Shown here: piece by piece, positions 1 through 64,000 of the stretch
Layout of the letters: each line of letters begins with the position of its first letter
How positions within the stretch are numbered: the stretch's first letter is position 1
Origin: Tetrapisispora phaffii CBS 4417
Taxonomy: Eukaryota > Ascomycota > Saccharomycetes > Saccharomycetales > Saccharomycetaceae
DNA length: 64,000 nucleotides
Direction of reading: 5' to 3'
Assembly: GCF_000236905.1 (NCBI RefSeq)
Contig: NC_016521.1
Coordinates: 868,001 to 932,000 of the forward strand
Notes under the pieces: model-generated
Seen by the model: only the letters and a program-made list of their open reading frames with translations
Told to the model about the DNA's origin: nothing
The model's database searches: none
Translations under genes and position numbers: made by a program

Positions 1-3000
1 AATATCTACTTCATTTGGTGCAATAGCAACAACTTTATTATGGACGCTACGTTCATCATCAACAAGTTGTAAATCTGGAACATTATCTAATTGATTAGGA
101 ACCTGAGTAGAATCTTGAGCTTTAAATGTTTTGTTAATAATTCTTACCGGGGAGTTACTAATCACCTTGAATTTAGGTTGATTATTCGTAGTTGAACTAA
201 CTTTTTTTGAGTCAGGTTTCAAAATATTATCCATCATGTCACCAATTTCTTCCAAAAAGTCTATCGTGTGATTGGCGGCATCATTTGAATTAGCAGATAA
301 ATTACTCGTTTCAGATTCTACAATGATATTCTTAGGTGGTATAATTTCGTCATGTTCTCCCTCTTCGACAAATTCGGATGCATCAAAAAACTCTTCTTGT
401 TGTTCAAATATTGTTGGCTGTTCAGGTATAGTAGGTTGTTCAGGTATTAGTTTACTTTTATTTTTTTGGATAGCAACATTATCTGATAAGGTATTTGTAC
501 CTAATCTCTTCCAATTATAGTTACCATCAACTTCATCGATAACTAATCTAGTTAATTCAAACAGTTCTATGAAAGATTCCGATCTTTCTATATTAACAGC
601 TTTTTTAGTAGGTTTAGGAATAATAGGAAATATATGATTGACTAACTTGCCATTTGTTGAAGCATCTAATGGATTGCTGTCATTTTTTTTGGTCTCTAGT
701 TTAGAGATAAAGTCTCCAATTTTTTCTAAATGATTCGAACTTTGTGACTGTGACTGTGACTGTGACAGTATCGTATCGTTTGTTTCACTCGAGTGAGGTA
801 GCGATGGGAGTCTTTTATCATAAACGTCGTTAGCAATAAGTTCAACACTACCTTTTAACTCTTTATTCATAGTTTTGACTTTTACTTCCTTATCAATGTT
901 GGAAGTCAAAACCTTTGGTAATTCTTCGCTACCATTTGCGTTATCCCGTTCTTTTGAATTAAGAGGTTCTTTTTGAATTTCATAATTACCAAATGGATCA
1001 TCGTCAAATGTTTTATTTACAAGGTCATCAGTCGACTCTTGGATATTTTCATTGGCTTCAGTTAAGTTTTTTGCACTAGACAATGATTCTCTGCTATGAT
1101 TATCATTACTGTTTGTTTCATCATCATTGGCAGCAGTTAATTTTTCAATAGATTTCATTACCTTATCTCCCAACAATGCGGTTTCATCGCTCTGAATAAT
1201 GCCATTGCTACTACAATCTTTATCAGTAAGACCAGTCCCAACCTCAATGGATGGCTTTCCAAAGTCTTTATTTCTAACAACCGATGAGATTCTTTGGTTG
1301 TTAATAGATGCTGAAGGATCATTGTCCTCATTTGCATTTGAACTATTTGATTTCACAGTTTTATTTGATTTCTCAGGTTTATTTTGAACACTACTAGATT
1401 TTTTAGCTTTATTTTCCTTTAACTTTGGATCGGGAACGATATTTTTGTCAGTATGTACTTTACTGGGTTTGCTTGATTGTTTTTTACTTGTTTTTATCTT
1501 ATTACTTTTAGTAGTGATACTTTTTATATCTGAAGTTTTATTTTGTTTAGTTTTTTTAAACATTCCCTTAAAGTTTGTTAAAAATCCAGATTTATTGTCT
1601 TTTTTAGACTTTTCTTGTTTTGAAACAGCCTTTACCTTGATAGGTTTTGTCTTAACAGGAATTTTAGTACTATTATTTTTGATTGAATCAACTGTAACTT
1701 TGTTTTGAGTTTTCAGATTACTCTGAGAAGTCCGATTACTTTGAGAGCTCAATTTGCCTTGAGATTTTGCATTGTTTTGAGCTTTAAGATCGTTTTGTTT
1801 CCCTTCTTTTATTGAGTCCAATTGTTTCACCACACTTGATTTATTGGCAACAGACTTATTTTTCTTTTCTTCTGTAAGGTTAGATTTTAGTTCTGTATCA
1901 CTGACATCGTGCAAGTCACTGGCATAACTTCTAAAGGTCGTAATAGTACTAAAAGATTTAGTTTTTTGGTGCGAGAAATCAAACTCTTCAAGAGTTTCTT
2001 CTTTCTTATTTTTTTTAAGGGATTCTTTTTCCTCATCTTTCTTGTGCATCACAATTCTTTTGGAAGTTTCTTCTATTAAAAACTCATTTGCTTTGAGTAA
2101 TTGAGAATAAAATGGCGAGCGTAAGGAGGAAAAACAGTTGGTTAACTCTAATGACAAAATATTACAAAGTTCCTCTCTCAATTTATTTGCCTTTATTATT
2201 ACTTTTTTCTTCCTATTGTCGCTTGTTATGACTGTCAACTCCATATTAGGAATATCATCTACATCAACAATCCTGGCAAATATAGCAGCATGAAGTTTAT
2301 TTACTGTTAGCAGTTCCTTATCAGGTGTTGTGTTCAAAAATAGTGCAAACTTTGATTTAACTCCCTCATCATTGTATGATACCAATTCATGGGCTGTTGA
2401 ATATAATGAAATATTTTTTGTCAAAGACCTAAATAAATGGAAGGCTGTATCTTTTTCTAAAATAGAAGCTTTTGTTACCAAATCTGCAACTTGACGAACA
2501 GTTGAACTATTTGATATTAATTTATATGAAATCGAAAAAACATTGTCATTGTTATAGGAATCAAACCTTATGTTGTCGTCTTCAAAAATCGAAACAGATA
2601 TGTTATTAATGTAGCAGTAATGTTTTACTGATAAAGTTGGAATTTTTGGTGGAAGCGCAATTTCATTGATTAGTGAATTCATCAATATATCAGACAACAA
2701 AGGTTTGTTTCGTAATCTACTCTTTTCATAATATTGATTGGAGTTTTGAATTTCCAAGAATACAATATAGTCACTGAAAATTACTATTAAACCTCTTGTA
2801 TTAGAATCATTTGTTATTTCTACGTCAAATACACCTACAACCCTTCTTTTTAACCATTTGTATTGAAGTTCTACTGGCCAATGCTTCGCCAATTCGGTCA
2901 AAATCTTACCAGAAGGAGTAAATACCCTAGTACTGTAAGAGCTAATTGGCTCCTTTAGAGTTGCAAAAGAATGTATTATATCAATTGTATTGTCATACCA

Positions 3001-4398
3001 GATCTTAGCTTGAGATTCTTGAGATTTAGGCCACTTTTTTGATTCCCATAGTCTATTCAATATCAGTTTAAGTTTCAATAATTTTTCTTGTGGCCCTTTT
3101 ATGATTGTTTCTAATTTGATTTTGTTATATGTATCAGAATAAGGTATATTATCCTTAAATTTTTCCAAAAATAGTGTAATATTTTTACTATAGTCTTTAG
3201 TGGCAGCTTCATGCCTGGTATATGCTTTATAAAAATAAGGAATAGTAATGTCACATGCTTTCATAATCTCATATGCTCCATAGGGCGAGGCAAGTTTTAA
3301 TGAATCTAAAAATATACAGTTAATTCTTGTAACTTCATCAATAGTAGGTGGGAATAGTCGATTAAGTTTAACTGTTGATAAGTTTTTTATGTTACCATTT
3401 AGAGCTTCAACTCTCAGAGGAATTAAGAATTTTTGTAAAAAGTCAACTAAATTTAATGCAAAATTTGTTTGGAATTGTATTAGCTCATTACAAATTGATT
3501 GAACCAAATCAGTCTCATCATCTAATTTTTGTAATATATTACTTTCATATTCTCCAGCTGTTTCAGAGGTATCTTCATCAGGCGGCCTGTAGGTATATTC
3601 TGTTTGTTCTGGTGAATATTCAGAAAGAGGATTAAATAGTTGTTCTAATTGCTCTCCAAGATAATATACAATCTGATTATTCATATCAACTTTAGCTTCA
3701 GTATTATCATAAACGACATCTAATAATACTGAATTAACTGTTCTTTTTTGAACCAAACCAACAGATAAAATATATTTTTCAACCTTCTTTATTAATGTAT
3801 TTCTATCGAGTTTATCCTTTTTTTCTAATAGATCAATACATCTACTTGCTAAGCCACCAGCATGTCTAGGATCATAAGTATATTTTATGGTTTTCGACTT
3901 TATTCTATTAACTTGAGCAGTTGTGAGGGTATTGTATTTCATTAATAATGCAACTGCTATGTTTTTTCTCGTGTCATTTTTTTGGAATTCAGGATCTAAA
4001 TTTTCAACTGCTGAATGATATTGAGATTTTTTAGAAAAATCTAGATCTTTGAGTAATGTAGTACCCAGTTTATCTAACACTAAGGCATCGGTTGTCGTAG
4101 ACCCCTTTACTTTTTTAACGAATATTATAAATCGACCCCATATGATTTCATCTGTCCCTTGGAAAATATCTGCCTTTTTTATGATATCTGACATTAATTT
4201 TAAATCATCATCGTCATAACCATCGTGATCTTGCCCTATATTGTTAAAAGTTAAATTATTAAATAATGTAATCTCTTGATTAGTATTTGTTTCAGATTTT
4301 GAAGCATCCACAGAATCAATTTGAGGATTGGAGTCAAGCTTTGGAACTTCGATTAATTTCTCATCAGAATAATCAGAGGTATTTTCGTCTGCTGACAT
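1..4398 (-). CDS. BUD3: Bud3, axial bud-site landmark and Cdc42 exchange factor (C-terminus cut by window)
   Basis: Bud3 marks the bud neck for axial budding and acts as a guanine nucleotide exchange factor for Cdc42 in G1. The frame is open for 1,466 codons from the ATG at 4398 to the left edge with no stop, so the C-terminus is missing; the S. cerevisiae protein has about 1,636 residues. The N-terminal block with DEIIWGRF and LDKLGT matches the family. Residues about 285-450 fit the DH-like exchange region and about 490-550 a PH-like segment (YKWLKRRVVGVFD). The second half is rich in Lys, Ser and Asn and includes an SQSQSQSQ tract near residue 1,210. It is divergent from DCC1, as in S. cerevisiae (YCL014W/YCL016C). 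Identification rests on recalled sequence plus synteny; the function comes from the S. cerevisiae protein. Confidence 0.9.
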   Translation of the reverse strand, partial: MSADENTSDYSDEKLIEVPKLDSNPQIDSVDASKSETNTNQEITLFNNLTFNNIGQDHDGYDDDDLKLMSDIIKKADIFQGTDEIIWGRFIIFVKKVKGSTTTDALVLDKLGTTLLKDLDFSKKSQYHSAVENLDPEFQKNDTRKNIAVALLMKYNTLTTAQVNRIKSKTIKYTYDPRHAGGLASRCIDLLEKKDKLDRNTLIKKVEKYILSVGLVQKRTVNSVLLDVVYDNTEAKVDMNNQIVYYLGEQLEQLFNPLSEYSPEQTEYTYRPPDEDTSETAGEYESNILQKLDDETDLVQSICNELIQFQTNFALNLVDFLQKFLIPLRVEALNGNIKNLSTVKLNRLFPPTIDEVTRINCIFLDSLKLASPYGAYEIMKACDITIPYFYKAYTRHEAATKDYSKNITLFLEKFKDNIPYSDTYNKIKLETIIKGPQEKLLKLKLILNRLWESKKWPKSQESQAKIWYDNTIDIIHSFATLKEPISSYSTRVFTPSGKILTELAKHWPVELQYKWLKRRVVGVFDVEITNDSNTRGLIVIFSDYIVFLEIQNSNQYYEKSRLRNKPLLSDILMNSLINEIALPPKIPTLSVKHYCYINNISVSIFEDDNIRFDSYNNDNVFSISYKLISNSSTVRQVADLVTKASILEKDTAFHLFRSLTKNISLYSTAHELVSYNDEGVKSKFALFLNTTPDKELLTVNKLHAAIFARIVDVDDIPNMELTVITSDNRKKKVIIKANKLREELCNILSLELTNCFSSLRSPFYSQLLKANEFLIEETSKRIVMHKKDEEKESLKKNKKEETLEEFDFSHQKTKSFSTITTFRSYASDLHDVSDTELKSNLTEEKKNKSVANKSSVVKQLDSIKEGKQNDLKAQNNAKSQGKLSSQSNRTSQSNLKTQNKVTVDSIKNNSTKIPVKTKPIKVKAVSKQEKSKKDNKSGFLTNFKGMFKKTKQNKTSDIKSITTKSNKIKTSKKQSSKPSKVHTDKNIVPDPKLKENKAKKSSSVQNKPEKSNKTVKSNSSNANEDNDPSASINNQRISSVVRNKDFGKPSIEVGTGLTDKDCSSNGIIQSDETALLGDKVMKSIEKLTAANDDETNSNDNHSRESLSSAKNLTEANENIQESTDDLVNKTFDDDPFGNYEIQKEPLNSKERDNANGSEELPKVLTSNIDKEVKVKTMNKELKGSVELIANDVYDKRLPSLPHSSETNDTILSQSQSQSQSSNHLEKIGDFISKLETKKNDSNPLDASTNGKLVNHIFPIIPKPTKKAVNIERSESFIELFELTRLVIDEVDGNYNWKRLGTNTLSDNVAIQKNKSKLIPEQPTIPEQPTIFEQQEEFFDASEFVEEGEHDEIIPPKNIIVESETSNLSANSNDAANHTIDFLEEIGDMMDNILKPDSKKVSSTTNNQPKFKVISNSPVRIINKTFKAQDSTQVPNQLDNVPDLQLVDDERSVHNKVVAIAPNEVDI

Positions 4399-4877
4399 TT
4401 TTGAGATTACCTACTTTTTTATTGTTTTTCTTCTTACTATATTCAAAAAAGTAATTTAACTCCTACAGAATATGGTCCCTTGTTACACTATCCCAATTTA
4501 GAGACAGTTTAATATATTTATATATACATATATACATAGACAATATATAATTAATAAATATGTTAATTAGCACATCAACATTTTAATCGATTTTTTTTTT
4601 TCATTAATCTTTTATTTATCAATTGCCATTTTAGTACATGGCAATAATGGAACGAAAAACACGTTAATTTAATATATCTTGAAATAAGTTACACGTTAAA
4701 AAATCTGATGGTAATTAATATGAATATAAAATATCGAATGATTTAATGTTATTAAAAAACATTGGCTCATGTTAATGACACTTATTCCGACGTAATAATA
4801 TTGATCAACTATTGACAATCGTTTTAAACTAATTTGTTTTGCTTGCCGTTTATTTTCGTCCCCAACCTTTTGAAAAG
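4399..4877. other. Divergent BUD3/DCC1 intergenic region
   Basis: This is a 479-bp A+T-rich spacer that must hold the promoters of both divergent genes. It contains poly-T and TATATA-rich runs near 4510-4540 and 4590-4600. I see no further gene or clear regulator site. Confidence 0.7.
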
Positions 4878-6056
4878 ATGTCCATTAATTTGCATACAAA
4901 ACTTAAAAATGATTATTCTTATAAATTGATTCAATTGACTCCAGATCTTTTAAAAATATTAACTAACAAAGAGAATAGGAATAGTTTACAATTTAAATCG
5001 GTCAGCCGAGATTTAAATAATGACGATGAAACCAACCAAAACAATGATGTTGTATTGTGTTCTGATGATAAAACGTGGCTAATGAGACAGATGAACCATT
5101 CTAATACTGTTCTTTTAATGAAAGAATTTATACCTGATGAGGCACCTGATTCAGACAAAGTACCATTATTCGGTACCAATACCGCACCTAATAAGGACTA
5201 CTTAGGGTTTGTTAGAACTACATTCGAATATGAAACACAATTAATTAATAACCCATTAGTTAATTTGAACAACATTCCAATATATAACGGTGAAATAGAA
5301 TTTCCAAAAAAGTCAGAAAAGTTGCATATAAAAGATAAAAAAACTATCTTAAAAAATTCACTCTGTTCTAGAGAAGAGTTTGACCGTAGATGGACGAATA
5401 TTGGTGGATGTCGTATAAATGGCTATATGTGTATATTGTCATCAGATTTTATGTCCAAAGTGTTGCACATCGTGTTAATGAGCATAATGGCAGAATCCCT
5501 GGATACTAAAAATTTAACAATTAAAGATATATACAACGCTGTTAACAAAGATATAAATGAGGACCAGGAAAATACTAAGAATAACTTATATTCAAAAGAT
5601 GTTGTAGAGACAGTAATCAAAAAGTTTAGTTTGATGAATATTGAATCAAAACAAGAAACTTGGAGATTAAATATGAAAGAAATAGTGATGTGGTATGGTA
5701 TAAATGCTTTAAAAAAATATGTTTCCAAGAAAAGTATGTCACAAGATGAATTTTTGATCAAATGGAAATCATTATTTCCACCTTATTTCCCAAGTGAAAT
5801 GGATTTACAATTACTGGCCGGTTGGTATTATAGACCGTCATCGAATTCTATCCAATACATATCGAAAGATATACTACCCAACGACATTAAAGATAGGTTC
5901 AAAATGCTTTTCAAGTTGCAATCACAGTGGCAACAAGAAGATATTGTGCCATTTATTGAAGAATTTAACACGAAAAATTTAAAGATAGATAGTTTTATTA
6001 TGAAATTCTCCAGGCGTAAAAGAATTGGTAACAAATTCATTATTAGTAGCAGATAA
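4878..6056 (+). CDS. DCC1: Dcc1, subunit of the Ctf18 alternative clamp loader
   Basis: Dcc1 joins Ctf8 and Ctf18-RFC to load or unload PCNA and supports sister-chromatid cohesion in the nucleus. The protein has 392 residues against 380 in S. cerevisiae. It opens with MSINLH and shows YKLIQLTPDLL, VPIYNGE-like NIPIYNGEIEFP, EFLIKWKSLFPPYFP and a C-terminal DSFIMKFSRRKR block; the last part matches the winged-helix tail that binds Ctf18. The open frame extends upstream to a TTG at 4839, but the ATG at 4878 gives the conserved MSINLH start. It sits between BUD3 and PET8. In S. cerevisiae the neighbours are BUD3 and NFS1, so PET8 is interleaved here. Confidence 0.95.
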   Translation: MSINLHTKLKNDYSYKLIQLTPDLLKILTNKENRNSLQFKSVSRDLNNDDETNQNNDVVLCSDDKTWLMRQMNHSNTVLLMKEFIPDEAPDSDKVPLFGTNTAPNKDYLGFVRTTFEYETQLINNPLVNLNNIPIYNGEIEFPKKSEKLHIKDKKTILKNSLCSREEFDRRWTNIGGCRINGYMCILSSDFMSKVLHIVLMSIMAESLDTKNLTIKDIYNAVNKDINEDQENTKNNLYSKDVVETVIKKFSLMNIESKQETWRLNMKEIVMWYGINALKKYVSKKSMSQDEFLIKWKSLFPPYFPSEMDLQLLAGWYYRPSSNSIQYISKDILPNDIKDRFKMLFKLQSQWQQEDIVPFIEEFNTKNLKIDSFIMKFSRRKRIGNKFIISSR

Positions 6057-6213
6057 TTTATAGAGATTTGCCATTATCAATATTATTCACAAAAAAAAAT
6101 ATACTTCAAGGTTGAATATTATAATGCTATAATGCTTTTTGTTATTTTAACTTTCGTTAGAAATGCATATTTATATATTACATGATTAATCATCTCTCGT
6201 CTTTTCCTTTTAA

Positions 6214-7128
6214 TCATTCAATAAATGGTTTCTGATGGCTCTTTGTGTTAATTAACACAGATCTAGTGATCTCATAGACACCCAAGAATACCGCACCACC
6301 TGCACTGATCCACATAGACCGTGGGCCCACACCTTTAAAAAATACTTTCATACCTTCTTCGTGGTACAAATTTTGAACCAGTTTAATCGTGCCCATGGAT
6401 TTGTCACTTAGCATTATTCTAGTCTTTAGTACATCTAGTGGAGTTGTGGTAGCTGCTGCAATACCACCAGCGATTGAACCACAAATAGCACCTTTCCATG
6501 GGGATAAAGTTGTATTTAGCGAATCAGTGGATATCATTTCTGATTTCTCACTGAGTATATCGATGTCATGTAATAACCATGCTTTCTTCAAATATTCATA
6601 TAATGGGAATTGTATGCAAGTGAAAGGAATTTCTCTTAAAATTGTCGATGCCCAACCACGATAAAAATTATTTCTAAAACCTTGACCATTTTCGTTTTTC
6701 AATAATGTTTTAAAAGTCTGCCAAGATGTAGAGTTATTTTTAGAAATCGATGTTTGAGTTCTTTGCTTTATAACTTCAGCAGGAACTCTGACCATACAAG
6801 CAGAAATTTCACCTAAGGAAGATGCAGTCATATGAGTCACTGTATTTATCCATTCAGATTGGTTATTTTTATTATATCTTAATAACATTTGTTTTAATTC
6901 TACCTTCATGTAATCATAAGTAACAAAGAATAGAGAAGCACTTGGGGCACTAGCAATGACTGCGCTACCTAAACCTTTATAGATTCCTCTGTAGCCACCA
7001 TTGTAGAAAAACCCACCTTTTGCCTGTAACCTGGTTTTTATTGTATCAATTGGGAAAAACAATAAATCAGTCGATGTACCTGCAGCAGCACCACTTAGCA
7101 GAGAAATAAGAAACCCATCATAAGCCAT
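6214..7128 (-). CDS. PET8: Pet8, mitochondrial S-adenosylmethionine carrier
   Basis: Pet8 exchanges S-adenosylmethionine across the mitochondrial inner membrane and so feeds biotin, lipoate and methylation reactions. The 304-residue protein has the three-repeat solute-carrier layout with the signatures FPIDTIKTRLQ, VRVPAEVIKQR and TTPLDVLKTRI, and six expected membrane helices. The stretch KGGFFYNGGYRGIYKGLGSA is close to S. cerevisiae Pet8 (284 residues). The ATG at 7128 gives MAYDGFLISLLSG. An upstream in-frame TTG at 7155 would add nine residues and is not needed. The S. cerevisiae gene is YNL003C, next to RLP7 (YNL002C); here both are interleaved with chromosome III genes. Confidence 0.95.
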   Translation of the reverse strand: MAYDGFLISLLSGAAAGTSTDLLFFPIDTIKTRLQAKGGFFYNGGYRGIYKGLGSAVIASAPSASLFFVTYDYMKVELKQMLLRYNKNNQSEWINTVTHMTASSLGEISACMVRVPAEVIKQRTQTSISKNNSTSWQTFKTLLKNENGQGFRNNFYRGWASTILREIPFTCIQFPLYEYLKKAWLLHDIDILSEKSEMISTDSLNTTLSPWKGAICGSIAGGIAAATTTPLDVLKTRIMLSDKSMGTIKLVQNLYHEEGMKVFFKGVGPRSMWISAGGAVFLGVYEITRSVLINTKSHQKPFIE

Positions 7129-8425
7129 GTTCAAAAAAAAGTCAGTAATGCACAATCAATTGATGATTCACTTATGTTGTCTAAAACAGAACGTTTTGAA
7201 TATCTTTTATTGTTTGCTTTTTCAGTACAAAAGTGTAATCTTCCTGAACAGGAGACATATATAATTGAATTACCTTAATTATAACCATAACTCTGAAACG
7301 ATAATTGCAATTGTAAATAAAACAATTGGACACTGGTCGTTTACGAAAGAGTTCTTAAGAAGTTATATTACGACTACTGTAAAGTTAATAGTACATCATC
7401 TGAATTTCGTGGTCAGTGACCTCGACCTCCATATTTACGATGAGTAAGATCATTAGAATGACACAATTCATTGCCATAACAGGTCCGAGCTAAATCACAA
7501 CTATTTTACGACGATAATAATAACAGCGACAACGAATGATCTCTCTTCAGCGAAAGCATATTCTTTAGAGAAACCCTTCACATAAAGAAACAAAGTGCCA
7601 CTGAAGTCGAACGAACAGAAAGTTAAAAGGAAGTCTCTACCATACTGGTTTTCAAAAGGTGCATTTCCTACAAGTAGTTCACAATACCTCAATGTCATGT
7701 TTATCTTACAATTAATAAAGTTAAAATACGTCTTAACTTCCACAAGTTCCTTCTCCTCATCATCGTTATCATCATCATTCTTAATCGTTATATTCCCAGG
7801 TTTTTTTGGCCTTATATCATGTGATCTGACCTTCTAAGGCTGCCTCCTTTCAGTAAAAATTACTTTGAAAGTTTCAGAAGTTTCAAAAGTTTTAGCAGGG
7901 AAATAGAGCTTTTCACATCATACACAGCAATCGTCGATTTGTGATTGATTGATTAATGGATTGTTTGAATATTATATTATTTGCTCTTTATTGTATTGGT
8001 TGAACCCTATTTTGATGATGTTCATTTCCTCTTTCATTGATCGGAAATGTGGTTGACATGATTAATACTAATTAATAGTTTTTGAAAAAATACAATAATA
8101 ATATATTGAGTAATAATATATTTCGGTCAATAGTTTATTCGAAAGGAAAGCTCATTTATTATATATTTCTATTTCGATTTATATATAAAGGAATAGGTTC
8201 ATCTTTGTTTTGATATTATTTGACTTTACTATTTTATAACACTAAATAATAGTATAGTGATCAAGCAGTATTCAAAAGTCAAAATAGAATATTGTCGATT
8301 TTACTTTAAGGTTACATTATTATATTACTAATAATAACTTATTTTATTTACAAATATTTGTTTTTAACAGTGAAACTCCTTTAGTTAAAAATAAATATCT
8401 ATACAATAATAAGAAACATATCCTA
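7129..8425. other. Divergent PET8/NFS1 intergenic region
   Basis: The 1.3-kb spacer between two divergent genes contains only short open frames without family resemblance. CATGTGAT at 7818-7825 is a Cbf1-type E-box (ATCACATG on the other strand). The last 400 bp before NFS1 are A+T-rich with TATATA runs. Confidence 0.6.
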
Positions 8426-9982
8426 ATGATTAGAGGTACTAGAGGACGACTTGTCGGGTTGTTTAGAAGTTCTGCTTTATTGAGGAATAATAGCAGAATA
8501 TATAACAATTACAACAGAAGAAGGGACGTACTTGTTTTGAAATCATTAGACCATGTAAGATGTTATTCTGCTGCTGTTTCAGCTGTGAAGAAGTTGGTTG
8601 ATGATGTTTCTCTAGAAATTCATACCGATATACAAGCTGCTGCAAAAGAACAATCGGAAGTAAGAAACAATGCTGCCAGCACTTCAAATAAAGAAAGTAA
8701 AACAGAATCAGAAGCTGCCATATTAAGCAGCTCCAACGCATTGAAACATGCATATCAAGAAAACACAGGGTTCGGTACAAGACCAATCTATTTGGACATG
8801 CAGGCAACCACTCCTACCGACCCTAGAGTGCTTGATACTATGATGAAATTCTTTACTGGTCTATATGGTAACCCACATTCAAATACACATGCTTATGGTT
8901 GGGAAACGAATAAAGAAATCGAAAAAGCAAGAAAACATGTTGCAGACTTGATTAATGCAGACCCAAAGGAAATTATATTCACTTCAGGTGCTACCGAATC
9001 AAATAATACTGTAGTCAAGGGTGTTGCTAGATTTTATAAAAAAACAAAAAATCATATTATTACAACAAGAACGGAACATAAATGTGTCTTAGAGGCTGCA
9101 AGATCAATGATGAATGAAGGTTTTGAAATCACTTTTTTATCGGTTGATGAAAATGGTTTGATTGACTTAGAGGATTTGAAGAAAAATATTAGGCCAACAA
9201 CTTGTTTAGTCTCTGTTATGGCTGTTAATAATGAAATTGGTGTTTTACAACCAATTAAGGAAATAGGAGAAATATGCAGAAAAAATAAAGTATTCTTCCA
9301 TACAGATGCTGCACAAGCTTATGGAAAAATTCCAATGGACGTAAATAAAATGAACATCGATTTACTATCAATATCATCTCATAAAATATACGGTCCAAAG
9401 GGTATTGGTGCTCTGTATGTAAGGAGAAGACCAAGAGTTAGATTAGAGCCTTTACTATCCGGTGGTGGACAAGAAAGAGGTTTAAGATCGGGTACCTTGG
9501 CTCCACCTTTAGTCGCAGGTTTCGGTGAAGCCGCTAGATTGATGAAGCAAGAATATGAATCAGATCATAAACATATTACAGAATTATCTGATAGACTAAC
9601 CAAGGGATTGTTATCAGTGGAACATGCCACTTTAAATGGTTCCCCATCACATCGTTACCCTGGCTGTGTGAATGTGTCCTTTGCTTATGTTGAAGGTGAA
9701 TCTTTACTAATGGCTTTAAGAGATATTGCTTTGTCATCAGGTTCAGCATGTACATCAGCTTCTCTAGAACCTTCTTATGTTTTACACGCTTTAGGTAAGG
9801 ATGATGCACTTGCTCATTCATCCATTAGATTCGGTATTGGTAGATTCACAACAAATGAAGAAGTCGATTATGTCATTAAGGCTATAGTAGAAAGAGTAAA
9901 GTATCTAAGAGAGTTATCTCCTCTTTGGGAAATGGTACAGGAAGGGATTGATTTAGATTCCATCCAATGGTCTGGCCATTAA
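8426..9982 (+). CDS. NFS1: Nfs1, mitochondrial cysteine desulfurase
   Basis: Nfs1 is the PLP enzyme that releases sulfur from cysteine for Fe-S cluster assembly on the Isu scaffold and for tRNA thiolation. The protein has 518 residues against about 497 in S. cerevisiae. The first ~50 residues are Arg-rich with few acidic residues, which fits a mitochondrial presequence. The fold starts at [14 protein letters not shown]. The PLP lysine lies in [10 protein letters not shown] (about K320) and the catalytic cysteine in [10 protein letters not shown] (about C442). The C-terminus SIQWSGH is typical of eukaryotic Nfs1. NFS1 and LEU2 are convergent here, as in YCL017C/YCL018W. Confidence 0.97.
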
Positions 9983-10198
9983 ATATGTATATAAATATAA
10001 TCCATTAATAATAACTTTAGTTTTTAACACTGTTTTCCGGTAAATACATTCACGATAGTATAATAAATATCCACATAATATCAAATTTTATATTTTAGAA
10101 TTAGGAAAAAAACATTTAATAACATATTTACATTATTTTATCACTGATAGATAAGTAGAGGGACATACATCATTTGAAATAATTAGATTTATAGAGTA

Positions 10199-11296
10199 CT
10201 AGGTTAAAATTTCTTTTACTATTTTGGCGACAGCGTCACCAATATCTGAAGTTGAATTTGAACCTCCTAAATCTGCAGTCCTGATATTGTTATCTAAAAC
10301 TCTTCTTACAGCCTCTTCGACAGCAATACCTTCCTCTTTCAAATTTAAGGATAACTTTAGCATCATGGCTACAGATAAAATTGTACCAATTGGATTAACT
10401 TTGCCTTTTGGTAAATCTGGTGCTGAACCATGGCATGGCTCATATAAACCAAACGCGGAATTAGTATCTGGTAATGATGACAACGAGGCTGAAGGTAAGA
10501 GTCCTAAAGAACCTGGGATGACACTAGCTTCATCAGAAATAATATCACCAAACATGTTGTTCGTAATGATTATACCATTCAATTGAGTTGGATTTTTCAC
10601 TAAAATCATGGCAGCAGAGTCAATCAATTGATGACTAACCTTTAAAGAAGGAAATTCATTTTGAATAGTTTCTTCAACAGTTTTTCTCCAAAGTCTTGAG
10701 GAAGCTAAAACGTTTGCTTTATCTAACGACCAAATCGGCAGTGGTGGATTATGTTGCATAGCTAAAAATGCAGCCATTCTTGTTATTCTTTGCACTTCTG
10801 GAACAGAATATTGTTCGCTATCCCAAGCTACGCCATCGCCATCGTCTTCCTTTCTTTTACCAAAATAAATACCACCAACTAATTCTCTCACTACAGTGAA
10901 GTCTGTGCCCTTTGCATATTTTTCTTTCAATGGTGAAAGATCTAATAATGAATCTGAAGCAAAGTTACAAGGTCTTAGATTAGCATATAACTGTAATTCT
11001 TTACGGATTTTTAGTAAACCTTGTTCCGGTCTTACTGATCCAGTCCCCCACTTAGGGCCACCGACAGCTCCCAATAAAACAGCATCTGCACGCTTAGAGG
11101 CTTCTAAACTTTCATCAGGCAATGGGTTACCAGTAGCATCAATTGCAGCACCACCAATCAAATGGTATTCAAAATTGAATTTTACTTTGTTATTACGAAC
11201 TTCCTCTATAGCCTTTAAAATTTTAACGGCTTCTTCTGTAACTTCACCACCGACGTGATCACCAGGTAAAACTACAATATTCTTTATTTCCGGCAT
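10199..11296 (-). CDS. LEU2: Leu2, 3-isopropylmalate dehydrogenase
   Basis: Leu2 oxidises and decarboxylates 3-isopropylmalate to 2-ketoisocaproate with NAD+, the third step of leucine synthesis, in the cytosol. The protein has 365 residues (364 in S. cerevisiae). It starts [16 protein letters not shown] and contains [11 protein letters not shown], the Arg-containing [14 protein letters not shown] segment and the metal/NAD signature [19 protein letters not shown]. It is complete. The upstream region holds two near-consensus Leu3 sites, so control by Leu3 with isopropylmalate as inducer is likely. Confidence 0.98.
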
Positions 11297-12135
11297 TATG
11301 TGTTGTATTTCGTTGGTATTTATAGGCTAATTCTATAGATAATATGATTCAATTAATGGTTTATTTAATTGAGTGGTATTTTTTGTGAAATATTTTAATA
11401 ACAATTCCTAACTAAAGATTGAACAAATCGGAAAGCAATTTTAATTCTTTAATTGGTCTTTATTTATATATTTGATTAATTTACAATAAAACACACGACA
11501 TTAGTGACTATTTGAAAAATAATATTCTTTATTGAAGTTTAATGGAATCCGATTGACGAAACTATTATAATGATTCATCTTGGTGCTTAGATCTCCCTTA
11601 TTTCATTGTAGTTAAAACCTTTCTGACTATGAGGAGAAGCCTTAGTCATAAAAAGGCTGTAAAAAAATTGGTACTGTTGTATTTTCCTCCGGTAACGGCC
11701 TGTGACCGGAGATTTCATATTATTTCTTAGGAGTGACTCCGGTTCAGGATCTCTTTATATTATAGTAATAGTTATTAAAGTTTATATGATAATAATGATA
11801 TTCCAACTACAGCTAAGGCTTTAATACTAATTTTAAACTGTCTATAATATGATTAGATCTCAGAGCTGATTTAGATGTTCATGTGAATATCATTGTTGGC
11901 CTTTTGTAATATAAGGGTAAGTATTTATTTAGGTTGAATGCCAGTATATTTAATTGTTAATTAACAATAATGTACAATGTTATATTCTTATTTGAAATAA
12001 AAAAAATACATATAATATATAGATATATATATGTAGATATATACATATACTTATGTGTTTGTTTATATTTATATATTCTTCAAACGATAGGGGATGTTGT
12101 ATTTTAATATGCTCATAGTTTCCAGATAAGTCGAT
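11297..12135. other. LEU2 promoter and RLP7 downstream region
   Basis: The 839-bp stretch lies upstream of LEU2 and downstream of RLP7, both on the minus strand. It holds a G+C-rich cluster of CTCCGGT/ACCGGAG elements at 11688-11748 (listed separately) and TATATA-rich DNA near 12005-12050. I see no gene. Confidence 0.7.
11689..11748. promoter_or_regulatory. Pair of Leu3-type sites upstream of LEU2
   Basis: CCGGTAACGG at 11689-11698 and CCGGTTCAGG at 11739-11748 each match the Leu3 consensus CCGGNNCCGG at all but one position. They lie about 395-450 bp upstream of the LEU2 ATG at 11296. A CTCCGGT/ACCGGAG inverted pair (11688-11694 and 11705-11711) overlaps the first site. Binding by Leu3 is inferred from the known LEU2 regulation in S. 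cerevisiae. Confidence 0.6.
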
Positions 12136-13095
12136 CTAATTCATTTTACCAATTAGTGCATCGATGTCGACTTCGGTGATAGGTGCTGAAGAGGAATTTG
12201 ATTTAAAACGCAGTTTATCTTGACTTTCGGCAACTTGGATTCTGCGTAATTTACTCAAAGCTGAGAAACCAGAGACTTCTTGGTTTAATCTGAATGGTTG
12301 TAAAAAGAAAGAACAGGTTTGGAATTTGTCACCCATTTTGTCAATTTGATGGATTATGTCTTCCATACAAATTATACCTTCTGACCCTAATTGTTCTTCA
12401 ATGACATTATTATCATTTAAGATAACTTCTTTCATTGAATTAGCAGAATGTGGATTTTCTTCATCCTTCACTAAGATTCTACTTCTCTTTTGTATTAAAG
12501 AACGAACAGTTGATAAAGATGGTTTACCGATGACAACATATGGAGCAATCATTTTCAATAATGGGAATACAAGTTTATTTAGAATCACAAACACACCAGT
12601 ATTTTTTTCAGTCAATCTTAAAATAGTTAAAATTTTTTGCACCTTTTGTGGTGCCTTAGCTAAAAGAGGCCCATCTACTCTAACGACGAAAATTAAGGTT
12701 TCCTCATTGTTATAACGAATTTTTTCTCTGATTAAGTTATCTTCTTCACCTTCAATTGTGATACCACTTTCTTGTTCTTCCAAAATTTGTTCCGGTGTCT
12801 TTTCAGTAATCTTTAAGATGAAATCAGAAACGGAACCCAGATTGGATACATCATTCATGGACTTCTTAATTTCGACTGTACTAATTCTCTTAACTCTTTC
12901 AGTTTCTCTCTCACTTGCTAAAGCAGTAGCAGCAATATTTTCAAATCTTAAAAATTTATTCTTGTTATCTCTCTTTTGCTTCTCTCTTAAAATTTGTCTT
13001 TGCTTGACCTTCTCTTGTCTTTCTAATCTTATTCTGTCAGCATTTCTTCTCTTACGTAAAAGAACTTCTGGATTTGAATTTAAATTGGCTGACAT
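12136..13095 (-). CDS. RLP7: Rlp7, ribosomal-protein-L7-like 60S assembly factor
   Basis: Rlp7 is a nucleolar protein of the uL30 family that binds pre-27S rRNA near ITS2 and is needed for 60S subunit maturation. The 319-residue product is close to the 322 of S. cerevisiae. Its N-terminus is strongly basic (LLRKRRNADRIRLERQEKVK). The uL30-like core contains VVRVDGPLLAKAPQKVQKIL and FVILNKLVFPLLKMIAPYV. The C-terminal tail ends DIDALIGKMN. A true ribosomal L7 would be about 240 residues and carry introns; the length and tail favour Rlp7. It carries PAC and RRPE promoter boxes and is the YNL002C ortholog, near PET8. Confidence 0.95.
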   Translation of the reverse strand: MSANLNSNPEVLLRKRRNADRIRLERQEKVKQRQILREKQKRDNKNKFLRFENIAATALASERETERVKRISTVEIKKSMNDVSNLGSVSDFILKITEKTPEQILEEQESGITIEGEEDNLIREKIRYNNEETLIFVVRVDGPLLAKAPQKVQKILTILRLTEKNTGVFVILNKLVFPLLKMIAPYVVIGKPSLSTVRSLIQKRSRILVKDEENPHSANSMKEVILNDNNVIEEQLGSEGIICMEDIIHQIDKMGDKFQTCSFFLQPFRLNQEVSGFSALSKLRRIQVAESQDKLRFKSNSSSAPITEVDIDALIGKMN

Positions 13096-16000
13096 TTTCT
13101 TTTGTTAATGTATGAGTTCTGCGGTAAAGTGTTGTCTCTCTTCTCGTAAAATGATAAAATAATTCAGCAGGATATAATAAAAAACCAACAATGAAATAAT
13201 GTATTTCTTTAAATACTATACGTGTATAAGATTAGTAACAATGATAATTATACTAGGTTGTTAAGTTAGTTAATTGATCTCATTGAATTAATCTCATCTC
13301 ATCGCAAAAATTTTTATTTCCAAATGAAATTTATTACCAGTATGTTAAAATCGGCAAAATTATGTTAGAACTTCTCCCATGGTGGGAAAACATGTAAAAA
13401 AATTTTAAAGTGCTTAATGAAAAATAGACCTCTATACTCAATTATATTAACTGTCCGTATGTTGTGATAATCAATAAGTGACACAGTTATACACATATAT
13501 GTATCTATATATTTATGGATACGCTTATGTATGAACTAATAAAAAAACAAATAAATGAATCGATTGAGTAACAGCATCAATAACTATGTGTGTTTTGTTA
13601 TGCAAATATTTATAGATTGTTTTAAATCTGTCAATTATAATTATATCAACTCGTATTTTAACCATTCTGCTGGTATGATATAATAAGAAGTCTCACAAAA
13701 ATAATGACACTAAAGACAGCATACTATAAATGACAATAATGTAAAATTAATATTTTATTTCTTAATAAGATGGAGAACCTTTGATCAAAGAATTCACTTA
13801 AATCGTTGAAGTATTCTCTACTAAATGCTACTGTCGTTTACTTTATATCAATGTTATCGTTCAGTTTAACTGATTGATATATCAGTACTATAATAATTTG
13901 TCGCCATTACATCGTATTACCATTGGAAGATAGTTAAATCAATTGTAAACCCAGATTATGACACCATGCGTATTCATTGTTGACCACTGACTATAAATAG
14001 ATTGGTTACCCCTAATAAAATTATCATGAGTATGATGTATATATTTTGCTTTATGTTAGTTATTTAGTTAACTCGCACGTATTAGCATAGGTAAAATCAC
14101 TAAGAATATTGGGGTGCTTGTTTCCTTTGTGTATTCTCATAATCCTTCTCAACTTTTATCTACTATATATGACCATAATATTTTTATTCGTCTTATTATT
14201 TATACGTTCATCAATATAGCATGGTATGAATGAGGGTTCCTTGTATTAAGCGTATGAATAATATTGTTAATATTTCTAAATGTCAGACAACCAATGCTTA
14301 CTTGCATCAGGTATTACAGTTATTGTAAATTTTCTATTAGAACGTTTTGAATTTTTAATGGTTCTATACCCGCCAGTGAGCAATGGTTATGTTGATTTTA
14401 TTCTACGAATATATTGAGCTGGTACTAAATTTTAATAAAACCATTCTTGCACGGAGTATGTGTATGATAATTATTGCTTGCTATTTGATTTTGTCTCGGA
14501 TCAAGTATTTTACTGTTCAAGAACAAAAAGACATATATTATCCGAACTAATAATTATTCCGAGAGGGAGACCGAAAGAGTTGTGAGTATCAAGTAATTAA
14601 ATAATCATTGGAAAACCGGAAAAGATTTTTAGCCGGATAAAGGCATAGCTGTATACAAACTTAATCTCAGTATATGTAGATATATTGGATTCAAGTTTAA
14701 AGAGAACCTTGCCGGCACGGCATACATGTTTCTCTATCTCTGTTGATTTCAGAGCACAGAGATAAATAATTATGCGGAGTTTTTTACTTTTTATGTTTGT
14801 TTTTTATTATCTCTCTCTTTCTTGTTGTAACTCTTTTAATTTACGAACAGAATTTGTTCGTATCAAATGCCAATTTAATAAATTTAATTTTAAATTTATA
14901 GGACAGATCATACTTTTAGGTAATAATATATTAACAATAAATTACACGGATAATTATCATCGGATTATTAGTATAGGTAATATTCCGATTATTTTGTTCG
15001 AACGACTAACGAAAACTAAAAATTATCTAGAGAGAAACTTGTACGCAAAGGGGAAGGGTATGAACTTCGAGAAAGACAGAAAAAGATACAGAAAAAACGC
15101 AAAAAAGAAAGGTCACCATCAGTTACTTGTTTTGTGAATACTTACGTTTCATTATTGAACTAATTATGAATAATAAGTGTCCTTCGCACAACACTGTAAA
15201 AAGGAAAAACAATTAAATACGCATTTGAAGTGTTTTAAAGATGAGATATATATATATATTCTTATTACTAATATTATTGTGAGAGAGTTCACCAGTTTTG
15301 GATGTTGATAATAAATAATTAACAAATTGAACAGATTTTGTTTTAGCAGTCCCTCCCGCCCCGTCCAATTGAATAAGAAATAAAAGAAAATTTCATTCAT
15401 CCCTGTCCTTATATTAGGAAACAATAATTCGAAATGATTAAATGTAACTAAAGTAAAAAGTATACAAAACATGAATAATGTATATTCCGGAAATAGTAGA
15501 CCCATACATCCATGTTTATATGTCTGTCTGTATACATAGATCTTTATGTTCACAATTATTTGCATACAGATTCGCTTAGAGAATAAAATAATAATAGTGA
15601 GAATGCGAACTCTATTTTAATTGATTTATGTTGTTTTGTCGTTCGTTCGTTGCTAGCATTGCAATTGTGACGTGCTGTACGTAACAATTACTGAGATAAG
15701 AATATGCCTATACATTTTGTCCTAATGTAGTTCCGCGAAAATTTTCACTTGCATCTTCTTCCGAAAAAATGTCACAAATGGGAAGTATGTGGGTGTGCTA
15801 TCTTGTGTTATAGTAATATAATTCGAATTGCAAGTCATTAGCTTAAATGATACGGCAACGATACGGTCATAACCGTTAGTTTCCTATTCATAAAGAATTG
15901 CATTTAAATATGTTGTCACCATATATTATCCTACGAGCAAATACAATAAATATTTTCCGGAATCAGATCATCCGCGAAACACACAGTTGCGATACTTCAC

Positions 16001-17940
16001 AAAAGAAACTTAAAACTAATTGTTGAAAAATACCGTACATATCAAAGATTAATCCTCCTATATCTTCTCCCTTGCCCTTTCTTCCGATGTCCCGATTAGA
16101 GTACAAGAAAACTGCTTTACATTATCTTTCTCCGCCTTATATTTCAAGTGGGAAAAAAACAGTATATAAAACAGGTGATAAATACGGTAAAAAAAGAAAA
16201 CAGAAAAAAACTGACGAATTAAAACAGCAGGGTGGAATGTGCTAACTATTATAAATGATCCATAACTTTCTTCGGAAATTGCATTTTTCATCGATTTCTG
16301 ATTCCCACGTACTTTTCCTGTGAGGTGATAGCTTATTTTTTTCCTTCTCTCTGTACTTGTCTTTTGCTTCTTAATTCGCTTGGTTTTATCCCTCTCCTCC
16401 TGCCAATGACAGCGTATTATCTACTTACAAATACATAAAACCAAAAACAAGCAACGGTAATTACGCAATAATAGAAAGAAAAAAAACAATGATGCTGAAG
16501 TATGCAAAACAGATGTAAAACAGCGTATAAAGTAAAACAAATATTGCGAATACGCATCATTTCATGCTCTTGACATTTAATTCCTAAAAAGCAATGAATA
16601 TGATTTCATATTATTCTAAAAATATACGAACTCGTTTCCGTGTTACACAATATGCACTTCGCTCAATTTTTTTTTCTTTTGCTATTTTTTTTGCGAAAAT
16701 TAATTTTAAATTTCCGAACTTAACCGGAATTACAACTCATTATTTCAAAAATCTATTAGATCACAAACGAGATTACACAGACACATCCGAACAACTACCA
16801 TAATGTACTGGTGTAAATAAAAATAATTGGGGTTTACTATTCATTGCCATGGTGTTTTGTCAAGTACGAAATCGAAAATATGTATATATATATTACAATA
16901 TATATACATAAACCATTATTCTCTACTAAAAGAAGCGTAGTACGTAAAGCTGAACAAATATATAAGACATTTTGCTGTATACACGCATCCTTCTTAATAC
17001 TATAGGTATGAATGATATGCTTGTTTGATGCTCTTGGAGATTTTTATGGTCTTTTTTATTAGTTCCCAGATTTCTCTGCATGGATATAATCACATTAATA
17101 ATATACGGTAATATTTTGACCAACACCGATTTTAGAACAACATTGTAATGCAACATATATACATAAAATGAAATACATCAGCTTTTAGTATTGCAATCCT
17201 AACGACTATTGGAATAAAGAAAACAATAAGTACCAATGTATAAGAGAACTAAAAGGAAAAAGAAAGGAAAAATATAACTAATGTAATTTCATTTTAACTT
17301 AAAATTCATGATGTAACTAATTAGACTCTTAATGTTCCGTCTCGAGTAAATTAGAAATATTCCGTGTATTCTAATTCCAATCTTATGTCAACGTTAGTTA
17401 GAATAGCTATTATAATCAATAAACAACTTCCAGCCTTTCCTTTAAATATCAAACTTATATATATATACATATATATATATCTATTCTTAACTTTCGATCT
17501 TCATTTAGCATTCATTACAGGTAGATCAAACCCATTGCATTTTTTTTTTATGATTTCAGGTATTGCGCTACTATATTTTTTCTATAAAAGTTGATTGATA
17601 TTTTTTTTCGCAATAACCGGAAAAAGAAAATAATTATTCATAGAAGGCAAAAGAAGGCGATATAAATTTATATGTAGATTTTTTTTCTAGACAACAAAAT
17701 TTTTATACGTACTATTTAAAACTAATTTAAATATTACAATTACGGTCTGATTACAAAAATAATATTAATTTCAAAACCATAATATAATTAATCACTTATA
17801 ATTCACTTCTGTCTTTGTTTTTTTCTATTTGACAATCTATTAAGAAACGAATATTATATTATCTCTATATTGGAAATAGTTCTTCCAAATAAGAGATTGA
17901 AATATATTCGATATAATCAAGGGAAGCTACATTGCAGGTA
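13096..17940. other. 4.8-kb gene-poor region between RLP7 and RFX1
   Basis: This is the longest gene-free stretch in the window. It begins with the RLP7 promoter and ends with the RFX1 upstream region. Open frames inside are short, A+T-driven and unlike known families; the longest with an ATG is 121 codons at 14772-15137. I see no tRNA, LTR or clear centromere motif. TTGCCATGG at 16844-16852 is half of an Rfx1 X-box. A decayed gene, a non-coding RNA or a long regulatory region are all possible. Confidence 0.6.
13293..13315 (-). promoter_or_regulatory. PAC box next to RRPE-like element at RLP7
   Basis: On the minus strand GCGATGAG (13298-13305) is an exact PAC core, extended to GCGATGAGATGAG through 13293. 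It directly abuts AAAAATTTTT (13306-13315), an RRPE-like core. The pair lies about 200-220 bp upstream of the RLP7 ATG, the usual arrangement at ribosome-biogenesis genes bound by Dot6/Tod6 and Stb3. Confidence 0.75.
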
Positions 17941-20460
17941 ATGTCAAATACTCAAACTATTATTTATAATAACAATATACGTTCAGATAATCAAGTGTGG
18001 AGCTTTAATATGAACAATAACAATAATAATAAGAGTAGTAGTAGTAATAATATTATGAATAATTTGAATAATTATCCATATTCACCACCGTTTAATCCAA
18101 GTAATAATGGAATTAGTAATAATATCGTTCCAAATAATAATTCAAATTCAAATTTGAGATTCATATCTCCAATCAATAATACTTTCGATAATAGTAACAA
18201 AAGTGGTAACAATAGTCCAACTGTTGATACTAGGTACAGATCACTGCCGTCTCCATTACTAAGCACAAAAGATAGCAATAACTACAGCATCAATAATAAT
18301 ATATTACAAGGTTATGATAATAAACCATATATACCAACAATATTGAGCAACAGTAGTTCTGGATCTAATGGCACAGCTGCTCCTGCTCCTGCTCCTGTTA
18401 ATATAAATAAGCTGCCATTTTCATTGCCACCAACTGCTATTTCATCATCACAGAATCTACAAGTTAATAATCCATTAAATAACCATATTGGAATGGCTAG
18501 GCCACTTATTACAAAACCAACTATAAATAGTCAAAATATTGTAAATCAAAATGGAAGTCATATGCCTTACCAAAATGGCTATAATGAATTACCTCATCTA
18601 CGAAGAACTATTCCAGAAATAATGAACCAGCACCAAGCATTCAATAATTCAAATGCTAGCATTATCGTAACTTCAAATTCTGCACAGTATTCAATGCAAG
18701 CTCAGAAATTCCATACACAAATAATGAATTCAAATACAAGAAAAAATACTCAAGAAACTATAGCTAAGTCAATCGCAGAAAAATACAAAGATAAACCAAT
18801 TTCTGAATATGTTCCAATAGTGAGAAATTCAGAAATGGAATTTTTAAAGTTAAATTCAAAAACTCATTCCAAATCTACAATTCAGATTGCTGAACAAATG
18901 CGTAAAAAAGAAAGGCAAGTTTATGCTTTTATTTGGTTAATGCAAAATTGTGTATCTGATGAAACCAGTTTTGTTCCAAGAGGTAGAATCTTTTCACAAT
19001 ATGCTTCATCATGTGTACATAATTCTTTGAAACCACTATCACAAGCATCTTTAGGGAAACTGATTAGATCTGTATTTCCAAATTTAAAAACAAGAAGATT
19101 AGGTATGAGAGGTCAATCTAAATATCATTATTGCGGTTTGAAACTTGCAAATGATACTCAAACTCAAAATGAGATATTGAGTGATGAAGATAGTGTTATT
19201 AGTACTGATAAAAAGTCAAACATAATAATCAGTGGTGCTTCTGAAAATTTGCCTGGTAGCCCAATAAATGGCTCCGAAGATCCAAATAATGAATCAAAAT
19301 TGCAATATCTTTCTCCAAATACTAAATCTGATATGGATGGTTCATTTTCAAATGATAACAGCTCTTTGGAAAATGATGATATTTTTTCACCTTCTTCTAA
19401 TAATTCATCCAATTCTCCTTCAAGATATTGTAAAGATAAGCAACCAACTATCACCAATAATGATGAAATACTAATATATCTTTATTCAGGTAATGACTTG
19501 CCATTTGTTAATGGTAACCTATACGATGTAATTTTCAATGATGACGAGGTGAAATCTTCTAATTTCAATCTAAAATATCCTCAAATTCCTTTAGAATTAT
19601 TAAAAGATGATATGGATAGAGACATTGTGTCTTCTCTGGAATCTATGTATTATGCTCATTGTAATACATTGTACCAAAATATTCGCTATTTAAAATTTGA
19701 TGAAATTGAAAATTCTTTATCAATATTCAGTTCAGGATCGATTTCTCCGCAAATGTATAATTTATTCATTTCGAATAAGTTGAGTGATTGGGTAGCAGAA
19801 TGTGATATGATCGTACATTCCTATCTGGTAAAGTTTCTATCAAGTATGCTAGTTAATCACTTCATTGACCAACAAGATGGTACTTTGTCGGAACTTTCTT
19901 TAAAAAATCTAGAACAATTTGCAGATTCATATTCTAATATGCTTGAGAAATCAATTATCGATTTACCAAGAACTACTGCTAATAAGAAATTAAATATTGC
20001 TAAAATGTTTTCAAGATTATTAAAAAAATTAATATCTTTGCTACGGATAATTAAAACATTCAGCACCACAATCGTTACCATAAAAGAAATGGATGAGGAC
20101 ACATTATCTGTGATTGATTTTGATAATGTAATGGATATTCTTGATTCAGATGTTACACCAGATAGAAGAATAGAGATTAGAAATTTTGTTATTACTGAAA
20201 TGCAAGCTTTCATCAATGACATAAATAGTGATAATAATGAAACTTCAAATGCTGATAAAGGTGAAATGATCTTCTCTCGTATAGCAAAATCCCTTTGTGA
20301 TTTATTTTCAAAACTAGAGAATACACCTGTGATAAAAATTATGTGCAATGCAGTTAGAATTACGGATTCATTGATGACCGAACTTTCCATAAAACCTGTT
20401 GATAATCTTTTGCCATGGTTTTTATACAATACACTGTCACATCATTTATTTTTTATTTAG
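17941..20460 (+). CDS. RFX1: Rfx1/Crt1, RFX-family DNA-damage repressor
   Basis: Rfx1 (Crt1) binds X-box sequences and recruits Tup1-Ssn6 to repress ribonucleotide reductase genes until the Mec1-Rad53-Dun1 checkpoint releases it. The 839-residue product is close to the 811 of S. cerevisiae. Residues about 326-402 are a full RFX winged-helix domain (VYAFIWLMQNCV, PRGRIFSQYASSC, LGKLIRSVFPNLKTRRLGMR, SKYHYCGL). The N-terminal ~280 residues are Asn/Ser-rich low-complexity sequence. The C-terminal half fits the conserved RFX extension. The frame is open upstream to a TTG at 17932; the ATG at 17941 (MSNTQTIIY) is the start used. In S. cerevisiae RFX1 (YLR176C) neighbours CBF5, which lies 14 kb away here. 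Confidence 0.93.
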   Translation: MSNTQTIIYNNNIRSDNQVWSFNMNNNNNNKSSSSNNIMNNLNNYPYSPPFNPSNNGISNNIVPNNNSNSNLRFISPINNTFDNSNKSGNNSPTVDTRYRSLPSPLLSTKDSNNYSINNNILQGYDNKPYIPTILSNSSSGSNGTAAPAPAPVNINKLPFSLPPTAISSSQNLQVNNPLNNHIGMARPLITKPTINSQNIVNQNGSHMPYQNGYNELPHLRRTIPEIMNQHQAFNNSNASIIVTSNSAQYSMQAQKFHTQIMNSNTRKNTQETIAKSIAEKYKDKPISEYVPIVRNSEMEFLKLNSKTHSKSTIQIAEQMRKKERQVYAFIWLMQNCVSDETSFVPRGRIFSQYASSCVHNSLKPLSQASLGKLIRSVFPNLKTRRLGMRGQSKYHYCGLKLANDTQTQNEILSDEDSVISTDKKSNIIISGASENLPGSPINGSEDPNNESKLQYLSPNTKSDMDGSFSNDNSSLENDDIFSPSSNNSSNSPSRYCKDKQPTITNNDEILIYLYSGNDLPFVNGNLYDVIFNDDEVKSSNFNLKYPQIPLELLKDDMDRDIVSSLESMYYAHCNTLYQNIRYLKFDEIENSLSIFSSGSISPQMYNLFISNKLSDWVAECDMIVHSYLVKFLSSMLVNHFIDQQDGTLSELSLKNLEQFADSYSNMLEKSIIDLPRTTANKKLNIAKMFSRLLKKLISLLRIIKTFSTTIVTIKEMDEDTLSVIDFDNVMDILDSDVTPDRRIEIRNFVITEMQAFINDINSDNNETSNADKGEMIFSRIAKSLCDLFSKLENTPVIKIMCNAVRITDSLMTELSIKPVDNLLPWFLYNTLSHHLFFI

Positions 20461-21401
20461 TGGAAGTGAATTCATTTTTAACTTACAACTATAAAATTGA
20501 ATCTAAACAGTAATAATAATAATATTAACATTGTTGTCACTGGTGATTGATCCCTAAAATATAAAAAACAATTTACAGGCTAAATATAAGAACGTATACA
20601 AACGGGGATTGCATGAAAAATTCATAATTAATAAATATGAAGATGATCTTAAAGAGATTATATGCAGTTTTTCTACAAGTTTTTTATTTAAATGATCACT
20701 TCATAATTTTGCATTTATATATACTTTAAAAAAATTTATGATTAAACTATCACTTATTGAATTGTTGTATAATAAATGTACATTATTCAAATATAGTCCT
20801 GAAAAATAAAGAGATTACAAAAGAAGCACACGCTTCCCTTTCCTTCTTATGAACATATACACTATAGACGATATTAAGTAATTGCATTATTAGCACTTTA
20901 ATAAATCATAAATTTATATATATATATGAATTACAACATAATGCAATTATAAGGTTTCGCTTTTCAAACAATTCATATACTGGAAAAATCTCGAAAGTTC
21001 TAGAATGTTACAAAGGAGCCGAATAAATTGAAATTTAGTAGTACATTGTAAAAAAACACTAGGGGAAATAGTGAAGTAGAAAATTTTGAGAATAGCTAGT
21101 AGCAAAAGATAAAACCAATTGGAAGGATAAGGAAACATATTTAAAGAGAAAGGTATAAAGAAGAAATTCTTGTTTTAAAAAGGTTTGTTAATTATTATAA
21201 AACTTTCAGCACTTTCTTGATTCAATTAACTGCTATTTATTCTTTCAAGTGATTTAAAAACTAATTTGAATTGATTACAGTTAGAGTTAATTGAAATATA
21301 TATATATTGAATAATAAGCCCATTATATATTAGTATTTTGATAAAAAAAATTTTCACAGAGCAACACTATCACAAATACACACAATTTTATAAAATCTAA
21401 C
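20461..21401. other. RFX1-SIS1 intergenic region, SIS1 promoter
   Basis: The 941-bp A+T-rich spacer contains the SIS1 promoter with a heat-shock element at 20993-21010. No gene is visible. It is also the inferred left breakpoint of the inversion discussed in the findings. Confidence 0.65.
20993..21010 (+). promoter_or_regulatory. Heat-shock element upstream of SIS1
   Basis: The bases read GAA-AG-TTC-TA-GAA-TG-TTA: three perfect alternating nGAAn/nTTCn units at the correct 5-bp spacing and a fourth near-match. It lies about 400 bp upstream of the SIS1 ATG. S. cerevisiae SIS1 is an Hsf1 target, so Hsf1 binding is the likely role. Confidence 0.75.
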
Positions 21402-22469
21402 ATGGTAAAAGAAACTAAATTATACGATCTATTAGGCGTTTCACCATCTGCCAATGATCAAGAAATTAAAAAAGGATATAGAAAGGCTGCATTAAAATAT
21501 CATCCAGATAAACCAACTGGTAATACTGAAAAGTTTAAGGAAATTTCAGAAGCATTCGAGATATTAAGTGACAGTAACAAAAGAGAGGTATATGACCAAT
21601 ATGGTTTAGAAGCGGCAAGGGGTAATGGTCCTCAATTTGGACCTGGTGGCATGCCAGGTGGCCCAGGTGGCTCGGGCGGTGCACACACTTTTTCTAATGA
21701 TGACGCATTTAATATATTTTCTCAATTCTTCGGTGGATCTAGTGGTGGTAGTATGCCAGGTGGTGCTTCCTTTAGTTTTGGAGGCATGCCAGGTGGTATG
21801 GGTGGTATGCCAGGAGGCATGGGAGGAGGTTCTCCATTCGGCGGTATGGGTGGCGGTATGCCAGGTGGTATGCCAGGTGGTATGCCAGGTGGTATGGGCG
21901 GTATGCCAGGTAGTTTTGGATCAAGAGGGGCATCTCCAGCAGAAGAAGAGGTTGTTACGGTCGATCTACCTGTCAGCTTAGAGGATTTGTTTCAAGGTAA
22001 AAAGAAAACATTCAAAATCGGTAGAAAAGGGCAAAACGGTGTTCAAGAAAAGGTACAAGTTGATATCCAATTAAAAGCTGGATGGAAAGCTGGTACAAAA
22101 ATAACTTTCAAAAATTACGGTGACTATAATCCTTCAACTGGTGGCAGAAAAACTCTACAATTCGTTATTAAAGAAAAAGTTCATCCAAATTTCAAGAGAG
22201 AAGATGATACCTTAGTTTATTATCTACCTTTGACTTTCAAGGAATCGTTATTAGGTTTCCAAAAGACCATACAGACTATCGACGGTAGAACATTACCAAT
22301 ATCAAGAGTACAACCTGTTCAACCAAATGACTCTTCTACATATCCAGGGCAAGGTATGCCAATGACAAAAAAACCAGGTCAAAGAGGCGACATGATTGTT
22401 AAATACAAAATTGAATATCCAACTACATTAACTGACGATCAAAGACGTGCAATCGATGAATTATTCTAA
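21402..22469 (+). CDS. SIS1: Sis1, class B J-domain (Hsp40) co-chaperone
   Basis: Sis1 stimulates the ATPase of cytosolic and nuclear Hsp70 (Ssa) and helps translation initiation, prion propagation and Hsf1 control. The 355-residue protein has the family order: J domain at residues 4-70 with HPD at 34-36, a G/F then G/M region at about 75-175 with repeated GGMPGG units, two beta-sandwich C-terminal domains, and a dimerisation tail ending RRAIDELF. There is no zinc-finger region, which separates it from Ydj1. S. cerevisiae Sis1 has 352 residues. The gene is YNL007C in S. cerevisiae, part of the chromosome XIV track seen here. Confidence 0.97.
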
Positions 22470-22982
22470 ACAGGAAAGGTATACTCCCTGTTGTCTATCT
22501 ACGGTAATAAATTAAATAAATAGAAAATATTCTCGAATGTAATTGAATTTAATAAAATATATAGCATATAGTATGACTAAAATATAAGTATTTTCAATAT
22601 TTCCTTTCCAATTATGTACTAACAATCTAAATGACCGATTAGTTTCAAAATCGTATGCAAACTGCAGGTTTTTATTAATAAAAAGCGGAAATTCTGGTGT
22701 TATATATGATATATATGAGGATGCAACATGTTGCGCGGCTCGATCTCCTGCTGTAGCAATGCCTAACAATTACAAGAATGTAAGCATTCTCAGTTTGAAA
22801 AAAAAATACAGACGAAAAACTCCGGATCTCATCGAATTAGATCTTTACCAATTATATATATCAAGGTGGTGCTTATAACAATGATTATATGTGATACCAA
22901 TACCAATAGATAGCTGATTGTCATCGCATACAAAGGCTACTTTCTAGTATCACATCTTAAAGCAATCCGAAGTGAATTAACG
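22470..22982. other. SIS1-YHK8 intergenic region
   Basis: The 513-bp spacer between two plus-strand genes shows no gene. It must contain the YHK8 promoter; I recognise no specific site. Confidence 0.6.
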
Positions 22983-24545
22983 ATGAGTAGTTTGAACGAC
23001 TTTGACGTGAACAATTTTGCAGAAAAAAATACTTCTGAGCAAGAAATTATTAATTCAATGGATGACAAAGCTACTGACACTAGCAGTAGAAATGAGATAG
23101 ATAATAGTATATCTGACAAAGATTCGTTGAGCAGTTTTGAAGTTAAATTTGATAATGAATCTGAGATTCCAGATCCAGAAGATATAAAGAGAATTCTTCC
23201 AATCTACAGAAAGTACATAATCGGCATGGTTATAACACTAACATCTATGGTAATCACCATAATATCATCATGTTGGACTTTGATTTCTGATCGAATAATG
23301 GATCATTTTCATATATCACATGAAGTTTCTGTTTTAGGAATTTCTTTCTATATATTTGGACTAGGAGTTGGACCATTGTTTTTATCACCTTTAAGTGAAT
23401 TGTATGGTCGCAGAAAGACATTCATAATTTCTCTTTTTTTCAGTATAGTATGGCAGTGCTTAGTGATATGGTCTAAGACAATCGAAGGTGTCATGTTTGG
23501 AAGATTTTTATCGGGCTTTTTTGGATCAGCATTTCTAAGTGTAGCTGGTGGGCTTTTTACTGACATTTTTGAAAAAAAGAACATTGGTATACCTATTACC
23601 ATATATACAACCTCACCTATGTTAGGACCGGCGCTGGGTCCTATTATTAGTGGAGCGTTGCATGGGACAAATTACAAATGGACGTTTATTACAATGTTGT
23701 TAGCATCGGGGTTATCATTCATTTGTGTCATTTTACTTGTTCCAGAGACATATGAACCAGTTCTTCTTATTGAAAAAGCTAAAAGGCTTAGGAAGGAAAC
23801 AGGAGATGAAAGATTTTTTGCTCCGATGGAATTACAACGTCGTGATACAAATTTGTTAAACTCAATAGCCAACTCAGCCAGAGGCCCATTTGGATTGTTG
23901 ATAAGGGATCCTATGATGGCAACATTATGTTTTTACACGGGACTTGTATTGGCTATTGTCTATCTATTTTTTGTTGCATTTCCTTATATTTTTGAAACCA
24001 TTTATGAATTCGGAGCAGTAGAAGTTGGTTGTGCCTATGTTGGTCTATTAGTAGGTATTTTGTTAGCGTCTCCAACTTCATTTATCATTCAAAAACATTA
24101 TGAAAAAAAAGTTGCTGATAATAATGGCATAAGCACTCCAGAAATGAGATTTGAGGCTTTATATTATGGTGCCTTTTTAACACCAATTGGTTTAATGATT
24201 TTTTGTTGGACATGTTACAGAAAAGTTCATTGGATTGGTCCAATTATCGGTAGTAGTATATTTGGATCAGGAGTATTTTACGTGTTTACTGGGGTATTCA
24301 GTTACACAGTAGATGGGTATCGTAAATTTTCTGCTACTGCAATGGCATGTAACTCTTTTGTTAGAAGTACGATGAGTGCTGTCTTTCCACTATTTGGTTT
24401 ACAGATGTATAAAGGCATGGGAGTTAATTGGGCAGGTTTTTTAATTGCCTGTATAACAACTGCCATGATTCCAGTTCCATTTTTATTTGAAAAATATGGT
24501 GCTAAATTAAGAGCAAAATCACCATATGCATGGGATGATAATTAA
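22983..24545 (+). CDS. YHK8: Yhk8-like DHA1 drug:H+ antiporter
   Basis: This is a 12-helix major facilitator of the DHA1 multidrug:proton antiporter group, expected in the plasma membrane. The 520-residue protein has a hydrophilic acidic N-terminus of about 75 residues, then the DHA1 signatures PLSELYGRRKTF (loop 2-3), VMFGRFLSGFFGSAFLSVAG (helix 4) and SPMLGPALGPIISG (helix 5, antiporter motif C). The C-terminus KYGAKLRAKSPYAWDD and the helix 10-11 stretch FGLQMYKGMGVNWAGF match what I recall of S. cerevisiae Yhk8 (YHR048W, 514 residues) better than Flr1 or Tpo1-4. The substrate is unknown; Yhk8 has been linked to azole response only indirectly. Confidence 0.85.
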   Translation: MSSLNDFDVNNFAEKNTSEQEIINSMDDKATDTSSRNEIDNSISDKDSLSSFEVKFDNESEIPDPEDIKRILPIYRKYIIGMVITLTSMVITIISSCWTLISDRIMDHFHISHEVSVLGISFYIFGLGVGPLFLSPLSELYGRRKTFIISLFFSIVWQCLVIWSKTIEGVMFGRFLSGFFGSAFLSVAGGLFTDIFEKKNIGIPITIYTTSPMLGPALGPIISGALHGTNYKWTFITMLLASGLSFICVILLVPETYEPVLLIEKAKRLRKETGDERFFAPMELQRRDTNLLNSIANSARGPFGLLIRDPMMATLCFYTGLVLAIVYLFFVAFPYIFETIYEFGAVEVGCAYVGLLVGILLASPTSFIIQKHYEKKVADNNGISTPEMRFEALYYGAFLTPIGLMIFCWTCYRKVHWIGPIIGSSIFGSGVFYVFTGVFSYTVDGYRKFSATAMACNSFVRSTMSAVFPLFGLQMYKGMGVNWAGFLIACITTAMIPVPFLFEKYGAKLRAKSPYAWDDN

Positions 24546-25509
24546 TATAGTAATTTGATTTAATATAATTTGAAGTAATACCAATAGACAGTGTTTAATT
24601 CATATAGAATGTTTTTAAAAAGAAAGGATATAACGATGCTCTTTAAATCCTTGTTAAAAATGCATACACATATATTTATTTATATATCTATATATACTGG
24701 AACCTCACGTTATCTGAAGCGAAAAAGATGAACTACAATTAGTACAGAATCATAGTGGTTATAAACAGAAGTCAACATTGCTATCGACACAATATAATTT
24801 ACCTGTTAAAAATAATATACTGTGTCATTTTAAATAATTAATGACACTTTATAAGAAGCATTCTTAATTTGGTTCGGACAATTCTACTACTTAACTGACA
24901 CATTATTACGTGGAGTACAACAATTGTTTGCTGGCTTAGAATAACTTCATTCAAATATATTGTTGTATCATCGTCTCTTGTCTTTTCTGCTCTTCCCAAT
25001 CATCTGCAAATTCCAATAAATATATTTAACTATGTCGTTCACAATGATTTATATATTTTAGGAAATTTAAAATAGAGTACCCAGATATCACACAATCTAA
25101 AACATAATTTCATTCTCTTCATTGGGAGAAAAGCAAGATATCACTTATTTTTGTTTTCTTTTCTTGTTCTGTTTTTTATGTTTTTTCCGTTTTTGTAATT
25201 TTATCTTTTTCATGCTCCGTAGTTTCTCTAAAAAGTTTTGATCTTTGTATTATTATTATTATTACTATTATTATTAACTATCTTTTTTCCTGATGCGAAA
25301 TTTTAAAATTGATTTTATTTTGATTCAATAATAGTAAAATCCAATCACTTTAAATGTTAATTAAACTACATTGTATTACTTTATATTATCTTAGTTTGCC
25401 AAGATTGATAGTCTACTATAAATATATATTTTGCAGTTTAAAAGAAAAGGATAATAAACAGTGATCGAAATAAAGTACACATACTGTTAAAAAAATAATA
25501 AAAACAAGA
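24546..25509. other. YHK8-CDC10 intergenic region
   Basis: The 964-bp A+T-rich spacer has long pyrimidine runs (about 25140-25230) and an ATT/ACT trinucleotide tract near 25250-25276. No gene is visible. Confidence 0.6.
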
Positions 25510-26469
25510 ATGTCAATTAATCCTGCTACTGTTCAACCTGTTTCATATGTTGGTTTTGATACCATCACAAGTCAAATAGAGCACCGTCTCCTTAAAAAAG
25601 GATTTGCTTTTAATATAATGGCCGTAGGTCAATCTGGTCTAGGTAAAAGTACATTATTAAATTCATTATTCTCATCACATCTTATTGACTCAGCTACTGG
25701 TGGTGAGATTTCCAAATTACCAATCACAAAAACAACAGAAATTACAGTTTCTTCTCACACTTTACAAGAAGATAGAGTTCAATTAAAGGTTAACGTCATT
25801 GATACACCTGGTTTTGGTGATTTCATCGACAATAATAGAGCTTGGGATCCAATTGTTAAATATATAAAAGAACAACATTCCTTATATTTACGTAAAGAAC
25901 TAACTACCAACCGTGAAAGACATATCACTGACAGTAGAGTCCATGCTCTTTTGTATTTTATAAAACCAAATGGATCAGGATTGAAAGACCTAGATATCGA
26001 AGCTTTAAAAAAATTAACTGAAATTGCAAATGTCATTCCGGTTATTGCTAAAGCTGATACTTTAACTATTACTGAAAGAAATGAATTCAGAAGTATACTA
26101 CAGGAGGACTTCATTAAACATGACTTAAAAATGTATCCATACGATGACAACGATCTAACTGAGGAAGAGTTAGAATTAAACAAAAGTATAAGGTCAATTA
26201 TTCCTTTTGCCGTTGTTGGTTCGGAGACCGATGTCGAACTGAATGGTGAAACATTTAAAGGTAGAAAAACTAGATGGGGTGTCCTTAATATTGAAGACAT
26301 TGATCAATGTGAATTCGTTTATTTAAGAGAATTTTTAATTAGAACTCATTTACAAGATTTAATTGAATCAACTTCGTTTGTTCATTACGAGAGCTTCAGA
26401 TCTAGACAATTAATTGCTTTAAAAGAAACAGCCTCAAACCGTAACTCTGTACCAATGACACAACGTTAG
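25510..26469 (+). CDS. CDC10: Cdc10, septin
   Basis: Cdc10 is the central septin of the Cdc11-Cdc12-Cdc3-Cdc10 rod that forms filaments and the ring at the bud neck. The 319-residue protein (322 in S. cerevisiae) starts close to VQPVSYVGFDTITSQIEHRL. It carries the P-loop GQSGLGKS at 40-47, the G3 motif DTPG at 98-101, a G4 motif AKAD near 180-183 and the septin unique element around VELNGETFKGRKTRWG. It lacks the C-terminal coiled coil of other septins, a known Cdc10 trait. It is the YCR002C ortholog, the first named gene right of CEN3 in S. cerevisiae. Confidence 0.97.
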   Translation: MSINPATVQPVSYVGFDTITSQIEHRLLKKGFAFNIMAVGQSGLGKSTLLNSLFSSHLIDSATGGEISKLPITKTTEITVSSHTLQEDRVQLKVNVIDTPGFGDFIDNNRAWDPIVKYIKEQHSLYLRKELTTNRERHITDSRVHALLYFIKPNGSGLKDLDIEALKKLTEIANVIPVIAKADTLTITERNEFRSILQEDFIKHDLKMYPYDDNDLTEEELELNKSIRSIIPFAVVGSETDVELNGETFKGRKTRWGVLNIEDIDQCEFVYLREFLIRTHLQDLIESTSFVHYESFRSRQLIALKETASNRNSVPMTQR

Positions 26470-27973
26470 TTACAAATAATGTTAGAATCCAATGTGGATA
26501 TAAAAATGAATAGGACAGCTTAAACACAAATTAGGTTCATTATATTATATAGATATTTAATATAAATAACACCATCAAAAATGCTAAAAATAAACTATAA
26601 AGGCTTATTTATATAATTTATATGCTCTATATGATTTATATAATTAATACAATTAAAAAACACTTTAAAATTAAATTAATTCTTTCATTTCTATGTAATT
26701 TTTCTTAATTTGTTTAGAAAAAAAGATTAAAGATAATTAACATATAAGTGGAATTCATCTTCAAACAATAATAACAAATAACATTGGTTTGCAGGCAACA
26801 AGAAAATAACATATAACAATAAAAGATTATTCGCGTAATAGGATAATAAAAAACAAATAAAAGCGAAAAAATAACACATAATTATCATCTACTTGTACAA
26901 TGTTTATCTGTTCGGATACTTCATTTTAACATAACTATAACTTCACATTATTTAATATTATTAACTGTAAGCAGATAATATTATAGGATATTAATTACTT
27001 TGTTTATTAAAGTTTTAGAATATTGTAATAAGAAATTAATTAAATAAAATATGTAAGTTATATCATGTGATAGACTATTATCATTTTGAAATTAGTTTAT
27101 TTGTTAGGATATATTATTCTTCTACGCATAAAAGATATAATTGTTGTAATAATTTCATTTGTGATAATATTTCAATGGCACGGATATAATAGTTTTGTAT
27201 TTATCTAAATCTTTAATCAACTGTTGCTACAGTTTGGATTTCTATATATGAGAATTTAACTAATTAGCATTATCATGTTTCTAATATGAAGTACTTTCTA
27301 AGTTCATTATACTATTTTGGCCATCGATAAGACGGAGAAGAAATCCTGTTTATATAGATGACAGATAAATATATTATTCACATATCTTTAATTTTAATCT
27401 AGTGGAATATCTAATTGAAACATTAATTAGAAGAGTTAGATCTATTATATATTATATTTGATATTAGTTTTTTCCGTAACGACTAAAAGAAGCCATTAAA
27501 TCTTATAACTTTTATGTCTCAAAATAAATAGTGAATCTAGCACAATGAATATAAATATTAAATAAAGTTAAGGTAAGTATTTTATTTTCTTGTTTTTAAT
27601 GATAACGATAGTTTATGAAAATGAAATTTCATTTTTATATTAATAAAGTAACTTATTCTACCAAATTATTGTCTACTATTTTTCATATTGTTCATGGAAG
27701 TAAAATGTTTATCTGTTTCAGTTTATGAACTACATTGATTAATTATACTGTTTTTCCTAAATGCTGATGAACCAATTGCCCATCTATTTTATTAGTATTT
27801 AGCAGTTTGAAACCTTTTTTTATGTTTCATTCATAGATTATTTATGACTTCATAGCATGGTAAAACGAGTCCTTGATCGAAATTTCATTTTCATCAGCTA
27901 AGTAGCTTAACAAGTTTAGCTGTAATAATGAATATAACTTTTTAAAATCTATCTAATTTTCTAATTTCGGACA
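26470..27973. other. Very A+T-rich convergent intergenic region
   Basis: This 1.5-kb stretch between the 3' ends of CDC10 and the unknown gene has no open frame of note and is among the most A+T-rich DNA of the window. S. cerevisiae has CEN3 close to this side of CDC10. CATGTGAT at 27064-27071 matches a CDEI (Cbf1) site. Two weak centromere-like arrangements are discussed in the findings. MRPL32, the other S. cerevisiae neighbour of CDC10, is absent. Confidence 0.6.
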
Positions 27974-29581
27974 TTAAGTAATTGTCCAAATGACAAAGAA
28001 TGAAAGCTTTAAAGTATCCGTCATTTGAATAATAATATGTATATTGGGTCGGCATTTCCTGAATAAACCTGTGAATGTATGAAGGGATTTTATTATCGTG
28101 GTTTTCTTTTTATTATTGTGGTAGAAGTTTGGGTTGATGTGACTTAGCTTTGATCTTAACTCTAGTAAAGAGAAAAATAAAGCCCACGGAAACTCTACTC
28201 CGTATGTATGTATGACATTGAGCAGAAGTTTCCAACATTGCAATAAATTACTGTCTGACTGTTTTTGGAAAAAGCAAGGAATCAAATCGTAAAATATGTT
28301 CATTAACCCAATCCTATCCAGTTTCATATAATCACAATCTCTATAACTGTATCCAGTATTTATTCTAAGTTCATTATAAATACCTCTAAGATTATAAACT
28401 TGTTTTTCGTGAAGTTGTTGCGATATTCCTGAATATTGAAAGAAATCATGATTTCTATGAAAACCATGGGTTAAATGTGCGTTGTTCTTTATTATTTTAT
28501 CTTCAATTATTTGTAATTTTCTATTCCAGGAACAACAGTTATCATTTGTTACATCCCAATATAGGTCTTTATGGTTTAGAAGGCTTTTATATAAATACAT
28601 TTGGTAATTTTCTTTAGTTTCACCATTTTCTTTCGTGGGATCAAAACATTTGATATCAACATCATATGTACAGTCTTTTTTATTAGTTTTATTATCAAAT
28701 TGATATTCATTGACAAATCTGATATTTGCTACATTATTATTCGCAATACCTGTGTTAGTTTTAGTTACATTGGTATATGAAGTAGTATCAAAGAAAAACA
28801 GATCAGAACTTATATTTTTCAGATCAAGGTTATGCAGTCTATTGTAAATTTTATGTAGATACTCAATACGGTCAATTAAATATTCATCTAACTCATCCAC
28901 AATGTTAGTTTTGAAATTAAAATTACTTTGCAAATGTAAAATCTCGTTTTTGCTTAAAGTGGTAACGTATATGGGGTGTTGATTAAAATGATATTCAACC
29001 TTCTTATCTTGGGGAGAATTTTTGCAATTACTATAGCATTTAATAATGATTTCATTTTTTAGCTTATAAACTGTCAATAACAAAGCCCAAGGAAATATAA
29101 GGACATATCTTGAAATGATTGTTTTCAAATCTTCCCAAAGTCTCAACGTAAACTTTTCATTTGAAATCTCCTCAAAATAGGGAAGAATCGATAATAATTC
29201 ATTCATGACAACCTTTTTACATTTTTCCTCATTAGTTTCCAACGCATTTCTATTAATATTTTTTTTTTTGGTATATAAATTTGAATAGCGGCATGCCGTT
29301 AATAAATATTCGTTGACTTGTGATGTTGTATTATTCCAACGAAGAGCATCCTCATAAGAGATAAGTAGACGATTAGTTGGGTCTTTCTTATATTTACCAT
29401 ATTCCTCCCACTTTTCAATTTTATCATCAAATAAAATTTCTCCATAAAACTTCTTCTTTCTACATTTTGATTTTAGATCAAAATATAATATATTGTAATC
29501 GACTGAACGTGGTTTAACTTTCATTGATTTATGAAAATCAGTGAAATTTACAGGGTCGGATTGAATTGGTAATCTTTGCAT
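27974..29581 (-). CDS. Unrecognised 535-residue protein with internal duplication
   Basis: I do not recognise this protein. It is a complete frame with an ATG at 29581, a stop at 27974 and codon use like its neighbours. It has no signal peptide or clear membrane segment and is rich in Asn, Lys, Tyr and Trp/Cys patches. Two similar segments are visible: about 146-178 (RLWEDLKTIISR then IFPWALLLTVYKLKNEI) and about 452-486 (QCWKLLLNVIHTYG then EFPWALFFSLLELRSKL). Each is preceded by a similar stretch (MNELLSILPYF and MNIFYDLIPCF), so the protein looks like two diverged halves of one module joined by a variable middle. Its position between CDC10 and LDB16 corresponds to the CEN3 neighbourhood, where S. 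cerevisiae has only small dubious genes. A lineage-specific gene is most likely. Confidence 0.75.
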   Translation of the reverse strand: MQRLPIQSDPVNFTDFHKSMKVKPRSVDYNILYFDLKSKCRKKKFYGEILFDDKIEKWEEYGKYKKDPTNRLLISYEDALRWNNTTSQVNEYLLTACRYSNLYTKKKNINRNALETNEEKCKKVVMNELLSILPYFEEISNEKFTLRLWEDLKTIISRYVLIFPWALLLTVYKLKNEIIIKCYSNCKNSPQDKKVEYHFNQHPIYVTTLSKNEILHLQSNFNFKTNIVDELDEYLIDRIEYLHKIYNRLHNLDLKNISSDLFFFDTTSYTNVTKTNTGIANNNVANIRFVNEYQFDNKTNKKDCTYDVDIKCFDPTKENGETKENYQMYLYKSLLNHKDLYWDVTNDNCCSWNRKLQIIEDKIIKNNAHLTHGFHRNHDFFQYSGISQQLHEKQVYNLRGIYNELRINTGYSYRDCDYMKLDRIGLMNIFYDLIPCFFQKQSDSNLLQCWKLLLNVIHTYGVEFPWALFFSLLELRSKLSHINPNFYHNNKKKTTIIKSLHTFTGLFRKCRPNIHIIIQMTDTLKLSFFVIWTIT

Positions 29582-30461
29582 TGTTAGTTTCTGTTAACTT
29601 ATGTATTGTTACTGTTCACATTAACATGAACTTATATATGGAAGAAAAAATAAGTTAAATTTCTCGAAAATCTTGATTACTGAAATATTATATATGCATC
29701 CGGTTGTAAATTCAATCAATTTTTTATCAAAGAATCTTTAGAGTTATGATGCAGGTTTGTGTTTCCAAAGTCCCTGATGACAAAAAATATAACTCTGACG
29801 CTGGTACAAAAAGCAAGCTTCTAGTAATCTGAAAAATCTTAGAATTTTGATGAAAAGTGCTAGTAATATCATATACTAAGCAGATACTCAAAGTGAGCGT
29901 CTCCAACTTAGGTGAACAATGGGGTAGCTTTGGGTCAATGATTACATTGCCAATAGATCAGATAACAAGTATGTCATAACCGCATTAGTGAACAAATCAT
30001 TTAAAGGATCAAAATATATACGAAATCTAGTTGGAAATGTTATCGTGCAATTATTAATAGTATAGGAAATCAGCAGGTATATAAAGAACAAGTAACTATT
30101 TACTTCATTACTTACAGCGATAATGTATCCCTAAACAGATTACATGAAGAGAATTGATTGGTCGTTATTACCAAAATACATCAATCTTAAAAACTGCTAT
30201 TAAAGAGAGTCAAGCTTAGTTCATTTTATATATTGTATATATCAGACAATTATATTGTAAATAATCTCAAGTGTTTATTAGAAACCTCAGCATCTAAGTT
30301 AGGGCTATTCTTGCTCAAAAGATGAATTCATTGCTTTAATATATTAAAATGTGGTTAAGTTATATACTATATAATTAGATTAATCTCTCTGGTCTCTTGG
30401 ACCTGGATCAATGAATTGTTAACTATTGATTACCGGGTTTATATGTACATAATATTTCAAT

Positions 30462-30513
30462 CTGCCGTTCTGTCCACTCGAGACGAGGTCGTCGAGTTGA
30501 ACACGTACGGCAG
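30462..30513. repeat. Nested inverted repeats upstream of tRNA-Arg
   Basis: CTGCCGT (30462-30468) pairs with ACGGCAG (30507-30513), and inside it ACTCGA (30476-30481) pairs with TCGAGT (30492-30497). Both are exact. The region is distinctly more G+C-rich than its surroundings. It could form a stacked stem in RNA or be a regulatory dyad. Confidence 0.7.
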
Positions 30514-30583
30514 GCTGATGGTTCTACAGTACTATTTATGCATTAGAAATTCTGCTATTACATTCTTGCAGGCACTATTGTTT

Positions 30584-30748
30584 CAGGTTTGCAACAATAA
30601 TCTCCTAAAAAGGTAATATCTGGTATCGTATAGTCACTTATACGGCCAGTGGCATTTCCAACAGTCTCAGGTTTGTAACAACACTTTCCTTAAGAGGCAA
30701 TCTAGCATAGTATAGTTCGTTATACGTCCGGTGCCATTTCTCATAGTA
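30584..30748. repeat. Diverged tandem duplication, period 84 bp
   Basis: A unit starting CAGGTTTGCAACAA at 30584 recurs as CAGGTTTGTAACAA at 30668. Further matching blocks follow in the same order: TCGTATAGT / TAGTATAGT, TTATACGGCC / TTATACGTCC and TGGCATTTC / TGCCATTTC. The second copy ends about 64 bp before tRNA-Arg. The spacing is constant within one or two bases. Confidence 0.75.
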
Positions 30749-30811
30749 ATCTAAATTATCAAGGATCTGATTTATTGAGGATCTTATCTCAAGTCGTCTT
30801 TAAGAAATTAA

Positions 30812-30883
30812 GCTCGCGTGGCGTAATGGCAACGCGTCTGACTTCTAATCAGAAGATTGAGGGTTCGACCCCCTCCGTGAGTG
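30812..30883 (+). tRNA. tRNA-Arg (anticodon UCU)
   Basis: The 72-nt gene folds as a cloverleaf: acceptor strands GCTCGCG/CGTGAGT, A box TGGCGTAATGG, anticodon loop CTTCTAA with TCT, and B box GGTTCGACCCC. There is no intron. A T run follows directly (from about 30892), as expected for a Pol III terminator. It is nearly identical to the S. cerevisiae tRNA-Arg(UCU) I recall. Confidence 0.97.
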
Positions 30884-31050
30884 CTTACTTTCTTTTTTTT
30901 CACAGAGTAAAATTTCACTTAAAAGATATTGGTCTATAGATTTATTTTTATGACATTGGGTATATAACTAAAAAATAATTCTGATGCAGAAAAACCAAAT
31001 TCAATTATCTATATAAATTTAAGTTATGAAATATTCAATTTGTTATATTA

Positions 31051-32193
31051 TTATTTCTTTTTCCTATTTTTGAGTTTGTTCAAAATTCTCTGTTCTGAAT
31101 TGATATTAGTGGCTATTCCCATTGAGAGACCCATTGATGTACCTTCTTCATTTTCTGTTCTCAACGTTGATGGTATATCATCAAAACGATCCCATATGTT
31201 TGACATCGATGTTTCCACTTCCTCTTCCTCTTCCTCTTCCTCTTCCTCTTCCTCTTCCTCTTCCTCTTCCTCTTCCTCTTCTTCTTTGTTATTATTATGC
31301 GTATCCAGAGGATCTTTGGATGAGTTCCTTCGAATGTATATTGTTTTAGTATCTTTATTGACTAAGACAGGTGTTGTAGTTTCATTTTCTTGAAAGTAAT
31401 TACTTGGTAGAATTGATGCCAATTCCAAAGCATCCTCTTTTGATGAGACTGAACTTCTTGTTCTGGTAGAGTTAACTGCTTTCCATCCACTAAGTGAATC
31501 CCTCTTTCCTGATTTTTGATGGTGCTGGTCTTCATATTTTTCTATATTTAGAGACAAATGTGTAGGTGATCTTGGGGGCGTCAGAGTACCTGTTGAATTT
31601 AAATTTATTGACATATCCTTAGTGTTGTTTGAACTAGAGGAAAATGGTCTTCTGAAATTATAAATGTTCCCAAATGTCTTAAAAATATAATCAGTAACCT
31701 TATTTATTTTCTGTTTCACAGATGGAATCCAACGTAAAATAATATTAGGAAAATCAATATAGATACCTGGAATCCTTATTGTAGAATGCAAGAGCCCTAG
31801 AATTGATCCTAAGAATAACCCGATTATGGAACCTGCTAAGAACAAAACCAATGTATATTGCAACATAGTTGTGAAGAGATAAAAACTTTCCTTTTTGTCA
31901 ACACCTGTAACTAATTCTTGAATTGTATAATTGAAGAAAATGCGTAGTGGGATATTTAAAGGTAACATCAAATATTGAAACGTTGTTCGCAGCAATATCG
32001 ATAGTGGTGTAAAAAGTAATATTCCCACTAGTGTATACCACGTTATAAATGCTTGCTTTATTAAATTTGTGTATATCCAAACTAACATTGTTTCAATTAG
32101 TCTGAGGATAAAGCATACAAAACTAAAGGAGAAGATGAGTATACCTTTAAAGGTTCTAGTTCCTACTTGTGTGAGTTCAAGTAAATTTATCAT
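31051..32193 (-). CDS. LDB16: Ldb16, seipin partner at lipid droplets
   Basis: Ldb16 forms a complex with seipin (Sei1) at ER-lipid-droplet contacts. The assignment rests mainly on synteny with VMA9 (YCL005W-A next to YCL005W) and on the layout: an N-terminal part with several hydrophobic segments (about residues 14-34, 40-70 and 108-140) and a hydrophilic Ser-rich tail. The product has 380 residues from the ATG at 32193, longer than the 256 of S. cerevisiae. The extra length is mostly a low-complexity tail with a run of about 25 glutamates encoded by a (TTCCTC)n repeat. The frame is open further upstream to a TTG at 32298, but the first ATG is at 32193. I did not recognise strong sequence identity. 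Confidence 0.75.
   Translation of the reverse strand: MINLLELTQVGTRTFKGILIFSFSFVCFILRLIETMLVWIYTNLIKQAFITWYTLVGILLFTPLSILLRTTFQYLMLPLNIPLRIFFNYTIQELVTGVDKKESFYLFTTMLQYTLVLFLAGSIIGLFLGSILGLLHSTIRIPGIYIDFPNIILRWIPSVKQKINKVTDYIFKTFGNIYNFRRPFSSSSNNTKDMSINLNSTGTLTPPRSPTHLSLNIEKYEDQHHQKSGKRDSLSGWKAVNSTRTRSSVSSKEDALELASILPSNYFQENETTTPVLVNKDTKTIYIRRNSSKDPLDTHNNNKEEEEEEEEEEEEEEEEEEEEEEVETSMSNIWDRFDDIPSTLRTENEEGTSMGLSMGIATNINSEQRILNKLKNRKKK
31214..31288. repeat. (TTCCTC)n hexanucleotide repeat coding for poly-Glu
   Basis: A near-perfect TTCCTC array of about 75 bp lies inside LDB16 and encodes alternating GAA and GAG codons on the minus strand. Length variation would be expected between strains. Confidence 0.9.
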
Positions 32194-32826
32194 GTATATC
32201 AATGAGAACTGCGATAATAATGTGAACTGCGATAATACTGGGAGCAATCCTAATCCACTATCTGTATAATTGACTTCAATTAAGGTTCTTCTAATCAATT
32301 GTAAATGGCAAACAGATGAACACTAAAACAAAAAGAAAACAGTTCAGAATATAATTCTTATAATCATCTCATGTTTTTATTTTTACATATTATTATTATT
32401 ACTTCTCATCCCATATTATAATTGTGATCCGGTGAGTGCCGGCGCTAACAAAAACAGGCACTTGTTATGAATAAAGCGCTGCATTTACAACGGTCTTAAA
32501 CTAGTGAACTAAGTGTCACTGAATGTATATAAGCGTATATGCATGCATGACTATATATATATAATTAAAATACATAAGAGGACCTACAAATATATCTTGG
32601 CATAAATTACATGATTATGCATACCTTTATTAAAAATTCAAATACATTTATCTATGATAATTTATACATGCATGTATGTATGTATATGTGTATATGAGTA
32701 TACATATTATACTTACCTGATAGCATGTTTTTATTTCCATCCCTGTGTTTATAATTTTATTGCACTTAATATTTATATCTTGTTTTTTTTGTTAATTTAC
32801 GTAGCCTTTATAAGAAACCATTGTCC
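32194..32826. other. VMA9-LDB16 intergenic region with a G+C-rich pocket
   Basis: No protein gene is visible in this 633-bp spacer. A G+C-rich pocket at about 32427-32520 contains possible stems (AGTGCC at 32436-32441 with GGCACT at 32457-32462). As I recall, S. cerevisiae has the H/ACA snoRNA gene SNR43 between VMA9 and LDB16, so this pocket is a candidate for it. I could not confirm box H, ACA or guide pairing. Confidence 0.4.
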
Positions 32827-33295
32827 TTATTCTGCGAATTCAGGTCTTAGATCTGAACGACGAGGAACCACAAGCGGGTGCAATTGGCATAAATATGTAA
32901 TAGCCCACATTAGGTACATCATTGCAAGTGCAAGAATGACTGTACTTCTCCACACACTAGAATTATGGCATTTTAAATTGAAACACAAATTAATATTTGA
33001 TTTTTTTCAATACAAAAGATTTAATGTTAGTAAGAAGAAAGAACATAAAGTTGCTAAGGCTTTGAATTTTCCTTTAATAAATACATACGTTTGATTTTGC
33101 TTTGGTGCAAATACCCAAAAAGCACCAGATGCTAATGCAACAACAATAAATGTAATAACAACAGTATAACTAATTCAAATAAAAGTTAACATACACAATA
33201 ACATAGAAATTATGTGTTAAATTAACTTGTTAGTAAATGTGTTCTGACATATTAATTGTGATCAAAAAATATTTCAATTATACATACAAACTCAT
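32827..33295 (-). CDS. VMA9: Vma9, V-ATPase subunit e (three exons)
   Basis: Vma9 is the small hydrophobic subunit e of the V-ATPase Vo sector that acidifies the vacuole. The gene has three exons on the minus strand: 33288-33295 (ATGAGTTT, 8 nt), 33089-33169 (81 nt) and 32827-32956 (130 nt). Together they give 72 residues, against 73 in S. cerevisiae. The product begins MSFYTVVITFIVVALASG, has a second helix with ALAMMYLMWAITYLCQLHPL, and ends VPRRSDLRPEFAE, almost identical to the known protein. Both introns have GTATGT donors, exact TACTAAC branch points and TAG acceptors. S. cerevisiae VMA9 also has two introns. It is too split for a simple open-frame search to find. Confidence 0.96.
32957..33088 (-). 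other. VMA9: VMA9 intron 2
   Basis: The 132-nt intron has the donor GTATGT at 33088-33083, the branch point TACTAAC at 33032-33026 and the acceptor TAG ending at 32957. It splits a Thr codon (AC/T). Confidence 0.95.
33170..33287 (-). other. VMA9: VMA9 intron 1
   Basis: The 118-nt intron has the donor GTATGT at 33287-33282, the branch point TACTAAC at 33235-33229 and the acceptor TAG at 33172-33170. It splits a Phe codon (TT/T) after an 8-nt first exon. Confidence 0.95.
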
Positions 33296-34101
33296 TGGAA
33301 TCACTATAACCTTTTTTTACCTTTGTTCTTAATATTCGTGCAGTTTTTGCTTCAACTTATAAGTTTTATACGTTCGAAATACAGTTATTTCAAATATGTA
33401 TCAATATTATGAAACTTTGTGACCTAATACTTCATATCCTTTAATAATCAGCCATCTGGTAATAGCTTCCTTAAACTCAAGAGATCATTAGTACTCTACC
33501 TTTTACATTTTTTTTAGATGTTGCAACTAATTAACATTAATAATTCTTGGTGTGCATATATTTAATTAGTAGGGCAACAATTTCAATTTTTCAATTTCCA
33601 AAAATTACAATTTTAGTCACATGACTAACAATGTGCAGTTTCGTAAGTTATGATAGATATCTATATATGTGCATGTAACTTATATAGCTTAATGTTACTA
33701 TTATGTTCACATTTTTTTTACTGCTGGTATTATGTATGGAGGGAGTGAGTTTCTACATACAGTGAGAAAATAACATGATAGAAAAAAAAAAAAGTGAAAA
33801 ATTTTCAAATAGTATTCAATGATGATGAGATGAGATGAGATGATTTAGTAGTAACTACTAACATATTACTATTGATATTGCTATATAGTTTATTGTTTCA
33901 ATAGTTAATTAGTTTTTGAAGAATTTTTATTCCAATACTGTATTATATATATTGTTATTCTTATTTATCAAATGATATAATAAATGCTTACATACAAATA
34001 TATAGTTTATATTGTCACTTTGGATAAAGTTTATAATTAGAATTGTTTTTCAAAGATCGAGTAAGCAAACGATAAACGAAACTTAGAGTGAATAACAAAC
34101 C
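33296..34101. other. Divergent VMA9/CBF5 intergenic region
   Basis: The 806-bp spacer holds the promoters of VMA9 (leftward) and CBF5 (rightward). GTCACATG at 33616-33623 is a Cbf1-type site. The RRPE and PAC-like elements of CBF5 are listed separately. No gene is visible. Confidence 0.65.
33795..33845 (+). promoter_or_regulatory. RRPE plus GATGAG repeats at CBF5
   Basis: TGAAAAATTTT at 33795-33805 is an exact RRPE. It is followed at about 33821-33842 by overlapping GATGAG repeats, which resemble the PAC core GCGATGAG without its first GC. The elements lie about 260-305 bp upstream of the CBF5 ATG. Confidence 0.65.
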
Positions 34102-35538
34102 ATGTCTCAAGATTACGTTATTAAACCAGAATCAGTTGCTCCATCTTCTGAAACCAGCGAATGGCCTCTACTATTAAAAAACTACGATAAGTTATTGGTC
34201 AGAAGCGGCCATTACACACCAATTCCTTCAGGTAGTGCTCCTTTGAAGAGAGATTTGAAATCTTACATCAGTTCCGGTGTGATCAACTTGGACAAACCAT
34301 CCAACCCATCTTCTCATGAAGTTGTTGCTTGGATTAAGCGTATTCTACGTTGTGAAAAAACTGGTCACTCTGGTACTTTAGATCCTAAAGTTACGGGTTG
34401 TTTGATCGTTTGTGTTGACAGGGCCACTAGATTGGTCAAATCTCAACAAGGTGCTGGTAAGGAGTATGTATGTATTGTCAGATTACATGATGCCTTAAAG
34501 GATGAAAAAGAGTTGGGTCGTGGTTTAGAAAACTTGACTGGTGCTTTATTCCAAAGACCACCTTTAATTTCTGCTGTTAAGCGTCAATTGCGTGTTCGTA
34601 CAATTTATGATTCTAATTTAATAGAATTTGACAACAAGAGAAACTTAGGTGTTTTCTGGGCTTCTTGTGAAGCTGGTACTTACATGCGTACATTATGTGT
34701 TCATTTAGGTATGCTACTAGGTGTCGGTGGTCACATGCAAGAATTACGTCGTGTTAGATCGGGTGCTTTAGGTGAAAGTGATAACATGGTCACTTTACAT
34801 GATGTTATGGACGCTCAATGGGTTTATGACAATACTAGAGATGAATCTTACTTAAGAAAAATTATTCAACCACTAGAAACTTTATTGGTTGGTTACAAGA
34901 GAATTGTTGTTAAAGATTCTGCTGTTAACGCTGTTTGTTATGGTGCTAAATTAATGATTCCAGGTTTATTACGTTACGAAGAAGGTATCGAATTATACGA
35001 TGAAGTTGTTTTAATGACCACCAAAGGTGAAGCCATTGCTGTTGCCATTGCCCAAATGTCTACTGTTGATTTAGCTTCTTGCGACCATGGTGTTGTTGCT
35101 ACAGTTAAGAGATGTATCATGGAAAGAGATCTATACCCAAGAAGATGGGGTTTAGGTCCAATTGCTCAAAAGAAGAAGCAAATGAAGGCTGATGGTAAAC
35201 TAGATAAGTTCGGTCGTGTTAACGAAAACACCCCAGCTGAATGGAAAAAAGAATATGTCCCATTAGATAAGTCCGAAGGTGCCTCTACCTCAACAGAAAC
35301 TGTCAAAGAAGAGAAACCTTTAATCAAGGAAGTTGAAAAGAAGGAAGTGAAGAAGGAAGAAAAAAAGGAAGAAAAGAAGGAAGATAAGAAAGAGAAGAAG
35401 GAGAAGAAGGAGAAGAAGGAGAAGAAGGAGAAGAAGGAGAAGAAGGAGAAGAAAGAAAAGAAGGAGAAGAAGGAAAAGAAGAGAAAGGCAGAAGATAATA
35501 GTGAGAATGATGACAAGAAGAAGAAGAAGTCAGAATAG
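34102..35538 (+). CDS. CBF5: Cbf5, H/ACA snoRNP pseudouridine synthase (dyskerin)
   Basis: Cbf5 is the catalytic subunit of H/ACA snoRNPs and converts uridine to pseudouridine in rRNA and snRNA in the nucleolus. The 478-residue product (483 in S. cerevisiae) has the TruB-type core with [13 protein letters not shown], catalytic Asp about 94, and the [10 protein letters not shown] segment. A PUA domain follows at about 270-350. The tail is a Lys/Glu array of repeated KKE units (about residues 410-465), also seen in S. cerevisiae Cbf5. Codon use is strongly biased as in highly expressed yeast genes. Its usual neighbour RFX1 lies 14 kb to the left. Confidence 0.98.
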
Positions 35539-36356
35539 TTCAATTTCTGACAAATATCGTTTCGCATATTTTCGTATCATTTAAATTAGTTATAACAGAA
35601 TATTTACAATAATCTATATACTATTTGTACATTATCCCAATAAATTTAAACAATTAAAATTAATGGAATACAGGACAGTTGAGTTGAAAAAGTATCACAA
35701 ACACTCCGGAATTATTAACTGCATGATCTACGTTATTCTTTTATTTCATAATAGTTCCTAATATTCGTGGATATATTCTCAAATAATAAAGTGACGCTAA
35801 GACAGAAAATAATGGTTGGTATCAATGACCTAAATGTTAGGTACGTTTTCTTTTATTTAATTATGTCGTTGAAACATCACTCCAAACAAAAATCATATAT
35901 ATATATATACCATAATCCTATTAGTACAGAAAGAAAAGATACCGATAGTATGATTCCAACAATTGCGTACAGATCAAAAGAGTCATAGTTAGCGTCCTGA
36001 ATCGCTAACGCAGATATAATAAAAACCGCTGACATTTTTTTTGCTGTCGTTTTATTTTATTTTTTTTGCTTTGAATTAATTTATATAATGACAGTAACTG
36101 GTTCACAATAAAAAGAAATGAAGATTCAATAATAAATAATTAGAATAGTATAAAATTTAAAAGTTGCAAAAAATTAACCAACACTTATATATGTTCGTAA
36201 ATAAAGTTGTTTAAAATGAAAAATAAAATTTACTTTTAAAATAGCAAAGTTACGTTTGACTTCGTTTGAGGAACTTAAAATAATAAAAAAGATTAAAGCA
36301 ATAATAATGTTAATCTAGCAAGCAAAACGGATACAATTAAGAAACATTTACAGTTA
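35539..36356. other. CBF5-YCP4 convergent intergenic region
   Basis: This 818-bp A+T-rich stretch lies between two 3' ends. It contains a 7-bp-arm dyad, GTTAGCG (35988-35994) with CGCTAAC (36003-36009), followed by T runs near 36036-36068. No credible gene is visible. It is the inferred right breakpoint of the inversion. Confidence 0.6.
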
Positions 36357-37097
36357 TCATGAAATTGTACAATTAGATTTTTTCTTGTTTTTTTTGTCAA
36401 CATTAACTTGTTTTAAGGTTTTTTTATTAGCTTGCGTATTGTTACCTTCAGTTTTAGGAATATTAGCTCCTTTATTTGTGACTTCGCTGTCGTCATATAT
36501 ATTTTTGACAATCTCGTAAAATGTTTTGCCTTGGATACTTGCAATTCTCAGCTCTAGTTCTGAAGGAAATCTGGATCCATCTGCACCAGCTAAGGTACCC
36601 GCTCCCCATGGAGAGCCACCGTGGGTTTCTGTAATGTTTGCTAACTCAGAAAAACATTGATTATATCCTAATGGTATAAAAATCATACCATGATGAACTA
36701 AATAATTTAAGCAACTTTTAACGGTACTCTCTTGACCACCTCCAATAGAAGCGCTGCTCACAAAGAAAGCAGCCGCTTTACCATTCAAACTCCCCTTTGC
36801 CCAAATTCCTCCTGTACGGTCCCAAAAAGTGCTCCATTGTGCAGAGCAAGTTCCAAACCTTGTGGGAACACCAAATAAGAAGGCGTCATAATTGAGTAGA
36901 ACATCTGTGGATGCGATTGGTATTGATGTAGTTTTTGGTGGAGCTTTCATTTTTTGTAAAACCTCATCAGGTAATGTTTCATCTACACGATATAAATCAG
37001 CAGAACCACCAGCATTAATAATACTTCTTTGAATTGCTAGGGCAATTTTCTCAGTATGCCCATACAAAGAATATGAAATTATTGCTATCCTAACCAT
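36357..37097 (-). CDS. YCP4: Ycp4, flavodoxin-like protein of the WrbA family
   Basis: Ycp4 belongs to the WrbA-like flavodoxins together with Pst2 and Rfs1, found at eisosomes and other plasma-membrane sites; the reaction is probably FMN-dependent quinone reduction. The 246-residue product (247 in S. cerevisiae) has the fold start [39 protein letters not shown], and the block [17 protein letters not shown]. The C-terminal tail is polar and Lys-rich and ends NCTIS. The last four residues (CTIS) form a CaaX prenylation box, as in the S. cerevisiae tail ending CTVM. It is the YCR004C ortholog, next to citrate synthase. Confidence 0.95.
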
Positions 37098-37798
37098 TTT
37101 TTTATTTAGTTTGTATTTATATTTAGTTCCGTATTGCTATTTTCCCATTCTAACTCTGTTGTGATTATTTCTAAAGCGAGAACTAAATATTAAATAACTA
37201 TGATTATATATGTTTCAAAAAAACGATAAAGTGTTTTTTCAAGAAGAGCCCCCCATTCTCCTCCCTCTTTTAATATAACTATTTCAAAAATTTATACAAT
37301 GGCTTTTTGAGGCACCTTCTTTTTTAGAATATGGGATTGGAATGTTTATTTACATACTAAATCGAACTAAATTCAATCTTATTTCCTTAAACAATATAAA
37401 TCAGGGTTTTGTTGGTACTAGGCCGCGTTTTATGGTCTAATAGCAAGATGGAGAATTGTACTAGAATATTATTTCTCCAAGAATAAGTATATTTTCGTCA
37501 TTCATTAAAAAATTTAATTTAAATAAGGATATATAAAATAATAAAACATAAACAAAAGTGCAACCTATGTAATCCAGTTTCATTTTTGCTTAGATATTCA
37601 CTTACCGAAACCTATGTATGAATGGTGTGACACTTGAATGAATGGGAAATAAGTAAGGTGCTATAATTCTTGTTAAAAGAAGAACTAAACCAAATAAATT
37701 AAATGTATGCCACAGCAATTTTCTGAAAAAATAAAAACATTTTCGACGAGTCTAACTTGTTCTTTTTTCTTCAATCACTTTTATGTATATATTTTTCT
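37098..37798. other. YCP4 upstream and CIT1 downstream region
   Basis: The 701-bp A+T-rich spacer lies between two minus-strand genes. No gene or clear motif is visible. Confidence 0.6.
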
Positions 37799-39223
37799 TT
37801 AGTTTTTAGTTATAATTGATTTAACCAAATCTCTATATTTTTCAGTTGAGAAAGATTTTGGTCTTTCAATAGATAAACCTACTGCTCTATCAGTGATTAA
37901 TTGTGGTAAAACACCGAAAGCTCTAGCGACACCGAATAATACAGTATAGAATGAAGCTTCAGTTAAACCATAATATTGTAATAGAACACCAGAATGAGAG
38001 TCGACATTTGGCCATGGGTTCTTTGTCTTACCATGTTTTGTCAAGACTTTTGGAGCTACTTCATAAATAGTAGAAACCAATTTGAATAATTCATAATCTG
38101 GGAAATGTTTTAAAGCAAATTCTCTTTGTGCGGTATAACGTGGATCAGTTTTTCTTAAAACAGCATGACCATAACCTGGTACAACTCTACCTGAATTCAA
38201 AGTATCCCATAAATACTTTTCGATAGTTTCTTTTGAATAATCACCTTTAACTTCTTCTCTTAATTTAAATAACCATTCCAAGACTTCTTGATTTGCTCTA
38301 CCATGCAAAGGACCTGCTAAACCGTTCAAACCAGCAGATAGTGAAAGGTATGGTGAAGATAAAGCAGAACCAACTAAATGAGTAGTGTGGGCAGAGACAT
38401 TACCACCTTCATGGTCTGAATGGATGGTTAAATATAATCTCATCAAATCAACAAAATCATTATTTTGGAAACCTAACAGATTTGCCAAGTTTTTACCATA
38501 GTCCGCATTTGGATCAATGGATGCAATTTTACCATCTTTAAAGACATTACGGTAAATTTTTGAAGCAATCATTGGTAATTTACCTAGTAAATCCAATGAA
38601 TCCTCAAAAGTATAATTCCAATAATCTTTCTTTGATACACCCTGTGCATAAGCTTTTGCGAATTTAGATTCAGACTCCAAAGCAGTGACAGCCATTGAAA
38701 ACTGTGCCATTGGATGTAAATTTTTTGGTAAATTGTCTAATAATTTAACTACATGTTCTGGTAATTCGGATCTTGAAGCCAAATCTGCCGAAAAAGCTTT
38801 GACTTGTGCTTCATTTGGGATTTCACCAGTTAACAATAACCAAAAGATAGCTTCTGGTAAAGGTTCTTGACCACCAACAGCTTTTGGTAATTGTTTTTGG
38901 ATCTCTGGGATAGTTCTACCTCTGAATTTAATACCTTCTTCCGGATCCAATACAGAACCTTCCCAGACCAGACCTTTGATACCTCTCATACCACCATAAG
39001 CCTGTTCTAATTTAACTGAATCGATTACAACATGACCATAATTTTTTTTAAAATCTTTGATTTCTTGTTGCTTTTCAGGAAATATTTCAGCAAACCTCTC
39101 TTTTAAAGTTTTCTCTGAGTTTGTATAATTACGTAAAGAATTAATTGATAAATTAATTAAATAATTATTTTTTGTATTATTAAGTAAATATTTTTTTGAA
39201 TTCGTTAATACGATTGATGACAT
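37799..39223 (-). CDS. CIT1: Mitochondrial citrate synthase
   Basis: The enzyme condenses acetyl-CoA and oxaloacetate to citrate, the entry step of the TCA cycle. The 474-residue protein (479 for S. cerevisiae Cit1) begins with a basic Ser/Asn-rich presequence of about 37 residues. It carries the catalytic residues in [10 protein letters not shown] (His about 305), [10 protein letters not shown] (His about 351) and NVDSHSGVL (Asp about 407). The C-terminus is KSIITKN, with no SKL-type peroxisomal signal, so this is the Cit1 and not the Cit2 form. In S. cerevisiae CIT1 and CIT2 are sister copies at the CEN14 and CEN3 regions; here one mitochondrial copy sits beside YCP4 as CIT2 does. Confidence 0.97.
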
Positions 39224-39842
39224 ATTTGTTGCTCTTATATAATAATATTAGTTGTAAACTATTTTTTAAAAGTGAAACAAAAATAAAATAGTCAGTCTAG
39301 ATAATTTTTTGTCTTTTTTGTATTTGATATAAAAATAATTACAAAAAGTACCAGGGAAGAGTTTTACAATAATGTTTTAACTAAACTCGATAAGATAGAG
39401 AAGCAAGAAATAAAAGAAAAACAGGATAGAAAAATAAGATGGGATATATATATGCATTAAGGAATTGCATCGATCACTAGAGGACGAATACATGAGTGAA
39501 TTAGAATTGAACGAATATATATCATCAGGGTATTATACATTATAAGATAGATGAATTGCTATTAGAAAGTCTTTAATAATAATAAAAAAAAATGTATGAT
39601 GCCATAATATTTTGTGGGATACAGAGGATTGGTTGGTCAATAACTTTCAATATATTAAACAAGATAGCATAGTTAGTATTATTTATGATATAGATAGCAA
39701 GCAGTTCTTGTGTAATAAATAACATGACCATAATAATTAAGTTAACCGACAATCGCTAATAGTTAGCATTTGACGGTTGACAGCTAACAGTGTGCGGGTA
39801 TACGTTAAAGAGACACAGAGAGAGAGGGAGAATATGTGTGTA

Positions 39843-39857
39843 ATTGGTTGAACCAAT
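39843..39857. promoter_or_regulatory. Paired CCAAT boxes, candidate HAP site of CIT1
   Basis: ATTGGTT-G-AACCAAT is a perfect palindrome with ACCAATNA-type cores on both strands (ACCAATTA and ACCAATAA). It lies about 620 bp upstream of the CIT1 ATG. Cit1 expression depends on Hap2/3/4/5 in S. cerevisiae, so HAP binding is plausible, though the distance is long. Confidence 0.4.
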
Positions 39858-40442
39858 AAGAGTGTTCGCAAATTTAGTTGCAATAATATATTTCGAAACA
39901 GTAAGAACACCACTGTTAAACGATTGATACTGGTCATTGTTGATAGTAGTTGCGAGCGTTTGGGTGGTCGGTGGTGATGAATCTTGGAGACAGTTCGGTA
40001 AAACCCAAAAACCAACGAATGAGAATGAACGGACAAACGGACGAAAATCACGTCTTGGAAGGAAACTGTTGCAGATCGGGTCCCCTTAAAAACCAATAAA
40101 AAGTAACGCACGTACGTGCGTGGAGAAGTACCCGCCAGGTTTGTAAATCGATGCACACTGGACACGCTAAGGGCCCAGTGCAGTTTAGCTTTTTGTGCCG
40201 TTGGCAGCAAGACAACAAGCCTAACGGCTAAATTGTGGTAGACGCCAAACAAATTGAACGAATAAAAGCATGACCTCTTTGCTGACTGTCTGGTTATGCA
40301 GACGTTACAGTGTCGATGTAGCCTATTTCTAAGTGCACCATCTCATCTCACGTTCCGTGCGTGACACGCGTCCTCGGTAGAGTCCGGCGGACTGCAACGT
40401 TCGAAAAAGAAAAAAAACGTAATTGACCTTGCTCAACGATAT

Positions 40443-40514
40443 GGGGCGAGCCGGGAATCGAACCCGGGACCTCCCGCACCCTAAGCGGAAATCATACCTC
40501 TAGACCACACGCCC
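40443..40514 (-). tRNA. tRNA-Pro (anticodon AGG)
   Basis: On the minus strand a 72-nt cloverleaf starts GGGCGTGTGGTCTAGAGG, has an anticodon loop TTAGGGT with AGG, a B box GGTTCGAATCC and the acceptor 3' strand CTCGCCC. The acceptor U-U mismatch is also present in S. cerevisiae tRNA-Pro. No intron is present. Confidence 0.96.
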
Positions 40515-41218
40515 TCTGGTAGCAATCGCAAAAAGAGAAATCACATTATTTTTCAATGTCTTGTGCATGCACAGCACAAATCTTTTTTCCCGCAATAAAT
40601 ACACATCGCGTCGTGTTATCACCCGGACGTGTTGCGCTTATAACAAACAATTCATCTAATTTTTCGTTTAAATTATTGCTTGAACGTACGTTTCATATGT
40701 AGCTGCTGTATATTTGTATATGTATGTGTATGGCTCAGCATTTATGCGTAAGCAACTACCGTTCTCTTACCCACTCCCAGAACAAACGATGGTTGAACAT
40801 AACACAATGGTTGTCCATGCTATCATAATAGCACCGCATACTCTCTTGCTATTCTACTATGTATCGTTGTTTGTAAACGGTAAAAATTATTTTTTCAGAA
40901 AAAAATATAACAAATGGCAAACAGAAAAATCATTACTAATTAATTCATTGAATTTTTCAATTTTATAATAGGTGATGATGAGTTATTCAATTTATCTAAG
41001 CAAAATTGCTTTGTAATATAGAAATCTATATATATATATATGTATATATTTGTCTTGTGCATTTCATTCATTCTAGCAAAAGTCAATAAACTGAATCAAA
41101 CAACATCCGTCACTAAGAAATTTGTAACATTAATAAGCACTTTTATAAACCTTTATTTCATCTCTACATTCTTCCATTTTATTGCATTTACCTATTATCA
41201 CAAACAAAATAACACACA

Positions 41219-42841
41219 ATGGCTGCTGTGGTACACCAAAACACATCTTTGACAAAGAAAAATAGTTTTTTAAAACGTAATATTACTAAATATTTTGGTT
41301 CAAATCAAGTCCAAGCAAATGATTCAATAACAAAAACAAATGATCTCACTATAGAAACAAAGAATTTGCAACCTTCAAGCTCACCTCCTTCAACAGTTTC
41401 TTCTAATTCATCGTCAATCAACTCAACTCCTAAAGTTCAAAATAATCCATCATGTAATGATTCAACGCCAACATTAACTTCAGTCACTAATCCTAATAAT
41501 AATGTCTTCGAGGTAAATAATAAATTATCGATAAATGAAGATGCTACTCATATACATAATCTGCAGAATTTAAAACGTAAGGACAATATTTCATCATTCA
41601 TTAAAAAAATATCGATATCGAAAAATAAAAATGAAGGTGTTAAAAATATAGCTAATGCAAAATGGGCTGTTCAAGACTTATTCACAGATAATAATTTCAC
41701 AGTAGAAAAATCAAACAATTTTAATTCAAATAGCAATAGTGATAATAATAATAACAATGGTAATAACACTAAACACAACAAATCAAATTTATGGAACTCA
41801 AATAATAATTCATCTCCTCTATGCACACAAAATAGAATATCAGGTTTCCTAAAAAATATCAATGAGAATGTTGATGTCTCAAGTTCAAAAGGTCCAAATG
41901 ATTTACCTATGCCGAAATCAGCCCCCAAACCAACTTTATCAACAACTGTAATGGAGACTCATGCAAAAATGAATTTCTCAGATATATATGGTTGTTGTAA
42001 AGAAATTATTGGTAAAGGTTCATATGGTACAGTAAGATTGTGTCAAAAAAAAAGTGAATTGAAAAATTCAAAACCTATTTTCTACGCAGTGAAAGAAATT
42101 AAAAGGAAAGAAAATGAATCTTGTGACATCTTCTTAAGGAGAATAACATCAGAATTTTGCATCTCTTCATCATTAAAACATCCAAATATTGTGCAAACTC
42201 TAGATTTATTCGCAGATAATGAAAAAAATTATTTTGAAGTAATGGAATATTGCCCAGGTGGTGATTTATTCACTTTAATAACATCATCAGAAAATGGTAA
42301 ATTAACTCAAATTGAAGCTGATTGTTTTTTTAAACAGATACTATCAGGTGTTAATTATATGCATGATATGGGTGTAGCACATAGAGATTTGAAACCGGAA
42401 AATATATTATTGACTGCAACTGGTATTGTTAAAATTATAGACTTTGGCTCAAGCGAATGTTTCAGAATGGCTTGGGAGACAAATGTTCACTACACAGATT
42501 ATATCTGTGGTTCCACTCAATACATCGCTCCAGAGGAATATACAAAAGAAAAATTCGATCCAAGAGCAGTGGATGTTTGGGCTTGTGGTATGATTTATAT
42601 GGCAATGGTGATAGGACGCCATTTATGGACAACTGCTCAAAAAAGCGATGAAATTTATTCAACGTTTCTCAATGACATTAAAACAGAAGACGGTTTTGAA
42701 CCAATAGAAAACTTTTCAGATGTCAATTGTAAAAATGTGATTTATTCAATTTTAGAACCATCACCAAGTAGGCGTTTAACGACGAAACAAATTATGAATT
42801 GTCCATGGGTTAAAGGAATTCAATGTTGTGGTAGCAAATAA
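41219..42841 (+). CDS. SAT4: Sat4/Hal4, NPR/Hal-type Ser/Thr kinase
   Basis: Sat4 (Hal4) with Hal5 stabilises the Trk1-Trk2 potassium transporters and so governs salt tolerance. The 540-residue product (603 in S. cerevisiae) has a long Ser/Asn-rich N-terminus to about residue 250 and a kinase domain at about 255-535. Kinase motifs are GKGSYGTV (P loop), YAVKEIKR (Lys), HRDLKPENIL (catalytic loop, about 388), DFGSSECF (about 407) and APEEY. The DFGSSECF and WETNVHY motifs are typical of the Hal/Npr1 group. An upstream out-of-frame ATG frame (41040-41252) overlaps the start. Synteny with RVS161 and ADY2 (YCR008W-YCR010C) supports SAT4 over HAL5. Confidence 0.93.
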   Translation: MAAVVHQNTSLTKKNSFLKRNITKYFGSNQVQANDSITKTNDLTIETKNLQPSSSPPSTVSSNSSSINSTPKVQNNPSCNDSTPTLTSVTNPNNNVFEVNNKLSINEDATHIHNLQNLKRKDNISSFIKKISISKNKNEGVKNIANAKWAVQDLFTDNNFTVEKSNNFNSNSNSDNNNNNGNNTKHNKSNLWNSNNNSSPLCTQNRISGFLKNINENVDVSSSKGPNDLPMPKSAPKPTLSTTVMETHAKMNFSDIYGCCKEIIGKGSYGTVRLCQKKSELKNSKPIFYAVKEIKRKENESCDIFLRRITSEFCISSSLKHPNIVQTLDLFADNEKNYFEVMEYCPGGDLFTLITSSENGKLTQIEADCFFKQILSGVNYMHDMGVAHRDLKPENILLTATGIVKIIDFGSSECFRMAWETNVHYTDYICGSTQYIAPEEYTKEKFDPRAVDVWACGMIYMAMVIGRHLWTTAQKSDEIYSTFLNDIKTEDGFEPIENFSDVNCKNVIYSILEPSPSRRLTTKQIMNCPWVKGIQCCGSK

Positions 42842-43175
42842 TATATAAATTACTGAAAAAATAAAAATAACAGATAATAAGAAAGTTTGTAATATTATTT
42901 ATAATTATTATATTTTTATACTGATTATATCTACTTTTGATAAAATTTTCTTTATTATTTAATTGAATGCAGGGAAGAAACATAACAGAAGTATCGAAAT
43001 TTACCGCTCAAACATTCAATGAAATGATATCGAAAAATTGTAGAAACAGTTAAGTAATGTTTTTTTTTTAATTTTTTTCCCTCATTATTACATTATTGAT
43101 TAAATTCATTATTTTAGTTAAGTTACCAAACTTAAATTTTTATTATTTAAAGCACGTCAATAAATGAATTTACAC
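42842..43175. other. SAT4-RVS161 convergent spacer
   Basis: The 334-bp A+T-rich spacer lies between two 3' ends. No gene is visible. Confidence 0.7.
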
Positions 43176-43973
43176 TTATTTGAATCCCAATGCACAAATA
43201 TCCAAAGAAGTCATCTGATGTAATAGATCCTCAATTTTAGCATCTAACTGACCATTAGCATAATCGTCCCTTGATTGTTGATCTAAATACTGTTGAACTT
43301 GTGCCAAACGACTGTAACCGTCAGTACAGAATCTCATTTGAATTTTAACCAAAGCTTCAAAACTTGGATCGTAGTATGGCACTCTTAGTGCAATTAATTG
43401 TGGTAGTTCAGCCTTTAATTGATCATTCAAATTGTCAAAGACATCCTTGGCAAATTGTAATTCTTTTTCAGCTCTTGGTAATTTTGAGGAATCTTTAGCT
43501 GGTTTATCTACTAATCTCCTTACTTTAGCTTTAGCAGCATCATAATCTTGTTTTTTATGATCTCTTTTTTTAATACCTTCATCAATTTCTTTAAAATAAC
43601 TTGAAAACTTCGTAATTGGATCTAAAATAGTTTCTCTGAATGGACCATCTAATTGTTTCACAGTTTCACTATCGAAGTCTTGAACAGATTGTAAATAATA
43701 ATTACCCACGTTATAGCCACCACCACTTACGAATTTTGAATCATCATATAAGGAAGAAATAACTTCAGCAATAGTTACTTGTGATTGTGTGACTTGTCTT
43801 AAAGAATCTAAATAAGCTTTAGATTCTTTTTGTAAACTTTCACCAGATTTTTGTAATACCCTATAACGTCTTTCTTCAATATTGTATTCTTTATCGATAG
43901 TTTTATCGACATTTTTGATTATAACAGAGTTACCTGCTCTGTTGATAGCTTTCTTAAAACCGTCCCAAGACAT
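43176..43973 (-). CDS. RVS161: Rvs161, BAR-domain amphiphysin
   Basis: Rvs161 pairs with Rvs167 in a BAR heterodimer that bends membranes and drives scission of endocytic vesicles; it also acts in mating cell fusion. The 265-residue product has the same length as in S. cerevisiae and is nearly all BAR domain, from MSWDGFKKAINRAGNSVIIK to the C-terminal helix. There is no SH3 domain, which separates it from Rvs167. Conserved parts include RRYRVLQKSGESLQKESKAY and LRVPYYDPSFEALVKIQMRF. It is the YCR009C ortholog between SAT4 and ADY2. Confidence 0.98.
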   Translation of the reverse strand: MSWDGFKKAINRAGNSVIIKNVDKTIDKEYNIEERRYRVLQKSGESLQKESKAYLDSLRQVTQSQVTIAEVISSLYDDSKFVSGGGYNVGNYYLQSVQDFDSETVKQLDGPFRETILDPITKFSSYFKEIDEGIKKRDHKKQDYDAAKAKVRRLVDKPAKDSSKLPRAEKELQFAKDVFDNLNDQLKAELPQLIALRVPYYDPSFEALVKIQMRFCTDGYSRLAQVQQYLDQQSRDDYANGQLDAKIEDLLHQMTSLDICALGFK

Positions 43974-45068
43974 TTTCCCCTATATTTTTAAGTATTCTGA
44001 AGCTTATTGATTCAATTTTCCTCTATGGTTTTTGCAACTAAAAAAATAAATTATATATTAAATGATATTATAAACAATAAAATAGTAATATTTATATTTC
44101 AATATAAACTAATTTCCAAACCTTTTTTTTGAAATTATTAGTAGAAAATAAGAAAGAGAATATGAAAAATTAATGTGCTAGTTTTCTTTAATTTTTTAAT
44201 TTTTCAGGATCCTTTAAGTTTCGAGTTGTATTCAAGTTTCAACGGTCTATGTTCCATATACAAAACATCTTCAGTTAAGTCAACCAACTTTCATTATACT
44301 CTGTTAAGCTTTATTATTACAGTTGGAAAAAAATAATCAGAGAATAAAATAGATATATATATGTCAAATTGTCGCAGAAAAGATGTCAAATACAGAGTAT
44401 TAGGAACAAAAAAAACTACACGGAAACATCAGCATCAGAACTTCAACATTGCGGTTCTGCTGCTCTATAATCTCAATGTGAAGCGAACCGAAATAAATTG
44501 AAAATTCATTTTCAAAAAGAATAAAACGGGAAAGGAAGAGCGCACTTAATGGCAGAGGCAAAAGGAGGCTTGATGATAACGACGAGCAGAATGCTATAGT
44601 CCTATGATGGCTGGGTAATAGGTAAATAGAGTAATGCTATAGGAAATCATTTTAGACACCGATAAAGAACAGTTTAAAAAACGTCAAAGATGAAAAGAGA
44701 CATATTAATGAAACATACCTAAAACAAATGTCAGATTACTTCTATTGTGTCATTTTAAGTAAATTAAGTTAATATCATTATTAAATAATAGTGTCTTGAT
44801 CCTTTTCTTTAGTACTAAAAAAAATAAAGAATTATTAAACCAAATATTATGTATTAAATATAGTAGATATTAGTGCAATTTTGTCATGAAATACTTCTTT
44901 TTTCTTATTCATTTATTTTTTTTTTGCTTAGTAATTTGTCAAAAGACAAGTGAATCAATTAACTTTACTTTTCAAATTGCTATTAAAATTACCTAGAGGC
45001 CATCATATATTTTTTAACCATTAACCATTATTAAACTTGCTACAAAAAAAAGGCCATTTTTATTATTT
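43974..45068. other. RVS161 upstream and ADY2 downstream region
   Basis: The 1.1-kb spacer lies between two minus-strand genes. It is A+T-rich with a somewhat purine-rich stretch around 44520-44640. No gene or clear motif is visible. Confidence 0.6.
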
Positions 45069-45887
45069 TTAAATCAGAACGTGATCATTAGTTGGTAGTG
45101 CGAAAGGACGAGCTAAAACATACGAATTTTGTCTTGTTGCGACACCCGCATATGCATTATACCATGCAATGAAAGCTACAATGACTCCTAACACACCGCC
45201 GGCTCTTGTCGATCCAACACTTGCAGCGAATTCACCAATGGACAATAATAAGAATGTAACAGCTAATAAAAAGAATAATGCAAAGAACATTACTGTGGAT
45301 TTCATAGTACAGATAGTTAACCCAAATGTAAAAATTGCCCAACCTAATAAATAAAATCCTAATGCATCTTGTAATTGCGCTTCTTTACCTTCGTAAGCAG
45401 ATAAAATACCAAACCATGGAATATGAATTGCACCAAAACTTAACCAAAACCCACCATAAGAACATAATGCTGTACCACCAAAAGTATTTTCTAGAGCAAT
45501 TTCCCAAATGCCCGCAATTAATTGAACTAAACCACCGTAAAACATTGCCAAACCAACCACAACATTTGGTGTGGTGATACCTTGTGCTCTTGCATTAAAC
45601 ATTGATAATACAAAAGTTGTTAAAGCGAAAGCTGATAATCCTAACGGAGCAGGGTTTGCAAACTTGTGGGATGATGGTGGAGCTAAACCTGGTTGTAAAG
45701 TACCACCAAAAGCATCATACAAGTCAGCTTTTAAAAATTTTGTTCTGCCAATGTAAACATATTCATTATTTTCACCACTTGTATAAATTTTACCTAAATC
45801 TTCACTGCTATCATTTTTCATAGCTTGATTATCTTCATAGACATCGTTTGATGATGAGCGTACAACTTGTTCACTTTCAGAGACCAT
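45069..45887 (-). CDS. ADY2: Ady2/Ato1, acetate transporter
   Basis: Ady2 (Ato1) is a plasma-membrane acetate permease of the GPR1/FUN34/YaaH family, linked to ammonia export. The 272-residue product (283 in S. cerevisiae) has the family signature NPAPLGL at 78-84 and six expected helices, with SMFNARAQGI, FYGGLVQLIAGIWE and GFWLSFGAIHIPWFG. The ATG at 45887 (MVSESEQVV) is the first ATG. The frame stays open upstream through 22 AAT/AAC codons to a TTG at 45974, but that tract is best read as 5' leader. Two TTACCCCAATTT elements upstream may be Adr1 sites. It is the YCR010C ortholog beside RVS161. Confidence 0.95.
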   Translation of the reverse strand: MVSESEQVVRSSSNDVYEDNQAMKNDSSEDLGKIYTSGENNEYVYIGRTKFLKADLYDAFGGTLQPGLAPPSSHKFANPAPLGLSAFALTTFVLSMFNARAQGITTPNVVVGLAMFYGGLVQLIAGIWEIALENTFGGTALCSYGGFWLSFGAIHIPWFGILSAYEGKEAQLQDALGFYLLGWAIFTFGLTICTMKSTVMFFALFFLLAVTFLLLSIGEFAASVGSTRAGGVLGVIVAFIAWYNAYAGVATRQNSYVLARPFALPTNDHVLI

Positions 45888-45888
45888 A

Positions 45889-45953
<65 letters not shown>
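45888..45953. repeat. (ATT)n / (AAT)n microsatellite touching the ADY2 start
   Basis: The 66-bp tract is 22 trinucleotides, all ATT except one GTT. It ends at the base before the ADY2 ATG, so on the coding strand it reads as AAT repeats in the 5' leader. Confidence 0.95.
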
Positions 45954-46506
45954 TAGTTTCTTTTTTTGATCCAATGTAATTAACTTTTCTTTTTTAACGT
46001 TTGTAATTATTTAGTTATTAATTCTAAAAATTGCAGTATACTTTTATTATTATTTCATATAGAGATAAAATAAATATGAATAGAATATAAAAATTTAAAA
46101 TGAGAATTATAAACAAAACAGATTTTATTTAAATCAGATAAAATAACTGCTCCTATATATACATACAAGTATATTTTTTAATTGTCGAGTACCTTGAAAC
46201 CAACAACCAATAATATTATAAATTTTAATTAAAGAATGACACAAATACTCAATATAAGAAAAAGTAAGTGTTAATTCAACAATATATTAAATGGAGTAAT
46301 ATGGCAATACAGTACAAAATTCAACAACTTTTGAAGAAGTAGGATGTATTAATTAAACTCAAGATCTTCCAAATTGAATTGCATTGTCCCTTTATCACAA
46401 TTCATTTGCAGGTACTGATACAAACATCGACATTACTAATAAAAAGATCGGCGGCTAAGTTCTATTAGTATCATACTATTCGAGATTTGAGACTACGAAC
46501 TGTTCC

Positions 46507-46538
46507 CTGACGGTAGATCATGTATGATCTACCGTCAG
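46507..46538. repeat. Perfect 15-bp-arm inverted repeat
   Basis: CTGACGGTAGATCAT (46507-46521) is followed after GT by its exact reverse complement (46524-46538). It lies about 620 bp upstream of ADY2 and 670 bp past the RPC34 stop. Its role is unknown. Confidence 0.95.
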
Positions 46539-46747
46539 ATTCAACAAAAATAATAAAAACAACAAAAGAATGACTGACAAAAATATTAATTAAAAGTTAA
46601 AGGGATTACTAATAATCACGAGTACAACTTTCATTAATGAAAGAAATAAAACTGCTATTGCCAATTATCGGAATTACAAGATATTTAAAGATAACTGCAG
46701 AGAAACAACAAATAAATTATGGATCAATGGAAATTTAATTAATTAAA

Positions 46748-46844
46748 ATTACCCCAATTTCCTAAAATTAATTGTACTATTATTTATCATCTACTCTCTA
46801 TTGATTTCGTGAATGTGTTTCGTTATAAATCATTACCCCAATTT
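46748..46844. promoter_or_regulatory. Two ATTACCCCAATTT elements, candidate Adr1 sites
   Basis: The 13-bp word ATTACCCCAATTT occurs exactly at 46748-46760 and 46832-46844. Its core CCCCAA is TTGGGG on the other strand and matches the Adr1 consensus TTGGRG. ADY2 is an Adr1/Cat8-controlled gene in S. cerevisiae. The distance of about 860-960 bp from the ATG makes this tentative. Confidence 0.4.
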
Positions 46845-47206
46845 TTATCTTTTTTTTGACTATTACATAATAACATATTAATGACGGTCATTTTTTTTTT
46901 CTATAATTTTTAATTTTAATTTTTTAAAAAGAGCGGTTCTTAAGAACAAAGGAGATGAGATTACTATTACTGTTCTCTCTGAATGTAGAAAAATAAAGAT
47001 ACATTAATAATATTTTACATTAAGTATTACTGATCTTAGGTTTTCAAATAAAACAACATTTCTGTTGCAACATTCAATATATCTCTGCATTACTTTTTTT
47101 ATACTTGCATAAAAAGATAGTCTTTATTCTATTTAATGACATTTATAATTGTATATAAATATGGGGTCTGCAACTTAGTTTATTCTATGTTTATCTTTTG
47201 TTTGTT

Positions 47207-48289
47207 CTATAAAACCCATTCATCAAAATAAACTGCTTCTTTATCTTGTTGAGATGCTGGTAAATAATTATAATGATTGAAAATGGAAAACTCATTTTCT
47301 TCTATGTCCATTAGATTATTTTTGATTTTGTTTGGTTGTTGTATTGATTTTGTAGTTTCCGACGTAGTCTCGTCTTCTTTCTTTATTTGAATACTATTTT
47401 CATTATTATCACCATTTGATATACTAGTACTCGTACTGCTACTGGTGATATTATTATTATTAGTTAATTGCAATACACTTTGTAATGTTACTCTATAGCA
47501 ATCATGCTGTGTCTTTTCAAGTTTATCATCATAAACTAATACTTCACATAATGATCTTATATTATCTATATTCAATTCAACATTAGCAACTTGTGCATTA
47601 CTTATAAAATTTAATATTTCTTCAGCGGTTGAATAGTTTTTAACATGTGGTGCATATAATGTTTTCTTCCCATTTTCATTAGAAAAATTCTTAAATCCAT
47701 TTGGAAATGATTTTTCAGACACATATCTCCATACAATTGTCAACAAACTATTAATAAATTCAACGTCTAACTCACTATCGGTAAACCACGGCCCACCTGT
47801 AATGTCTATTGATGGTTGTAAATTGTATAACATATAGATTTTTCTTGTTGGGTACTTAACACTCTTAACACTCTTGACGTATCTTTGAGATTCCAATGAC
47901 TTTAGACATTTAAGAACAACATGTTGATGCAAGTTAGTCCTGGCTTTAATAGTCTTAGTCCATATACCTTCTCTTCCACTAGCTTCAATATAAGAGTACA
48001 CTAACGATTCTTCTGCGGTCATGGTAGATTTTTTAGCAGCTTCACTGATGTCAACGGCTTGGAATTTTAATTCATTGTTTTGTTTCACTAGTTTAATCAA
48101 ATTTTTATTCAATAGTTCTTGAATTAATATCATTAAATCACTTAATGATGATATGTTTGATAAGTCCTGCAGTTCCTGTTGTGTAAACAATGTTTTATCA
48201 ATATTTTTAACCATACCGTTGTGTAGATTTTTTGCAGAATCTGACAGCTCAATGGTAGCACTTTTTGCCAATCCACTCATGCTACTCAT
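47207..48289 (-). CDS. RPC34: Rpc34, RNA polymerase III subunit C34
   Basis: Rpc34 is part of the Rpc82-Rpc34-Rpc31 subcomplex that contacts TFIIIB and opens Pol III promoters. The 360-residue product (317 in S. cerevisiae) has tandem winged-helix domains in the first ~160 residues with YSYIEASGREGIWTKTIKAR and VVLKCLKSLESQRYVKSVKS, nearly identical to the S. cerevisiae protein. The C-terminal domain contains FTDSELDVEFINSLLTIVWR and ends VYFDEWVL. The extra length is a Ser/Thr/Asn-rich insert near residue 280-330. Start at 48289 or the next ATG three codons later cannot be separated. A PAC-like box lies just upstream. It is the YNR003C ortholog. Confidence 0.97.
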   Translation of the reverse strand: MSSMSGLAKSATIELSDSAKNLHNGMVKNIDKTLFTQQELQDLSNISSLSDLMILIQELLNKNLIKLVKQNNELKFQAVDISEAAKKSTMTAEESLVYSYIEASGREGIWTKTIKARTNLHQHVVLKCLKSLESQRYVKSVKSVKYPTRKIYMLYNLQPSIDITGGPWFTDSELDVEFINSLLTIVWRYVSEKSFPNGFKNFSNENGKKTLYAPHVKNYSTAEEILNFISNAQVANVELNIDNIRSLCEVLVYDDKLEKTQHDCYRVTLQSVLQLTNNNNITSSSTSTSISNGDNNENSIQIKKEDETTSETTKSIQQPNKIKNNLMDIEENEFSIFNHYNYLPASQQDKEAVYFDEWVL

Positions 48290-48592
48290 TGCTGGTTGTT
48301 TTATTCGAGTTACTGATTGTGAGGATCAATATAGTGTTACGTTTATTGTTAAACTTAAATATGAATTTCAACTAGCTCATCGATTTATTTGATTTGAAAT
48401 TTTTTTTATCGCTAAAGATTCATGATCGTGATATTCACATTTTCGTACATGATGAGGTTATTTCTCCCCATCGATGAATAATTCTATTTAATTTTAAGGT
48501 AAGAAAAGAGACACTTTGTAAAGGAAGATACATAATGCTAAGGCCATGGATTTTAATATATTGTACACAAGCTATAAAACACGAGATTCCAT
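48290..48592. other. RPC34 promoter and CTO1 downstream region
   Basis: The 303-bp spacer holds the RPC34 promoter with a PAC-like box at 48374-48382. SWM2, the S. cerevisiae neighbour of RPC34 (YNR004W), is not present here. Confidence 0.65.
48374..48401 (-). promoter_or_regulatory. PAC-like box with T-rich RRPE-like element at RPC34
   Basis: On the minus strand CGATGAGCT (48382-48374) matches 9 of 10 positions of the long PAC form GCGATGAGCT. An AAATTT-type run follows upstream (about 48395-48405 on the plus strand). The box lies about 90 bp from the ATG. PAC was first named from RNA polymerase I and III subunit genes. Confidence 0.6.
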
Positions 48593-49606
48593 TTAAATTA
48601 TTAATTTTACAAAAACGTTCCAATTTTTGGCAAGGTATACATACCTATCACTTCCTTTATATTTTTCAAAGAGTTTAACAAATTGAACATTCTCATTTTG
48701 AATATAATTTTTTATAACTTCATTATTAGCATTTAATAAGTTTCTTACGATTTTCAAAAATTTAACTTTATTTTTTTCTGAACTCGAAGGATCTAATAAC
48801 AATATTCCATTGACATCAGGTTGCAATATACTTAATAAATCAGTCTCACTATCACCTACGAACCACAGTAGTTTCCCAGAAGCGTTGTATTTCTGAGATA
48901 AATTATTTAATATCCTAAATTTATCTGACCCAGTAACAGAGTTTCTACTAAAATCGCCTGTGTAAAATTCTTCGTTTGAATGATCCAATAGTAAATCGTT
49001 GCAATAAATGTTTTCCAATTTAATTGTTTCATCTTTTGATTTATCATGAATTCCATTAATCAAATTATAAATAAATTCCTTTGACCAATTAATTGAAATG
49101 ATATAGAGATTATTTTCATCTTTATTTGCCTTCCTAAATTCAAAGATATAGTGTTTGAATTCTTTTCTGATCAGATTAGATCCATTTTGGTCTAATGATT
49201 TTAAATAATTTTTCAAATCATCAATTGAGATTCCTGCAAAGGTACCATTATTTACAATATTATCAACAGATTTCAACTCAATTAATTCTTTCAGTTCATC
49301 TTGATACTGTATCTCAGCATTTAATTTACTTAAATAGTTTACTCTGGTATTATTTTGATCAAATTCAAGGATTGGTAATTTTCTTTTGATACTATTTATA
49401 TTCTTTGAATATACTTCCATATAATAATTCACAAAATACTCCCAATCAGGAATACTTTTTAAGGGAGCATTCGATTGACATTTGTTATTGCTCGATCTAT
49501 AAGCTTGTGATCTTACGAAATAGGGCAACTTAGATAGCACTGCAATTGTATCATCGTATGTAATAGTTTCATCAAAATCGGCTATGATAATATTTCTATT
49601 TGTCAT
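48593..49606 (-). CDS. CTO1: Cto1-like HAD-family phosphatase
   Basis: This is a haloacid-dehalogenase-type hydrolase related to S. cerevisiae Cto1 (YCR015C, 317 residues), a gene tied to cold tolerance whose substrate is unknown. The 337-residue product opens with the HAD nucleophile motif ADFDETITY (Asp10, Asp12) and ends its Rossmann core with the metal motif WFVGDSETDLLSI. A helical cap lies between them (about 60-190). There is no signal peptide. Position after ADY2 and beside RPC34 matches the merged YCR010C-YCR015C and YNR003C order; ADP1, PGK1 and POL4, which lie between in S. cerevisiae, are missing. Confidence 0.85.
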   Translation of the reverse strand: MTNRNIIIADFDETITYDDTIAVLSKLPYFVRSQAYRSSNNKCQSNAPLKSIPDWEYFVNYYMEVYSKNINSIKRKLPILEFDQNNTRVNYLSKLNAEIQYQDELKELIELKSVDNIVNNGTFAGISIDDLKNYLKSLDQNGSNLIRKEFKHYIFEFRKANKDENNLYIISINWSKEFIYNLINGIHDKSKDETIKLENIYCNDLLLDHSNEEFYTGDFSRNSVTGSDKFRILNNLSQKYNASGKLLWFVGDSETDLLSILQPDVNGILLLDPSSSEKNKVKFLKIVRNLLNANNEVIKNYIQNENVQFVKLFEKYKGSDRYVYLAKNWNVFVKLII

Positions 49607-51675
49607 TGAGCTTATGTATACTTTGTACTGATATTTGAACTTTGCCTACTTAGCACAATTGTATTTGTCAACGATAAACTGGTTTATTAATATATAAACT
49701 ATACATAACGCACCACCATTTACTAAGTTTTGATTTTAAAATAGTTTTGATTTTAGCTTGACGAGCACATTATAACAGTTCACATATCGGCAAGTTATAA
49801 ACCCTGAGCGAAAAAGAAGATACAAAGTCAAGAAGTACAATTACTATTTTGATAACTATATATGTTCACACACTTCTATATCAATCCAAATTAGAAAAAA
49901 TTAGATGAACCAACTCAAACCGGTGTGATAATATTTCTGTCTATGCAGACAATACGACTATATATGTATTCATGAGAATTTGGATACACCATATATTTAG
50001 GTATCGATTGCAATATATAAATGATAATTTTTTTAATTCAAAACAAGAAAAGATAAGAAAAGAATTTTTCTCTAAATAAGAAAGAGGTAATTTAAGTAAT
50101 TGTATAATTATATTTAAAAAACATGTTAAGTTTATATAGTAATGAAAAGTAAACCTTTTCCATATGTTAAAATTAAATACGCTTTGATAGAAAATTTTTT
50201 ATCTAGTTTTTGTTTTTCTTTTAAATATATCAAATGTCACAGTTACCCGCCTATAATCATTATTTACTGAGAAGGGTATATAATAAGATGTCACGACTAT
50301 TAATCTAGAAATAGATTATAATCTGACATTATCTTAACATACCTGGAAAACAGTTGTAATAAAACAACTACAACAAGAACAGTATATGTCGTATATTTAA
50401 TGGATTAATTCGAAGATAGTAAAATGTTAATTAACTTAATTGCCCTTACCTTTATTATTTAATTCTATTTTAGAGTTTGCAATAAGCAATCAACGGTGTT
50501 AGGTACCTGAACCCCGTCGTTTTTTTGTTTTTCTTCATTTTCTATGAAAAACCTTAATACAAATTCGTTGAGAATATTAAAGAATGAATGAATGACCTTA
50601 TTTGTTTTTTCCTCCACTTTCTATCATTAAATTGAAATGATACGTAATCAATAAACAATGAACCATCGGACGACAGTGGAGCGTTCGATATTTATTATTA
50701 TAATAATTTACATGTTTCATATTTGGGTATGTGGAGAAGATATCAGCATCTTAATAATACAGATAGAAACTGATAAACAAAAAAACGCAGACAAGACACA
50801 GCACAACATAACACAACCCTTGAATTGAGTTCATTTTTAAAGTAAGTGAATGACCTCAAAAGAGGACTTGCACCTTACCAATCCGTTTGATTATTGAAAA
50901 GAAACAATAGAAAATTCGTAGACATACTTGTGACAACCCGTATGATATGTCCAACTATTGAGAACAAAACATCTATATTAGGTCAACTCATTAGATTCGT
51001 TAGATCCTGCAAACACAACTACACTCATTGTAGTTAAGTGTACCATTTCTTTAAGCTCCTTATCGTAGTTTATAGTCTCAGTTTCCCCGAACACCGCTTA
51101 GGAAAAAACTTTCTTTTCATTTATGGATTATTACTGCGATGCTTTCCAAAACAGCTGCCCGTAACCATTTTCTCTATAGAAGAAACATTTGCCTGTAAAC
51201 TATGATTCATGAAAACGTACGGCTTTTGGTCAACAAAAAAACCGAAAAAATATAATATAGAGCGATAGTAATATTATGATGAACGGGTGGTTGGTCTCCT
51301 CACTTTCTTTCCTTTCCCAATTGGAATGACTATATACCTGAATTGAGAAAAAAAAAGAGGGGAAACTGAGGAGATGTCTTGAATGTAGAAACTCGAATTA
51401 TGTCATTGTAGAAATAACTACCCGTTAGGTCAATCTCTTTCTGGCCTGTAATCCTCTGTGTAGAAAGTGAACAGGCAAGACTATGTAATGACCAAAAAAA
51501 ACAGTATTATTACTTTTTATGTTCAGAAGACAGATTCCCGACGGGAAAGATCTCTCTATAACAAGCCCCACAACAAAACATGAACTGTTCTGCTTTCTTT
51601 TCTTGCCACTCTTTCTCTTTTGGAGTCATTCAAATTATAAGGGACAAACATAGTACCATGTTCTTCTCTCGGTAA

Positions 51676-51806
51676 TCTTCCGATTTTCTTTACCAAGTTC
51701 TCTCGCGTTTGTTGGAGGGTATTCTGTTTTTCGGAGTAGTATTTTTCTCCGACAATTCTCTAACAACAAAATAAACTTAATAAATTTCCTGCATAAGGGC
51801 GGAGAA
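51676..51806. promoter_or_regulatory. Cluster of four Rgt1-type sites
   Basis: Motifs matching CGGANNA or its complement TNNTCCG are TCTTCCG (51676-51682), CGGAGTA (51732-51738), TTCTCCG (51745-51751) and CGGAGAA (51800-51806). They lie 715-845 bp upstream of the transporter ATG. Rgt1 represses hexose-transporter genes through clusters of this motif. Confidence 0.6.
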
Positions 51807-51848
51807 ATAGACGCACAAACGGATTTACCGATCATGGAATTTTTTTAG

Positions 51849-52032
51849 CCCCACATTTTTTTAAAATTAATTCCTTCACCCACTTTTTTTCCAGATTTTT
51901 TTATTATTACATTTTAGTCGCACACATTTTGTTTGATTAACATTCTCAAACGTAATTGTCGGATTTTCCTTTCTATACGAACGTTTCTAACAATTTAATG
52001 AAATAGTCATTTTCTATACCTACCCCAGATAA
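51849..52032. promoter_or_regulatory. Two Mig1-type sites upstream of the glucose transporter
   Basis: CCCCACATTT (51849-51858) and CCCCAGATAA (52023-52032) both fit the complement of the Mig1 consensus WWWWSYGGGG exactly, including the A+T box. They lie about 670 and 490 bp upstream of the ATG and suggest glucose repression. Confidence 0.55.
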
Positions 52033-52519
52033 AATGGGTCTAAGCATTTTAAGAATTAGATACATTTTAGAATTAACATCTGCAGTATAGTAAATAAAAA
52101 TAAGTATACATACAATAATATTCATACATTATACATCGACAAGTTACAGAGCCTATATTTTTAATTGATTTTCTTTAAAATTAATAGAGGATCTTCTTTA
52201 ATTTTAATAGATGCACCTTAAAGCTATCCAATACTTGGAGTTTTTATTCAACAAAAAAAAACATATAGTTAATCACCAACAAAGAACAATTCAGAGACAT
52301 CTGGAATACAAGTTCAAAATAATTAAATTAATGATATATAAAGAGGTGATAATTACATAAAATATCGATCTGGATCTTTACTTCATTCTAACTTCTATAT
52401 ATTTATTATATCTTAGTTTATAAGTAAAATAAAATATCATACAAAAATTACAAATATACAACGCATATAATTAATTCAAATTTAAACACAAATACAAATC
52501 CAAAACAGTAAAAATAATA

Positions 52520-54184
52520 ATGACTACTTTTACTGATTTTATTCTCCTAAGGAATACAAACTATAAAGGGGCTCTATATGACAAATTCCCAAAGATATAC
52601 AATGTTTATTTCATTGCTATTATTTCATGTCTATCTGGTTTAATGTTCGGTTTTGATATTTCATCAATGTCTTCAATGATTGGTACGGAAGGTTACATTG
52701 AATATTTTGGTACTCCAGACTCTACTACTCAAGGTGGTATTACTGCATCCATGGCTGCTGGTTCTCTAGGTGGCGCTCTTGTCTCTCCAAAATTCTCTGA
52801 CGCTTTCGGTAGAAGAGTATCTTTACATTTATGTGCCGCTTTCTGGATCATCGGTGCTATTATTCAATGTGCTTCTCAAAATGTTGGCATGTTAGTTGCC
52901 GGTAGAGTAATTTCTGGTATTGGTATCGGTTTCGGTTCTTCAACTGCTCCAGTTTATTGTTCTGAAGTTTCTCCACCAAAAATCAGAGGTACTATTGCTG
53001 GTATTTTCCAATTTTCTGTCACTCTCGGTATTATGATTTTATTCTATATCGGTTATGGTTGTCACTTCATACAATCTGATGCTGCATTTAGAGTTACTTG
53101 GGGTCTCCAACTTGTTCCAGGTGTTATATTATTAATCTTCACTTTCTTTTTACCAGAATCTCCAAGATGGTTAGCAACTCATGATCGTTTTGATGAAGCT
53201 AAATTCGTTGTCGCTAAAGTTGGCGCCAAAGGTGATATTCATGATCCTGAAGTTAAACTTCAATGTCAAGAAATTAGAGAACAAGCTTTAATTGACAAGG
53301 AAGCTGATGCTTTTACATACTTCGATTTATTCAGAAAGAAGACCATAAGAAAGACTATTGTTGGTATGTCCGCACAAATGTGGCAACAATTATGTGGTAT
53401 GAATGTTATGATGTACTATATTGTCTACATTTTCCAAATGGCCGGTTACTCTGGTAACACCCTTTTAGTTTCTGGTTCAATTCAATATGTTTTAAATGTC
53501 GTCATGACCATCCCAGCATTATTCTTAGTCGACAAAGTTGGTAGAAGACCAATTTTAATAATCGGCGGTATCTTCATGTTCTCCTGGTTATTTGCTGTCG
53601 CTGGTCTATTAGCTACTTACTCTGTTCCTGCTCCAAATGGGTTTAATGGTGATGATACTGTCCGTATCAGAATCCCAGATAGCGAACCTGCTGCTGCCAA
53701 AGGTGTTATTGCTTGTTGTTACTTATTCGTCTGTTCATTCGCCCCAACCTGGGGTATTGGTATCTGGATTTATTGCTCTGAAATTTTCAACAATGTTGAA
53801 AGAGCTAAGGGTTCTGCTTTATCCGCTAGTGTTAACTGGGCATTCAACTTTGCATTAGCAATGTTTGTCCCATCTGCATTCAAAAACATCACATGGAAGA
53901 CCTACATAATTTTTGGTGTCTTCTCCGTAGCTCTAACTATTCAAACATTCCTCATGTTCCCAGAAACCAAAGGTAAAACATTAGAAGAGATTGACATGAT
54001 GTGGGCAGCCAACATTCCAGCTTGGAAAACTGCTAGCTTCGAACCTGTATTACCAGAAATTGATTTATCCACTGATGATCAAAAACAAGGTAGTCAAGAC
54101 TTTGACTCTAATGTTAACCATGTTGAGGATGAAAAACAAGTAGTATACCATAATGATATTGCTGACGATGTCTCTTCCTTATAA
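52520..54184 (+). CDS. HGT1: HGT1-type high-affinity glucose transporter
   Basis: This 12-helix sugar porter of the major facilitator superfamily closely resembles Kluyveromyces lactis Hgt1 (551 residues), a high-affinity glucose/galactose permease, and not the S. cerevisiae Hxt group. The 554-residue product shares the start layout (FILLRNTNYKGALYDKFPKIY), GLMFGFDISSMSSMIGT, PESPRWLATHDR, QMWQQLCGMNVMMYYIVYIF, WGIGIWIYCSEIFNNVERAK and PETKGKTLEEID. The hydrophilic tail is acidic. Codon use is biased, which suggests strong expression. Rgt1- and Mig1-type sites upstream fit glucose control. S. cerevisiae has no Hgt1 ortholog, to my knowledge. Its symbol is by similarity. Confidence 0.9.
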   Translation: MTTFTDFILLRNTNYKGALYDKFPKIYNVYFIAIISCLSGLMFGFDISSMSSMIGTEGYIEYFGTPDSTTQGGITASMAAGSLGGALVSPKFSDAFGRRVSLHLCAAFWIIGAIIQCASQNVGMLVAGRVISGIGIGFGSSTAPVYCSEVSPPKIRGTIAGIFQFSVTLGIMILFYIGYGCHFIQSDAAFRVTWGLQLVPGVILLIFTFFLPESPRWLATHDRFDEAKFVVAKVGAKGDIHDPEVKLQCQEIREQALIDKEADAFTYFDLFRKKTIRKTIVGMSAQMWQQLCGMNVMMYYIVYIFQMAGYSGNTLLVSGSIQYVLNVVMTIPALFLVDKVGRRPILIIGGIFMFSWLFAVAGLLATYSVPAPNGFNGDDTVRIRIPDSEPAAAKGVIACCYLFVCSFAPTWGIGIWIYCSEIFNNVERAKGSALSASVNWAFNFALAMFVPSAFKNITWKTYIIFGVFSVALTIQTFLMFPETKGKTLEEIDMMWAANIPAWKTASFEPVLPEIDLSTDDQKQGSQDFDSNVNHVEDEKQVVYHNDIADDVSSL

Positions 54185-54609
54185 AAGAAATAAACCGTTT
54201 AATATTTATACTGGTATAAAATGCTCGACAATACATGTTTTCGATAATATTCTAAAAAAATAACGAACATTATTATACCTTTCCGAAGTAAATATTTCAA
54301 TTACTAGAGTTTGTCGACAGACTCGTTTCCAAAATGTTGAGATATGTGAATCTACTTTTTATATAATAATATTTAATTATTTTAATGATAAAAAACTAAT
54401 ACTAAAATTTGATTTCTTTTCAATTCAATTAACTTACATATATTGTCATTTTTATTTACTGACACTTTAAAATGAATCTTTTATTTTATATTTACCAAAA
54501 GTTCTATTTTAAGAATTTTGGACGGCAATTATTTTCCATTTTAAATTTTGATAAATAGATTTTTTATTATATTACATTATAAAAGCTACTAAACATATCT
54601 ATCTTCTTT
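54185..54609. other. Convergent spacer HGT1-GLC3
   Basis: The 425-bp A+T-rich spacer lies between two 3' ends. No gene is visible. Confidence 0.7.
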
Positions 54610-56733
54610 TCATTTATCTAACGCTAAAATCATTGCAGTTCTACTTGGAATATATACTTGTAGATAGTTGTTTCTATCATTCCATTTTTCATTAGTGGTA
54701 AAAAAACTGGACTTTTCATCAATTCTGTTATGACCACCAAACTCTGGTTTGTCTGTGTTCAAAATAATTTTATATTTACCTGGCACCTCGACACCAATTC
54801 TATAGTCATTGAAGCTTTTCTTTGGATTGAAATTAAACAAAAATAACAATCCATTTCTTTCATAAACAATAACTTTATCGCCTTCATGTTTTAATGAGAT
54901 GTACGCTTGTGGAGTATTCAACCATTGGTAGCTCCCTTCTGTATGTTGCATCGCTTTATCAAAGTTATACAAATGTTGATAACGCAACAAATTGTCATCC
55001 ACTAAGTTGAATTGCCTACGAGCATAATGATAACTGTCATTGTTGTTCACATTCGGAAAATCTAACCACTCAGGGTGTCCAAATTCATTACCTTCAAAAT
55101 TCAAATACGCTTCACCACCTAAAGAATCAGTAATCAATCTAATCATTTTATGTAGTGCAATACCACGGTCAATCACTGGTGTAGTTTCTTTCAATATTGT
55201 CATGCCTGTATACATTTCGGCATCCATTAACCAAAATGCTAACGTCTTATCTCCAACCAAAGCTTGGTCATGCGATTCACAGTATGCAACTACTTTTTCA
55301 CCATGTCTTCTATTGGTCAAAGTAAATGCTATATGTCCCATGTCCCAATCTTCATCTTTCTTTTCCTTTAATAACTTAATCCACATATCCGGTAAAGCCA
55401 TTGCCAGTCTATAGTCAAAGCCTACGCCACCGATATCTCTTGGTAGACATAGTGTTGGGTATCCTGAAACATCCTCTGCGATTGTTATGGCTTGATTTGG
55501 TAACAACTCATGCACTAAATCATTGGCCAACATCAGATAAGCTAAGGCTTCATGATCCACGTGTGATCTTTCCTTAGATAAATATTCGTTGTAATCACCA
55601 CTAAAGGCACCATTTTCGCCAACACCATGATGAACATATAACATGGAGGTTACACCATCAAATCTGAAGCCATCGAATTGATAAACATCGATATAGAATG
55701 CTAGATTTGCCAATAAAAATCTTTGGACTTCAAATTTACCGTAGTTAAATAATCTTGAATCCCATAATGGATGCTCACCTCTGCCTGAAGTAAGAGAATG
55801 GAACATATGATGATCAGAACCGTCAAACATATTTAAACCATCTTCTACATTTTTTGAGGCATGACTATGGACAACATCCAATAAAACTATTATCCCCATA
55901 GAATGTGCAGTATCAATCAATTCTTTCAAGTCCTCAGGGGTACCAAATCTTGAAGAGATCGCAAAGAAGTTTGTAACTTGATAACCAAATGATGCATAGT
56001 AGGCATGTTCCATTATTGCCATTAGTTGAATACAATTGTAACCTAAATCTCTAATTCTTGGTAAAACATTTTGGGTGAAGTTTTTGTAAGAGGCAACTGT
56101 TGGCTCTGGTGAAGAGATACCAATATGAGCTTCATAAATTCTTAATGAATCCTTCGTTAAGTTAAAAGTTGGTCTTTTACTTTTGAATATATAAGGGTTC
56201 TCAGGATTCCAAAATCTACCTTCATAAATAGGACCGTACTTTTTGACGGTTTCTTTGTCTGGTTGTGTAGATCTTGTGATCCAAGCAGGCAATCTATAAA
56301 TCTTTTCACCGTTATTAAGTACAAACATTACCTTGATTTTAGAATCGTGTTTAATTGCATAAGACGTACTACCATTTTCAACAATGGGTTTCACTACAAT
56401 CTTAAAATTTCCAAAATCATCAAACCTAGTCAACTCGTGTGTGGATTCATTCCAGTTATTAAAATCACCAATTAAATAAGCCTTTGCAGCATTTGGACAC
56501 CATTCTTGATAAACAATCTCTTTTGTTTGCGAGTCCACATGTAGCCCATACGTCTTATAAGAGTCTCTTGCAAACTCCTTCAACGAGATCTCTTTCCCAT
56601 CACTTGTCGAGTGTTGAATATCATACTTATATTTATCAGCCAAGTATCTTCTTTCTGACAAAACATTTGCCCAAGGTTTCAACCAAGAGTCGAAGTCTAC
56701 AACACCTTTAACATTTTCTGGAACTTCCGACAT
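54610..56733 (-). CDS. GLC3: Glc3, 1,4-alpha-glucan (glycogen) branching enzyme
   Basis: Glc3 makes the alpha-1,6 branches of glycogen by cutting and moving alpha-1,4 chains in the cytosol. The 707-residue protein (704 in S. cerevisiae) has an N-terminal carbohydrate-binding module-48 region (about 60-165, with [18 protein letters not shown]), a GH13 subfamily 8 barrel and a C-terminal all-beta domain. The catalytic residues lie in DGFRFDGV (nucleophile Asp about 350), [10 protein letters not shown] (acid Glu about 420) and [11 protein letters not shown] (Asp about 488). All are present. Two AGGGG stress elements lie upstream. With GTT3, PMP2 and PXP1 it repeats the gene order of S. cerevisiae YEL011W-YEL020C. 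Confidence 0.98.
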
Positions 56734-57733
56734 ATTGTATACGTTGCTTTGTAATTTATGGATGTTCTACTGAGAAATATAGTTTTCATAAACCAATTAA
56801 ATACTGTAATACAAAGAGAAGAAGGGCAATTACAATAGTTGCCAGTTATCATGCACTTATATAGGAATAATCGAAAGTCATGGTTGCAACAAAAATACAT
56901 GAAAAGAAAATCAGCCATGCACACATGCCATCGAATCTTAAGTTACTAGTGACTATACATATTCCATTGTTCGAAATGAAACAGAAGTATTCGTCTGAAC
57001 TGCTCTTGCTACTTCATGTAGACCTCTTCCAGGACTACTGGAGGAAAGGAGGAGAACAAGTGGAGAGAAGGCATCATAAGATATATGGTTGCGACAATAA
57101 CCCAGACGATGATTGCTTAATCTAGGTTGCTTCATGCAATCAATAAGAGTAGAACCGACCTTTTGGTAGAAACAAGGATAGTTGTTGTAAGGATAATTGC
57201 GCAATTCGATTGCCTGATGGTGATGATTCTTCAAGGATGACTTTGCTCTCGGTTGAGAACGTTTGTTTTATTGCTTGGTTCCTTTACATGTCGCGCTGCT
57301 CTGGCAGAGGGGTGAGAACCAACCAGCGCGTTTCGACGCTGGTTAGCGGGGAAGGGGTGGTGGGTTGATGGTAGTGAAGCAAAGCTAGTGGATTCTAAGA
57401 ATACTGAAATGAGTGAGTGAACGAGTATAACAACATTTTTCTTGTTGCATTTGATATATTCTATATGTGTATTTAGTGGGTGTCGTTTCCATTTGGAAGA
57501 TTTACCATGCGGTTGCTTCGCGAGAGCCTCGAGAGAGAAAGCGATAGACTGATGCACAGACCCACATACACAGCTATATTTAAATACGTGGTTATTTTAA
57601 TGTTACAATGGTTGGTTACTTAATTTTATTTAGTTTTCTATTCTTGAACTGACGTACAAGTGCAGTGGAATCAGACTAGCACACAGGTTGATAAAAAAAC
57701 TGTAGCGTCTTGAGAGGCTGAACTAGGATCGAT
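56734..57733. other. GLC3 promoter and GTT3 downstream region
   Basis: The 1-kb spacer contains stress-response-type AGGGG motifs at 57308-57312 and 57353-57357 and, between them, an 8-bp-arm dyad (57321-57344). Several short frames cross it on both strands without family resemblance. Confidence 0.6.
57308..57357. promoter_or_regulatory. Two STRE motifs flanking a dyad upstream of GLC3
   Basis: AGGGG at 57308-57312 and 57353-57357 are Msn2/Msn4 stress-element cores. Between them AACCAGCG (57321-57328) and CGCTGGTT (57337-57344) form an exact inverted repeat. The block lies about 575-625 bp upstream of the GLC3 ATG. Glycogen genes are Msn2/4 targets in S. cerevisiae. Confidence 0.5.
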
Positions 57734-58687
57734 TTAAAAAATATATAACGTCAATACACAGCCAACGAGACCAATGAATAACGGCAATTGGCCCAGGGCG
57801 TCTTTGTATAGTTCCGCAAATGTGCGTAGTTCTTCGTAGTGACAAAGACTTTTTGGAATCTGCAGAGCTTGAGAGTGACCCGATAGGGTGTAGGCAAAGC
57901 CAATTTTGACTACTGAGAAGATCATTGGGTCGAATTCCATTGAAGGTAAGTCGTATCTTATAAAATTAAAATAGTAGCTCACTAGACACGGAATGGCAAT
58001 AGCCACTGTGAACCACAACAGAATGTTTGGAACCACTATCATTAAATTTTCTTTCACATCCAAATCGTCACAAGCTGGGTAATGAGACAGAAGATATTTG
58101 AAGAATATAGTGAATTCTACTAAATGCAGAATAAATGCGATAGAATAGACGGTTGATAAATAGTCTTGCACGTTTTCGTTCCATTGTTGTAGCTTCAAGA
58201 CGATTCTTTGCAACGGAGTGTGCTCTTCCATGGCTAACAAATCATCCAGTTCGCTTTGCAGCTCATCCGCATCCAGAGCATCTTCGTCTTCCAGGTCTTC
58301 ATCCGAACGATACACGTACTCCTCGTCTTCTTGAGAATGGATACCTTCATCGTCGGCAGTTTTCTTTGGCAACAGTCTTGTGAAGTCGATGAAATTCGAC
58401 ATTTTACTCCTGTTTGCCTCATTTGAATCGTCAAGTGAGGCCGAGTCGTCTTCTTCTTTCTTCAGTTCCTTCCCATCATGTTTCTGGTTGGAATAGAATT
58501 CAACCAGTTCTGGGTACTCGAGCACATCGTCCAGTGGAGTGTCCAAAGTCTTCAAATGATTCTCCAACAAGCCGATAAGTTCCGTTTTCTTCAACGAATA
58601 GGGAATATCATTGACTTTTAATTTTTCAATTAAATCCAAGATGGCTGTTTTATTCCATCTGCTGAATACTGATTTCTTGGTGCTCAT
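57734..58687 (-). CDS. GTT3: Gtt3-like membrane protein with SAP-type N-terminus
   Basis: This is the ortholog, by position and layout, of S. cerevisiae Gtt3 (YEL017W, 337 residues), a membrane protein reported to associate with glutathione transferases; its molecular function is unknown. The 317-residue product has a SAP-like helix pair at about 10-45 (NKTAILDLIEKLKVNDIPYS), a strongly acidic middle (about 110-150), and hydrophobic segments at about 185-205, 220-245 and 300-317 at the very C-terminus. The frame opens upstream to a TTG at 58696, so the ATG at 58687 (MSTKKSVFSRW) is the start. Divergence from PMP2 is the same as in S. cerevisiae. Confidence 0.85.
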   Translation of the reverse strand: MSTKKSVFSRWNKTAILDLIEKLKVNDIPYSLKKTELIGLLENHLKTLDTPLDDVLEYPELVEFYSNQKHDGKELKKEEDDSASLDDSNEANRSKMSNFIDFTRLLPKKTADDEGIHSQEDEEYVYRSDEDLEDEDALDADELQSELDDLLAMEEHTPLQRIVLKLQQWNENVQDYLSTVYSIAFILHLVEFTIFFKYLLSHYPACDDLDVKENLMIVVPNILLWFTVAIAIPCLVSYYFNFIRYDLPSMEFDPMIFSVVKIGFAYTLSGHSQALQIPKSLCHYEELRTFAELYKDALGQLPLFIGLVGCVLTLYIF

Positions 58688-59382
58688 TATTGGCAAGGGT
58701 GCTTACAAGGCTGTGTGATCGCTGGGTGCTCAAAAGGGAAAAGCAAGACTCAAGAAGTGGTATCTAGATATATAGCAATTAGTTTATAACAATCACAGAC
58801 CTGATGTATCAGTTGCCATAACCGACTTGTTTTGATGCGTACGTAACAGGATGTTGAGCATTGTCACAGTAAGCAACAAAACGAGACGTGGCATTACCCG
58901 GGGGGACCAAGCAAGTTAGAGAGGGGGGGTGGGGTCCTGAACTAGAACCCACCACCCTTAACCACACCGTCACTGCTGCAAAGTGTGCTATGTCATAAAC
59001 CCAACGCCCCATGTTGTGTTGTCAGAAAAGACCTGTTTCCAATCTAAACATATAAACCTACACAGAGTCGGCGTCGACGGGGGCACGTATGCGTGCAAGT
59101 ACATATCCGTTCTCACGACGATCGTCCAACACCACAAAACCATGAAAATGCGAAATACGAAACCGTTAATGAAGGCCACACCGCGCCGTGTTTCTCTTCC
59201 CTGCAATTCGTTTCGTTTCGTTTTTGTTTTTGTTGTTACTGCGTTAGGGAGACCCACTACCCAATAGTCTTCTGGGTCGACCGGTTTGAGTGGTTTTTAC
59301 CGTTTCCGGACATGACAATAACAATCAACTGCAACGGGGTCTCGCCTAAAACGGCATACGACGGAATGTGGAACACCACACC

Positions 59383-59411
59383 AGCGCGACATGCCCGCAA
59401 GCGCGACATGC
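59383..59411. repeat. Direct repeat AGCGCGACATGC, 17-bp period
   Basis: AGCGCGACATGC occurs exactly at 59383-59394 and 59400-59411. The word is G+C-rich and unlikely by chance in this A+T-rich genome. It may be a paired protein-binding site for PMP2 or GTT3. Confidence 0.85.
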
Positions 59412-59521
59412 GCCATTTCGTTGCGCAGTTTTCCGCGAACACGCACCCACTCGCACTCCCTCGCTCTGTTTCCTTTCTTTTCTCGGAACAACCGTCAACA
59501 AAACAACTCAATTGCTCGCTG

Positions 59522-59564
59522 GCATGCATACATCTTGCCTCACACGGGCAAGATGTATGCATGC
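59522..59564. repeat. Perfect hairpin with 18-bp arms
   Basis: GCATGCATACATCTTGCC (59522-59539) is followed after a 7-base loop (TCACACG) by its exact reverse complement (59547-59564). It lies about 340 bp upstream of PMP2. Its role is unknown. Confidence 0.95.
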
Positions 59565-59737
59565 TCTGTGCTATCAGCAATGTCGCAAAACATATGCAAC
59601 GTGATGTATATGTGTAACTGGAACTATCTACATGCTCACCGTCGTCGTGAAAATTTTCCCTTCACCTATTAATAATGACATGTATACCTATCATCAAGCT
59701 CGCAACATTTTTCTCTTTCTTATCGTTCTGGAATTAC

Positions 59738-59745
59738 TATAAATA
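59738..59745 (+). promoter_or_regulatory. TATA box of PMP2
   Basis: TATAAATA lies 159 bp upstream of the PMP2 ATG and fits the yeast TATA consensus TATAWAWR. Strongly expressed yeast genes often have such a box. Confidence 0.6.
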
Positions 59746-59903
59746 CAATTGCATATTTGACTTGTGATTGTCTTCTCTTTTGTGCCGTTTCCAACTTTTC
59801 TCTGTCGGCTCGTTCTTGCACAGTTACAGGAGAACTACACACTTTCGTTTGGATTTTTTTAAATTAACAAAACTAATCAATCGCAAAAAAAAATAAAATA
59901 AAA

Positions 59904-60026
59904 ATGACTTTACCAGGTGGTGTTATCTTAGTTTTCATTTTGGTCGGTTTGGCTGTTATCGCTATCTTGGCTACTATCGCCTACAGAAAATGGCAAGCTA
60001 GACAAAAGGGTTTACAGAGATTTTAA
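59904..60026 (+). CDS. PMP2: Pmp1/Pmp2-type proteolipid of the plasma-membrane H+-ATPase
   Basis: This small single-helix proteolipid binds and modulates Pma1, the plasma-membrane proton pump. The product is only 40 residues: MTLPGGVILVFILVGLAV starts the hydrophobic segment (about 5-27) and the basic cytosolic tail has RKWQARQKGLQRF. It differs from S. cerevisiae Pmp1 at only a few positions. Pmp1 and Pmp2 are sister copies; its place beside GTT3 matches PMP2 (YEL017C-A), while the 40-residue length equals Pmp1. Codon use is highly biased, and a TATA box precedes it. It is short enough to be missed by length-limited gene calls. Confidence 0.97.
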   Translation: MTLPGGVILVFILVGLAVIAILATIAYRKWQARQKGLQRF

Positions 60027-60982
60027 ATTTACAAGAGAAATTAAAAAATATTTATTGTACGTCAATGAATAATAATTTCAAAAATATAAAACCACTTATA
60101 AACTCTAATACTTTAATACCCCAGAACATAAATATGTTTTATTAACAACTTAAAAATATTCGTTTTTAAAAACATTTAAGACTATATGATAAAGATAAAT
60201 ATTGTTGTTGTTGTGCAAAAATAAATTAATGTGGATTTTTTAACGTTTTGGTATAAAAAGATTTTCAAATAATGAATTGTGTCTTTTCTTGCTATAGTTT
60301 CTAAAGAACCTGTGGTAAGGAAATACAAAAAAATATTCTAAGAATCTATTTCTAGTCGCTGCTTTTTATTTTCATACGGTTGCCTTTTCTCTCTCTCTCT
60401 TGATTACGTGAAGTTCATGATTCAGTCATGAAAGTTTGGATTTTACAAGTGACTTTAAGAAATACATCGATTTGGAAAATGTGTGTCCTCCTAATCGATT
60501 CTTTTAGTTACAAAATCCAAGTCTCATCTCTCTAACATGCTCTTCTCTATTAAAGCCAGAAAAAAATTGCAAACAAATAAAAGATATTGGTCGCTGAAGG
60601 ATCTTTGCATCTACTTCAATGTGCGGTTTTCTTCTTCATGGATTGCTAATTGTGTGTCTAGCTATTCGTGAGAAAAAAATTCCTATAAGTTACATTTCAC
60701 AGTACCCAAGATTCGATTATTATCTTATGTTATGCTTCGAAAAGTCAGCTTGTGGATTTAGTTCTTATTATATATACCCTTTGAATTAATTCTAAAACAT
60801 CCATTTTATTTATATAGTATATTATATACCTTTTTAAGTAATAATGAATAAAAAGAATTCTTCAAATTATTTTAAACGTTTTTTTTCATTCCTTCCATAC
60901 ATAAAAAAGTGCCATGACTGATATTAAAACAATAACCTGAAAGTACTAACAGAAAGCAAGCTCAGAGAAACAAATCAAATAA
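60027..60982. other. PMP2-PXP1 intergenic region
   Basis: The 956-bp A+T-rich spacer has a (CT)n run near 60388-60400 and a small dyad TTCATGA-TTCAG-TCATGAA (60414-60432). No gene is visible. EAF5 and MMS21, present between these genes in S. cerevisiae, are absent. Confidence 0.6.
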
Positions 60983-62710
60983 ATGTCAGGTATATCTGTT
61001 CCTGATTACATCTCAACTGTACTCAAAAAGTATGATATCGATACTGTCTTCGGGATAGTGGGTATCCCCATAGTGGAGTTAGCAGAATCATTTATCACTA
61101 ATGGAATAAAATTTATTTCATTTAGAAATGAACAAAGTGCATCATATGCTGCATCGCTATACGGCTATTTGAATAACAAACCAGGTGTGTTATTAACTGT
61201 TGGTGGTCCAGGTCTAATACACGCATTAGCTGGGATATATAATTCAATTGAAAATAACTGGCCCCTGATAGTAATCACAGGGGGTATAGAGTCACAACAA
61301 AAATATAAGAATGGATTCCAAGAATTAAACCACATTGCTCTATTGAATAGTTATATGAAGTTCACAGGCGAATTATCAACAGAGAATATCGATCTCTTGG
61401 TTTACGAATCAATGAGAAACTCAATGTTGAGTCCCAAGGGTGTATCATTCCTGGAGATTCCCGGCGACTTAATTCATAAATCAGTGGGAAAAAACATCGG
61501 TGACAGTTTGGCTAAACATAAACCAATTTTAGTCGATGCATTGACGTTTATACCTAATGATGATATCCTCTTGGAGACGGCAAAATTTCTATATGATGCA
61601 ATGCGAAAAAGGGATCAGAATATGTTGGTTATTGTCGGTAAAGGAGCCATTGGGGCTAGTTCGGCATTAAGACATTTCATAAACTGTTTTAACTTACCTT
61701 TTTTGCCAACTCCAATGGCAAAGGGCATAATAGAAGATTCCAATGAACTAAATGTCTCTAGTGGAAGATCAATGGCTTTAAAGGATGCAGATGTGATATT
61801 AGTATTTGGTGCAAAACTGAATTGGATATTACACTATGGTGACACTCCAAAATTTAAAGACAACGTGAAATTTATACAAGTTGATAATAATACAAAAACA
61901 ATCGGGTTAAATAATCAAAGAGGTTTACAAAATTCGTTAATAGGTGATATCGAATCAACTGTTAAGAAATTAACTATGATGATTAACCATTTACAAAACG
62001 GTCAAATGATAACCTACAAGGGCCTTTCGAAAGCTATCAAAGAAAAAATCTTGTCTAATGCAATCAAATTAAATGAAAAAGAGAATGCAACTCCTAGAGT
62101 CGTTCCTAATGCAAATTCCTTGAACTATAATGTAGTCTTTGGCAGATTAAAAACTTTATTCAAAGACGAGGAAACTATCTTGGTGACAGAAGGTGCAAAC
62201 ACAATGGATGTTGCTAGAATTTCTTTCCCAACTGATTTCCCACAACATAGAATAGATTGTGGTACTTTAGCCACAATGGGCATTGGTTTAGGCTATGCTA
62301 TTTCGACGAAATTGTCAAAACCAAATAAATCAGTTGTTTTAATTCAGGGTGACTCTGCATTTGGCTTTTCAGGTTTGGAATTAGAGACTTCAGTAAGATT
62401 TAACCTTGGGCTGATCGTTGTCATCATGAATAATAGTGGTATTTACCACGGAACCACGAAGGATCATTACTTAAAGGGCAAATATGCACCTCCAACCATC
62501 CTTTCACAAAACTGTAGATACGATATAGTTGGCAAAGGGTTAGGTTGTGCTGGGTACTTAATCACCAATCTCGATGAACTAACCAAATATTTCAAACTTG
62601 CAATGATTAGATCAATCAAGTACAAAGAAACTAGTGTCCTAAATGTTCTCATTGAACCTGGTAAACAAGGAAAATTAGAATTTGGATGGCAATCCAAACC
62701 GCGTCTCTAG
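60983..62710 (+). CDS. PXP1: Pxp1-like thiamine-diphosphate enzyme
   Basis: This thiamine-diphosphate-dependent enzyme is orthologous to S. cerevisiae YEL020C (Pxp1, 560 residues), a peroxisomal protein similar to oxalyl-CoA decarboxylase and 2-hydroxyacyl-CoA lyase; the substrate in yeast is not settled. The 575-residue product has the three-domain layout: pyrimidine-binding domain with the catalytic Glu in SFRNEQSA (Glu50) and LLTVGGPGLIHALAG, a central Rossmann-like domain, and the diphosphate domain with the metal motif GDSAFGFSG ... MNNSG. The C-terminus KPRL is at best a degenerate PTS1 signal. Synteny with GTT3 and PMP2 supports the assignment. Confidence 0.92.
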   Translation: MSGISVPDYISTVLKKYDIDTVFGIVGIPIVELAESFITNGIKFISFRNEQSASYAASLYGYLNNKPGVLLTVGGPGLIHALAGIYNSIENNWPLIVITGGIESQQKYKNGFQELNHIALLNSYMKFTGELSTENIDLLVYESMRNSMLSPKGVSFLEIPGDLIHKSVGKNIGDSLAKHKPILVDALTFIPNDDILLETAKFLYDAMRKRDQNMLVIVGKGAIGASSALRHFINCFNLPFLPTPMAKGIIEDSNELNVSSGRSMALKDADVILVFGAKLNWILHYGDTPKFKDNVKFIQVDNNTKTIGLNNQRGLQNSLIGDIESTVKKLTMMINHLQNGQMITYKGLSKAIKEKILSNAIKLNEKENATPRVVPNANSLNYNVVFGRLKTLFKDEETILVTEGANTMDVARISFPTDFPQHRIDCGTLATMGIGLGYAISTKLSKPNKSVVLIQGDSAFGFSGLELETSVRFNLGLIVVIMNNSGIYHGTTKDHYLKGKYAPPTILSQNCRYDIVGKGLGCAGYLITNLDELTKYFKLAMIRSIKYKETSVLNVLIEPGKQGKLEFGWQSKPRL

Positions 62711-63792
62711 TTAACAAGATATATACATACAAATACTTTTTATAAGAAATAAATATACACTAATTTTAATAAAACAACATTGAAAATTACTTGAGTGACT
62801 ACATAAGTTTACGGTTTGTCCTTATGATGCGGCTGAGCGTCCACAACTTTCTGATTTGAATAGAATGAGTAGTGTAACTTGCAAGAGTAACATATCTCAC
62901 TTCAGTTCAACTCATAGTTGAATAATTGTAGCTCCTACGATTAAGAGACCTGTTTACAAAATGGAAAATTTTGCAAAAAATTTTCAAACCTTTATCAGGT
63001 GGGAAATTCGGTGAATTACAACAAACTTTTCATTTTGTTTTGAGTATAAGTTACCTACCCGTGAGGGAAATTGGTGTAAACTAATTTTACAATAACTGCT
63101 CTGTCATAAGAAATCGTAACTAGAAGCTGACAGAAATGTCAGCTTCTAGATGGGAAAGGCAGAGGTTTTAATCAGTGTAACGACTATTAAAAAATACTTG
63201 AAGCAGGATCGGTGTTTGATAGAGATGGAAAGGGAAGGATGCATATGCATCTTGATGTATGGTGTTCTACCTTTGTTGTCTCTTCTTACGCTGTTAAAGA
63301 AAAACTTGTGTGACTTATTTTGTCCTCTTTGTTAGTGGGAAACCTCTCTTGAGGTTCTAGTTTGCAGAGATAGGAGAAGGTAAGGTCTGTTGAGTGCAAT
63401 CGTAGGATACCTCTGTTATGAACAGACTTCTGTCTTGACGTTAGTTCGATTTGATGAAAGTTTGTGATTGCTCAGGTGAACCCGATACCGATTATTACAG
63501 TTATTCAACATTCTTTTTTTTTGTACTGTGATCTTTTATGTTATTGGTTCTTCGTTATAAACTTTTCAATATCCTGTAGCCTATAGCACTGCTTACTTCT
63601 GCGTAGTGAAAAATTGACTTGATATTTAAATCAGTCTCGATGAGTTTTAAAAGGTATCCTTAAAACTGCATATTGTTTGTTATTTTATTTGCATTAGCTC
63701 ACACTATTCAAACATACATATACGCATATACATTTATCTAACTACAACATCGCAATATATCACATATTTTATTGTGATAGTTGGGATGGGCT
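62711..63792. other. Intergenic region before the last gene
   Basis: The 1.08-kb spacer contains a hairpin at 63121-63148 and a short chance frame at 63150-63335. TIM9, next to PXP1 in S. cerevisiae, is not seen. No gene is supported. Confidence 0.6.
63121..63148. repeat. 12-bp hairpin with GAAA loop
   Basis: TAGAAGCTGACA (63121-63132) and TGTCAGCTTCTA (63137-63148) are exact complements around the tetraloop GAAA. As RNA this would be a very stable GNRA-capped stem. Confidence 0.95.
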
Positions 63793-64000
63793 ATGAATCC
63801 TGATGTTGTTGAATCTAATTCAATCAATGATAACGTTTCGGATCCAACATCTTCTAAGTCAGCTTCCACTACAATCGGTGCTTTGAGTGCTGGTGGAAGA
63901 TCAGTTGTCTACCAACTGACATCTTCATATCTTCGTACGCCAGTTAAATTGTTTAAGCCAGCAAGGTTCGATTATTTCCACTATGTTCGAGTCATCCTCA
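63793..64000 (+). CDS. Unidentified protein, 5' part only
   Basis: An open frame begins at the ATG at 63793 and runs 69 codons to the window edge. The first ~30 residues are Ser/Asn/Asp-rich; then follows a more conserved-looking stretch, VVYQLTSSYLRTPVKLFKPA, and RFDYFHYVRVIL at the edge. It may be the start of a membrane or mitochondrial protein, but I do not recognise it. A short upstream ATG at 63786 opens a 5-codon frame that overlaps this start out of frame. Confidence 0.65.
   Translation, partial: MNPDVVESNSINDNVSDPTSSKSASTTIGALSAGGRSVVYQLTSSYLRTPVKLFKPARFDYFHYVRVIL

What the first reader, a model, noticed from the sequence alone, without database searches (positions are those of the whole stretch)
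27974..29581. Unrecognised gene with two copies of one module, next to the ancestral centromere position
The 535-residue protein shows two similar segments about 305 residues apart (IFPWALLLTVYKLKNEI and EFPWALFFSLLELRSKL), each preceded by MNELLSILPYF or MNIFYDLIPCF. No family comes to mind. Every other complete gene in the window has an S. cerevisiae counterpart or a K. lactis one, so this is the strongest candidate for something new or lineage-specific.
Basis: partly seen in the sequence, partly recalled or inferred. Interest (0 to 1): 0.75.

Follow-up and report, generated by a model that had tools for sequence, protein, structure and literature searches.

The report
Fast-evolving yeast gene beside a centromere
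This is a real yeast gene with an internally repeated segment, sitting about 900 bases from a probable centromere, and it is most likely a member of the little-understood Centroid family of spore-formation genes rather than something wholly new.

Summary
Window 27974-29581 (minus strand) is an open gene of 535 codons in which a 54-residue module occurs twice (residues 125-178 and 426-479; BLASTP E 3e-07; strongest self-match of 23 window proteins). No Pfam, NCBIfam or PDB relative was found. A 5.8-billion-protein search found only the gene itself, but my one positive control, a neighbouring gene, found nothing either, so this says little. The stop codon lies 903 bp from a candidate point centromere (26911-27071), with a septin (CDC10-like) gene on its other side. 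Best explanation: a member of the Centroid family (YNL018C/YNL034W; Salzberg et al. 2022, PMC9731477), fast-evolving, centromere-linked sporulation genes with no known domain. Placement, length and lack of domains fit; a promoter proxy gave no support. The decisive sequence comparison could not be run, because no Centroid sequence was available. A Sir1/Kos3 identity was tested and not supported. I could not tell whether this gene is already among the 28 listed non-Saccharomyces members. Verdict: probable member of a known, poorly understood family.

The parts
27974..29581 (-). gene X, 535 codons, no recognised domain
29048..29209 (-). module 1 (residues 125-178)
   Evidence: self-match 125-178 against 426-479; E 3e-07
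28145..28306 (-). module 2 (residues 426-479)
27945..28109 (-). open stretch in another frame overlapping the gene's 3' end; resembles the sequence that follows module 1, so the annotated C-terminus may be out of frame
   Evidence: score 45 against shuffle mean 28 (56 of 5000 and 17 of 2000 shuffles reach it); the in-frame tail gives nothing; suggestive only
26911..27071 (-). candidate point centromere: ATCACATG box, A+T-rich spacer (85%), CCGAA core
   Evidence: against:
25510..26469 (+). septin gene (CDC10-like) on the other side of the candidate centromere
   Evidence: Pfam Septin 2e-104; the name CDC10 is recalled
30311..30663 (-). LTR-like repeat of about 352 bp upstream of gene X; 41 other near-full-length matches in the genome
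   Evidence: 40 of 110 candidates scored; that it is an LTR is inferred from size, copy number and the adjacent tRNA
30812..30884 (+). tRNA-Arg (TCT)
31051..32193 (-). next gene, LDB16-like by recall and order only

Best explanation
Gene X is a member, or a derived relative, of the Centroid family (founders YNL018C/YNL034W of S. cerevisiae): a protein made during sporulation that works at the periphery of the prospore membrane and is needed for spores to form. In X the two helical modules probably act as two copies of one protein-binding unit in an otherwise poorly conserved chain, so that the protein can bridge two partners or two copies of one partner. Shown here: the gene, the duplicated module, and its place beside a candidate centromere. 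Inferred: family membership, sporulation role, prospore-membrane site, and bridging.
For: Salzberg et al. 2022 (PMC9731477; outline, sections 12, 15, 17, 22 and passages seen) describe a Saccharomycetaceae-only family with no predicted domain. It is so divergent that many members miss each other in BLASTP. Members characteristically are singletons in YGOB, vary from 212 to 1,291 residues, mostly share one peptide motif at very different positions, and 16 of 18 plotted members lie within 60 kb of a centromere. Members are reported in Vanderwaltozyma polyspora and T. blattae. X matches: 535 residues, no domain, one motif-sized module at two positions, a stop codon 903 bp from a candidate centromere, and only itself found in its own genome (2 first-look candidates scored). 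The centromere call is supported by two other sites of the same design on other contigs; one lies beside a Thiamine_BP gene, consistent (by recall) with ECM15, which PMC12711049 places beside ancestral CEN3 (passage).
Against: No Centroid sequence was available, so homology was never tested; it is not known that the Centroid motif resembles this module. PMC9731477 reports no family members in some Saccharomycetaceae, such as C. glabrata and K. lactis, so presence in a given species is not a given. No full Ndt80 site (CRCAAAW, consensus recalled) lies in the 600 bp upstream; there is one CACAAAC at -180, and that six-base core is expected 0.57 times by chance. The own-genome search with one module did not complete. 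The centromere is a prediction, and proximity is one gene's worth of evidence.
Confidence: 0.6

Rival explanations
1. X is a different lineage-restricted fast-evolving gene, or a badly diverged orthologue of some named yeast gene, that happens to lie by the centromere.
For: No match at the sensitivity available. An LTR-like repeat and a tRNA lie next door, the kind of place where unrelated genes can land. One neighbour also lacks hits, so divergence or poor coverage could hide a known orthologue.
Against: It leaves the coincidence of orphan status, duplicated motif and a distance of 0.9 kb from a candidate centromere unexplained.
Confidence: 0.28
2. X is a Sir1/Kos3-type silencing protein with two ORC-interacting regions.
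For: Sir1 carries a duplicated region (the N-terminal part of my recalled Sir1 scores 130 against its OIR) and the family evolves fast (passages of PMC2994660 and PMC6405483); a short resemblance at residues 57-68 of X.
Against: The Sir1 OIR (my recalled letters confirmed by 1zbx_B) scores 34 against X, the shuffle mean (491 of 1000 reach it); the whole recalled Sir1 scores 49 (305 of 1000 reach it); HMMs of two and of three Sir1 regions score below zero bits; the Pfam scans list no Sir1 family (that Pfam holds one is recalled; the direct family search of the genome did not complete). The resemblance is not in the duplicated module. V. polyspora is said to lack Sir1 (PMC6405483, passage).
Confidence: 0.03
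3. X derives from a mobile element or plasmid captured near the LTR-like repeat.
For: An LTR-like repeat lies about 730 bp upstream; the gene is rich in A+T.
Against: No second copy of the repeat was listed inside the window (40 of 110 candidates scored), only X itself was found in its genome, there is no Pfam element domain, and no bacterial-plasmid or viral-contig match; synonymous codon use correlates 0.90 with the other window genes.
Confidence: 0.04
4. X is a decaying gene: its 3' end is shifted out of frame, so it may be a recent pseudogene or an assembly error in a working gene (the latter is compatible with the best explanation).
For: Past module 2 the sequence resembling the post-module-1 region lies in another frame, where codon scores also slightly favour it in one window (-0.05 against -0.16). 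Yeast genomes sequenced with Roche 454 carried frameshift errors (PMC3507789, passages); that this assembly is of that kind is recalled.
Against: The support is moderate (56 of 5000 and 17 of 2000 shuffles, with two alternative frames to choose from); the 535 codons have no internal stop, so decay would be very recent.
Confidence: 0.05

Closest known systems
Centroid gene family (YNL018C/YNL034W), PMC9731477
   Same: Centromere-linked, no known domain, no relative found, length in range, a motif at variable positions
   Different: Sequence homology not tested. X lies about 0.9 kb from its candidate centromere, whereas the paper gives 28 and 58 kb for the two S. cerevisiae genes and a median of 18.3 kb in Z. 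rouxii. X has two copies of its module; copy numbers in other members were not seen.
Sir1/Kos3 silencing proteins
   Same: Fast-evolving; Sir1 has an internal duplication
   Different: No sequence similarity to X beyond chance; the duplicated unit in X is another one

Membership tests
Centroid | Sequence homology to Ynl018c or the shared MEME motif 1 | not testable with these tools
   S1 File and S7 Fig are supplements, supplement look-ups are capped at 0, and no tool used here gave a Centroid sequence
Centroid | Location near a centromere (16 of 18 within 60 kb) | tested here: met
   Candidate centromere 26911-27071, 903 bp from the stop codon; itself a sequence-based prediction
Centroid | No predicted protein domain | tested here: met
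   Pfam best E 9 for the whole protein; the two short modules no match, longer pieces nothing better than E 0.06; NCBIfam, a prokaryote library, none
Centroid | Length 212-1,291 residues | tested here: met
   535 residues
Centroid | No homologues outside Saccharomycetaceae; singleton | tested here: inconclusive
   Only itself in 5.8 billion proteins, but the positive control also found nothing
Centroid | Sporulation-specific expression | tested here: inconclusive
   No expression data; no full Ndt80 site in 600 bp, one partial at -180, at the chance level
Centroid | Required for spore formation; prospore membrane | not testable with these tools
   needs experiment
Sir1/Kos3 | ORC-interacting region similar to the Sir1 stretch in 1zbx | tested here: not met
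   no Sir1 family in the Pfam scans

The most novel reading that the evidence does not exclude
X is not Centroid but an independent, lineage-born gene recruited to the edge of a point centromere, built on a duplicated helical module of unknown fold. That would mean centromere edges repeatedly gather new fast-evolving genes, and that the Centroid location bias is a property of the site rather than of one family.
Probability: 0.15. Interest if true: 0.6.

Novelty: new member of a known kind. Interest (0 to 1): 0.4.

Why it matters
Centroid genes are essential for spore formation in baker's yeast, yet neither their mechanism nor their preference for centromeres is explained (PMC9731477). A member under 1 kb from a centromere, with its module present twice in one chain, would give a minimal unit to define, a better profile for finding missed members, and a sharper test of why these genes stay near centromeres. 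If X proves unrelated, the case for centromere edges as a cradle of new genes would grow.

Tried and rejected
Sir1/Kos3 idea: rejected. Whole-half duplication: not supported outside the module. Third module copy or other copies in the window: none found. Profile A1 against 1369 ORF pieces of the window and fetched loci (loci L001, L002 and L013 left out because they repeat the window) gave only X above the inclusion threshold; module 1 alone also gave one piece at E 0.0067 (48478-48675, plus strand, partly opposite a gene end) and module 2 alone one at E 0.024, both taken as chance. Full-length AlphaFold2 model: unusable (mean pLDDT 34.5). Module 1 model (two sequences): best of five models pLDDT 64.6, the other four 40-48, so even 'all-helical' is tentative. 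Foldseek found nothing at E<=0.001; VIA-align gave only middling Z (best 7.0), led by designed helical proteins with SNARE bundles among the top rows, so no fold is assigned. PDB sequence matches were at E 0.52 or worse (none in 63). Mobile-element or viral origin: no support. Intron or classical slippery site at the 3' frame change: looked for by eye in the sequence, none seen. Positive control for the protein search: the neighbour 31051-32193 gave no hit, not even itself, so absence of homologues proves little. S. cerevisiae-like centromere patterns alone do not mark the site: the CDEIII-like pattern with up to 2 mismatches has 9 window matches (8.6 expected), none at the candidate, and the CDEI box 7 (5.9 expected). 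Paper searches for the Centroid genes: one search listed 10 of 56 papers and only PMC9731477 held the term 'Centroid gene'; one search listed 11 papers naming YNL018C or YNL034W (listing only). The main text of PMC9731477 names no Tetrapisispora phaffii gene. The organism, probably Tetrapisispora phaffii (12.1 Mb in 17 contigs), is recalled and unproven; one search did not settle it.

Full report
Observation. The gene is real: 535 codons at 27974-29581 on the minus strand. Codon scores favour this frame over the other five. Its mean codon score is the lowest of the 23 window genes compared, though the other 22 trained the score; its synonymous codon use correlates 0.90 with the rest. The gene names in those scripts are my recall. 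Of 9 neighbours scanned with Pfam, 6 reach a curated cut-off (septin, L30-type, Dcc1, mitochondrial carrier, MFS, flavodoxin); 31051-32193, 48593-49606 and 57734-58687 do not.

Duplication. Residues 125-178 and 426-479 match without a gap, score 83, next diagonal 31; 0 of 1000 shuffles reached the observed score in each of six tests, the closest shuffle scoring 82. BLASTP of the two halves gives E 3e-07 with 15 of 54 identical. Among the 22 other window proteins the best self-match is 59. The shared residues include the run FPWAL. The N-terminal flanks of the two modules do not align beyond chance. On the C-terminal side, the annotated tail after module 2 shows no likeness to the stretch after module 1, but an overlapping open stretch in another frame (27945-28109) does: score 45, reached by 56 of 5000 shuffles and by 17 of 2000 in a second run. 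With two frames to choose from this is suggestive only; it would extend the module to about 120 residues and would mean that the annotated C-terminus is out of frame through an assembly error or a recent change.

Structure. The whole protein cannot be modelled from one sequence. Module 1 with module 2 as its only partner gives an all-helical model, mean pLDDT 64.6 and pTM 0.55 in the best of five models; the other four have mean pLDDT 40 to 48. Structure searches give no assignment.

Surroundings. Between the septin gene and X lies, on the minus strand, ATCACATG, then 148 bases, then CCGAA (26911-27071); 135 of the bases between are 85% A+T. PMC3141009 (passages) gives CCGAA as invariant in CDEIII and CDEII as 76-98% A+T, which the site meets. 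It prints CDEI as NNCAVBTG; ATCACATG does not meet the B at position six, but it does meet the S. cerevisiae consensus RTCACRTG as I recall it. An S. cerevisiae-like CDEIII pattern with up to two mismatches does not pick the site out, and RTCACRTG alone is no commoner than chance in the window. The combination is rare: order-1 resampled sequences gave none in 150 windows or in 3000 copies of the intergenic stretch. Genome-wide, a wider pattern has 21 matches, no more than its reversed control (18) within noise (the first, narrower one 5 against 8); only 3 of the 21 have a spacer of 85% A+T or more, the next being 72% (the spacers of the control matches were not examined). The three lie on three different contigs. 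The one on C1 is beside a trehalase end and a Thiamine_BP gene; PMC12711049 places ECM15 (Anc_3.206) beside ancestral CEN3 (passage), and that ECM15 is the Thiamine_BP protein is recalled. The one on C13 lies between a Pirin and a HlyIII gene. The pattern finds only three sites in a genome of 17 contigs, so it is incomplete. PMC3141009 Table 1 (passage) maps ancestral CEN1 to S. cerevisiae CEN3 and CEN14; that CDC10 adjoins CEN3 is recalled. X's stop codon is 903 bp from the ATCACATG box. Upstream lie an LTR-like repeat with 41 other near-full-length matches, 90-95% identical (40 of 110 candidates scored), and a tRNA-Arg.

Relatives. Pfam, NCBIfam, the Protein Data Bank, viral contigs and plasmids give nothing significant. 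The large protein collection returns only X (7652 candidates, 4). The third search, spent on the neighbouring gene as a control, returned nothing at all among 5134 candidates, so I do not claim that X is unique. In its own genome X is alone among the two candidates scored, even at E 10. A genome search with one module was asked ten times and never answered.

Identity. A literature search on centromeres and chromosome number led to Salzberg et al. 2022 (PMC9731477; outline, sections 12, 15, 17, 22 and passages seen). The Centroid family is Saccharomycetaceae-only, extremely divergent, without predicted domains, characteristically singleton in gene-order maps, variable in length, with one peptide motif in most members at varying positions, and preferentially near centromeres. 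Its founders are expressed in sporulation, Ynl018c is at the periphery of the prospore membrane, and the pair is essential for spore formation. Members are reported in Vanderwaltozyma polyspora and T. blattae, but not in C. glabrata or K. lactis. X fits on location, length and lack of domains; orphan status could not be tested well, and the promoter proxy gave no support (no full CRCAAAW site in 600 bp, one CACAAAC at -180). The sequence test could not be run, so membership is a proposal at 0.6.

Mechanism. By analogy, X would act at the prospore membrane during spore formation; two copies of a helical module in one chain suggest a bridging or scaffold role. All of this is inference. The paper tested meiotic drive by Centroid genes and found no support for it.

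Verdict. The gene is most likely a new or already listed member of a known but mysterious family; whether it is among the 28 listed could not be checked.

Noticed in passing
window 26911-27071 (-): Candidate point centromere (ATCACATG, 85% A+T spacer, CCGAA); sites of the same design at G000:C1:1010366-1010525 and G000:C13:57179-57327.
   Followed up: partly
window 30311-30663 (-): LTR-like repeat of about 352 bp beside tRNA-Arg with 41 other near-full-length matches, 90-95% identical, in this genome.
   Followed up: partly
window 13096-17940: Long stretch with no ATG-started ORF over 133 codons between an L30-type gene and the gene at 17941 (RFX1 by recall); not examined further.
   Followed up: no
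window 31051-32193 (-): LDB16-like protein (by recall) with a run of glutamates; nothing found in the 5.8 billion protein collection, so that collection is poor for this lineage or this gene is very divergent.
   Followed up: partly
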